A DNA stretch of 43,030 bases from Candidatus Zhuqueibacterota bacterium (GCA_014728085.1 WJMF01000119.1:1-43030), one strand, 5' to 3'. Positions 1 to 43,030 are shown, counted from the first letter of the stretch. Made by a program: numbers and translations. Notes: a model not told the origin generated them from the sequence alone.

Positions 1-1
1 A

Positions 2-1153
2 AAAGTACATAAAGATACTCTGGCCTTGGAAAATATCCAGCTCTCAAAATCGCGGGGTATTGATTCAGTAAATCAGACTTCCGCCCCAGCTGGATTGTCT
101 GAACACCTGGAGATATCCACAACATCAAAACCGACAAAAAAGGACTCAAATCTTATAAAATCAAACAAAAAGAAGCCTCAGGCAAAGTTGTTATCCACAG
201 AGCAAGATCATAATGTTGAAAAGTTATCCACAAAAAAACTCGCACAAAACATGACAAAGGCGCAAAATAAAACCAAGACGACGGGAACGAAAAATGCCGG
301 TGCAACGAGCTCTGATTCTTCGACTGTAATGATTTCGTCTGCCGACAGGTCATATCGTCATATGAAATTAACCGCCGAAAAATTAAAATTAAAAGCAGCC
401 CGGCAAAGTGTTGGCAGTCAGGTTCGACAATTGTTGCGGGACAACGGCTATAGCGCTTTTGCTGGTGTTTGCGATTCAAGTTCAAATGACAGCAGCCCCT
501 GGATGGCTGCGAACAGACATCCTGATAAAACCCTGATGCCGGAAAAGCACAGAGTGTCCAATGATGGAGTGAAAAGCACATTGTGGCAGCCCGATGGATT
601 TAGGCCTGTAAACAGATGGGCTTTGGGGTTACGGCTTGGGGCTCTTTATCCTGCAGCCCATAACCGAGATATGGCGGTTACGCCGGTGACGGCAGCAATG
701 CTTCGATATCGGCTTTATAAAAACCTTCATCTTTCTGCCCAAATTGGCGGCTTTCGCCTCACAGACGGAAAAAAATACGCTTCACGATCTGCGGATATCC
801 TCACTGTTGATTTAAAAACGCAATTATTCATCAACGACGACGCCAGGTTTCGTTTCTTCGTACATGCAGGTGTCGGCCTAAGCCGTTTTTCTGTTTCGAA
901 TAATGGTTCCTTTTTCTCATCGCAGACCTCGGCATCTCTGTTGGGTGGAGCAGGTGTTGAAATCAGTCTCCATAAAAATCTTGCCCTTGCCGTTACGTGT
1001 GATGTTCGCCAGGTTCAGGGCACGGCCCGGGCAGGAGAGCAGAGTGTGGACCAATATATTTCCGCCCAGATCGGATTTACATACTATATGGGACCAGGCA
1101 AAACCCAAGATCGTCACAGCGAAAATCCTCTTCTTGCCGAAAGGGATAAATAA
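2..1153 (+). CDS. Outer-membrane beta-barrel-type protein, 5' end probably outside the window
   Basis: The frame is open to the left window edge. The first possible start inside it, TTG at 26, has no ribosome binding site, so I read the gene as 5'-truncated. The first ~110 visible residues are hydrophilic, rich in Lys, Thr, Ser and Asn, and low in complexity. From about residue 190 (counted from the TTG) the protein changes to alternating hydrophobic/polar strands with aromatic girdles and Gly-rich turns (for example WALGLRLGALYP, FFVHAGVGLSRF, ISAQIGFTYYMG). This is typical of an 8-strand OmpA/OmpW-like barrel. No signal peptide or transmembrane helix is visible, so either it lies upstream or this is an anti-sigma/linker-barrel fusion as seen in FCB bacteria (inference). 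Specific function is unknown. It is followed by a gene-free stretch and the tRNA. Confidence 0.6.
   Translation, partial: KVHKDTLALENIQLSKSRGIDSVNQTSAPAGLSEHLEISTTSKPTKKDSNLIKSNKKKPQAKLLSTEQDHNVEKLSTKKLAQNMTKAQNKTKTTGTKNAGATSSDSSTVMISSADRSYRHMKLTAEKLKLKAARQSVGSQVRQLLRDNGYSAFAGVCDSSSNDSSPWMAANRHPDKTLMPEKHRVSNDGVKSTLWQPDGFRPVNRWALGLRLGALYPAAHNRDMAVTPVTAAMLRYRLYKNLHLSAQIGGFRLTDGKKYASRSADILTVDLKTQLFINDDARFRFFVHAGVGLSRFSVSNNGSFFSSQTSASLLGGAGVEISLHKNLALAVTCDVRQVQGTARAGEQSVDQYISAQIGFTYYMGPGKTQDRHSENPLLAERDK
113..231 (+). promoter_or_regulatory. Cluster of DnaA-box-like 9-mers inside the first gene
   Basis: TTATCCACA, the exact consensus DnaA box, occurs at 191-199 and again at 223-231. A one-mismatch copy, ATATCCACA, is at 113-121. 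All three have the same orientation, and the two perfect boxes start 32 bp apart, about three helical turns. They lie within the low-complexity coding part of the barrel gene (encoding L-S-T in both perfect copies), so a coding explanation is possible. Whether DnaA binds here is not shown by the sequence. Confidence 0.3.
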
Positions 1154-1294
1154 TTGCCGTGTCATCATCTTGTGACATGAAAATACTTGCAATTATGGCT
1201 ATTTTTTCGTATTATTGTACAAGGGGTTTTCATTTCGACCTTATTTTCAACAGTGGAACAACGTTTTTGGGAACAACTTTTATATAATAGCGTT

Positions 1295-1378
1295 TATAGT
1301 GTAAGCGACAGGAGGTTCCTTCCCCCTTTGAATGCTGACCCCCCTAGGCATTCAAAACCCCTTCTGTCGCTTTTTTTT
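1295..1378 (+). ncRNA. Candidate C-rich small RNA with intrinsic terminator
   Basis: A TATAAT -10 hexamer at 1283-1288 (the -35 is poor) precedes a two-stem structure. The outer stem is a perfect 9-bp AAGCGACAG/CTGTCGCTT (1303-1311 with 1364-1372). The inner stem is a 7-bp TGAATGC/GCATTCA (1329-1335 with 1348-1354). It runs into a T-tract at 1371-1378. Three unpaired C-tracts (1322-1326, 1339-1344, 1358-1361) lie in the internal and apical loops and could pair with Shine-Dalgarno sequences, as in known C-rich sRNAs (inference). It could instead be just the terminator of the upstream transcript. No RNA family is recognised. Confidence 0.4.
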
Positions 1379-1416
1379 ATTGATGAAGCAAAGAAAAAGG
1401 TGCACATTTTTTTCAG

Positions 1417-1490
1417 GCGCCCGTAGCTCAATTGGATAGAGCTTCTGACTTCGGATCAGAAGGTTGGGGATTCGAGTTCCTCCGGGCGCG
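1417..1490 (+). tRNA. tRNA-Arg (anticodon TCG)
   Basis: A full cloverleaf can be drawn. The acceptor stem GCGCCCG (1417-1423) pairs with CGGGCGC (1483-1489). The D stem is GCTC/GAGC (1426-1429/1439-1442). The anticodon stem TCTGA/TCAGA (1444-1448/1456-1460) encloses loop CTTCGGA, with anticodon TCG at 1451-1453. The T-arm (1466-1482) has loop TTCGAGT. The discriminator base is G1490 and CCA is not encoded. It reads CGA codons, plus other CGN codons depending on modification. A T-run follows at 1492-1497. Confidence 0.95.
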
Positions 1491-1757
1491 CTTTTTTCTA
1501 ACCAATTTTTCCCTCAAGCAGACTAATTTTATTATTGTGCAATATATCTATCTTTTTCCGACCAGACAAATTGCGGCGGATAACACGTTACCTGCAATCT
1601 GATGAATCGGGTCATCCTCAGTTAGGTGGCCAGGCCTGTGGATTATAGCGGATTTTCATTCTCTTAAACGGGTCTTGTCGGAGAAGGTGATGGCTGCAAT
1701 TGAAAAAGACCGGTTGGCGCGACAGGGGTAAAGAGGTCATTTCGGTTTGATTGACTC

Positions 1758-2468
1758 TTAGATCCGGTGGTTTGCAATCAACAGCGAAGACGGATCGAGT
1801 TTGAGCGGCAATTTATCCGGTTTGGTCTCGTCATAACATTTTAACATTACCAGGTCCACATAGTTTTGCAGCGGATTCAGCATAATGATAACGTCCAGCG
1901 CCGTTTTTAGGCGATTCACAGGGGATGGAATTCCATCTTTATCAATATCAAGTTCTTCCCGGTGAAGTGTGGCGGAGAACCACATTTCAACACTGTAGAG
2001 GTTGGCGATATCCCGCCAAGCTTTCATTTTTTTCGGGCTTGCCTGATCGAAATCAAAGCCGTCTATAATCAGGGTGGCCGGATCGAAGGCGGTGTTCCGC
2101 AACAGTCTCGCTATGCTCTCCTTGATTTCTTCATAGCTGATCTGCCGGTTTTTTAGATGGAGAATCAGACGATTGCGAATGATCTCATCAAAAGCGTCTT
2201 GTTTATCTTCGAGCTTGTAGGTTTTTGACAGTTCATCGAAAACCTGTTCATACCAGTTTTCGATATGGTGGGGGTCGTCGGCAAAGGAGAGGTGCAGAAC
2301 TTTTTGTCCGCGCATCATTTTATCGATGGAAATGTGTACCAGACTAGCCGTTTTGCCGACTCCTTTTCTCGCCGTAAACACACCCAACTTTTTTGATCCC
2401 AATCCTCCCTGAAGGCTTTTCTCCAGTACCCGAATCGGGCTTTTCTTGATAATATCTTCTTTCAGCAT
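1758..2468 (-). CDS. P-loop ATPase of unknown role (RecA-like fold)
   Basis: A 236-residue soluble protein. The Walker A motif ARKGVGKTA is at residues 33-41 and a Walker B-like strand ATLIIDGFDF at about 131-140. The C-terminal half has further beta-strands (VEMWFSATLH, LDVIIMLNP), as in RecA/KaiC/RepA-type NTPases. ATG start, with an AAAGGA sequence about 9 nt upstream (read on the minus strand). It lies 86 nt downstream of fusA on the same strand, with no clear terminator between them, so read-through is possible. I do not recognise a named family. A role in regulation or DNA/ATP-dependent switching would be a guess. Confidence 0.75.
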   Translation of the reverse strand: MLKEDIIKKSPIRVLEKSLQGGLGSKKLGVFTARKGVGKTASLVHISIDKMMRGQKVLHLSFADDPHHIENWYEQVFDELSKTYKLEDKQDAFDEIIRNRLILHLKNRQISYEEIKESIARLLRNTAFDPATLIIDGFDFDQASPKKMKAWRDIANLYSVEMWFSATLHREELDIDKDGIPSPVNRLKTALDVIIMLNPLQNYVDLVMLKCYDETKPDKLPLKLDPSSLLIANHRI

Positions 2469-2554
2469 TTCAATATCCTTTAAGAAGCTATATATTCTCA
2501 GTTGTCAGGCTTTATAGAAATATATAAATGTATGGTAAAAGTCCAAACACATTT

Positions 2555-4639
2555 TCACGATTTATTCTTTTCCGCAAATTCTTTTTTCAATTCTTCTGCA
2601 ATGCTTTCCGGCACTTTACCGTATTTTGAAAACTCCATGGTGAATTCGGCCTTGCCCTGGGTGGCAGATCTCAAAACGGTTGAATATCCAAACATCTCAC
2701 TAAGGGGCACTTCTGCTTCCACATGGGTAAACGCATTATCTTCTGTTGCACTTGTAATGATACCACGGCGCTGGTTAAGTGTACTGATAATATTGCCCTG
2801 GAATTCCGATGGGGCTTCCACAGAAACACGCATAATGGGCTCGAGGATGACCGGTTTACAGCGGGAATACCAGTGCCGGAAGGCGTTCCATGACGCTGTT
2901 TGAAAGGCCATATCGGATGAATCCACCGGGTGATAATTGCCATCATTCAGGGTTACCCTGACACCGACGATTGGGAATCCGGTTAGTGTTCCTTTTTGCA
3001 GTGCTGCTTCAATTCCTTTACGGCATGCCGGAATGTATTCCGATGGAATCACACCGCCCTTTATTTCGTCGATGAATTCAAAGGTTCCCTCTCCGTCGCG
3101 AAAGGGCTCGATAATACCGGCGACGCGCGCGTACTGACCGGCACCACCAGTTTGTTTTTTATGAATATAGTCGAACGTTGTTTTTTGAGAAATACTTTCG
3201 CGATAGGCAACCTGTGGTGGTCCCACTTTTAGGTTGACATTGTATTCACGGCGCATGCGTTCGAGATAGACATCCAGATGGAGTTCGCCCATGCCCTTTA
3301 TAATGGTTTCGTGGGTTTCCGGATCGATACCGGATTGAAAAGTGGGATCTTCTTTATTAAACCGATTTAATGCCTTGGCCATATTTTCAGCTGATTTGTT
3401 ATCTGGAGCATTCACCGACAATGAGATGACCGGATCGGGCACATACATAGAGGTCATGGTGATATTCACACTGCCATCGGTAAAAGTATCCCCGGTCGCA
3501 CAATCGACGCCAAACATCGCCACAATTTCTCCGGCCCGGGCTTTTTCGATATCCTGCATTTTATCTGCATGCATACGGATCAGGCGGCCCACCCGTACTT
3601 TTTTGCCGGTTCGCATATTGATAATATCGTCGCCTTTTTGAATCGAGCCCTGATAAATGCGTATATAGGTGAGTTGGCCAAAACGGGTGTCATCCAGCTT
3701 GAAGGCCAGCAATACGGCGGGCTTTTCCGGATTCGATTCCAGAGAGACCTGCATCTCGTCATGGTCCAAATCCAGCCCGGTGTTTTCGATATCATAGGGA
3801 GACGGAAGATATTTATTGACCGCTTCGAGAAGCGGTTGCACACCCTTGTTTTTAAATGCACTCCCGAGAAAGACCGGTGTCATCTGCAGCGACAGCGTTC
3901 CGGCCCTTACTGCTTCATAGACCAAATCTTCGCTGACACGGTCTTCGAGATAAGCCTCGGCCAGGTCGTCGGAATACATTGAGGCCGTATCGAGAAGAAT
4001 GTCTCGTTTTTCCAGCGCATCATTCATACCGTCGGCAGGAATTTCTTTTTCCACCACTTTTTCACCAAACTCACCTTCGAAATAAAACGCTTTCATTTTT
4101 ACCAGATCGATGATGCCCTCAAACTCCGCCTCCTTTCCGATCGGCAACTGCATTAGGATGGCGTTGTGATTGAGTTTGTCCCTGAGTTGTTGAACGACGT
4201 TGAAGGGATTGGCTCCCATTCGGTCCATTTTGTTGATAAAGGCGAGGCGAGGCACTTTATATCGACTCATCTGCCTGTCGACTGTCAGTGATTGAGATTG
4301 TACGCCTCCAACCGCACATAATACCAGAATGGCGCCATCAAGAACGCGCAGCGACCGTTCAACTTCAATCGTAAAGTCGACGTGTCCGGGCGTATCGATA
4401 ATATTGATTTTATGATTTTTCCATTCAACATGCGTTGAGGCGGATTGTATGGTAATTCCGCGTTCTCGTTCCAGCTCCATCGAATCCATGGTGGCACCAA
4501 TACCATCGCGTCCTCTGACTTCGTGAATACGATTGATTCGATTGGTATAAAAGAGAATCCGTTCCGTTAAGGTGGTTTTTCCGGAATCAATATGGGCGCT
4601 AATGCCAATATTTCGCATGGTTTCCAAATATTTACTCAT
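2555..4639 (-). CDS. fusA: Elongation factor G, spd/mitochondrial EFG1-like
   Basis: Translational GTPase that drives ribosomal translocation. From the chosen ATG the protein is 694 residues, the usual EF-G length. An in-frame extension of 23 residues back to 4708 has no family support. GTPase motifs: G1 AHIDSGKTT (15-23), the switch-I segment around GITIQSA (61-67), G3 DTPGH (82-86), G4 NKMD (136-139). Domains II-V follow, ending with a Lys/Glu-rich tail. The [13 protein letters not shown] start and the [17 protein letters not shown] stretch resemble spdEFG1 and mitochondrial EFG1 rather than the AHVDAGKTT of canonical bacterial EF-G. It stands apart from any str operon (no rpsL, rpsG or tuf here), as expected for spd-type EF-Gs. 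An spdEFG2 recycling partner would be expected elsewhere. Confidence 0.93.
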
Positions 4640-4670
4640 ATTTTTCTCAAAGGTGTTTATTGATACAGGG

Positions 4671-4699
4671 ATTATATGGTTTATTGAATACGCAAAAAG
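4671..4699 (-). promoter_or_regulatory. Possible fusA promoter
   Basis: Read on the minus strand, there is a perfect TATAAT (4671-4676) and, 17 bp upstream, only a weak CTTTTT -35 (4694-4699). The inferred start of transcription lies about 25 nt before the fusA ATG. Confidence 0.4.
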
Positions 4700-4791
4700 T
4701 GTAAACATATAATTTACAAAAATTCGTTTTAAAAAACAAATTAATTATTTTCGACTTTTAACAGAAATTTTTACCTTCACACATTCTTTAC

Positions 4792-4820
4792 TTGATGATT
4801 CTGCTTTTTTTTGTTATTTT
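4792..4820 (+). promoter_or_regulatory. Sigma-70-like promoter of the phosphatidyltransferase gene
   Basis: TTGATG (4792-4797), a 17-bp spacer and TATTTT (4815-4820) lie 34 nt before the start codon. The same pair of hexamers and spacing recurs before the lipoprotein gene at the right end of the window. Confidence 0.5.
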
Positions 4821-4854
4821 CTCTAGAGTGTAAACTGTTTAGTTGGATAGAGAT

Positions 4855-5424
4855 ATGAAAATGGCCAATTTATTAACCCTGTCGCGCATTTTTTTTGCGC
4901 CTCTTTTTATTCTTTTTTTTCTCATCAATACCACATGGTCTCTCGCCATTTGTATTTTAATCGTGTTCCTGATTGAACTGACCGATTTTTTCGATGGACG
5001 GGTTGCCCGAAAACGCGAAGAGATCACTGATTTTGGCAAATTAATGGATCCATTTGCGGACAGTGTTGCGCGGTTTTCCATTTTTTTGTGTTTTCTCGAT
5101 TATGAGCTGGCTCCGGTCTGGATTATAGTTATTTTTTTCTACCGCGACGTTCTGGTCTCAGTTATTCGATTGTTTTCGATTAAATTCGGGGTTGTGGTTT
5201 CAGCGAGAAGGAGCGGAAAAATCAAGGCCTGGGCACAGGGGTTGGCAATTTTTGCAGTCTTGGGGCTTTTGTTATTTGATAAACTCGATCTTATATCCTG
5301 GCCTGTCCCTCTCTTTGCCAAATGGTTAATCATCGCCGCTGCTGTTGTAACGCTGTGGTCCGGTATCGATTACTGGAAAGCGAACAAGCATATGTTCCAT
5401 CGCGCTCGTAAAATTGAACGTTGA
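4855..5424 (+). CDS. CDP-alcohol phosphatidyltransferase (PgsA-like)
   Basis: Integral inner-membrane enzyme that condenses CDP-diacylglycerol with an alcohol such as glycerol-3-phosphate to make phospholipid. The family signature D-x2-D-G-x2-A-R-x8-G-x3-D-x3-D is complete (DFFDGRVAR, then GKLMDPFAD). About five to six hydrophobic helices follow the cytoplasmic active site. Length is about 189 residues, normal for PgsA. Three starts are possible: TTG 4843, ATG 4855, ATG 4861. I prefer 4855 because a GGATAGAGAT sequence sits just upstream. The acceptor (glycerol-3-phosphate, inositol-phosphate or other) cannot be read from the motif, so the symbol is left empty. It is divergent from fusA. Confidence 0.88.
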   Translation: MKMANLLTLSRIFFAPLFILFFLINTTWSLAICILIVFLIELTDFFDGRVARKREEITDFGKLMDPFADSVARFSIFLCFLDYELAPVWIIVIFFYRDVLVSVIRLFSIKFGVVVSARRSGKIKAWAQGLAIFAVLGLLLFDKLDLISWPVPLFAKWLIIAAAVVTLWSGIDYWKANKHMFHRARKIER

Positions 5425-5479
5425 GAATATTCTATAATCAGCATTAGCGAGATGTAAAGGGCAAACAGGAAAAGAACGA

Positions 5480-6295
5480 TTACAGGTAGGGGATGAGTTC
5501 TTTTACGCTATCAACCACTATATCCGGTTGGTCTTTGGAAACAGCCAGCATCTCTTTTGTCGTCTCCCCACTCAATACCAGAACAGCCAGCATGTTTGAT
5601 TGTTCGGCCATCCTGATGTCCGTATATAAACGATCACCGATAAAGGCAATTTCTTCCGGCTTTGCCTTGGCCCGTTTGCAGATTGCGTTTACAGCTTCAG
5701 CGGTTGGTTTTCCCACCACGACCGGTGTTTTACCGCCGGTTGCGGTCTGAAAGAGAGAGATGAATGAACCAACGTCAGGCTTGAAGATGTTTTTGCTAAC
5801 CGGGCAGAGAAGGTCGGCATGCGTGGCGACATATGGCAGATCTTTTATGATCAGATCATAACAGGTATGAATTTTTTCATAAGTTAATTCCGTATCAAAA
5901 GTCAGGACAACGGCTTTGGGCAAGTGGTCTGTTTTCACCTCTTGATTCGACAAAAGGCGAAAGCCGTGGGTGGTAAAATCGTTTTGCAGATCGCGGGTAG
6001 ACACCAGATAGATTTCCGGAAAAATATGGTGCTGTTTTAAATAGGATATGGCACAATCTGCGGATGTGATCAGATAGTCATCATGAGCCGGAAAACCGAT
6101 CTCCTTGAGTTTGTTCAGATAGCTTTGCCGCGATTTGGAAGAGTTGTTGGTAAAATAAAAAAGATTCTTGTTGGAGTCGAGCACGCTTTGCAAAAAGGCG
6201 AAAGAAAAGTCAAATGGCTTTTGATCCAGATAAAGCGTACCGTCAAGGTCGCAAACAATCGCTTTGCAGGTTTTTAATCTTTCGTATGCTTTCAT
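5480..6295 (-). CDS. HAD-superfamily IIA phosphatase (NagD/phosphoglycolate phosphatase-like)
   Basis: A 271-residue cytoplasmic hydrolase. HAD motif I is VCDLDGTLY (nucleophile Asp16, acid/base Asp18), motif II FYFTNNSS (about 46-53), the motif III Lys is in VVVGKPT, and motif IV is FIGDRLYTDI. The IIA-type cap lies between motifs II and III, matching NagD, p-nitrophenylphosphatase and eukaryotic phosphoglycolate phosphatase. Substrate is probably a small sugar phosphate or nucleotide, but cannot be assigned. ATG start with GGGAGAAAT immediately upstream. It is convergent with the phosphatidyltransferase gene and divergent from the pyruvate:ferredoxin oxidoreductase. Confidence 0.88.
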   Translation of the reverse strand: MKAYERLKTCKAIVCDLDGTLYLDQKPFDFSFAFLQSVLDSNKNLFYFTNNSSKSRQSYLNKLKEIGFPAHDDYLITSADCAISYLKQHHIFPEIYLVSTRDLQNDFTTHGFRLLSNQEVKTDHLPKAVVLTFDTELTYEKIHTCYDLIIKDLPYVATHADLLCPVSKNIFKPDVGSFISLFQTATGGKTPVVVGKPTAEAVNAICKRAKAKPEEIAFIGDRLYTDIRMAEQSNMLAVLVLSGETTKEMLAVSKDQPDIVVDSVKELIPYL

Positions 6296-6363
6296 ATTTC
6301 TCCCAATATTTCAAGCTTTTCAATTAATCAAAATATAGTGAAAAAAGCAAGAAATTAAATGAC

Positions 6364-6392
6364 TTGCATAAAAGCAATAAATTTGCTAATTT
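6364..6392 (+). promoter_or_regulatory. Possible promoter of the pyruvate:ferredoxin oxidoreductase gene
   Basis: TTGCAT (6364-6369), a 17-bp spacer and TAATTT (6387-6392). It would give a leader of about 100 nt before the ATG at 6503, which has a good GGAGG at 6490-6494. The surrounding 6296-6502 region is AT-rich and otherwise featureless. Confidence 0.35.
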
Positions 6393-6502
6393 AAATTTTC
6401 TTATATTCCCCGTTTTCCAGAGGTATATCCCGGCGCGATGTCCAATTCATTATATTAAAATTACTATTTGATATATTCATATACTTTTTTGGAGGTTATC
6501 GA

Positions 6503-9500
6503 ATGACACGAAAAATGGTCACACTAGACGGAAATGAAGCTGCTGCTTATGTTGCTCACAAGATCAATGAGGTCATCGCTATTTATCCCATTACGCCCTC
6601 TTCGCCCATGGGAGAATGGTCGGATGCCTTCTCAGCAGCAGGCCAAAAGAATATCTGGGGCACCATACCCCAGGTTACGGAAATGCAAAGTGAGGGTGGG
6701 GCTGCCGGTGCGGTTCACGGCGCCTTGCAGACCGGCGCGCTTACCACAACCTTTACCGCTTCCCAGGGGTTGTTGTTAATGATTCCGAATATGTACAAAA
6801 TCGCCGGCGAATTAACGCCGACGGTATTTCATGTATCAGCAAGAACGGTAGCGACACACGCGCTCTCCATTTTTGGTGATCATAGCGACGTTATGGCCAC
6901 GCGACAAACCGGATTTGCTCTTTTGGCTTCCGCTTCTATTCAGGAGATCATGGATTTTGCCGTAATCGCACAGGCAGCTTCATTAAAAAGCCGTATACCT
7001 TTTGTGCATTTTTTTGATGGATTCCGCTCTTCTCATGAGGTTCAAAAAGTTGAGCAGCTTGAAATGGATGATTTACGCGCCATGATAGAGGATGATGATG
7101 TTTTTGCTCACCGCATGCGCGGATTGTCCCCCGATCATCCGGTTCTTCGCGGAACCGCCCAAAACCCGGATGTTTTTTTCCAGGCCCGGGAAACGGTTAA
7201 TCCTTATTACGACAGGGCCCCCGGGATTGTTCAGGAGATGATGAACCGATTCGCCAAAACCGTCGGCCGGCAGTATAATCTTTTTGATTATGTCGGCGCT
7301 GATGATGCCGACCGTATTATCGTTTTGATGGGCTCTGGTGCGGAAACCGCTCATGAGGCTGCCCAGTATTTGGCTGAAACAGGAGAATCTGTTGGTGTGG
7401 TGAAAGCGCGGCTCTATCGTCCATTCTCTATTGATGCCCTGATGGAGACGTTGCCAAAATCGGTAAAATCTATTGCTGTGCTGGACAGAACGAAAGAGCC
7501 CGGCAGTGTCGGCGAGCCTCTTTATCTGGATGTTGTAAACGCTTTGAATGAAACCCGTGCCGCTGGAAATCTGCCCTTTAAGGAAATGCCCGCTGTTGTT
7601 GGTGGCCGCTACGGTCTCTCCTCCAAGGAGTTTACGCCGGCAATGATCAAAGGTGTTTTTGACGAGCTGAAAAAAAAGACCCCCAAGAATCACTTTACAG
7701 TGGGAATCGAGGATGACAAGACCCAAACCCACATTGGCTACGATCCTGATTTTACCACCGAGAGCGATGATGTGGTTCGTGGCTTGTTTTACGGACTTGG
7801 ATCTGATGGTACTGTTGGCGCCAATAAAAATTCAATCAAGATAATCGGTGAGGAAACTGATAATTATGCCCAGGGGTACTTTGTTTATGATTCGAAAAAA
7901 GCCGGCTCGGTAACGGTTTCACACCTTCGCTTTGGCCCGAGACCGATTCACTCAACCTATCTCATCAACAAAGCCAATTTTATTGCTTGTCATCAGCAGA
8001 TATTTTTAGAACGCTTTAATATGCTCGAAAATGCAGTGGAAGGAGCAACCTTTTTGCTCAATACTCAGGCAGAGAAGGATCATGCCTGGGATTCTCTGCC
8101 AAAAGAGTTCCAGAAAGAGTTGATCGATAAGAAGATGAAGTTTTATGTTATCGATGCCTATGATGTGGCTAAAAAGACCGGAATGGGAGTAAGAATTAAT
8201 ACTATCATGCAGACCTGCTTTTTTGCCATTTCCGGAGTTCTGCCGCGCGATGAAGCGATTCGCTATATTAAAGATGCGATCAAGAAAACCTATGGCAAAA
8301 AAGGCGAGCAGATTGTTCAAAAGAATTATAAAGCCGTTGATCAGGCGCTAGCCAATTTGCATGAAATCGAGGTTCCGGAAAAAGTCACCAGCGACCAATC
8401 AATGCCTGCCATTATTTCCAAGGAAGCGCCGGATTATGTGCAGACAGTGGTTGCCAAAATCATGAAAAACAAAGGAGATGATTTACCGGTTAGTGCATTC
8501 AGTGAAGACGGCACCTTTCCAACCGCCACGACCCAATGGGAAAAGAGAAATGTGGGTTTGGAAATTCCGGTGTGGGATCCCGATGTCTGTATTCAGTGCG
8601 GTAAATGTTCCATGGTTTGTCCACATGCAACCATTCGTCAAAAAGTTTATGATCCCAGGTTTCTCAAAGAGGCGCCGGAAACCTTCAAATCGGCGGATGC
8701 CAGGGGCAAAGATTTTCCCGAGGGGTACAAGTTTACCCTGCAGGTTGCCGCTGAAGATTGTACCGGCTGTGGATTATGCATAGAGGCTTGTCCGGCAAAG
8801 AACAAGGAAGAGCCTGGTAAAAAAGCGATCAATATGGCGCCGCAACCGCCGTTGCGGGAACAAGAGCGAGAAAACTATAAATTTTTCCTGGAAAAGATAC
8901 CAGAGCTCGACCGGACAAAAGTTAAAATTCAAACCGTCAAGGGTTCACAAATGTTGCGGCCGCTGTTTGAATATTCCGGTGCTTGTTCAGGATGTGGTGA
9001 AACGCCATATGTTAAACTCGTTACCCAGCTTTTTGGTGACCGTATGATCATTGCCAATGCTACCGGTTGTTCATCCATTTACGGCGGCAATTTACCGACA
9101 ACCCCCTATTGTGTCGATGAAAATGGACGGGGGCCGGCATGGTCAAATTCTCTTTTTGAGGATAACGCCGAGTTTGGGTTAGGGTTTCGCCTCACATTGG
9201 ATAAACAAATCGAATTCGCCTCAGAGCTTGTACAAGCCCTCTCTTCTCAACTAGGTGACGAGCTGGTTGCGGGGTTGTTGCAGTCGGAACAAGAGAATGA
9301 AGCCGGAATTAATGAACAACGCCAGCGAGTCAAGGCTTTGAAAGAAAAATTAAAAAACATTAAAACAATAGAGGCCCGACAGCTTGAATCAATCTCTGAT
9401 GTACTGGTAAAAAAATCGGTCTGGATAATTGGCGGCGATGGTTGGGCTTATGATATCGGTTTTGGCGGACTCGACCACGTCATGGCCTCGGGACGCAATG

Positions 9501-10066
9501 TGAATGTACTTGTCTTGGATACGGAAGTATATTCCAACACCGGCGGTCAGATGTCAAAGGCCACCCCCCTGGGTGCAGTTGCAAAATTTGCGGCTGCCGG
9601 GAAACCGTTGCCCAAAAAGGATCTCGGCATGATTTTTATGACTTATGGTAACATTTATGTTTCCCGGGTTGCCATGGGATACAACGATATGCAGGTTGTT
9701 CGTGCCATGCTTGAAGCGGAATCCTATGACGGACCAAGTATTGTTATTGCCTATTCTCACTGTATTGCACAGGGAATCAATATGAGTCAGGGACTCGAAC
9801 AGCAAAAACTGGCTGTGCAGAGTGGTCATTATCCATTGTTCCGCTTTGATCCACGAAAGACCGATGAAGGAAAGAATCCACTTAAACTGGATTCAAAAGC
9901 GCCTTCGATTCCTTATCAGGATTATGCCTATAATGAGACCCGTTTCAAAATGTTGACCAAATCCAAACCCGAACGCGCTAAAATGCTCATTGAAAAAGCT
10001 CAGAACGAGGTCCAGTCTAGATGGCATCTCTATCAAGCCTGGGTGGATATGGAATATGGAGAATAA
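6503..10066 (+). CDS. nifJ: Pyruvate:ferredoxin (flavodoxin) oxidoreductase, single-chain
   Basis: Oxidises pyruvate with CoA to acetyl-CoA and CO2, reducing ferredoxin; cytoplasmic, oxygen-sensitive. The 1187 residues carry all domains of homodimeric PFOR in one chain. The N-terminal pyrimidine-binding domain has IYPITPSSPMGEWSDA (about 28-43). Transketolase-C-like and gamma-like domains follow. A 2x[4Fe-4S] ferredoxin domain has CIQCGKCSMVCP starting at 696 and CTGCGLCIEACP at 753. The proximal-cluster/TPP domain has ACSGCGE (about 827-832), ATGCSSIYGG and, at about 976-1030, IGGDGWAYDIGFGG and SNTGGQMSKATP. Length is typical (1170-1200). It points to anaerobic fermentation or ferredoxin-linked metabolism. 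A hairpin follows, then the DHOD-like gene that often accompanies PFOR in anaerobes. Confidence 0.97.
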   Translation: MTRKMVTLDGNEAAAYVAHKINEVIAIYPITPSSPMGEWSDAFSAAGQKNIWGTIPQVTEMQSEGGAAGAVHGALQTGALTTTFTASQGLLLMIPNMYKIAGELTPTVFHVSARTVATHALSIFGDHSDVMATRQTGFALLASASIQEIMDFAVIAQAASLKSRIPFVHFFDGFRSSHEVQKVEQLEMDDLRAMIEDDDVFAHRMRGLSPDHPVLRGTAQNPDVFFQARETVNPYYDRAPGIVQEMMNRFAKTVGRQYNLFDYVGADDADRIIVLMGSGAETAHEAAQYLAETGESVGVVKARLYRPFSIDALMETLPKSVKSIAVLDRTKEPGSVGEPLYLDVVNALNETRAAGNLPFKEMPAVVGGRYGLSSKEFTPAMIKGVFDELKKKTPKNHFTVGIEDDKTQTHIGYDPDFTTESDDVVRGLFYGLGSDGTVGANKNSIKIIGEETDNYAQGYFVYDSKKAGSVTVSHLRFGPRPIHSTYLINKANFIACHQQIFLERFNMLENAVEGATFLLNTQAEKDHAWDSLPKEFQKELIDKKMKFYVIDAYDVAKKTGMGVRINTIMQTCFFAISGVLPRDEAIRYIKDAIKKTYGKKGEQIVQKNYKAVDQALANLHEIEVPEKVTSDQSMPAIISKEAPDYVQTVVAKIMKNKGDDLPVSAFSEDGTFPTATTQWEKRNVGLEIPVWDPDVCIQCGKCSMVCPHATIRQKVYDPRFLKEAPETFKSADARGKDFPEGYKFTLQVAAEDCTGCGLCIEACPAKNKEEPGKKAINMAPQPPLREQERENYKFFLEKIPELDRTKVKIQTVKGSQMLRPLFEYSGACSGCGETPYVKLVTQLFGDRMIIANATGCSSIYGGNLPTTPYCVDENGRGPAWSNSLFEDNAEFGLGFRLTLDKQIEFASELVQALSSQLGDELVAGLLQSEQENEAGINEQRQRVKALKEKLKNIKTIEARQLESISDVLVKKSVWIIGGDGWAYDIGFGGLDHVMASGRNVNVLVLDTEVYSNTGGQMSKATPLGAVAKFAAAGKPLPKKDLGMIFMTYGNIYVSRVAMGYNDMQVVRAMLEAESYDGPSIVIAYSHCIAQGINMSQGLEQQKLAVQSGHYPLFRFDPRKTDEGKNPLKLDSKAPSIPYQDYAYNETRFKMLTKSKPERAKMLIEKAQNEVQSRWHLYQAWVDMEYGE

Positions 10067-10076
10067 AGTTCTGATT

Positions 10077-10117
10077 AACCTTCGGGAGGTATTATTATTT
10101 CGTTTCCGAAGGTTTTT
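10077..10117 (+). terminator. Hairpin with T-tract after nifJ
   Basis: AACCTTCGG (10077-10085) pairs with CCGAAGGTT (10106-10114) across a 20-nt loop and runs into TTTTT (10113-10117). It could terminate nifJ transcripts, or attenuate read-through into the downstream gene since no strong promoter is visible between them. Confidence 0.5.
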
Positions 10118-10192
10118 CTAAAGCGGGTAAAACCTTTTTCCTTACATGAGGTACTTGCAAACATATCAATAAATTGAAAGGAATGGATAGAT

Positions 10193-11197
10193 ATGGATTT
10201 ATCAACAACATATATGGGTTTAAAGCTCAAAAATCCCCTGGTACCATCCGCATCACCGCTTTCAAAAGAGCTGGGAACGATCAAAAAACTCGAAGACGCC
10301 GGTGCTTCCGCTGTTGTTCTGTATTCTTTGTTTGAGGAGCAGGTCTCTTTTGAACAGGAAGAGCTGAACTATTTTTTAACAAGAGGTACCGAATCTTTTG
10401 CCGAGGCATTGAGCTATTTTCCGGAAGAAGAGGATTATAATAGCGGACCTGAAGAATATCTGGAGCACATCCGACAGGCAAAAGAATCTACTGATATCCC
10501 CATTATTGCCAGTTTGAACGGCGTTTCCACAGGTGGGTGGATTGAATACGCCAAAAAAATGGTGCAAGCCGGAGCGGATGCCCTGGAGTTAAATGTCTAT
10601 TTTTTAGCCACGGACTCCAATACCGATAGTCAAACCATAGAAGCGCGGTATAGATCCGTATTAAAGGCGGTTAAGGAATCCGTTACCGTTCCCGTGGCGA
10701 TGAAATTGAGTCCTGCATTTAGCTCTCTGGCCAACATGCTTCGCATTCTCGAAGATGATGGGGCTGACGGGTTTGTATTGTTCAATCGTTTTTATCAACC
10801 CGATCTCAATCTGGAAGAACTGGAAGTAACGCCCGGGGTTGTGCTGTCTACTTCAAAAGATCTGCGACTGCCCTTGCGCTGGATTGCTATTATGAGCGAC
10901 AAATTAAAGAGCAGCCTGGCGGGTTCAACCGGCATCCATACGGCAACCGATGCACTTAAAATGGTCGCTGCCGGCGCTGATGTTGCTCAACTCTGTGCTG
11001 TTTTGCTCAATAACGGACCGGATTACCTCGAGACAATATTGCGTGAAATGGAATCCTGGCTGGAAAAGAAAGAATATAAATCTCTTGCTCAGCTCAAGGG
11101 AAGCATGAGTCAAAAATCAGTTGCCGAACCGGGCGCTTTTGAACGAGCCAATTACATGAAGGCGTTGAACGAGTTTCGTACCGAGAAAACGCTATAA
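10193..11197 (+). CDS. Dihydroorotate dehydrogenase-like flavoprotein, probably not a true DHODH
   Basis: A 334-residue TIM-barrel protein of the DHOD family, with the FMN/phosphate-binding parts intact: YMGLKLKNPLVPSASPLS at the N-terminus, IIASLNGVSTGGW (104-116), VAMKLSPAF and the late glycine-rich STGIHTATDALKMVAAGADV. The class 1 catalytic loop, normally N-x-S-C-P-N, here reads LNVYFLAT (132-140), so Phe137 stands where the catalytic Cys should be and the substrate-binding Asn/Pro are lost. Enzymes of this subgroup often sit next to pyruvate:ferredoxin oxidoreductase in anaerobes (family knowledge). The reaction is unknown, and pyrimidine synthesis is unlikely to be the role. ATG start with an AAAGGA motif 10 nt upstream. 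Confidence 0.85.
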   Translation: MDLSTTYMGLKLKNPLVPSASPLSKELGTIKKLEDAGASAVVLYSLFEEQVSFEQEELNYFLTRGTESFAEALSYFPEEEDYNSGPEEYLEHIRQAKESTDIPIIASLNGVSTGGWIEYAKKMVQAGADALELNVYFLATDSNTDSQTIEARYRSVLKAVKESVTVPVAMKLSPAFSSLANMLRILEDDGADGFVLFNRFYQPDLNLEELEVTPGVVLSTSKDLRLPLRWIAIMSDKLKSSLAGSTGIHTATDALKMVAAGADVAQLCAVLLNNGPDYLETILREMESWLEKKEYKSLAQLKGSMSQKSVAEPGAFERANYMKALNEFRTEKTL

Positions 11198-11213
11198 GAC
11201 CGACGTTGAAAAT

Positions 11214-11246
11214 AAAAAGCCGGATCATTTTTTGATCCGGCTTTTT
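11214..11246. terminator. Strong bidirectional intrinsic terminator
   Basis: A perfect 14-bp stem, AAAAAGCCGGATCA (11214-11227) with TGATCCGGCTTTTT (11233-11246), and a 5-nt loop. It ends in T5 on both strands. It lies 17 nt after the DHOD-like gene. Confidence 0.92.
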
Positions 11247-11641
11247 ATGATCAAGTATCACATATTACAGCAATCCGTCTCCTGGGTTTGGCTGCATTGA
11301 TCGGATTCATGTCTATTATAGCAGGCTCGCTCCATCATCTGACATTTCTGACTTTTAAATTTCGCTTTTTACCGGGGAATCTACCGATTGGTTTTTTGCT
11401 CGGCTTGGTTATGGAATGGCGATCGAAGCTTTGACCACGTCATCACGAAAAAACCAAAAGAGGAGGGAGTAATTCAACGGGTTTCGTATTTATGCGAAGA
11501 ACAAAAAATTGTAATAAAAGCATTTGAAATCCTGCTAATGCCATAGTATATTTAAACAGGATTCAATAATGTGGATTTGTGTTTCCCCTGTCGACTTGAT
11601 TCCCACTCAGGCAGGATGTCATTGAAAAAATGGAAGGGGCC
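11247..11641. other. Gene-free stretch with sulfatase promoter
   Basis: About 390 nt without a convincing gene. Near its right end, TTGAAA (11524-11529), a 17-bp spacer and TATATT (11547-11552) form a good sigma-70-like promoter about 90 nt before the sulfatase start. The rest shows no tRNA, repeat or recognisable riboswitch. A short minus-strand frame encoding a Cys-rich 23-residue peptide was considered and rejected. Confidence 0.5.
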
Positions 11642-13078
11642 ATGAACAGATCGAGATCGAGACGCCATTTTATGAAATCCTGTGCTATTGCCACCGGCGG
11701 AATGTTGTTTTCAAACTGCCGTGGCCCCGAGAACAAGCCCAGACGTCCCAATATCCTTTTTTTCCTGGTTGATGATCAAAGAAACGACACACTTGGATGT
11801 GCCGGTTTTCCGGTGTTACAGACACCCCACATAGATGCATTGGCCCGTAATGGTATCCGTTTTCTTAATACCTTTGTGACCACTTCTATTTGTGCTGCCA
11901 GTCGAGCATCAATACTGACCGGATTATATGAACGAACACATGGTTATACTTTTGGCACGTTACCATTGTCTCAGGCCAGCTGTATGAACAGCTATCCGGT
12001 TTTATTTCGGAAGAATGGGTATCGTACAGGGTTTATTGGCAAGTTTGGTGTCACAATCGAGAGCGGTCAGCTACAGCAATTGTTCGATTATTTTCGTCCC
12101 CTGGATCGCAATCCCTATTTCAAGATTCAGGAGGACGGCTCTTTGCGTCACACGACTGAATTGGCAGGGGATTATGCTATAGAATTCCTGAAATCTCAGC
12201 CTCAGAATGAACCATTTTGTTTGTCTGTGAGTTTTAATGCAGTCCATGCCGAAGACAGCGACAAAGAGAATCATTATCCTTATCCTTTTGCTGTAAAAAA
12301 TTATTACAAAGAGAGGGCAATGCCCCTGCCCAGACTTTCCGAAGACACCTTTTTTTCCTCTCAACCGGATTTCCTAAAGCATTCTCTTAACAGAGAACGC
12401 TTTTTCTGGCGCTGGGACACTCGGGAAAAATATGACAGGAATATGCGCTCCTATCTGCGCATGCTCAGTGGAGTCGATAGCGTTATCGGTCGAATACGTA
12501 AAGCTCTGGAAACCTGCAAGCTCGGCGATAATACAATCGTCATTTATAGTGCCGATAATGGTTATTACATGGGCGACAGGGGCTTTGCCGGCAAATGGTC
12601 TCATTATGAAGAGTCCTTGCGAATACCGCTGATTATTTATGATCCGGATTTTTCCGGACTTGAGAAGGGTAAAGAAATCGACAGCATTGCATTGAATATC
12701 GACCTGGCGCCGACCATGTTGGATTTCGCTGGTGTGGCGATTCCCGACATCTATCAAGGCCGTAGCTTGCGGCCATTATTCAGGCACGACCAGCCGTTTC
12801 GGTGGCGCACGGACTTTTTTTGTGAGCATTTGATGTCTCACTCCAAAATTCCCAAGTGGGAGGGGGTACATAGTCAACGTTACGTTTACGCGCGTTATTT
12901 TGAGCAGGATCCGGTCTATGAGTTTTTGCATGACCTGGAAAGAGACCCGGACCAATCAAAAAATTTCAGCGACCAGCCGGAATACAAAACTGTTCTTGAA
13001 AAAATGCGTCATCGTTGTACCAACTATGTGAATCGTTATAAACGGATAATAACCGGTGATGCGAAGGAGGATATGTGA
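11642..13078 (+). CDS. Tat-exported sulfatase (type I, formylglycine-dependent)
   Basis: Alkaline-phosphatase-superfamily sulfate ester hydrolase, likely periplasmic or surface-anchored. The N-terminus has a twin-arginine motif SRRHFMK followed by a short hydrophobic segment and Cys26, which might be lipidated, although the preceding LFSN is not a standard lipobox. Metal ligands lie in LVDDQRND (Asp44/45). The modification motif is CAASRASILTG with Cys84 as formylglycine precursor, the C-x-A-x-R variant. YSADNGYYMGD and GKWSHYEESLRIPLI supply the other metal/sulfate ligands. It ends with the usual C-terminal subdomain. I chose ATG 11642 over ATG 11630 because GGAAGGGG precedes it directly. 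Substrate is probably a sulfated polysaccharide or glycan (inference). Its stop overlaps the next gene's start. No maturase is seen here. Confidence 0.88.
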   Translation: MNRSRSRRHFMKSCAIATGGMLFSNCRGPENKPRRPNILFFLVDDQRNDTLGCAGFPVLQTPHIDALARNGIRFLNTFVTTSICAASRASILTGLYERTHGYTFGTLPLSQASCMNSYPVLFRKNGYRTGFIGKFGVTIESGQLQQLFDYFRPLDRNPYFKIQEDGSLRHTTELAGDYAIEFLKSQPQNEPFCLSVSFNAVHAEDSDKENHYPYPFAVKNYYKERAMPLPRLSEDTFFSSQPDFLKHSLNRERFFWRWDTREKYDRNMRSYLRMLSGVDSVIGRIRKALETCKLGDNTIVIYSADNGYYMGDRGFAGKWSHYEESLRIPLIIYDPDFSGLEKGKEIDSIALNIDLAPTMLDFAGVAIPDIYQGRSLRPLFRHDQPFRWRTDFFCEHLMSHSKIPKWEGVHSQRYVYARYFEQDPVYEFLHDLERDPDQSKNFSDQPEYKTVLEKMRHRCTNYVNRYKRIITGDAKEDM

Positions 13079-13527
13079 ACGACTTTTTATTGCCTTTTCT
13101 GATCAGCAACTCGATTGCGTTGTTGTTATTGATTTTTTCTTTTCGCTGGACGGTCGTAGCCAAATATCTCTGGGCGTTTATTTTTCTCGCAGCCGGTGGA
13201 ATCAATTTGTTCTTTAGTCAATCAAAACCGGACATCTATGCGGAAAGCTTTGGTCCTCATGCCATTGATCTGTACCAGCGGTTTATTTATGGCTTTTTCA
13301 GCCAATACACGGAGTTTATGGTATTAACCATTGCAATTGGACAGTTGTTGGTAGGCATTTTGCTCTTATGTCACAACAATCTTTTCCGTCTGGGTATATT
13401 CGGTGGTACGGTTTTTTTGCTGGCGATTGCCCCACTAGGAATGGGTTCGGCATTTCCGGCTACACTTTTAGGCGCGATCAGTCTTGTTGTGCTTTTACAG
13501 CAAACCAAATATGCAGAGGAAGATTAG
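13075..13527 (+). CDS. Four-helix membrane protein, possibly DoxX-like
   Basis: The GTG start overlaps the sulfatase stop by 4 bp and has a strong AAGGAGG just upstream, so the two genes are translationally coupled. The 150 residues contain about four hydrophobic helices (near residues 5-22, 28-46, 80-101, 106-142). A conserved-looking polar stretch sits between helices 2 and 3 (SKPDIYAESFGPHAIDLYQR). Size and layout resemble the DoxX/DoxX-like family, but no diagnostic motif is seen, so function is unknown. Coupling suggests it acts with or beside the sulfatase. Confidence 0.7.
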   Translation: MNDFLLPFLISNSIALLLLIFSFRWTVVAKYLWAFIFLAAGGINLFFSQSKPDIYAESFGPHAIDLYQRFIYGFFSQYTEFMVLTIAIGQLLVGILLLCHNNLFRLGIFGGTVFLLAIAPLGMGSAFPATLLGAISLVVLLQQTKYAEED

Positions 13528-13745
13528 CAAGTCTCTAGTCCGGCTTGTGCGATGTTTAATAAAGGTCCGCCTGAACAGCGATCATAAACGATATGATGAG
13601 CAATTTGGTGGCCTTGATTGTCCTGAGGTAGATGCTGTGCAGAATGGGTAGGATGGATTGGATTTTATGGGTAGAATCAATCTGCTCCTTACCGTTTTAT
13701 CATTTCATTCGGGGATAAAGAGAACATTTGCGAGTTTATTTTCTC

Positions 13746-13774
13746 TTGACAAATTACCCTTAAAGTTTTACTTT
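13746..13774 (+). promoter_or_regulatory. Promoter of the PduL-ogt-Nudix-SSB operon
   Basis: A perfect TTGACA (13746-13751), a 17-bp spacer and TACTTT (13769-13774) lie about 45 nt before the TTG start of the PduL-like gene. The stretch 13528-13745 upstream holds nothing else I can identify. Confidence 0.65.
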
Positions 13775-13818
13775 GTATTTTTATAACTTGTAGCATTTGC
13801 AACAAAAGGAAAATTACA

Positions 13819-14580
13819 TTGTCTAATCTGATACCTGTTGGCGTTTCCAATCGACATATGCATTTGACCAGAGAAGTGATGGACAAGCTATTCGGTAGCG
13901 GTAGCGAATTAAGGGTTTATCGGGATCTACTGCAACGGGGCGAATTTGCTTCAGAGCAGAGTGTGGAAATGATTGGTCCCAAAGGCAAATTTGCTTCTGT
14001 CCGGATTCTCGGACCTTTACGTGCGCGCATGCAAGTCGAAATATCCCGAACAGATGCATATCACCTTGGTATTAATCCGCCGGTAGGTAAGTTTGCAGCT
14101 CTTCCGGAGGGAGAGGTGATCACTTTAAAGGGGCCGGCTGGGTCTGTTACCTTGACCGAAAATATTATGATTTCCCGTCGCCATATCCACATCAATCCGG
14201 AACAGGCTGCTGAAATAGGCGTCAAGGATCAGGACACAGTATTTGTCGCACCGGCAGAACAGGGTGACGGTGATTCGGCGGAATCACGAATTATGATTAT
14301 GGGCAATGTTCTGATACGCGTCAAAGACACTTTTTTGGCTCAATTGCATATTGATACGGATGAAGCTAATGCCGCAGGGTTAAAAAGCGGGGATTCTGTT
14401 TTCGTGGTGCAGAGCAGCCTCGGATTGTACACTGAAATGCCCAGCAAAAGATTGATTACAGAAAACGACGTCCGGCAGGCAATTGCAAGAAAACAAAGAA
14501 TACGGATCAAATCTGAAACCATTGTAACGCCGGCTGCGAGGGACCTGGGTAAAGATAAGAACGTTTTTGCAAAGGGTTAA
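13819..14580 (+). CDS. PduL-type phosphate acyltransferase with EutQ/EutT-like C-terminal module
   Basis: Interconverts acyl-CoA and acyl-phosphate using a zinc-dependent fold unrelated to Pta. The two-barrel family pattern is clear. The first half has VGVSNRHMHL (His13, His15) and VRILGPLRARMQVEISRTDA. The second has ISRRHIHI (His122, His124) and VLIRVKDTFLAQLHIDTDEA. At 253 residues it is about 45 longer than usual PduL. The tail LITENDVRQAIARK...IVTPAARDL resembles the start of EutQ and EutT. TTG start with AGGA 8-9 nt upstream. First gene of a tight operon. Together with nifJ it could give acetyl-phosphate for ATP, although no acetate kinase is in the window. No microcompartment shell gene is nearby. 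Confidence 0.87.
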   Translation: MSNLIPVGVSNRHMHLTREVMDKLFGSGSELRVYRDLLQRGEFASEQSVEMIGPKGKFASVRILGPLRARMQVEISRTDAYHLGINPPVGKFAALPEGEVITLKGPAGSVTLTENIMISRRHIHINPEQAAEIGVKDQDTVFVAPAEQGDGDSAESRIMIMGNVLIRVKDTFLAQLHIDTDEANAAGLKSGDSVFVVQSSLGLYTEMPSKRLITENDVRQAIARKQRIRIKSETIVTPAARDLGKDKNVFAKG

Positions 14581-14585
14581 TTCCG

Positions 14586-15086
14586 TTGTATTATTCGCTA
14601 TTTAAAAAAGGAACCTGGCATCTGTTACTCGTCGGAACCGAAAAAGGTCTGAGCCACATACAATATTTACAATCCCAGGATTTACGCCCTTTTTTAGAAA
14701 GATATAAAATCAGGTATAATACAGACATTGTTGGAAATCCAGATCTGTTTCGTCCCTGGCAAAAAGAGTTTGACCGTTATTTTGAAGGCGAATATACGGA
14801 TTTAAAAGTTCCCCTGGATATTAAAACAGGAACGCTTTTTCAAAAAAAGGTGTGGTCTGCATTACGCTCCATTCCCTACGGAAGAACGATGACGTATGGT
14901 CAATTGGCCAGGACGATAGAACACCCCAAAGCCTTCCGCGCGGTGGGGAATGCAAATGGAGCCAACCCTCTTCCCATTGTGTTACCCTGTCATCGTGTGA
15001 TCGCAGGTGGAGGAAACTTGGGCGGTTATAGTTCCGGTCCTGATATCAAAAGGGCTCTTCTGCGGCTGGAAGGAATTTTTGTTTAA
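14586..15086 (+). CDS. ogt: Methylated-DNA--protein-cysteine methyltransferase (O6-alkylguanine)
   Basis: Suicide DNA-repair protein that moves O6-methyl groups from guanine to its own Cys. The 166 residues show the N-terminal ribonuclease-like domain and the C-terminal winged-helix active domain. That domain has FQKKVWSALRSIPYGRTMTYGQLA, an AVGNANGANPLPIVLPCHRV region with PCHRV as the active site, and GYSSG near the end. TTG start only 5 nt after the PduL stop. The Shine-Dalgarno is poor, which suggests translation coupled to the upstream gene. It is joined 2 nt later by the Nudix gene. Confidence 0.95.
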   Translation: MYYSLFKKGTWHLLLVGTEKGLSHIQYLQSQDLRPFLERYKIRYNTDIVGNPDLFRPWQKEFDRYFEGEYTDLKVPLDIKTGTLFQKKVWSALRSIPYGRTMTYGQLARTIEHPKAFRAVGNANGANPLPIVLPCHRVIAGGGNLGGYSSGPDIKRALLRLEGIFV

Positions 15087-15088
15087 AA

Positions 15089-15850
15089 ATGTTCGATTAT
15101 CAGCGCTTTGAAATACTTGTCAGTACAAATCTTGGCCAGGATAAAGTCCGAATCCTGTGGTTTCCCTCACATCCTCCGCTTCCACCATCACTGAAAAGAG
15201 AAATTATTGACTACTGGCAGCAGTTCAACAATCAACATTTTAATGGTCGGCTGGCGCGTCTGGACAAGTGGAAGCTGGAAAATTCAATGCTGACATTATG
15301 GCTAAGTAAAACGGATTATAGAACTCTTTTATACTCAAATGACCACATTGATCATATACAGCAAAGATGGGGTGACGAGCATGTCTGCCGGGCTCTTGGA
15401 ATAAGCTCTGTTGTGATCAGCAAAGATCAGTATCTGATATATATGAAGCGCAGTCATTCGGTGGGGGAGTATCCTGGCTGCTTTGATATTTTCGGCGGGC
15501 ACGTGGATACACCGGCCTCTCTCAATCAAGCCCCGAATGTTTTTAATGCCGTAAAAACGGAACTGGAAGAGGAACTGGGTTTGCCTCCGCATCTGCAGGA
15601 TTGCGTTTGTATTGGGTTGGCCAGAGTTACCGAAAATCAAAAACCCGAATTGTTTTTTACAACCCACAGTACCCTGACGATGAAGGAAATTATCGACCTG
15701 GCCAGGGGGGCTAAGGACAGGGAAGAGTATACAACCATTCTTTACGTAAAGAAAGATTATGATCAATTGTCCGCCTTGCTGCGTGATAAAGGCAAAGAAT
15801 TTAGTCCATCCGCAGAGGCGGGATTAACTCTGTTTCTAAATCAAATGTGA
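15089..15850 (+). CDS. Nudix hydrolase, NUDT22/AtNUDT9-like
   Basis: A 253-residue protein. A ~100-residue N-terminal part is not Nudix-like. The Nudix core begins at about residue 105, with ISSVVISKDQYLIYMKRSHSVGEYPG, then IFGGHVDTP and, after an insertion, a Nudix-box end TELEEELGL (about 158-166). The canonical spacing G-x5-E-x7-REUxEExGU is stretched, as in NUDT22 and plant NUDT9 proteins. There the sequence NVGEFPG...GGH is also characteristic, and NUDT22 hydrolyses UDP-glucose/UDP-galactose (family knowledge). UDP-sugar or another nucleotide-sugar substrate is therefore a reasonable inference. ATG start 2 nt after ogt. Confidence 0.82.
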   Translation: MFDYQRFEILVSTNLGQDKVRILWFPSHPPLPPSLKREIIDYWQQFNNQHFNGRLARLDKWKLENSMLTLWLSKTDYRTLLYSNDHIDHIQQRWGDEHVCRALGISSVVISKDQYLIYMKRSHSVGEYPGCFDIFGGHVDTPASLNQAPNVFNAVKTELEEELGLPPHLQDCVCIGLARVTENQKPELFFTTHSTLTMKEIIDLARGAKDREEYTTILYVKKDYDQLSALLRDKGKEFSPSAEAGLTLFLNQM

Positions 15851-15860
15851 GGAGTAGGTC

Positions 15861-16562
15861 GTGGATGATAAGATCGATACTATAGAAGAGGAAAACAAAT
15901 TATATGCTTTTCCGGACATGAACAAATGCATGATTTCCGGTCGATTGGTGCAGAATCCTCCTCTGCGGAAAACCAAGAAAGGTGTACCGGTTACCAATTT
16001 TATTATAGAAACATTTCCGGAGCAACCACAAGAGTCCGGCGAAGGATTGGAACGGGAACCCTGCCAAATCAGCGTTGTGGTGTGGGCGCAACAGGCTTTA
16101 CATTGTCATCGTAATTTGGAGAAAGGGGATGCGATTTTGATTGTCGGCGAACTACAGTCCATGCCGAACGCAAACCCCGGCAAGGATTTTTTACCCGTTC
16201 AGATCAATGCCCAGTGGATCCAATATTTGGAAGACAAATTGGGACCGGAGCCGAAAACAGAGACATCTGAAACCACCCAAGGGGATACTGCCCATCCACC
16301 CACAAGCGGAAATGACGGCGATCAAAACAAAGTAGAATATGATCATGAGGAGGTGGCAGAGAGTGGAGAAAAGGCGGAACAGATTCAAGTTGCGGATGAC
16401 GGGGAAAATTTGAACACTGACAGGTCAGCGCCTTCTGGTGAAAGGGACAACTTTTCTAAAGATGACCCTTCGGACAATGAAAACACCAAGCAGGACAATG
16501 CTGAAAATGACGGCGATTTTCGCGATCAAGACTTTCAGAACGGTTTTGAGCACAACAAATAA
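15861..16562 (+). CDS. Single-stranded-DNA-binding protein-like (OB fold) with long acidic tail
   Basis: A 233-residue protein. Residues ~20-125 form an SSB-type OB fold: NKCMISGRLVQNPPLRKTKKGVPVTNFII, then ISVVVWAQQAL and GDAILIVGELQ. Residues ~130-233 are a highly acidic, Glu/Asp/Asn/Gln-rich disordered tail. The usual SSB C-terminal tip (D-D-x-I-P-F) is missing; the protein ends in FEHNK, so the standard docking peptide for repair partners is not seen. This is probably an accessory SSB, with the main ssb elsewhere (inference). GTG start with GGAGTAGG upstream. Last gene of the four-gene operon; it is convergent with rtcB across a 79-nt gap containing small inverted repeats. Confidence 0.8.
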   Translation: MDDKIDTIEEENKLYAFPDMNKCMISGRLVQNPPLRKTKKGVPVTNFIIETFPEQPQESGEGLEREPCQISVVVWAQQALHCHRNLEKGDAILIVGELQSMPNANPGKDFLPVQINAQWIQYLEDKLGPEPKTETSETTQGDTAHPPTSGNDGDQNKVEYDHEEVAESGEKAEQIQVADDGENLNTDRSAPSGERDNFSKDDPSDNENTKQDNAENDGDFRDQDFQNGFEHNK

Positions 16563-16641
16563 TATTCCCGGTGAAAGATGTAGCGGTTACTTGGTTATTG
16601 CGGTCCGGAAATAACCGTTAGAGCCATTTTTTATGCTCTAG

Positions 16642-18072
16642 TCATCCTTTAATCACACCCAATGGTATGAGTTTTGCCACTTTATTCGAGAGTCCCGCCC
16701 CTGATACAGCGTCGACAACATCGGTTACATCTTTATAAGCCTCTGATATTTCTTCGGAAGCGGTAGCGCGACTGGATGCCTGGAGCACAATTCCCATGTC
16801 TTCCAGTTCTTTAAACAGATTGCGATTTTGTGCAGCTTTTTTTGCTTTTTTTCGGCTTAGCCGTCTGCCTGCACCGTGACAGGTGGATCCAAAAGTCTCT
16901 TTCATGGCTTTTTCTGTTCCGGTAAGGACATAGGAATATCTTCCCATATCCCCTGGAATTAAAACCGGTTGGCCGATTTGTTGATAGGCCTGAGGAATTG
17001 CCGGGTGATTGGGCCCAAAGGCACGGGTCGCTCCTTTTCGGTGAACACAAATAGAAACCTTTGCTCCCTCTATACTGTGTTCTTCTATCTTGGCGATATT
17101 ATGAGCCACTTCATAAACAGGGTAAAGCTCGACGGACGAACCCAAAATCGACCTAAAGACGTCCTGGGCCCAACAGGATATGATTTGCCGGTTACAAAAA
17201 GAAAAATTTACAGCGCAGGCCATAGCTGAAAGATAATTTTTGCCTTCCGGCGATCGAACAGGGGCACAGCACAGTTGTCTGTCCGGCAGGTCGATGTTAT
17301 ATTTTTGTGTAGCTTTAAGCATAATTTTTATATAATCTTCACAAACCTGATGGCCAAATCCGCGTGATCCTGTATGAACGATTAAGGTAACGCCATCTTT
17401 TTTCAATCCAAGAACCTGCGCTGTGGTGGAATCAAAAATTTCGTCTACGAATCCGAGTTCGACGAAATGATTTCCAGAACCCAATGTGCCAATTTGAGCT
17501 TTTCCCCGTTCCAGCGCCCGATCACTTATCAGGTCCGGTTCGGCATCTGCCATACATCCATTTTCTTCGATTTTATCCAGATCTGATTCATTGCCATAGC
17601 CATTTTCAATCGCCCATCGGGCGCCTTTGGTCAACAGTGTTTTCTCTTCTTTCTTGTTGAGTTTAATCGGTCCTGTTGAACCGACGCCGCTGGGAATGCG
17701 TTTATAAAGCGCTTTCATCAGTGGTTTCAAGTGATTACCGATATCCTGACGCCGCAAATTGGTTTTTATCAGTCGTACACCACAATTTATATCGTAACCT
17801 ACGCCACCAGGAGAAACAATCCCGGTTTCTAAATTAAAGCCGGCAACGCCACCGATCGGGAATCCGTATCCCCAATGAATATCCGGCATGGCGAAAGAAT
17901 ATCCCACGATTCCCGGCAGACAGGCAACATTTTTCGCTTGTTCTGATGCATTATCCTGAAATATGTCGTTTAACATATGCTCGCTGGCGTAGATTCTTGC
18001 AGGCACATGCATATTACCGGTTTTGGGAATTTCAAAACAAAAATCATTTATTTTTACGGCATTTCTTTGCAT
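16642..18072 (-). CDS. rtcB: RNA-splicing ligase RtcB
   Basis: GTP- and Mn-dependent ligase that joins RNA 2',3'-cyclic-phosphate or 3'-phosphate ends to 5'-OH ends. The 476-residue protein contains PDIHWGYGFPIGGVAGF, the SPGGVGYDINCGVR metal-binding region (Cys about 97), GSGNHFVELG, HTGSRGFGHQ, HRKGATRAFGP, and the guanylation motif CHGAGRRLSRKKA with His at about 399. I chose ATG 18072, which has GGAGAGGGT next to it, over a TTG at 18096 that would overlap archease. It lies directly downstream of archease, its activator. No RtcR-type regulator is in the window. Confidence 0.96.
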   Translation of the reverse strand: MQRNAVKINDFCFEIPKTGNMHVPARIYASEHMLNDIFQDNASEQAKNVACLPGIVGYSFAMPDIHWGYGFPIGGVAGFNLETGIVSPGGVGYDINCGVRLIKTNLRRQDIGNHLKPLMKALYKRIPSGVGSTGPIKLNKKEEKTLLTKGARWAIENGYGNESDLDKIEENGCMADAEPDLISDRALERGKAQIGTLGSGNHFVELGFVDEIFDSTTAQVLGLKKDGVTLIVHTGSRGFGHQVCEDYIKIMLKATQKYNIDLPDRQLCCAPVRSPEGKNYLSAMACAVNFSFCNRQIISCWAQDVFRSILGSSVELYPVYEVAHNIAKIEEHSIEGAKVSICVHRKGATRAFGPNHPAIPQAYQQIGQPVLIPGDMGRYSYVLTGTEKAMKETFGSTCHGAGRRLSRKKAKKAAQNRNLFKELEDMGIVLQASSRATASEEISEAYKDVTDVVDAVSGAGLSNKVAKLIPLGVIKG

Positions 18073-18085
18073 ACCCTCTCCTTCA

Positions 18086-18499
18086 TTACAGATCAAATAT
18101 AACTTGCGCTTTCCACAGTCCCTCTTCTTTTTTAAGATAGAGTTGATGATAAGTTACTGCTTTAATTTCAGTTTCGAGGGAATGTCGTTCCAAATCGATG
18201 TTGTCAACATAAATTGTTGCCGCCAGGGCTCTATTTTCAAACTCCAGAGTATCCACTTTTGCCAGAAGGATGCGTTGGGTCTCAAAATGATAATTGAGTT
18301 CGGAAAGCCAATTCACCAAAAGCTCTTCTTTGGTATCGCCACTCACGGTGAGTCTCTTTTTTGTTTTAGGCTTGATCGTGTCATCAGGACAAATAATTTT
18401 AAACATCTCTTCCGCTGCGACGGTAAAAAGTTCTTTCAGGCTTTTTGCGTGGATAATGAAACCGGTATCTGCGGTATGATCAATATATTTTACCAGCAT
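18086..18499 (-). CDS. Archease, RtcB activator
   Basis: A 137-residue acidic protein of the archease family, which speeds RtcB guanylation and supports multiple turnover. Hallmarks are the N-terminal DHTADTGF (7-14), KELFTVAAEEMF, ELLVNWLSELNYHF and the C-terminal AVTYHQLYL...VIFDL with the conserved terminal Asp. Length matches the family. It lies 13 nt upstream of rtcB on the same strand, so this is an archease-rtcB operon. The ATG start has only a weak ribosome binding site. A 209-residue frame on the opposite strand is a shadow. Confidence 0.93.
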   Translation of the reverse strand: MLVKYIDHTADTGFIIHAKSLKELFTVAAEEMFKIICPDDTIKPKTKKRLTVSGDTKEELLVNWLSELNYHFETQRILLAKVDTLEFENRALAATIYVDNIDLERHSLETEIKAVTYHQLYLKKEEGLWKAQVIFDL

Positions 18500-18676
18500 G
18501 TGATATTCTCATCGGTTGATTTTATTGTTTTGAATTGTAACTTTCTCAATAGATACATAGCGTTGGTGTTGTCGAAAGGTCAAATTCTGGTTGCTGCAGG
18601 GTTTGCGGTCTGTTTTATCGGAAACAATGATAACAATGTGCTCTGGTTTTGATAAAAGCGGGGTTTAGCCAGGAAC

Positions 18677-19516
18677 CTAGGGGCCGATGGTGTCTAGACG
18701 ATGGGCGTTGGCCAGGAGCAATGTCATAAACTCGTTTGATTTTATAAACCCTAAACCTCCGAGGGCGCAGTTTACTTCGTCGAAAGATTGTATGGTATCA
18801 TATCGACACCAGCGTGACTGTATCAGTACAGGGAGCGGATGCCAGCTGTTTTCAAGCATTTCTGTCGGCGTGGAATGATCACCTGTAATGGCGAGCACAT
18901 CATGTTGGATTTTTTTTAGCTGCGGCAATTTGGGATCGATTTTTTCAATGGTTTTAATTTTTTCATAATATTCCCCCCTTTGACCGTAACGGTTGGTTTC
19001 ATCTATATAGATAAAAATGAAATCGTGTTGGGGCTTTTTTTCAATTAAAAGATCTAAAAGCGCTTCTGGCTTTTCGGTTTTATTTTCTATAATTTGAAAT
19101 CCCAGACCGGAACATATTTGTCTTACGCACGGATTGTTGCTGAAAAGGACAGGGTTAAGTTCAAATTTTTTGTCAAAAGGGGTAAGGGGGACGAGTTTGA
19201 AAAGGTCCTCAAGCACAGCCGGATTTTCATCCAGTTGATTATATAGCGGTCGCAATTGCTTTTCTTTGGCGATCAACGCGGCAACATCATATCCCAACAA
19301 TGAGAGCAGGCTGACAAGAGGTCCCGGTGTCAGGCCCCGTCCCAGGGGATGCCATAGCCCGCATATGGATTTACGCACAATTGCGTCGAGATTGGGCGAA
19401 TGCGCCTGTTGTAATTCCGTGAGAAGATTGGGGCCGGACTGGATGCCGCCAAGGCCGCCAAAAACCAGCAAAATCATCTTTGTTGATTTTTTTTTGATCT
19501 TTATTAACTCTTTCAT
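18677..19516 (-). CDS. Shortened ApgM-like phosphoglycerate mutase homologue, probably catalytically altered
   Basis: Resembles archaeal-type cofactor-independent phosphoglycerate mutase (ApgM, alkaline-phosphatase superfamily). The shared features are SPNLDAIVRKSICGL, GRGLTPGPLVSLLSLLGYD and the C-terminal TGDHSTPTEM...WHPLPVLI, ending GGLGFIKSNEF. However, it is 279 residues against about 400. The N-terminal metal-binding DGxxD is replaced by FGGLGG, and the sugar-phosphate domain is strongly reduced. The first metal site therefore appears lost while the second (DHS) remains. Its ATG overlaps the gpmI stop by 4 bp (ATGA), so it is co-translated with the true mutase. A regulatory or partner role is possible. 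It could alternatively bind another phosphorylated ligand. Confidence 0.78.
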   Translation of the reverse strand: MKELIKIKKKSTKMILLVFGGLGGIQSGPNLLTELQQAHSPNLDAIVRKSICGLWHPLGRGLTPGPLVSLLSLLGYDVAALIAKEKQLRPLYNQLDENPAVLEDLFKLVPLTPFDKKFELNPVLFSNNPCVRQICSGLGFQIIENKTEKPEALLDLLIEKKPQHDFIFIYIDETNRYGQRGEYYEKIKTIEKIDPKLPQLKKIQHDVLAITGDHSTPTEMLENSWHPLPVLIQSRWCRYDTIQSFDEVNCALGGLGFIKSNEFMTLLLANAHRLDTIGP

Positions 19517-21129
19517 CGATCATCAAACGTAATTAAAGATTCGTTATAATTTTCAGGTTTTTCGATTCCCAGGAGATTCAAAATTGTTGCGGCTACATTT
19601 GCAAGGCCTGGATTTTTTATGTCGGCCATTTTATATTCATTTTTATAGCCAGGATCATAAACAATAAAAGGAACGGGGTTGAGAGAATGTGCCGTTTTGA
19701 CATTTTTCTCGCCATTTTTAACTGAAAACATCTCATCGGCGTTACCATGATCTGAAGTGATAATGGCTATGCCCCCCAATTCGTCTATTGTATGCAGTAA
19801 CCTGCCGACACATTTGTCAACTGTTTCAACGGCTGTTACCGCGGCTTTGATAATCCCGGTATGTCCAACCATATCTCCATTGGCAAAATTGAGACGGCCG
19901 AATCTGTATTTACCGGATTTCAACAATTCAATGGTTTTGTCGGTAATTTCCTGTGCCTTCATTTTCGGTTTTTTATCAAACTGAATTTTATCGGAAGGGA
20001 TTTCCAAATATTTTTCAAGAGTTTTATCGATATATCCTGAACGGTTACCATTCCAAAAATAGGTCACATGGCCGAATTTTTGTGTTTCTGAAATGGCAAA
20101 CGAGTGGATTTGCGCGGCACAAATATATTCGGAAACGGTATTTTCCACTTCCGGTGGAGAAACGAGATAATTTTTTGGAATATGTAAATCTCCGTCATAT
20201 TCCATAATGCCGATATAGAGAACATTCGGTGCATCGCCGCGGTCGAATTCATTAAAGTCTTTTTCTTCAAATGCACGCGATATTTCTATTGCTCTGTCTC
20301 CGCGGAAATTATAGTTAATGACCACGTCGCCATCAGTGATCCTGCCCACCGGGTTTTTATCCTTGTCTACAACAACAAATTGGGGGAGATATTGGTCTGT
20401 GATTTCAGGGTCTTCATCATAAAAGGTTTTTATGGCCTGGCTCGCTGATTCAAATTTCCGGCCTTTACCGTGCACATGGGCATTATAACCTCTTTTCACC
20501 ACATCCCAATCCGCATTATAGCGATCCATGGTGGTTACCATTCTACCGCCACCGGAAGCGATTCTATAATCCACTTCTTTTTCTTCCCGAAGCTTTTTGA
20601 GGAGTTCCTCGGTCGGTTCGATATATTCCAAAGCGGATTTTTCATCAACATCTCTTCCGTCCAGCAGGGCGTGGATTCTTACGCTGTTTATGCCGGCGTC
20701 CGCACACTTTTTTACCAGGGCAAACAGATGCTTGATATTTGAATGAACATTACCGTCTGACAACAAGCCTAAAAAATGGACCGTGTTTCCTGATTTGCCT
20801 CGTTCAACAGTCTTTTGCCATAACTCCGATTTGAAAATTTCTTTCGAGTCTATGGCCAGGTTTACCCGTTTTGCTCCCTGTGCTATGACGCGTCCCGCGC
20901 CGAGGGCATTATGGCCTACTTCACTGTTACCCATATCCTGATTGGTCGGCAGACCAACGGCTTCACCATGCGCCTGTAGTTCGGTTACCAGCTTGCCCTG
21001 TTTCAGTTTATCCAGGACGGGTGTGTTGGCGAGCCAAACAGCATTGCCGTCATATTCTTTACCATTCCCCATGCCATCCATAATGATCAGAAGCAGGGGT
21101 CCTTTGTGGCCGGAAAAATGTAAACTCAT
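19513..21129 (-). CDS. gpmI: 2,3-bisphosphoglycerate-independent phosphoglycerate mutase
   Basis: Glycolytic/gluconeogenic enzyme that interconverts 3- and 2-phosphoglycerate through a phosphoserine. The 538-residue chain has the first metal Asp in IIMDGMG (Asp18), the phosphorylated Ser69 in DMGNSEVGHNALGAGRV, HALLDGRDVDEKSA, the GRMVTTMDRYNADWD substrate loop, NYNFRGDRAIE, and late metal sites in ANGDMVGHTG and ITSDHGNADEM. It is slightly longer than the usual ~510. ATG with GAGG 9 nt upstream. A good promoter precedes it, and the ApgM-like gene overlaps its end. Confidence 0.96.
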   Translation of the reverse strand: MSLHFSGHKGPLLLIIMDGMGNGKEYDGNAVWLANTPVLDKLKQGKLVTELQAHGEAVGLPTNQDMGNSEVGHNALGAGRVIAQGAKRVNLAIDSKEIFKSELWQKTVERGKSGNTVHFLGLLSDGNVHSNIKHLFALVKKCADAGINSVRIHALLDGRDVDEKSALEYIEPTEELLKKLREEKEVDYRIASGGGRMVTTMDRYNADWDVVKRGYNAHVHGKGRKFESASQAIKTFYDEDPEITDQYLPQFVVVDKDKNPVGRITDGDVVINYNFRGDRAIEISRAFEEKDFNEFDRGDAPNVLYIGIMEYDGDLHIPKNYLVSPPEVENTVSEYICAAQIHSFAISETQKFGHVTYFWNGNRSGYIDKTLEKYLEIPSDKIQFDKKPKMKAQEITDKTIELLKSGKYRFGRLNFANGDMVGHTGIIKAAVTAVETVDKCVGRLLHTIDELGGIAIITSDHGNADEMFSVKNGEKNVKTAHSLNPVPFIVYDPGYKNEYKMADIKNPGLANVAATILNLLGIEKPENYNESLITFDDR

Positions 21130-21203
21130 TTAATCTAACCTCATCTGTAAAAAATTTGTACCTTTTGATAAAAATGCTTACTTTGCAAGTTATATAAAAA
21201 TTT

Positions 21204-21232
21204 AATGTACTCATATTCTGAACAAGAGTCAA
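21204..21232 (-). promoter_or_regulatory. gpmI promoter
   Basis: Read on the minus strand: TTGACT (21227-21232), a 17-bp spacer and TACATT (21204-21209). It is about 75 nt before the gpmI ATG, in the region divergent from the histidine kinase gene. Confidence 0.55.
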
Positions 21233-21265
21233 ATTTATTTTTTTTAGTGAATTACAGGAGAATGT

Positions 21266-23146
21266 TTGAATCAGGAGATTGAAAAACTTTTACTGGAACG
21301 AAAAGAGAATATTGTTGAACATTGGGAAAACAGAATTGCTCATCTTATACCGCAGAGCATTGACGTTCACAAGCGTAAACAATTGGTAGAGGTTTTCTAT
21401 TCCGGCCTGGAGGCTCTTTTTTGCCAGTCTGATTTTGATTTGGCAATCAATCGTATTCGAAAAAGCGTCCAGATTTTGGCAACAGATGTGAATAATCCTT
21501 ATCAGTGCATCATAAAAAGCATACTTATTTCCCGTTATGTGATATTGGCCGAGGTGGTACGGGGTCAGACGGCTTTTAACAGTCTGGAATTCTTTGAATA
21601 TCTCAATGATTCTCTGCAACCACTGATAAAAACCTTATCAAGGCAGAGCAATGTCGATTCTCTTTTACCAAAGGATTTTCGCGCCAGAGAGCTTGGATTG
21701 CTTTCCATCGATTTTGCCGGTATTGGCCTGTTCCTCATCGACAAAGATTACAACCTCATATTTTGGAACAAGGGAATGACGCGCTTGTATGGGATTTCAG
21801 AAGAGGAAACCATTGGACAGAATCTTTTTGAGGTTGTTTCGGTATACAAAAAAGATGAATATATTTTATTGGCTATACATAATGCAATGACCAATGGCGA
21901 GGAAACCGAACTGACCTCGGTTAAACAGAGAATCCCTCATCGCGGCGAGAGGTTGATTAACCTTAAAATTGCCCCTTTGTTGGATATAAAAGACAAGCTG
22001 GTAGGGGCGAGTGTCCTAATCGATGATATTACGGAGCGCAAGGAGCATGAGATCACCCTGAGAACGTTTGAGCGGTATTTTGAGAATATTTTTAATGATG
22101 CTGCTGATGCTGTTATTATTCTGGATGCTGAAGATCGTATATTGAAATGGAATCGTGGTGCTGAACGCATGTATGGATGGAAAGAGGAGGAGGTGGTTAC
22201 CCAATCGATCGACAAGATTGCACCAACGGATGCGGAGATCCGCAAGGAGATCAAGTGGATAAATGGTGTGGTGAAAGAAAAGGGATTTATTCGAAATTAT
22301 AAAACCGAGCGGCTGTCAAAGGATAGCAACCGCCTTGTGGTGGAAATTACGCGGACGGCGATTCGCAATGAAAGTGGGGATTACATCGGCAGCAGTGTTA
22401 TTTCCCGCGATATCACCGAACAGGAGCGGCTAAGACAGCAATTGATGCAATCGGAAAAATTAAGCGCGGTTGGTACATTGGCGGCAGGCATTGCACATGA
22501 AATCGGGGCTCCCTTAACAGCAATTTCCTCTTTGAGTCAATTGTTAAAAAATCGCACCACCGATCAGTTTTTTATCGAAAAGATATCGCTCATTCAGCAG
22601 TCGATTGACCGTATTTTCCGCACTGTGCGTACATTGGTGGATTTTTCCCGTCCGGTAACGGCTGTTATTGAGAGAATTTATTTAAACCATGTTATCGAAC
22701 AGGTTCTTAATATCATTAAATATGATACAAGGCTGAAACATCATAAAATATCGACCCGGCTCTCGACGGACCTGCCCCAGGTAAAAGCCAGCTTTGACCA
22801 GTTGCTTCAGGTCTTGATTAATCTTATTCTCAATTCTGCAGATGCGATGGAAGAAAAGGAAGAGGGTGAATTGAGTATCAAATCGTGGGCGGAACAGGAT
22901 ACTGTATTTGTTTCAGTAACGGATAATGGCAAAGGGATACCTTCTGATAAAATATCCCACGTTTTTGAACCCTTTTTCACAACAAAGCCCGAAGGCAAGG
23001 GCACTGGTTTGGGATTGTGGGTGAGTTATAATATTATTAAAAATTTTTCCGGAAAGATTGCCATAGAAAGCAAGGAGGGAGAAGGGACCACGATGACAAT
23101 TTCACTTCCTGCCGACCGGGTGAACAGCAAAACAGAACCTTCTTAA
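21266..23146 (+). CDS. PAS-domain sensor histidine kinase
   Basis: Cytoplasmic two-component sensor; no transmembrane segment is seen in 626 residues. An N-terminal helical region (1-135) resembles RsbRD-type N-terminal domains. PAS1 is at ~145-258 ([21 protein letters not shown]), PAS2 at ~270-388 ([22 protein letters not shown]). The HisKA domain has phospho-acceptor His411 in [10 protein letters not shown], where the usual N of HExxNP is Ala. The HATPase is at ~510-620, with the N-box around NSADAM, DNGKGI, FFTTK and GTGLGL. TTG start with AGGAG six nt upstream. No response regulator is adjacent, so it is an orphan kinase. The signal is unknown; two PAS domains could hold a cofactor or small ligand. 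Confidence 0.92.
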
Positions 23147-23661
23147 TATCCTTCCAATGCAAGGATTAAAGCTTCTCGTTCGAACAAATCCTGGCTAAAA
23201 TTATCAATAAAATCCTGAAAGTAAGTAAAATGCTCATTTACTTCATCGGCTTTTAATGAACGACCGGCATGACCGTCCAGCTCATCTGACAGGGTTTGCA
23301 TGTTATTGAGCAATGAGTTTTCCAGGTTGTATAATTGATTGATGACTCTTTTGTTTACTTTTGCTGTTGAAAAAAAAGCAGAGTCTTCATACGTTGGATT
23401 TTTCAAACTTTGACAAATTGTGTCTATTTTACGTCTTGTTTTTTGATAAATCAGATTTACGCTTTCCTGAATTTCAGGTTCGAAGGCTTTGGGAGGGTGT
23501 CCCAGTCTTTGTTGAAGGTGTTCCAGATTTTTTTCCAAATGTTCTCTTAAATCGCGATCTGATTGCCCACGTTTTTCAAGTTCTTCATAACCGCTATACC
23601 CTTGAATGGTGCCAACAAGCAAGTTACGAGAATCGGAAACCTCTGAGCTGGGGGGATTCAT
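23143..23661 (-). CDS. Helical cytoplasmic protein of unknown function
   Basis: A 172-residue, mostly helical, charged protein without signal peptide, membrane segment or recognised motif. Several stretches (about residues 25-50, 60-90 and 100-130) have heptad-like spacing and may form coiled coils. ATG start with AAGGAG 8 nt upstream, so expression is likely. Its stop codon overlaps that of the histidine kinase gene by 4 bp in convergent orientation. I cannot assign a family; the position suggests, but does not show, a link to signalling. Confidence 0.6.
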   Translation of the reverse strand: MNPPSSEVSDSRNLLVGTIQGYSGYEELEKRGQSDRDLREHLEKNLEHLQQRLGHPPKAFEPEIQESVNLIYQKTRRKIDTICQSLKNPTYEDSAFFSTAKVNKRVINQLYNLENSLLNNMQTLSDELDGHAGRSLKADEVNEHFTYFQDFIDNFSQDLFEREALILALEGY

Positions 23662-24009
23662 AATATACTCCTTAAAAAGATTGCAGACGGATAGACATAT
23701 TTACACACCAGTTCCCGGTCAGCCGGATATTGAGTTATATACATTCATCAAATTATATCTTAAAGGAGTAATATCAGTAAAGAACATTGGTTGAGGAAGT
23801 ATATTGAAACCTGGATATGCGAAACAGTTGATGCCGGTTATTGGACTGCTGAATCCATCCATTGTAATTCAGCAAGGTGATAAAACCATTCGATGTGTTG
23901 ATGCTGTGTTTTCGTTTATCTATTATATGTTTAAAAAGCTGATAACCGGACAAGGGAGTTACGGACAAGTTTGTAAATATAACTTGTTACAATAAAAGAG
24001 TCAACTATT
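23662..24009. other. 348-nt gap with one doubtful small ORF
   Basis: No secure gene. A plus-strand frame at 23804-23995 (TTG start, 63 residues, one hydrophobic patch near IYYMFKKLI) has GAGGA about 6 nt upstream. A minus-strand frame of similar size overlaps it. Neither resembles a known protein. An AAAGGAG at 23762-23768 has no start codon at a usable distance. I would treat the stretch as intergenic unless homologues are found. Confidence 0.3.
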
Positions 24010-26004
24010 TTATTGATATTTTTCTTCAGGTCTTTCCACCAATTGGTAGATTTTCGCTTCGAGAAAAATATTAAATAATACGGAGTCAATTTGGCCGGCT
24101 TTAACTTCGGATGCGATAATGTCCAGCGCTTTTTCTACCGGAACAGCTTTTTTGTAAGGGCGGTCCCAGGCAGTCAGGGCATCAAAAATATCAGCAATTG
24201 TCATCATTCTGGCCGGCAGTGGAATCTGATTGGCTGACAATCCGCGGGGATATCCTTTACCATTTAGCTTTTCATGGTGGCCATATGCGATTTCGGGCAC
24301 CATTTTCAGATTTGAGGACCAGGGTATTCTTTTAAGGAAATTATAGGTGTGAGTCACATGCGACTCTATTTCATGGCGTTCTTCTGTACTCAGGCTCCCT
24401 TTACTGATGGAAAGAAATTTTATTTCTTCAGGCGTCAGATAGGGACGTAAATTTCCGTTCTCTTTAAATGATTTTTGACCGACTCGAATGATTTTTTCGT
24501 GCACGGTTTCTTCGAGGATTTGAGGTTCATTGGCCTGTTCTATGATGCCAAGATACTTTTCAAGTTCATTTTTTCGCTTCTGAATTTCCCGGTCAAATTT
24601 TTTCATTTCCTGTTGAGCTGTTTTCGTTCCATTATTTGAGACCAGAGCAAGTTTTTGTCTGTAATTTTCGATCTCCATGGACTTGTTGATCAATTGAAAG
24701 CGCATACGAATCTGATCCAGTTGCTCGGGATATAGTTTTTTCGCTTTAATCAGGACATTTTCCCGAACACCGATTTTTCCAAAGTCATGTAAAAGGCCGG
24801 CGTATTTAATCTGTTGGATATCATCGCGGTTATAGGAGATGTTTTTATAGGGACCTTTGTTTGTTCGATCGATCTGTTCAGCCAGACCGACTGTAAGTTC
24901 GGCAACCCGCTGGGAATGGCCAAACGTGGTTGGATCTCTTTGCTCGATGGCATGAACGGAAGCAATGATAAACCCTTCAAAAACATTTTTAATTTCTTCG
25001 TAGAGCTGCATGTTTTCGATACTGACTGCAGCCTGCCCTGCCAGAGATGAAGCCAGCTCAACCCCTTTTTCATCAAAGGGGATGACCTGGCGGCGAATGA
25101 TTTCCGCACTGTTCAGCCTCACACTATAATCCGCTTTTCTGTTAATAAGCTGCAAAACACCCATGATTTCATTGCGGTGATTGCGCATGGGAAGACAGAG
25201 TACGGATTGGGTGCGATACCCCATCTTTTCATCAAAGCTGCGATTGTGTTGAAATTCACTATCGATGGAAATTTCATAAGCATTGGCAATATTCAGGGGA
25301 CGACCGGTTAAAGCTGTATAACCAGCCATGCTTTTTTTGTGAATCGGCATGACAAATTCATTGTAACTCGAACTAATCGAGTCATTATGGGCCAATTTAA
25401 ATCGCAGTTGCTTGTTTGCCCAATAGTCATTTTCATTCTCTTCAAGATCAGGATTTTCCTCGATCAAGTATAGACTGCCTGCATCGGCAGAAGTAATATC
25501 GCGAGCCTTTTTCAGGATCATATCCAAAAGGACATCCGGATCTCGTTCCGCAGAAAGGGCCACCCCTATCTGATTTAGCTCGGCCAGTTCCCGAGTTCTT
25601 AATTTGAGAGAGCTGTGCAAGAGCTGCATTTCCCGCCTGGTGGAAAGCGTACCCGACAATCGGTGAAGGGTCTGCAAAATTTCCCATACCGCCAGCGGCG
25701 GTTTGACATAGGCAATCAGGTCATTAAACTCTTTTGGTCTGTTGCCCTTCGGAACAATATCAATGATGGCATAAAGCGAATGATATATTTTATCACCCAA
25801 AATGCTTTCCAGCCAGCCATCGTAGCGCTGGTGATCCTGGTCCGAGATAAGGATAATCCGGTCGGATATATCGTCGAAATTCGGTTTCTGATGATTGGGC
25901 AGATGTACCCAGTGCCAGGCTTCCACCTTGGAGGCTGTTTTTTCGAACAAGTCTTTATAATTACTGCCAAAATGTAAAAGTGTAATTTTATCCAGGTTTT
26001 GCAT
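24010..26004 (-). CDS. GAF/HD-GYP c-di-GMP phosphodiesterase with insertion
   Basis: Predicted cytoplasmic enzyme that degrades cyclic di-GMP. I chose the ATG at 26004, preceded by AGGTGT, over an upstream TTG-type extension; it overlaps the transporter stop by 17 bp. This gives 664 residues. An unassigned N-terminal region (1-115) may be a degenerate receiver-like domain. The GAF domain is at ~145-333. The HD-GYP domain has GHSQRVAEL, HDFGKIGV (His406-Asp407), HVTHTYNFL, and HHEKLNGKGYPRGL (GYP at 584-586). About 120 residues (416-543), Lys/Glu/Gln-rich and probably coiled coil, are inserted between the HD motif and the following helix. All metal ligands appear present. Last gene of the fakA-degV/plsY/rnz run. 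Confidence 0.92.
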   Translation of the reverse strand: MQNLDKITLLHFGSNYKDLFEKTASKVEAWHWVHLPNHQKPNFDDISDRIILISDQDHQRYDGWLESILGDKIYHSLYAIIDIVPKGNRPKEFNDLIAYVKPPLAVWEILQTLHRLSGTLSTRREMQLLHSSLKLRTRELAELNQIGVALSAERDPDVLLDMILKKARDITSADAGSLYLIEENPDLEENENDYWANKQLRFKLAHNDSISSSYNEFVMPIHKKSMAGYTALTGRPLNIANAYEISIDSEFQHNRSFDEKMGYRTQSVLCLPMRNHRNEIMGVLQLINRKADYSVRLNSAEIIRRQVIPFDEKGVELASSLAGQAAVSIENMQLYEEIKNVFEGFIIASVHAIEQRDPTTFGHSQRVAELTVGLAEQIDRTNKGPYKNISYNRDDIQQIKYAGLLHDFGKIGVRENVLIKAKKLYPEQLDQIRMRFQLINKSMEIENYRQKLALVSNNGTKTAQQEMKKFDREIQKRKNELEKYLGIIEQANEPQILEETVHEKIIRVGQKSFKENGNLRPYLTPEEIKFLSISKGSLSTEERHEIESHVTHTYNFLKRIPWSSNLKMVPEIAYGHHEKLNGKGYPRGLSANQIPLPARMMTIADIFDALTAWDRPYKKAVPVEKALDIIASEVKAGQIDSVLFNIFLEAKIYQLVERPEEKYQ

Positions 26005-26914
26005 AAAGACACCTATGTGATGATATTTTTTTACGGTTTTCTGCATATAGCGTAAAGGAGACACCAGCCAAAATAATAACTGCACCGACTATTTTTATCA
26101 ACGACGGTTGTTCACCGAGCAGAAAGACAGCCAGTATTGTGGCTCCAATCGGTTCCCCCAGGGCGACGACGGCAACCGAGGTGGCGCTTAAATATTTTAA
26201 AGCCCAATTTAGGCTGGTGTGTCCTATAATTTGAGGTCCTATTGCTATACCAACAAGATAAAAATATGTTTGTGTGCTAAAATTTATCAAAGAATGTTGT
26301 TTAATCCAAATCAATAATAAAATGGTAATGGCGGCGGCTGAATAGACAATAGCGACATAAGTTATGGTTTCCATATTATCGCGGACGCGTCTGCCGATGA
26401 TGAGATAGCCGGCAGCACAGAGAGCTCCCGCAACCGCCAGGGCGTTACCCAGGAGCTGGGATCCTTTGAGGGAGGCATCATTGGTTCCGATGATTAAAGC
26501 GCCGCACAATGTAATGGTTATACCTAAAAACAATCTCCAATTCATCCTTTCTTTTAAAAGCAGACAACTACCCAGGGCGATAAAAATCGGACTGGTCTGT
26601 ACCAGCACCACGGAGCTGGCAACAGAAGTATAACGCAATGATGTGATCCAGAAGGCAAAGTGCAAAGCTAAAAATATACCGGAAAGGATCATAAGAAACT
26701 TGTGAGGAATTCCTCTCCTTTTCAGTCGTGTGCTAACCCGGGTATAGGAAAGACCAAGATAGAAAACGGATGCTATAGACAGACGGTAGAAAGCAATGAC
26801 CAGAGTAGGGGCGGTACATCTTTTTATCCAGATCGATGCAATTGAAATGGCGATTACACCTATGCTTAAAATCAATACGAGTTTATATGTTCCCGGTTTT
26901 TTCTCCATTGTCAT
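25988..26914 (-). CDS. EamA/DMT-family transporter
   Basis: A 308-residue inner-membrane protein with about ten hydrophobic helices in two repeats. The EamA signatures are visible: SSVVLVQTSPIFIALGSCLLLKERMNW in the first repeat and SATSVAVVALGEPIGATILAVFLLGE in the second. These proteins export or exchange small metabolites (amino acids, nucleotides, drugs); the substrate cannot be read here. Its ATG overlaps the RNase Z stop by 4 bp (ATGA), so the two are translationally coupled. Confidence 0.9.
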   Translation of the reverse strand: MTMEKKPGTYKLVLILSIGVIAISIASIWIKRCTAPTLVIAFYRLSIASVFYLGLSYTRVSTRLKRRGIPHKFLMILSGIFLALHFAFWITSLRYTSVASSVVLVQTSPIFIALGSCLLLKERMNWRLFLGITITLCGALIIGTNDASLKGSQLLGNALAVAGALCAAGYLIIGRRVRDNMETITYVAIVYSAAAITILLLIWIKQHSLINFSTQTYFYLVGIAIGPQIIGHTSLNWALKYLSATSVAVVALGEPIGATILAVFLLGEQPSLIKIVGAVIILAGVSFTLYAENRKKISSHRCLYAKPG

Positions 26915-27846
26915 GTTGTCGAATCCAAAAAAATGCTTTCAAGATCCTGAGGTAAAAAGGAATTTGGGAAAATCTCCCGGGCCTCTCTTAACATGGTTTC
27001 TTCTTCTTCCTCATCATTTCTTTGGCTGATATGGTAAAGATAGAGGACTCCGGCTTGAGCGTTATCTGCGATTTCAGCTGCCTGTTTTGCTGTGCTGTGA
27101 TATGTTTGTAAGGCGCGGTCGTGGTGTTTTTGAGAAAACGTGCTTTCATAAACAAGAACGTTGGCGTGGTCGGCCAGCTTCAGGGCGGCATCACAGGGTC
27201 GTGTATCCGTACAATAGGTGATTATTCGCCCCGGTATTGGCGGTCCCACAATCTGTTCGGGTTGAATTTTTCGGCCATTTTCCAGGGTAACGGCTTTGCC
27301 TTGCTGTAATTTTTGGCGTTGGGGCCCTTGCGGTACATTTAAGGCCTCTGCAGCTTTTTGGTCAAACTTGCCCGGTTTGTCTTCTTCGACAAAACGAAAG
27401 CCATGACATGGCATGCTGTGATCTAAAAGCTTTGTAACGACTGAAAAGTGATCTATTGGCAAAGTATAATCTTCACTGTCTTCAAGCTCTTTTATCATCA
27501 GCGGATATTTGAGCGTATGTGAAGACAGGTGTTGAATAAAGTCTACATAATCCTTAATGCCTTTCGGGCCGATGAGAGTGAGAGGTGCCGTACGGTCTAA
27601 TAATTGTTGTGTGGTGAGTAAACCGTTCAAACCGAATATATGATCCCCGTGAAGATGCGAGATAAAAATATAGCGCACCCGGGATGGAGAAATATTGGCC
27701 TTTTGGAGCTGAAGTTGAACCCCTTCACCGCAATCACACAAGATGGAAAAGCCGTTTTTTTGTATGATCATACTGGGGAGGTTTCTTCTTACAGATGGAA
27801 TAGACGCTGATGTCCCGAGAAAGGTGATTTTCAACTGATTATTCAT
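26911..27846 (-). CDS. rnz: Ribonuclease Z
   Basis: Zinc-dependent endonuclease that trims the 3' trailer of tRNA precursors. The metallo-beta-lactamase signature HLHGDH is at residues 64-69. The N-terminal ITFLGTSASIPSVRRNLP, TYCTDTRPCD and YESTF, and the late YHSTAKQAAEIA and LYHISQR, match the short RNase Z form. At ~311 residues it is normal. Because tRNA-Arg above lacks an encoded CCA, RNase Z processing before CCA addition is expected. I prefer ATG 27846; an upstream TTG at 27858 with AAAGGA very close is the alternative. The ATG start overlaps the plsY end by 8 bp. Confidence 0.93.
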   Translation of the reverse strand: MNNQLKITFLGTSASIPSVRRNLPSMIIQKNGFSILCDCGEGVQLQLQKANISPSRVRYIFISHLHGDHIFGLNGLLTTQQLLDRTAPLTLIGPKGIKDYVDFIQHLSSHTLKYPLMIKELEDSEDYTLPIDHFSVVTKLLDHSMPCHGFRFVEEDKPGKFDQKAAEALNVPQGPQRQKLQQGKAVTLENGRKIQPEQIVGPPIPGRIITYCTDTRPCDAALKLADHANVLVYESTFSQKHHDRALQTYHSTAKQAAEIADNAQAGVLYLYHISQRNDEEEEETMLREAREIFPNSFLPQDLESIFLDSTT

Positions 27847-28483
27847 CTTTTTGTTCAATGTTCCTTTTAAACTTGTTTTCTTCGCCTTTGAGCAGTCTTT
27901 TAATATTCGATCGATGGGTGAAAACGATCAATACAGCAACCAAAAAAGAAAATATATAAAGCGTTTGGGAAATTTCCTGGTTAAGCGCATATCTGAAAAT
28001 AGTGAGAACAAGCGGCAAGGTTACAGCAGCAATCATGGAACCGAGAGAAACGATGCGTGTTAAAAAAAAGACCATGAAAAAGACAGCCAGACAAATTATA
28101 AAGGCCAGGGGATAAAGGGCAACGAGCATTCCTGCCGCCGTTCCGACACCTTTACCGCCGTGAAAGTTGGCGAATACGGTCCAAATGTGACCCAAAATAG
28201 CACAGCAACCGGTGATTAACTGGACCGAACCATAATCGATAAAGGACAAATCGGATGCGATTAATGAAATCCAGAATGTTGCCGCGAAACCTTTGAAAAA
28301 ATCAAAGAGCATGACAAAAAGGCCCGGTTTCCAACCCAAAACGCGGAATACATTTGTTCCACCTGCATTTCCACTTCCATGTTGGCGAATGTCTATCCCT
28401 TTGAGCAGTTTACCAGTGATGATACTGGTCGGGAACGAACCGGCCAAATAGCTCAACAAAATGACTGATACCAATTGAAACAT
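27839..28483 (-). CDS. plsY: Acyl-phosphate:glycerol-3-phosphate acyltransferase
   Basis: Integral membrane enzyme making lysophosphatidate from acyl-phosphate and glycerol-3-phosphate. The three family motifs are present: SYLAGSFPTS with GSGNAGGTNVFRVLG, then FHGGKGVGTAAG, and SLGSMIAAVTLPL. The 214 residues form about seven hydrophobic helices, the standard size. The gene begins 15 nt after the fatty-acid-kinase-like fusion gene, whose predicted product (acyl-phosphate) is the PlsY substrate. plsX is not in the window. Confidence 0.96.
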   Translation of the reverse strand: MFQLVSVILLSYLAGSFPTSIITGKLLKGIDIRQHGSGNAGGTNVFRVLGWKPGLFVMLFDFFKGFAATFWISLIASDLSFIDYGSVQLITGCCAILGHIWTVFANFHGGKGVGTAAGMLVALYPLAFIICLAVFFMVFFLTRIVSLGSMIAAVTLPLVLTIFRYALNQEISQTLYIFSFLVAVLIVFTHRSNIKRLLKGEENKFKRNIEQKDE

Positions 28484-28497
28484 AAAGACCTCGTTTA

Positions 28498-30291
28498 TTA
28501 TTCAATTCTATCGATAACGGCAATCGCTACAGCCCCGATTCCGGCATAGACGCCGAGAGCAGGTGATGCTTTCAGGATATGAATGTCATTTTTTTTCAGC
28601 AAGTCGCGGATATGCGTACGATAGGCATTTGCTCTGTTCCTGGCATTGGCGTGCATAATTCGGAAAACGGGGTTTTTCAGCGTTTCTGCATAATCCATGG
28701 CCAGAGAGAGTGTTTTTTTAAATACATTTTTTTTACCAAATGTCTTTGCACAGGGAACGATTTTTCCGTCGGAATCACTTGTTAAAACGGGTTTGATATT
28801 CAGCAGGGTTGCCAATATACCCTGGGGTTTACCCAGCCTGCCGCTGCGAATGATATACTTTAACGACGGCAGCGCGATAAACAATCTAACCGTTGCAATC
28901 GCCTTGTCCAGATTTTCTTTAATATCTTTCACAGTCAGTCCTTTTTCGATTAACAAGGCCGCCTCTTCAACAACAAGCCCCAGGGCACCGGAGAGGGATT
29001 TGCTGTCGATAAAATGAACCTTGTTTTCATAGATTTTGTTCTTTACTGAAATCATACCGCTTTGTAGTGTTCCGCTTAAACGCCCGGAGAGATGAATGGA
29101 TAGTGCCGATGTATAGGATTTAAATACATTGTCATAAATATTTTGGTAGAATGCCGGTGATGGTTGTGAGGTGGAAATTTTTGCTTTTGAATGTTTCAGA
29201 AGACTATAAAAGCGTTCCTGAGTCAGTTCTGTTTTATCCTTGTAGCTTTTTTCTCCGACCTGGATGATGACCGGCACAAAATGAATGTTATATTTTTTTG
29301 CTGTTTCTTCGGCAATATCGCATGTTGTGTCTGTCACCAAGGCGATATGATCTGTTGATGTTTTCAGGTGGTTGTGCTGCGATTTCATGTCGTCTACTTT
29401 TTTCCTGGAAATTGTAGCTTGTTCAGAAGCCAGGGAGAAAACCTTTTCGGGCTCGTTGGTGTGGATATGTATCCTGGCTTTTTGGTTTGATCCGACGATG
29501 ATCAGTGAATCTCCGATAACGTCCAATTTTTTTCGGAGGAGATCCCGGTTAATGTTTTGTCCTTCCAGCAGACATTCCGTACAGTATCTGAAAGTAATTT
29601 TATGGTCATTTTGCAGAGCTTTGATTTTTCGGGTAACGCGTGATTTTGCCCGATAGGCTGCGATTTTTCCGGTTTCAATAAAATCAGTGACACCCTCAAG
29701 AATATTGACGAATCCCTGCGCCCCGGCATCGACAACACCTGCTTTTGAAAGGATCTGCAGTTTTTTCGGTGTGTCAGCCAAGGATTCTTTTGCCCTGTAC
29801 AAGGCGTCACGGAGCAGATCGCCAAAATCGGTTGTGTTTTTGGCGCGCTCATTCAGGTGGTGTGCCCAATCCCGCATTACAGTGAGAATGGTACCTTCTT
29901 GTGGATGCACAATGGCTTCTCTGGACCGTTCGACGGCGTTGTTCATGGCCTGAGCAAAAGAGCGGGTCGTCAATCGTACTTTACCTTTTGTCGCTTCTGC
30001 GAGTCCGAGAAAAAATTGAGCCAGGATGACTCCGGAATTACCACGCGCTCCATTTAGGGCGGAATCAGCGATGGAAAGGCTTACCGTTTCTATAGAGGTA
30101 TCATGACAATTTTTCGCATCTCTGGCGATATGCGTCATGGTTGATGCCATGTTTGTTCCGGTGTCTCCGTCCGCTACAGGAAATACATTAATGCTGTTCA
30201 GCTTTTCCCGCTCCATATGAATTCGCTGCGCGGAAGCTATAATTGAACGCTTGAGCCGAAGGCCATCCAGGTATTTAATTTTATTTTTCAT
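28498..30291 (-). CDS. FakA-like kinase (DAK2) fused to DegV/FakB fatty-acid-binding domain
   Basis: A 597-residue cytoplasmic fusion. Residues ~1-205 form a DhaL/DAK2 kinase domain with NVFPVADGDTGTNM (35-48) and GARGNSG, which bind Mg and ATP. Residues ~225-305 match the FakA middle domain (KITFRYCTECLLE, GDSLIIVG, HIHTNEP). Residues ~315-597 are a full DegV domain (HIALVTDTTCD, STSQPSP, LSGRLSGTLQSG, SGRLGKPQG), the FakB fold that holds a fatty acid. In Firmicutes these are separate FakA and FakB proteins that phosphorylate exogenous fatty acids. The fusion would combine kinase and acyl carrier in one chain. DegV here replaces the FakA C-terminal domain. plsY lies 15 nt downstream. Confidence 0.92.
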   Translation of the reverse strand: MKNKIKYLDGLRLKRSIIASAQRIHMEREKLNSINVFPVADGDTGTNMASTMTHIARDAKNCHDTSIETVSLSIADSALNGARGNSGVILAQFFLGLAEATKGKVRLTTRSFAQAMNNAVERSREAIVHPQEGTILTVMRDWAHHLNERAKNTTDFGDLLRDALYRAKESLADTPKKLQILSKAGVVDAGAQGFVNILEGVTDFIETGKIAAYRAKSRVTRKIKALQNDHKITFRYCTECLLEGQNINRDLLRKKLDVIGDSLIIVGSNQKARIHIHTNEPEKVFSLASEQATISRKKVDDMKSQHNHLKTSTDHIALVTDTTCDIAEETAKKYNIHFVPVIIQVGEKSYKDKTELTQERFYSLLKHSKAKISTSQPSPAFYQNIYDNVFKSYTSALSIHLSGRLSGTLQSGMISVKNKIYENKVHFIDSKSLSGALGLVVEEAALLIEKGLTVKDIKENLDKAIATVRLFIALPSLKYIIRSGRLGKPQGILATLLNIKPVLTSDSDGKIVPCAKTFGKKNVFKKTLSLAMDYAETLKNPVFRIMHANARNRANAYRTHIRDLLKKNDIHILKASPALGVYAGIGAVAIAVIDRIE

Positions 30292-30355
30292 TCGAATTCT
30301 ATCTTTCGTTTACATACCGTTTCGTCACAGGAAAGGTACCGTTAAAATACGGACT

Positions 30356-31270
30356 TTATTGCAAAATCTGCAACACTTTTTGTTTTATTTGGTCGGCAAA
30401 AATACTGTTCAGGGCTAGCGTGAATTGTGTTTCGAGATAGCCAAGAGGCGTACCCATATCCAGCGATTTTCCGGAAATCAATGCCCCAATTGCACTTTCG
30501 CGTTCACAAAGAACAGCCTGGGCATTCGTGAGTTGAATCTCTCCTTTTTCCCGAATATTATTTTCAATAAATTTTCCCAATACGGTAAAAATCGAAGGTG
30601 CAAAGACATAGATGCCGAAAAAGGATAAATATTTTCCATGTGGTAACTCTTTGGAAGATAGATATTTTTGGGCGGTTTTTATATCCGGTTTTTCAATGAT
30701 ATTTTCAAGTTGGAACAGGGGCGGGGTTTCATGAAATTTTGGTCCGCTGACAACGCCATACAAATGGAGTTGTTCCTCCGGGGTTTCCTTGACGGCGAAA
30801 ATTGATTTTTGATAGCGATTAAAAATATCGACAACTTGAGAAATACATGATCTTGAACCGGCGGATATATATATATGATCGCCCAAAAGAAGCAGGAAAG
30901 GAGAATCCCCCACCCACTCTCTGGCGCAATACACAGCGTGACCATAACCTTCCGGAGAAGGTTGGGGTATATAGGTGATGCGATCTTTAAGCTTGGCGAG
31001 GACATTGGATTGTTGATGCAAGCCCGGATTTTTGCTCTCATTTTCCAGGGCCTGAAAGTGCAAAGCGAATTTTTTTTCTTCACCTGGCTGGACAACGATT
31101 GCAATTTCTTCTATCCCCGCTTCAAGTGCTTGTTCTGCGATGATTTGAATGGTTGGCTTGGTAATACCATCCATATCAACAAGCGGAAACAGTTCTTTTT
31201 GTATCGCATTGGTGGCCGGATATTGACGTGTTCCTTTCCCGGCTGCTGTAATGACGGCTTTTGTTAACAT
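30356..31270 (-). CDS. galU: UTP--glucose-1-phosphate uridylyltransferase
   Basis: Nucleotidyltransferase that makes UDP-glucose from UTP and glucose-1-phosphate. The 304 residues contain the nucleotide-binding AVITAAGKGTRQYPATNAIQKE (Lys25), IVVQPGEE, PQPSPEGYGHAVYCAREWVG, LLLLGDHIY, and ENIIEKPD with the sugar-phosphate-binding Lys. Length and layout are those of bacterial GalU. ATG start. It lies 64 nt upstream of the FakA-DegV gene on the same strand and may be co-transcribed. UDP-glucose could serve the GT2 further right. Confidence 0.93.
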   Translation of the reverse strand: MLTKAVITAAGKGTRQYPATNAIQKELFPLVDMDGITKPTIQIIAEQALEAGIEEIAIVVQPGEEKKFALHFQALENESKNPGLHQQSNVLAKLKDRITYIPQPSPEGYGHAVYCAREWVGDSPFLLLLGDHIYISAGSRSCISQVVDIFNRYQKSIFAVKETPEEQLHLYGVVSGPKFHETPPLFQLENIIEKPDIKTAQKYLSSKELPHGKYLSFFGIYVFAPSIFTVLGKFIENNIREKGEIQLTNAQAVLCERESAIGALISGKSLDMGTPLGYLETQFTLALNSIFADQIKQKVLQILQ

Positions 31271-31365
31271 CCTTTATTCCTGATTGTTTTTCTCACCAAG
31301 ATAATTTAAAAAAGTAGCAAAAAGATACTCAAAAAGCAACACGCAGATTGTATTTTATAAAAGCC

Positions 31366-31394
31366 TTGAATAACTGGGTCATAGAGTTTATATT
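31366..31394 (+). promoter_or_regulatory. Promoter of the SDR-flavoprotein pair
   Basis: TTGAAT (31366-31371), a 17-bp spacer and TATATT (31389-31394). It leaves a leader of about 180 nt before the SDR ATG. The rest of the 310-nt gap 31271-31580 shows no gene or clear RNA structure. Confidence 0.5.
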
Positions 31395-31580
31395 TAATTT
31401 AACACCGGCTACATCCATTGGTGCCCGATCAAGTTCTCTTCCATCATATTGAATCCGTATATTACATCAGGTGATGACTTGAGATCAGACAGATTTTAAG
31501 GTGGTTGATTTTCAACAATAGAGGGGCCTCTGGAAAGCCCGGCAAAAAAGTATGTGTTCTAAAACAAAAAGGAAAGTTAT

Positions 31581-32354
31581 ATGGAAAGACCAGTAGCATT
31601 GATAACCGGAGGGGGGCGAGGCATAGGATATGGTATTGCTGAAAAAGTCGCCGAAAATGGATTTGACATCGTTATTGATGATGTTCATCCTTTGGAAAGT
31701 GTGGAAAAAGAGGTCGACAAGATTAAAGCCAAAGGCGTTGACCTTCTTTATGTTCGCGCCGACATTTCAAGGGCTGATGACAGACATTTAATCGTCGAAC
31801 AAATAAAGGATCGCTTTGGCCGGATCGATCTGTTGGTAAACAATGCCGGTGTGGCACCCAAACAGCGGATGGATCTTTTACAAGCGACCGAAGAGAGTTT
31901 TGACCGGGTTTTATCCATCAATCTAAAGGGTCCCTATTTTCTAACTCAGCTTGTCGCCAGCTGGATGACGGAAATCCGGAAGGATTATCCGGATCGGGAT
32001 CTGCGCATCATCAATATATCGTCCCTTTCTGCTTATACCTCTTCTCCCGCCAGAGGAGAGTATTGCATTTCGAAAGCGGCAATTGGTATGATGACATTGC
32101 TCTTTGCGGACCGCCTGGCAGAAGAAAATATTCTCGTTTATGAGATCAGACCCGGCATTATCAAAACCGATATGACAAAAGTGGTAACTGAAAAATATGA
32201 CAAATTAATTGCAGAGGGATTATTGCCCATTAAGCGGTGGGGCTATCCGGAAGATATCGCCAATGCCGTTGCAGGTATTGCAAAGGGATATTTTCCCTAT
32301 TCCACAGGACAAGTGATCAATGTCGATGGCGGGTTTCACATCCATCGATTGTAA
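31581..32354 (+). CDS. Short-chain dehydrogenase/reductase (FabG-like)
   Basis: A 257-residue classical SDR. NAD(P)-binding TGGGRGIG is at 9-16, NNAG lies in the central strand, the catalytic Ser is in INISSLSAY and the Tyr-Lys pair in YCISK (about 157-161). The end is a typical GQVINVDGGF. It reduces or oxidises a carbonyl/hydroxyl; the substrate is unknown. Asp residues after the second strand (IVIDDVHP) suggest preference for NAD(H) (inference). ATG start with AAAGGAAAGTT upstream. The flavoprotein follows after 24 nt, indicating a joint pathway. Confidence 0.9.
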   Translation: MERPVALITGGGRGIGYGIAEKVAENGFDIVIDDVHPLESVEKEVDKIKAKGVDLLYVRADISRADDRHLIVEQIKDRFGRIDLLVNNAGVAPKQRMDLLQATEESFDRVLSINLKGPYFLTQLVASWMTEIRKDYPDRDLRIINISSLSAYTSSPARGEYCISKAAIGMMTLLFADRLAEENILVYEIRPGIIKTDMTKVVTEKYDKLIAEGLLPIKRWGYPEDIANAVAGIAKGYFPYSTGQVINVDGGFHIHRL

Positions 32355-32378
32355 CAAAATAAATATAAAGGAAGCATC

Positions 32379-34376
32379 ATGAAAGAACGAACGCTTTTGC
32401 TTGACAAGCATCATTTTCCCGTTTATGAATATGAAACGCTGGTCATTGGATCAGGTGCAGCCTCTTTAAATGCGGCTGATCATTTATATGCTTTTGGACA
32501 TCAAGATTTGGCCATCGTCACGGAAAAGGTGGGCGGGGGAACCTCAAACAACACCGGTTCCGACAAACAGACATATTATAAACTTTCGGTAGCGGGGAAG
32601 GAACCCGATTCTCCCTTTGACATGGCCAGATCTCTGTTTGATGGTGGCGGTATGCATGGAGACCTGGCATTAATTGAGGCCACGCTTTCCGCCAACGGGT
32701 TTTTTCGTCTCGCCAATCTCGGCGTTCAATTTCCCCATAATGTCTATGGCGGATTTGTCGGCTATAAAACCGATCACGATCCGCGGCAACGTGCAACATC
32801 AGCAGGTCCCTGGACATCGAGCCAAATGTTCAACTGCCTATATCAGCAGGTTAAAAATAAAAATATTCCTGTCTATGATGAACACGATGTTGTGGCTCTG
32901 CTTGTTGATGATAACCGTTGTGTCGGTTGTATTGCAATAGATAAAAATGCCCTGGATCAAGACAATTTCGGATTGAAATTTTTTCATGTGAATAATATTA
33001 TTTTCGGTGTGGGTGGTCCCGGTGGTTTGTATAAAACCTCGGTTTATCCCAAAGTGCATATTGGTGCCATAGGATTGGCTCTGGAGGTCGGTGCCAAAGC
33101 GCGGAATTTAACGGAATCCCAATATGGCCTGGCCTCTATCAAATTTCGCTGGAATGTGTCGGGCACTTACCAGCAGGTCATTCCGCGCTATATCAGCACC
33201 GACGAGAATGGTGGGGAGGAGAAGGAATTTTTTAATCCCTATTTTCCATCTATGGGCAAACTCGCCACAGATATTTTTCTGAAAGGATACCAGTGGCCTT
33301 TTGATCCACGCAAAATTCCCAATTACGGATCTTCGCTGATCGATGTGTTGGTCTATATAGAGACTGTGGTTAAAGGGCGACGGGTTTTTATGGATTTTCG
33401 TGAAAACCCCCGCGGAGACGAGCGCATCGGCTCGTTCTCTTTTGAGGCGTTGGAGCCTGAAGCCCATGACTATTTAAAAAATTCAGAGGCCCTGTTCGGA
33501 ACACCGATAGAGCGACTGCAAAAAATGAACCCCCTGGCAATTGAGCTCTATGTTAAAAATGGTATTGATATAGAGAATGAACCTTTGGAGGTGGCGGTTT
33601 GTGCCCAGCATAACAATGGAGGATTAGCCGGCGATATGTGGTGGGAGTCGAATATACGGCATTTGTTTCCTGTGGGAGAAGTGAACGGAAGTCATGGTGT
33701 CTACCGTCCCGGCGGCTCCGCTTTGAATTCCGGTCAGGTTGGATCTTATCGCGCAGCCGAACGCGTGGCAAAGGCAATCGACAAAGGAAAATGTTCTTCA
33801 GATCAGTTTGATCGCATTGCCGCTTCCCGGGGACAGGCATTATTCGATAAACTGCGCAGCATTATTGATCATAAAGGAGAAAGCACGGTCATGTCTTACA
33901 GAGATGAATTGCAGCAACGCATGACCAATTTTGGATCACACATTCGCGAATTGCACCAGGTTGAAGAAGCTTTGCAGCAGGCTTATGAGCAGATCGAAAC
34001 GTTTGATCAACAAAAAATTACGGATAATAAAGAGATACCCGCGCTTTTGCAAAACAGGCATTTGGTTCTCGCCCATGCGGCTTACCTTGAAGCTGTTCGC
34101 GCTTATCTAAAAGAGGGGGGTGGCAGCCGCGGATCATATCTGGTAATGGACAAGGCGGGAGATCCGGTTCTGGAAAAACTGGGTGAAGCGTGGTGCTACA
34201 AGCCGGAAAATCCGGAATTACGCAACAAGGTTCTGGAAACGATTCTTTCTTCGGAGGGAAAGTTTGTCTCAGAGTGGAAGCCTTGCCGGCCTTTACCGGA
34301 AGAGGAATCCTGGTTTGAGAATGTCTGGGGCAAATACATGCGCGGTGAGATTTTTGCCGAGAGCAGCGAAGTATAA
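32379..34376 (+). CDS. FAD-dependent oxidoreductase of the fumarate-reductase flavoprotein type
   Basis: A 665-residue soluble flavoprotein. The N-terminal FAD-binding motif is LVIGSGAASLNAADHLY, followed by EKVGGGTSNNTGSDKQ, which aligns with the flavin-attachment region. A capping domain follows. The C-terminal FAD site, HNNGGLAGDMWWE then LFPVGEVNGSHGVYRPGGSA and LNSGQVGSYRAAERVA, aligns with the R-x-GG-N-S-L motif of SdhA/FrdA. No signal peptide, heme or Fe-S motif is present. It sits 24 nt after the SDR gene with AGGAAG upstream, so the two may oxidise the same compound in sequence. The electron acceptor and substrate are unknown. Confidence 0.85.
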   Translation: MKERTLLLDKHHFPVYEYETLVIGSGAASLNAADHLYAFGHQDLAIVTEKVGGGTSNNTGSDKQTYYKLSVAGKEPDSPFDMARSLFDGGGMHGDLALIEATLSANGFFRLANLGVQFPHNVYGGFVGYKTDHDPRQRATSAGPWTSSQMFNCLYQQVKNKNIPVYDEHDVVALLVDDNRCVGCIAIDKNALDQDNFGLKFFHVNNIIFGVGGPGGLYKTSVYPKVHIGAIGLALEVGAKARNLTESQYGLASIKFRWNVSGTYQQVIPRYISTDENGGEEKEFFNPYFPSMGKLATDIFLKGYQWPFDPRKIPNYGSSLIDVLVYIETVVKGRRVFMDFRENPRGDERIGSFSFEALEPEAHDYLKNSEALFGTPIERLQKMNPLAIELYVKNGIDIENEPLEVAVCAQHNNGGLAGDMWWESNIRHLFPVGEVNGSHGVYRPGGSALNSGQVGSYRAAERVAKAIDKGKCSSDQFDRIAASRGQALFDKLRSIIDHKGESTVMSYRDELQQRMTNFGSHIRELHQVEEALQQAYEQIETFDQQKITDNKEIPALLQNRHLVLAHAAYLEAVRAYLKEGGGSRGSYLVMDKAGDPVLEKLGEAWCYKPENPELRNKVLETILSSEGKFVSEWKPCRPLPEEESWFENVWGKYMRGEIFAESSEV

Positions 34377-34440
34377 TACCGCAAGCTCTGTTGCTAAAAC
34401 CGACAGATCATGGGTTCGCGTTTAATACGTCGGTTGCCAA

Positions 34441-34654
34441 AACCGCTATTTACGCAAAGAGCACAGAGAATGAACACGGGTCATCCTGTCACGTTTTTTT
34501 GCGAAAACAATATTCGCTTTCTATGTAATAACCGTGCCAGGATGATTATCGGAAACGATTGTATCCGTTTTCTATTAATCGTTATAACTGATTTTATCGA
34601 GCTTTGCGATTAAATAATATGTGTTATTCTATGCGCTCTTTGCGCTTAGCGGTT
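34441..34654. repeat. MITE-like element with ~35-bp imperfect terminal inverted repeats
   Basis: 34441-34477 and the reverse complement of 34621-34654 match at about 30 of 34 aligned positions, sharing AACCGCTA, CGCAAAGAGC, AGAAT and AACAC. Nested inside is a second inverted pair, TCATCCTGTCACG (34481-34493) with CGTGCCAGGATGA (34533-34545), and a small GCGAA/TTCGC hairpin (34501-34517). It encodes nothing and fills the gap between two convergent genes. The CGCAAAGAGCGCA-type termini resemble short dispersed repeats common in bacterial genomes. Target-site duplications were not found. Confidence 0.65.
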
Positions 34655-34674
34655 AAATAAATCCATCTGGTATT

Positions 34675-35616
34675 CTAAAATGACTTTATAAATTTAAGAA
34701 ATTCAGAATCCGTTGACAGAATAATGGTACTTGTGCTATCGATTGCGGTTCGATAGGAATCCAGCGTTTGCATGAATGAGTAGAAATCCGGGTCTCGGGT
34801 AAAAGCGTTGGCATAGATTTCAGTCGCTCTTCCGTCTGCTTTACCTTTTATTTGTTGTGCCCGTCGATATGCTTCTGAGCGAATTTGCTGCAATTCTTTT
34901 TCCATTTGACCTTCGATTTGCGCCTTTTGACCCTGTCCCTCTGAGCGATATAATTCTGCAATGCGACGTCGTTCCGAAATCATTCGATCAAAAACTTTCT
35001 CTTGCACCTCTTCGATATAGTTGACCTGTTTGATGCGGATGTCGAGAACTTCGATTCCATACTGAGGGGTAAGAATCTGTACCTGATCGAGGATTTCCTT
35101 GGTGATTTGTTTTCTCCCTTTTTCAATCAGGAGGGAATCGGGAAGTACTGCGCTTTTGCCGCCTTCATCCGTCGAGAATACCATTTTACGATTTGAATTC
35201 CGAACCACTTCGATTAAAGGTTGTTCTGAGATAAAGTCTCTGGTGATGCCATCAATTATATCATCCAGGCGACTATGCATGTTACGTTCATTGTTTACAG
35301 ATTGGAAAAATTTAAGCGGATCGGTAATTTTCCAGCGTGCGAATGTATCGAGAAGGATATATTTTTTATCCGAAGTGGGAATCTGATTGGCATCTCCATC
35401 CCATTGCATAATGCGTTTTTCGAAAAAGCTCGCTTTCTGGATAAAGGGTGTTTTGATATGCAATCCTGCTGCGATTACGGGATCACCTACGGGGTCACCG
35501 AATTGCGTAATGATGACCTGTTCCGTCTCATCAATGACGTAGAGGGCATCGCTAAGCAGAATCAATACCAGGGCAACGATTCCCGCAAAGAGGTATATTT
35601 TTTTTCGATTAATCAT
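34675..35616 (-). CDS. hflC: HflC, SPFH-domain partner of FtsH
   Basis: A 313-residue membrane-anchored protein that, with HflK, forms the cage around the FtsH protease. One N-terminal transmembrane helix (about 7-27) is followed by the prohibitin/SPFH domain: DETEQVIITQFGDPV, GLHIKTPFIQ, the conserved FEKRIMQWDG, and IRIKQVNYIEEVQEKVFDRM. A long Ala/Glu/Gln/Arg coiled coil includes SERRRIAELYRSEGQGQ. The ATG has a GGGTGGGAAG ribosome binding site inside the end of hflK and overlaps its stop by 4 bp. Confidence 0.95.
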   Translation of the reverse strand: MINRKKIYLFAGIVALVLILLSDALYVIDETEQVIITQFGDPVGDPVIAAGLHIKTPFIQKASFFEKRIMQWDGDANQIPTSDKKYILLDTFARWKITDPLKFFQSVNNERNMHSRLDDIIDGITRDFISEQPLIEVVRNSNRKMVFSTDEGGKSAVLPDSLLIEKGRKQITKEILDQVQILTPQYGIEVLDIRIKQVNYIEEVQEKVFDRMISERRRIAELYRSEGQGQKAQIEGQMEKELQQIRSEAYRRAQQIKGKADGRATEIYANAFTRDPDFYSFMQTLDSYRTAIDSTSTIILSTDSEFLKFIKSF

Positions 35617-36599
35617 CTTCCCACCCCCTTTCCTTCAAGATGCAGTAACGGCAAAAACGAGCCAAGCTCGTCATCTACGATGACCTTGGTTTTGATTTTA
35701 GGCAAAATTTCCAGCATTGTTTCCAGATAGAGACGTCGTTTTGTTACGTCCTTTGCCTTTCGATACTCCTGCCATAGCGACAGAAACCGGTCCGCATCAC
35801 CACGTGCCCGGTTGATGCGATTTGTTGCATACCCTTCTGCTTGCAGGACAACTTGTTCAGCTTGTCCCCGGGCTTTGGGTATAGCCGTGTTGTAGGCCTT
35901 CCAGGCTTCGTTGATAATTCGTTCTTTTTCCTGGCGGGCTTCATTGACCTCGTTGAATGCCGGTTGTACCGGTACGGGAGGATTAACATCCTGTAAATTC
36001 ACAGTGACAATGTCTATGCCGGTTTCATATTCATCCAGCAGAGCCTGGGCCAGTTCCTGGGCCTTTTGAGCGATTTCTTTTCTTCTCAGAATGATAACTT
36101 CATCGACGCTGTGGTCTCCGGCCACCTGGCGCATCACCGATTCAGAGACATCCCGAATGGTTCCTTCCACATGGCGAACGCGAAAGAGATAGTTTACAGG
36201 GTCCTTAATGCGATACTGAACGATCCATTCCACCAGTGCAGAATTCAGGTCTCCGGTCAACATCAAGGATTCTGATGTATAATCCCGCGAAGAATACTCT
36301 GTCCGGACACCCGCTGAAACCGTGCGGAATCCAAACTCCTCTTTGAATACCCGCTGTACTTTTACTTTGGTAACAGCTTCAATGCCCCACGGCAATTTGA
36401 AGTGAAGTCCCGGCTCTGTTGTCCGGTGATACGCTCCAAACCGCTGAAGGACGCCGACTTGATCCGTGCCGACAGTATAAAATGATGAAAACAGAATTAA
36501 AATCACCACAATACCAAGCACAACACGGAAAATGAATTTGGGACTAACGTCGGGTATTTGAACCTGTTCACCACCGATATCGATGGTTCGACGATTCAT
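35613..36599 (-). CDS. hflK: HflK, SPFH-domain partner of FtsH
   Basis: A 328-residue membrane protein. A short cytoplasmic N-terminus is followed by one transmembrane helix (about 24-46) and an SPFH domain: YTVGTDQVGVLQRFGAYHR, EPGLHFKLPWGIE, the LNSALVEWIVQYRIKDPVNYLFR region, and VNLQDVNPPVPVQPAFNEVN. A coiled-coil tail ends LKTKVIVDDELGSFLPLL-like. It lacks the long Gly-rich N-terminus of E. coli HflK. It forms a complex with HflC that controls FtsH proteolysis. First gene of the pair, with its own promoter. Confidence 0.95.
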   Translation of the reverse strand: MNRRTIDIGGEQVQIPDVSPKFIFRVVLGIVVILILFSSFYTVGTDQVGVLQRFGAYHRTTEPGLHFKLPWGIEAVTKVKVQRVFKEEFGFRTVSAGVRTEYSSRDYTSESLMLTGDLNSALVEWIVQYRIKDPVNYLFRVRHVEGTIRDVSESVMRQVAGDHSVDEVIILRRKEIAQKAQELAQALLDEYETGIDIVTVNLQDVNPPVPVQPAFNEVNEARQEKERIINEAWKAYNTAIPKARGQAEQVVLQAEGYATNRINRARGDADRFLSLWQEYRKAKDVTKRRLYLETMLEILPKIKTKVIVDDELGSFLPLLHLEGKGVGR

Positions 36600-36645
36600 A
36601 AAACATGTCCTTTCGTTTAATACAGTGCTTTACAATAGATACCCC

Positions 36646-36673
36646 AATATACGAAAAATATTCTTTGAATCAA
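36646..36673 (-). promoter_or_regulatory. hflKC promoter
   Basis: Read on the minus strand: TTGATT (36668-36673), a 16-bp spacer and TATATT (36646-36651), about 47 nt before the hflK ATG. Confidence 0.5.
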
Positions 36674-36723
36674 GTATAACCGCAATTCAGGCGTAAATAT
36701 TCAAAGTTTTAGAAAGAGAATTC

Positions 36724-36752
36724 TTGATTGCTGTTTTGTATATGTGTATATT
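36724..36752 (+). promoter_or_regulatory. Promoter of the GT2 gene
   Basis: TTGATT (36724-36729), a 17-bp spacer and TATATT (36747-36752), 36 nt before the ATG. It is divergent from the hflKC promoter and uses identical hexamers. Confidence 0.6.
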
Positions 36753-36788
36753 AATCGGGATTAAAATTAACAGAAAGGTAATTTAGCG

Positions 36789-38387
36789 ATGGGAACCCTA
36801 TCAATTGTCCTGCAAGCGAATAAAAACTCGCCTTATTCTATTTCCGATTTTTCCAAAACATTGAAATCTCTGGAGATGCAGTATGATAAGGATTTTCAGG
36901 CAGTTATTTATGGCGATTGGCAGGAAGCAATGAATCTGGCAAAAGAGCAGGGGTTTATCGCCGTGGAGGCGGATTTCAGTAACAGAGCCGCAGCTCTTAA
37001 TGCCGCCCTTGAAAAAGCCGGGAATGAATATATACTTGTCTGTAACAATGAAACTGACTCGATAGAGCTTGTGCGTTCTGCTGTCGCGTTTTATAAAATG
37101 GTTATGGATCGCCATCCATCCTGTAATCTGTTATATGCGGATTATGATTTAATTGACGGGCCTGAGCGCCGTGAGCGCAAACTGCTCGAATTTCATCCGG
37201 GGCGTATACTGGAAACCTGGGATATGGGGTTTTGTTTATTGTTCCGCCGCTCCTTTTTGCGGGGCATCGGATTCTGCGATGAACAGTACCGATACAAGCC
37301 GGTTTATGATTTACGCCTTAAAGCGTTTGAGACAAAACAAGTGGTACATGTGTCCAATCGTTTCAATGGTACACCCTATTATGTTTATGCTCCACAACAG
37401 GAGCATGATGTCTTTGCTTATTTAAAAGCCGGCAAAGAGATTGCGAAGGAACTGGAAAGAATCTGTACCGAGCATTTAAAGCGCATCAACGCCTATCTCG
37501 CTCCCGGACAGAATTATAAGGCCGTGACCTATACGGAGGCAGAAGAAGAGTCCTTTAAAGATTGTTTGGTTACGGTGGTTATACCGGTTTTCAATCGCCC
37601 GGAATTTATCGGTAATGCCATTGAATCCGTACAGGCACAGACCGTAAAAAACATCGAAATTGTGGTTGTTTGTAATGGTGGCGAAGATGATCCGACTGTA
37701 GGAGCGGTAAAAGAATATATGCATGGGGGCAGCAAGTTTCATCCCGAAAAACCAACAGTTCGCCTGATTGTTCATGATATGAATAATCTCGGTTTGTGTT
37801 TCAACTCTGCTCTTCAAAGTTCAAAGGCAAAATATTATATGCAGCTCGATTCCGATGATCTTTTATTCGAGAATGCGATTGAAAAAGTCCTGGAGGTCTA
37901 TGATCAAGATGATCGAATCGGTATGGTGATCGGGTCATATCAGGTTTTCGAGAAACAGGATAATGGCGATATCGCGCCAATACTTTTGGATGGTAACCCG
38001 TTTGTTGTAACGCATGAGGAATGGACAGAGGAGAATGGACGGAACAACCTGTTGCGGGTTGGTGGTGCCGGAGCGCCACGATCGATAAAGATCAAAGTGC
38101 TCGAGAACATGGGATGGTTCGGCATGAATGATTCACCATATTGCCGCAACTATGGTGAAGATTACGAGTTGGTGAATAAAGTTGCCGAACATCACCGGAT
38201 TGGCCGCGTCTGGGAACCGATTTACAAGGTTGTTCGCCACAGCGGTGGCACCGATCATTCTATCGATCAGGTCACCATTGATGTCAATGAAAACGCCAAA
38301 GATATTATGCGGTTGTACGCGATTCGCCGGCGTCAGATAATTAACCGGGGCGCCTCGGGGGAGAAAATCGACAAAAATCCTTTCTAG
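36789..38387 (+). CDS. Tandem-domain family 2 glycosyltransferase
   Basis: A 532-residue soluble protein with two GT-A-like halves. The C-terminal half (about 258-490) is a complete GT2 domain: VTVVIPVFNRPEFIGNAIESV, VVVCNGGEDD, the DXD-type QLDSDDLL (about 352-359) and a late NYGEDYELVNKV with the probable catalytic acid. The N-terminal half (1-250) keeps the fold (FSNRAAALNAALEKAGNEYILVC, LLYADYDLID) but with changed nucleotide-binding residues, so it may be inactive or act on a second linkage. No transmembrane segment. The donor sugar is unknown. It has its own promoter and is followed by a hairpin; no polysaccharide cluster surrounds it. Confidence 0.85.
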   Translation: MGTLSIVLQANKNSPYSISDFSKTLKSLEMQYDKDFQAVIYGDWQEAMNLAKEQGFIAVEADFSNRAAALNAALEKAGNEYILVCNNETDSIELVRSAVAFYKMVMDRHPSCNLLYADYDLIDGPERRERKLLEFHPGRILETWDMGFCLLFRRSFLRGIGFCDEQYRYKPVYDLRLKAFETKQVVHVSNRFNGTPYYVYAPQQEHDVFAYLKAGKEIAKELERICTEHLKRINAYLAPGQNYKAVTYTEAEEESFKDCLVTVVIPVFNRPEFIGNAIESVQAQTVKNIEIVVVCNGGEDDPTVGAVKEYMHGGSKFHPEKPTVRLIVHDMNNLGLCFNSALQSSKAKYYMQLDSDDLLFENAIEKVLEVYDQDDRIGMVIGSYQVFEKQDNGDIAPILLDGNPFVVTHEEWTEENGRNNLLRVGGAGAPRSIKIKVLENMGWFGMNDSPYCRNYGEDYELVNKVAEHHRIGRVWEPIYKVVRHSGGTDHSIDQVTIDVNENAKDIMRLYAIRRRQIINRGASGEKIDKNPF

Positions 38388-38399
38388 CTGCAAAAAAAT

Positions 38400-38438
38400 G
38401 AAGAAACGCCCTTTGGTGTTGACAAAGGGCGTTTCTTC
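38400..38438. terminator. Long perfect hairpin after the GT2 gene
   Basis: GAAGAAACGCCCTTTG (38400-38415) pairs perfectly with CAAAGGGCGTTTCTTC (38423-38438) around a 7-nt loop. The T-tract is weak on the plus strand; on the minus strand the stem is followed by TTTTTTT. It separates the GT2 gene from nrdD. Confidence 0.8.
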
Positions 38439-38550
38439 AATATAGTTATATCTGCTTCGAAGACTTGTTCTCGTTGGTGAAGAAGCAATGGGGCCTCTTT
38501 GTTTTCCGCAAAAAAGTTAGAACCTGATTACGCATCCATTTTCTTTGCAG

Positions 38551-38599
38551 GTACTATATTTAGTGGTTGCATGAAATAAATAATCTATATATATTGTTT
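38551..38599 (+). promoter_or_regulatory. nrdD promoter overlapped by two NrdR-box-like sequences
   Basis: The promoter is TTGCAT (38567-38572), a 17-bp spacer and TATATT (38590-38595). Two 16-mers similar to the NrdR box (acaCwAtATaTwGtgt) lie at 38551-38566 (core ACTATATTTAGTG) and 38584-38599 (core TCTATATATATTGT). Their starts are 33 bp apart, close to the three-helical-turn spacing usual for tandem NrdR boxes. The second covers the -10. Repression of the ribonucleotide reductase operon by NrdR is a strong inference; nrdR itself is not in the window. Confidence 0.6.
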
Positions 38600-38643
38600 T
38601 ATAACTTGCCTGTTTGGGGGAGTAAAATTGAGGAGATATTTTC

Positions 38644-41367
38644 ATGTCTGGTGCCGGCAGCAATAACCTGGATGGATTAATTAAGCGCAATGGCTATTTG
38701 GTTCCCTTTCGTGCCCAAAAGATCGAAAACGCGATCAAGCGGGCATTTCAGGCGGTTAGCCGGGAAACAGGGGAAACCTTTGAGAGAGGCATTTATAAAA
38801 AACTGGCATCTGCTGTTGTTGATCAGCTAAATGATCCATTTAGTGAATATTATGTTCAGGAAGATGAAAGGGGCAGGCGCACCCCTAAAATCGAAGATGT
38901 GCAGGATTTGGTAGAAATTGTATTATCGGAAAACAATTTTCCTGTGGTGGTGGCTGCTTACAAGCGTTATCGAAAGCAGCGTGAATTGTCACGAAGAAGA
39001 ATTCGTGTTCGCTCATCAAACAGCAATATGTCGAAAGATCCCACCGATGCAAATCTGCTGCTTGTCGAATCTATTACCGACAACATTACAACCATCTGGG
39101 ATCGGGGAAGAATAATCAAGCAACTTATCGAGTCTGTAGGATTAGCTTCCGAAGACGCCTCTGAGATTGCAAAGTCTGTAGAGAATATCGTCATTGGCAG
39201 CAAGGTGACGACGGTAAACACGGCATTGGTTCGTGAGTTGGTGAATAATGAATTGTCTTCGCGAGGTTTTCAGGAGCAGTTGCACGATTTGGGGATGTAT
39301 GGAATCCCAAAACAGTATATTGAAGCTTTGATGAACACAAAATCGTCGGAAAATAGCAATATTGTAAACAATAATCCTGAGGCAGTGAATTTAGGGGTTG
39401 CCGAGCTTGTGTTAAAGCAATGGGCATTGGATACCATTTTTTCGCCCAGCGTCAAGCGAGCCCATGATACCGGCATTGTTCATATTCATGATTTGGGATA
39501 TCCTCATCGAGTCTATTGTTCATCCCATTCAGTAGAGTATGTGAAAAAGTATGGCTTGCAGCGTTTGCTCAATCTAAACACCGAATCCAAACCGGCCAGA
39601 AGTGCTTCCGTATTAACCGGTCATCTTAATACATTTTTAGCGACCATGCAGGCAAATTATGCCGGCGCCCTGGGCATTGCTTACATTAATGTTCTCTATG
39701 CGCCTCTTTTGGCAGGAATGAATGCCGTGGAACTCAAACAGATCGCTCAGGAGCTTATTTTTAATGGTTCGCAAAACGCCTTTTCCCGCGGAGGGCAGAC
39801 TTTATTCCTCGATTTTAATATCCATACCGGTGTGCCATCTTATATGAAAAATGTACCCGCCATCGGTCCGGCCGGAAAATATATGCTCCAAACCGGAGAT
39901 GGAAATATCATACCGCTGAAAGAGGTTTTACGGGATGAATGCGATGAGAACGGCTATCATTACATGAATCTCTATGTCGACGCTCCGGATTCCAGTCCGA
40001 GGTTGGTGTTGAAGGAATATGGCGATCCTCAAAAGGGTCTCTGTTATGATGAAAACGTTCAGAAGGATCTGGAAGCACGTGGTGAAAAAATTCTAACCTA
40101 TGGACAATTTCAAAAAGAGGCACAGGAATTTGCGCTAGCGCTTTTAACGGTCTGGGAGGAAGGTGATAAACAGGGACGTGTTTTTGAATTTCCCAAATGC
40201 GATTTTCACATCAACGAAGAGTCTTTTGAAGATGAAAACCAACTGCGCATCGTAGAACGGGCCTGTCAACTTGCCAGCAAAAACGGCTCTACTTATTTTA
40301 TATATGATCGGGATGAAGTAACCCTTTCGGCCTGTTGTCGTCTGCGAACCACCATTACCGATAATCGTATGCTCAAACATCCGGAATCCATGCGATTTTG
40401 CGGATTCCAAAACGTGACGGTAAATATCCCACAGGCGGCATACAAAAGCGCGCGAAACGGCAAAAAGAATCTGGAGGGATTGCTACAGGAGATTGATGCG
40501 GCGATGGACATCTGCGCTGAAGCACACCTGCAAAAGCGGAGAGTTACTCGCGAAATGATGTCCGAACGGGGCCGTCCGCTGTATCAAATCGGTCAGCCCT
40601 CATGTGACGGCTTGCCTTATGTAGACCTCGACAAATGCACCTATATTATCGGATTGATTGGCATTAACGATGCTGTTCAGTATCTAACGGGTGAAGAACT
40701 GCATGAAAGCAAGGCCGCCCAGGAGCTGGGATTAAAAATTGTTGCCCATATGTTCTTGCGCGCTAAAAAGTTATCGCGCAAGCATAATATCAAGCTAAGC
40801 CTTGAAGAATCGCCGGCTGAAAGCGCGGCCCGGCGCCTGGCAAAAACCGATCTGATCTATTTTCCAGAGGAGGCATCCAAAGTTGTCAAAGGGAGTATTA
40901 AAGAGGATACGGTTTTTTATACCAACTCTGTCCATTTAACCGCTGATTCTGATGTGTCCCTGGTTAGCCGAATCCGTGAGCAGTCTAAATACCACAGCAT
41001 GATAGAGTCTGGTGCTATTATTCATGCTTTTGTCGGAGAAGAGCAACCATCACCCAAGTCCATTTTTAAATTGGTTAAAGAGACATTTTACCGTACCCAG
41101 TGCGCTCAATTGACGATATCTCCCGAGTTCACCTATTGTAAAGATTGCCTGCATCAGGCAAGAGGCCTGCAAAGCGAATGTGTCCGATGCGGCTCTGAAC
41201 AGGTCTATGGTGAAACCCGGGTTGTCGGCTATTTCAGCAAGATTGAAAATTGGAATCGTTCAAAACAATTCGGCGAGCTCCTTGCTCGTCAACATGGAAA
41301 CTACACCATCGAAACAGCAGAGGATGACCAGACCGCCAACACCCTGGTCACCGCAAGTGAGGCTTGA
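38644..41367 (+). CDS. nrdD: Anaerobic ribonucleoside-triphosphate reductase, class III
   Basis: Glycyl-radical enzyme that reduces NTPs to dNTPs without oxygen. An N-terminal ATP-cone (about 10-105, IKRNGYLVPFRAQKIENAI) gives allosteric control. The barrel follows, with GYPHRVYCSSHSVEY (Cys292), the ACCRLRTT pair (Cys564/565) and RFCGFQN (Cys586) as possible active-site thiols. A C-terminal zinc site uses Cys832, 835, 846 and 849. The radical Gly862 lies in RVVGYF. At 907 residues it is longer than E. coli NrdD (~710), and 45 residues follow the radical Gly. ATG with GAGGAG upstream. First gene of nrdD-redoxin-nrdG, probably NrdR-controlled. Confidence 0.95.
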   Translation: MSGAGSNNLDGLIKRNGYLVPFRAQKIENAIKRAFQAVSRETGETFERGIYKKLASAVVDQLNDPFSEYYVQEDERGRRTPKIEDVQDLVEIVLSENNFPVVVAAYKRYRKQRELSRRRIRVRSSNSNMSKDPTDANLLLVESITDNITTIWDRGRIIKQLIESVGLASEDASEIAKSVENIVIGSKVTTVNTALVRELVNNELSSRGFQEQLHDLGMYGIPKQYIEALMNTKSSENSNIVNNNPEAVNLGVAELVLKQWALDTIFSPSVKRAHDTGIVHIHDLGYPHRVYCSSHSVEYVKKYGLQRLLNLNTESKPARSASVLTGHLNTFLATMQANYAGALGIAYINVLYAPLLAGMNAVELKQIAQELIFNGSQNAFSRGGQTLFLDFNIHTGVPSYMKNVPAIGPAGKYMLQTGDGNIIPLKEVLRDECDENGYHYMNLYVDAPDSSPRLVLKEYGDPQKGLCYDENVQKDLEARGEKILTYGQFQKEAQEFALALLTVWEEGDKQGRVFEFPKCDFHINEESFEDENQLRIVERACQLASKNGSTYFIYDRDEVTLSACCRLRTTITDNRMLKHPESMRFCGFQNVTVNIPQAAYKSARNGKKNLEGLLQEIDAAMDICAEAHLQKRRVTREMMSERGRPLYQIGQPSCDGLPYVDLDKCTYIIGLIGINDAVQYLTGEELHESKAAQELGLKIVAHMFLRAKKLSRKHNIKLSLEESPAESAARRLAKTDLIYFPEEASKVVKGSIKEDTVFYTNSVHLTADSDVSLVSRIREQSKYHSMIESGAIIHAFVGEEQPSPKSIFKLVKETFYRTQCAQLTISPEFTYCKDCLHQARGLQSECVRCGSEQVYGETRVVGYFSKIENWNRSKQFGELLARQHGNYTIETAEDDQTANTLVTASEA

Positions 41368-41583
41368 AAAATTCAGCAGCCATCCAGGTAGCAGAGCAGA
41401 ACGATTTGTTCGTTCTAATCCGCTTTTTGCGCTATCAGAAAGCGAAATATTGCAATAAATTTTGATACAGGGATAAAGGAGGGGCATATATCCGAGGCGA
41501 CAGCGGGGTTGCCACCTTGCGGTTGCTGAAGAGATTTTCTTGCCCTGTTTGCGGTGCGGGGACTAAAACAGAGGGACAATTGT

Positions 41584-41982
41584 ATGATACCAAAATCATA
41601 CCGTATAGAAGTATACGGTAAACCCGGATGTGAAAAATGTGCTCTTTTAAATAAACGATTGGATGGTTTATTAAAAACCAAAGAGTGGCAGGAGTTTAGC
41701 AAAATTTATTATAATGTCGAAAGCATAGATGGTCTTGTGGCGTTCACTCAGGTGGAATGTTTTAATCCATCGCGAATCCCGGGATTTGTGATCACAAAAT
41801 GGAACGATCAAACCCGGGACTATGAATACATAGCTCAAAACGCTCAAGATATGGAAGATAATTTTAAACGAACCCTGTTGCATATGTGGTTGGGATTACA
41901 AACCGATTATAGTGAAATCGGCAAGGGGATACTGCCGCCAAAACTAATTCAGGATATGTTACAGAGAGCGAAAAACGGATAA
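41584..41982 (+). CDS. Thioredoxin/glutaredoxin-fold redoxin in the nrd operon
   Basis: A 132-residue cytoplasmic protein. EVYGKPGCEKCALLNKRLD carries a CxxC active site (Cys16, Cys19). RIPGFVI has the cis-proline (about Pro66) of the thioredoxin fold. A C-terminal helical extension (about 90-132) is unusual for glutaredoxins. I chose ATG 41584 with GAGGGAC 9 nt upstream over an earlier in-frame start. It sits between nrdD and nrdG, only 3 nt before nrdG, so it probably reduces the NrdD active-site disulfide, as redoxins do in the redoxin-dependent class III subtypes (inference). Confidence 0.82.
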   Translation: MIPKSYRIEVYGKPGCEKCALLNKRLDGLLKTKEWQEFSKIYYNVESIDGLVAFTQVECFNPSRIPGFVITKWNDQTRDYEYIAQNAQDMEDNFKRTLLHMWLGLQTDYSEIGKGILPPKLIQDMLQRAKNG

Positions 41983-41985
41983 GTT

Positions 41986-42711
41986 ATGAGTGAGCTTGTA
42001 TCTGGGAGCAGCCGTTATTCGCCAGTTTTTGCTTATCAAAAACAACTGACCATGATTGATTTTCGCGGCCATCTTTCCGCTCTTTTTTTTACGTCGGGAT
42101 GTAACTTTCGTTGCGGCTTTTGTCACAATGCAGAACTGATGGCAAGCAAACAAAATGGATTTTCCTGGGAGCGATTGGAACGCCTGTGCATAAATTTTAA
42201 GGACAATTGGGCGGATGCAATCACAATAACAGGTGGCGAACCGATGCTGCAAAAACAGTTACCCGAATTGGTCGAGTTTTTTAGGAATTATTCGTTTGCC
42301 ATAAAAGTAGATACCAATGGGTCCTGTCCCCGGATGTTACAAACCATCCTGCCAATAGTAGATTATATTGCCCTGGATGTCAAGTCTTCATTAGGTCGTT
42401 ATTCTGAACTAACCGGTTACGACAAGACCTCAACTCTACAGGAATCCATCGATCTCCTCAAATCCGCTCAAGTGGATTATGAATTTCGCACGACGATTAT
42501 CGAGTCTTTTCACACGGAAAGCGATATCAAAGGCATACTGAAAATCATCAATGGTGCAAAACGTTATGTTCTGCAGCCATTCGTTCCCCAACCTCATCTA
42601 CCGGAGCGTTGTTTCCGCCAGACCAAACGAACCTCTCCCGAAACATTAAAAAAATATGCGCAATGGGCGAAATCATTTGCCGAACAAGTCATTATTTCAG
42701 GTAACGAATAA
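41986..42711 (+). CDS. nrdG: Anaerobic ribonucleotide reductase activating enzyme (radical SAM)
   Basis: Uses a [4Fe-4S] cluster and S-adenosylmethionine to form the glycyl radical on NrdD. The 241 residues carry the CxxxCxxC motif in SGCNFRCGFCHN (Cys39, Cys43, Cys46), ITITGGEPML for SAM binding, and IKVDTNGS and YIALDVKSS as later strands. It is somewhat longer than E. coli NrdG (~155) and resembles the longer NrdG-type activases of the pyruvate-formate-lyase-activase family. ATG start 3 nt after the redoxin stop. Confidence 0.94.
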   Translation: MSELVSGSSRYSPVFAYQKQLTMIDFRGHLSALFFTSGCNFRCGFCHNAELMASKQNGFSWERLERLCINFKDNWADAITITGGEPMLQKQLPELVEFFRNYSFAIKVDTNGSCPRMLQTILPIVDYIALDVKSSLGRYSELTGYDKTSTLQESIDLLKSAQVDYEFRTTIIESFHTESDIKGILKIINGAKRYVLQPFVPQPHLPERCFRQTKRTSPETLKKYAQWAKSFAEQVIISGNE

Positions 42712-42827
42712 TTTCTTCATATCTTTCCGAATTAATCTATATGAGGAGATTTTGTTTTCACCCTTTGAAACGTATGACTGATTTGTATCCGATCGGGATT
42801 TATCTTGAACTATTTTAGGAAAAAAGA

Positions 42828-42856
42828 TTGATGTTTAATCTGCTTCTGATTATTTT
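42828..42856 (+). promoter_or_regulatory. Promoter of the lipoprotein gene
   Basis: TTGATG (42828-42833), a 17-bp spacer and TATTTT (42851-42856), 35 nt before the ATG. No terminator is evident between nrdG and this promoter. Confidence 0.45.
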
Positions 42857-42891
42857 ATATATGAGGCATGAAAAAATATAGAGGAGTTTTT

Positions 42892-43030
42892 ATGGTACGT
42901 TTACTTTATTTGTTGTCTGTGATTCTGATAATGACAGCGTGTCAGGAGAAGGATCAGACCGATGTCAGCATTCAGGAGCTGGCCGAATTTAAAAAATCTG
43001 CAGATCGCCAGGTCTGGGGGGATACCGACA
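42892..43030 (+). CDS. Lipoprotein, 3'-truncated by the window end
   Basis: ATG at 42892 with GAGGAG eight nt upstream. The 46 visible residues begin with a lipoprotein signal: MVRLLYLLSVILIMTAC, with Cys17 after the lipobox-like MTA. An Asp/Glu/Gln-rich linker follows (QEKDQTDVS). Asp is not at +2, so outer-membrane sorting would be expected under the E. coli rule. No domain can be recognised in the visible part. Confidence 0.75.
   Translation, partial: MVRLLYLLSVILIMTACQEKDQTDVSIQELAEFKKSADRQVWGDTD

Follow-up and report, generated by a model that had tools for sequence, protein, structure and literature searches.

A 597-residue protein encoded in a 43,030-nucleotide stretch of DNA from a Candidatus Zhuqueibacterota bacterium (hereafter the window) is probably a single-chain fatty-acid kinase, in which the N-terminal and middle domains of FakA are joined to their own FakB-type carrier. 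The case for its activity is built on conserved residues, predicted fold and gene order; from these we infer the enzymatic activity, the substrate, membrane exchange, action within a dimer or in trans, and handover of the product to PlsY. The features concerned, with the evidence for each in brackets, are as follows.

28498..30291, minus strand: FakA(N+middle)-DegV fusion, 597 aa, proposed single-chain fatty-acid kinase (Pfam/NCBIfam, residues, AlphaFold2, Foldseek)
29665..30291, minus strand: Dak2/DhaL-type ATP-binding kinase domain, residues ~1-209 (invariant ligands, FakA_N superposition)
29356..29664, minus strand: FakA middle (dimer/zinc) domain and linker, residues ~210-312 (Pfam FakA-like_M, C237/H275/H277)
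28498..29355, minus strand: DegV/FakB domain, residues ~313-597 (T374/S406/R485 kept, fold match)
27839..28483, minus strand: plsY, glycerol-3-phosphate acyltransferase using acyl-phosphate, 214 aa (TIGR00023)
26911..27858, minus strand: ribonuclease Z, outside the proposed function (TIGR02651 above cut-off)
30356..31270, minus strand: GalU-like nucleotidyltransferase, 64 nt upstream of the fusion (Pfam/NCBIfam, below the GalU cut-off)

Domains and conserved residues of the fusion

Translation of the fusion frame gives no internal stops. Pfam places Dak2 at residues 38-202 (E 2e-39), FakA-like_M (PF21645) at 234-308 (E 6e-22) and DegV (PF02645) at 316-593 (E 5e-71), all scoring far above the cut-offs, and the DegV part also passes TIGR00762. 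FakA-like_C (PF13684), the FakB-docking domain, has no Pfam match in the fusion or elsewhere in its genome. The protein falls under the NCBIfam cut-offs for YloV (TIGR03599, 317.5 versus 396.1 bits) and FakA (NF038248, 196.1 versus 975 bits), and dihydroxyacetone kinase models score far below cut-off. An earlier note on this DNA had described a kinase and a FakB/DegV domain in one chain, with DegV in the place of the FakA C-terminal domain. The reading frame, coordinates and domain order bear this out, as do the presence of DegV at 316-593 and the missing FakA_C match.

Residue roles were taken from work on the S. aureus proteins (PMC9136124, PMC8892158, PMC11617999), and conservation was counted among 30 class relatives and 70 wide relatives, with the window protein included in each set. 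The ATP/Mg ligands N32, D38, D40, T41, N82 and D185 of S. aureus FakA correspond to N35, D41, D43, T44, N85 and D188 of the fusion, which are invariant in both sets (30/30 class, 70/70 wide). In the middle domain, S. aureus C240, H282 and H284 are matched by C237, H275 and H277; the first two are likewise invariant (30/30 and 70/70), while H277 is found in 30/30 and 69/70. This Cys-His-His set has been assigned to zinc binding and dimer stability, or to catalysis, in papers that disagree (PMC9136124, PMC11617999).

An AlphaFold2 model of the single chain, built with a 70-sequence alignment, has a mean pLDDT of 91.8 and a pTM of 0.71, and the latter value means that it fixes the single domains and not their packing, nor, hence, the geometry of phosphotransfer. 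Residues 213-220, the linker between the kinase and middle domains, are disordered in the model, like the S. aureus linker. The top Foldseek match by E-value is an S. suis FakA-FakB2 entry, on which rigid superposition of the whole chain fails (rmsd ~25 Å). Taken separately, the kinase part superposes within 0.8-1.6 Å on FakA_N of S. aureus; for the DegV part, the match to FakB1 has a target-normalised TM-score of 0.87-0.89, and its fold is also that of T. thermophilus DegV and of fatty-acid-binding DegVs.

Thr61, Ser93 and Arg170 of FakB2 align with T374, S406 and R485 of the fusion, positions that we take to line the fatty-acid site on the basis of the FakB1 network and of what is known of FakB2. 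Every aligned sequence has S406 and R485, and position 374 is Thr or Ser. Retention of the lipid-binding residues, a check set by the earlier note, is seen at these three but not at the position of His266, part of the FakB2 carboxylate network. This is Tyr582 in the window copy (codon 28546-28548) and His in 28/30 class and 50/70 wide relatives. A carboxylate network around the fatty acid has been described for FakB1 (PMC8892158).

Arg205 of S. aureus FakB docks on Glu548 of FakA_C and also binds the membrane (PMC9136124); it has been termed completely conserved among FakBs (PMC8892158). The corresponding residue of the window fusion is F518, as placed by alignments to 2dt8, 3fys, 1pzx and 2g7z and by an alignment that also includes 23 separate DegVs. 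A pairing of Arg202 with K516 in the first alignment, to FakB2 (4x9x), is doubtful given a one-residue loop difference. We compared 70 fused DegV domains with 23 separate DegVs taken from ten fusion-carrying genomes. Arg occupies the position in 21 of the 22 separate DegVs with a residue there, against 1/69 fused domains (46 Phe, 10 Leu, 7 Ile), a contrast with Fisher p ~2e-18 when the sequences are treated as independent; in the class set the count is 3/30. The fused domains form one clade, and the loss of Arg may therefore be a single ancestral change that was later retained. Replacement of Arg205 is, on these alignments, a family signature and not the outcome of many independent events. It is as expected if the tether substitutes for docking on the absent FakA_C, and could weaken membrane docking too. 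Hence, the identification of the DegV domain with FakB stands for most of the lipid site, but the domain is not a plain FakB, with its docking arginine changed and, in this copy, Tyr582.

Genomic context and distribution

As the earlier note had it, plsY starts 15 nt past the last base of the fusion, which corresponds to a 14-nt gap, and GAGG lies 5 nt ahead of its ATG. The gene passes the TIGR00023 equivalog cut-off (184.2 versus 137.2 bits) and is single-copy, with no other PF02660 match in the genome. It shares 20 nt with the ribonuclease Z gene, which in turn shares 4 nt with a DMT transporter gene, and the latter overlaps with a GAF/HD-GYP ORF; the genes from the fusion through this ORF are therefore probably carried on one transcript. 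The nucleotidyltransferase at 30356-31270 scores 174 bits against a GalU cut-off of 326.8. Genes for pyruvate:ferredoxin oxidoreductase and anaerobic ribonucleotide reductase, at 6503-10066 and 38644-41367 of the window, suggest an anaerobic lifestyle.

Sixty relatives were searched, including the window genome (G000; 5.19 Mb, 97.9% complete). The fusion is matched in 40/60 and without a match in 20/60, so its function is dispensable. At the evaluable class loci, plsY is the next gene on the same strand in 27/29, with fusion identities of ~42-52% and a spacing that ranges from a 4-nt overlap to a 280-nt gap. An order kept in this proportion is not due to chance, and the idea that the adjacency is unique to the window is rejected. 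A wider scan of named genomes confirmed 546 of 588 candidate stretches as relatives, and the best 80 of at least 546 were used. Among these, plsY is next in 31/75 loci: 17/19 in Fidelibacterota, 2/2 in Calditrichota, 3/4 in KSB1-titled genomes and 2/2 in Acidobacteriota, but only 1/13 in Bacteroidota and 0/5 in Bacillota. The fusion-plsY order, which the earlier note proposed to look for in relatives, is thus upheld within the class but mostly absent beyond a few phyla, and since it occurs in some phyla only, it is a conserved neighbourhood there and not a property of the fusion itself. Within 1.5 kb on each side, ribonuclease Z accompanies the fusion at 12/30 class loci and the GalU-like gene at 7/30. 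Each is found at 1/80 among the best 80 of at least 546, a set partly overlapping the class set, and these neighbours mainly mark closer relatives.

The best 80 of at least 546 loci include KSB1, Calditrichota, Fidelibacterota (Neomarinimicrobiota), Bacteroidota, Chlorobiota, Aminicenantes, Cloacimonadota, Atribacterota, Thermotogota, Bacillota and Desulfovibrionaceae. Most wider loci are metagenome-assembled, so single placements (e.g. 'Gammaproteobacteria') may be binning errors. The fusion coexists with a canonical-length FakA frame (546-561 aa) in Trichococcus and in one Halanaerobiales, Kosmotogaceae, Thermotogales and Tissierellaceae genome. It is also found in two plasmid-filed Listeria records, as proteins of 577-588 aa named 'DegV family protein'. 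No second Fak was found in the window genome, where the DegV of the fusion is the only one. Neither a canonical FakA nor a separate FakB was found in the 60 class genomes, where PF13684 and DegV matches all lie in fusions or broken copies, so that no carrier other than the fused one was found. In two drafts no Dak2 besides that of the fusion was found, yet separate DegV matches occur, nine (some partial) in an Acholeplasmataceae draft (G064, L102) and two in a Clostridia draft (G062, L094); the fusion kinase there might serve separate carriers.

In quick, unrooted trees, the fused DegV domains split from 21 separate DegVs with an SH-aLRT of 94, and the fused kinase halves split from 5 canonical FakAs with a branch support of 100. 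With comparison sets this small and trees unrooted, a single origin of the fusion is favoured, not proven.

A few copies look altered or broken. At ~1445-2986 (minus strand) of G043 contig 24 (L034), an open frame has lost almost the entire middle domain (residues ~216-291 of the window protein). Its kinase motifs are changed (DKD for DGD, GAQGYSG for GARGNSG) and plsY is still next; this copy seems to be decaying or altered. In G037 (L033) and G058 (L035), of the same family (f8), the fusion is frame-shifted, in G058 also with a deletion, through either decay or draft-assembly error.

Proposed function and alternative readings

We propose that the DegV domain would pick up free fatty acid from the membrane and offer the carboxylate to the ATP/Mg site of the kinase, in its own chain or in a dimer partner. 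The acyl-phosphate would be released to the membrane and added by PlsY to glycerol-3-phosphate, while part might be converted to acyl-ACP through PlsX. The tether would substitute for docking between FakA_C and FakB, which would account for the absence of FakA_C and the loss of Arg205. It would also provide a high local carrier concentration, comparable to the conditions under which S. aureus FakA_NL, devoid of FakA_C, is active at high FakB (PMC9136124). Direct passing of acyl-phosphate from the fusion to PlsY, i.e. channelling, is plausible. The fatty acid itself could come from either external uptake or the recycling of internal free fatty acid. The genome has 7 matches to FadL-like outer-membrane proteins (5 above cut-off) and 13 AMP-binding enzymes above the Pfam cut-off, which could let fatty acid in from outside and activate it by other routes, respectively.

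The earlier note went further: it suggested a channelled route bypassing PlsX and asked whether relatives lack plsX. Such a route, with the fusion as the main acyl-phosphate source, is highly improbable. The fusion does adjoin the only plsY, and in G008, a relative that carries the fusion, PlsX has no match, alone among the 60; its draft is ~90% complete, however, so this absence is probably a gap. In the window genome, plsX is intact on contig 244, apart from the fusion contig, in a plsX-fabH-fabD-fabG-acpP cluster (fab names assigned from translated ORFs). It is present in 59/60 relatives, whereas 20/60 have no fusion match. These observations support neither the bypass nor a lack of plsX in relatives, and the fusion would therefore be an additional acyl-phosphate source. 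As PlsY is single-copy, the PlsX and fusion routes meet there. The fusion would thus serve as a second, salvage or recycling feed beside PlsX, not as its substitute. That the salvaged acid would mainly become acyl-ACP via reversed PlsX, for elongation or for PlsC and not for PlsY directly, we regard as very unlikely. PlsX is at hand in the genome and some of the acyl-phosphate that Fak makes in Firmicutes goes this way (PMC10146087), but the long-conserved neighbour of the fusion is plsY, and plsX sits in the fab cluster of a different contig.

Two further readings concern what the fused DegV domain does. Dak2-type kinases act on other substrates too, and the substrate here might be a DegV-bound lipid or carboxylic acid other than a long-chain fatty acid, with the plsY neighbourhood an operon convenience. 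Tyr582 changes the carboxylate site in the window copy, and outside a few phyla most carriers of the fusion have no adjacent plsY. We nonetheless consider this reading improbable: the remaining site residues are those of fatty-acid-binding FakB/DegV proteins, the DegV part finds its best fold matches among fatty-acid-binding DegV/FakB structures, and acyl-phosphate is what the long-conserved neighbour PlsY uses. More generally, several points count against our main proposal: Tyr582, the possibly weaker membrane docking after loss of Arg205, the missing plsY adjacency in most Bacteroidota and Bacillota, the 20/60 relatives with no match, and the 13 AMP-binding enzymes as alternative activators of fatty acids. 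It is extremely unlikely that the fused DegV is instead a replacement docking platform for separate FakBs and not a carrier. FakA_C is itself distantly FakB-like (PMC9136124), and the Acholeplasmataceae and Clostridia drafts combine separate DegVs with a fusion that is the sole Dak2 found. Against this, no separate DegV was found in the window genome or the 60 class genomes, R485 and S406 are kept in the fused domain, and the domain aligns across two FakB segments that are missing from FakA_C (PMC9136124).

Relation to known systems

With the FakA/FakB pair of Firmicutes (S. aureus; S. suis FakA-FakB2, 7w7h), the fusion shares the kinase, the zinc/dimer middle domain and the FakB fold, together with the ATP/Mg ligands, the Cys-His-His set, most residues of the fatty-acid site and the equivalent of catalytic Arg173. 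It differs in being one chain without FakA_C, in the replaced Arg205 docking residue, and in its one fixed carrier, where FakA works with several FakBs. Many of the phyla that carry the fusion are Gram-negative. Fak, in contrast, has been described as a Gram-positive strategy (PMC10146087). Dihydroxyacetone kinase (DhaL/DhaK/DhaM) has the DhaL-type ATP-binding domain in common with the fusion, whose carrier is DegV and not DhaK, and which has a FakA middle domain besides. We found no description of a FakA-DegV or DAK2-DegV fusion in the open-access literature, and one elsewhere is possible; the fusion is apparently an undescribed, conserved arrangement of known parts, present in many bacteria that are little studied. 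More tentatively, and with considerable doubt, it could represent a separate, old branch of fatty-acid kinases, widespread in Gram-negative and candidate phyla, fused once, with FakA_C and the docking arginine lost, and handing acyl-phosphate directly to PlsY in some phyla.

How FakA and FakB assemble is disputed: the acid bound to FakB would be phosphorylated by FakA_N (S. aureus), or the acid would move into a site between the FakA N and C domains (S. suis). No structure of an active FakA-FakB complex exists, and transfer across the dimer has been left open (PMC11617999). A natural one-chain enzyme that lacks FakA_C makes this dispute directly testable. Under the more tentative reading of an old, separate branch, such a FakA_C-free covalent complex would show that phosphate is transferred to the acid while the carrier holds it, without any active site in FakA_C. 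Our main proposal would extend Fak-type scavenging from Gram-positives to many Gram-negative phyla. It would also suggest a role for the many proteins whose only name at present is 'DegV family protein'. One of these, Listeria innocua WP_207577344.1 (577 aa), has the domain order of the fusion and Phe at the Arg205 position; it differs in its 32% identity to the window fusion, in an annotation by family only, and in a DUF1295 neighbour in place of plsY. At both Listeria loci (L181 and L182), the DUF1295 gene comes directly after the fusion, where plsY would stand.
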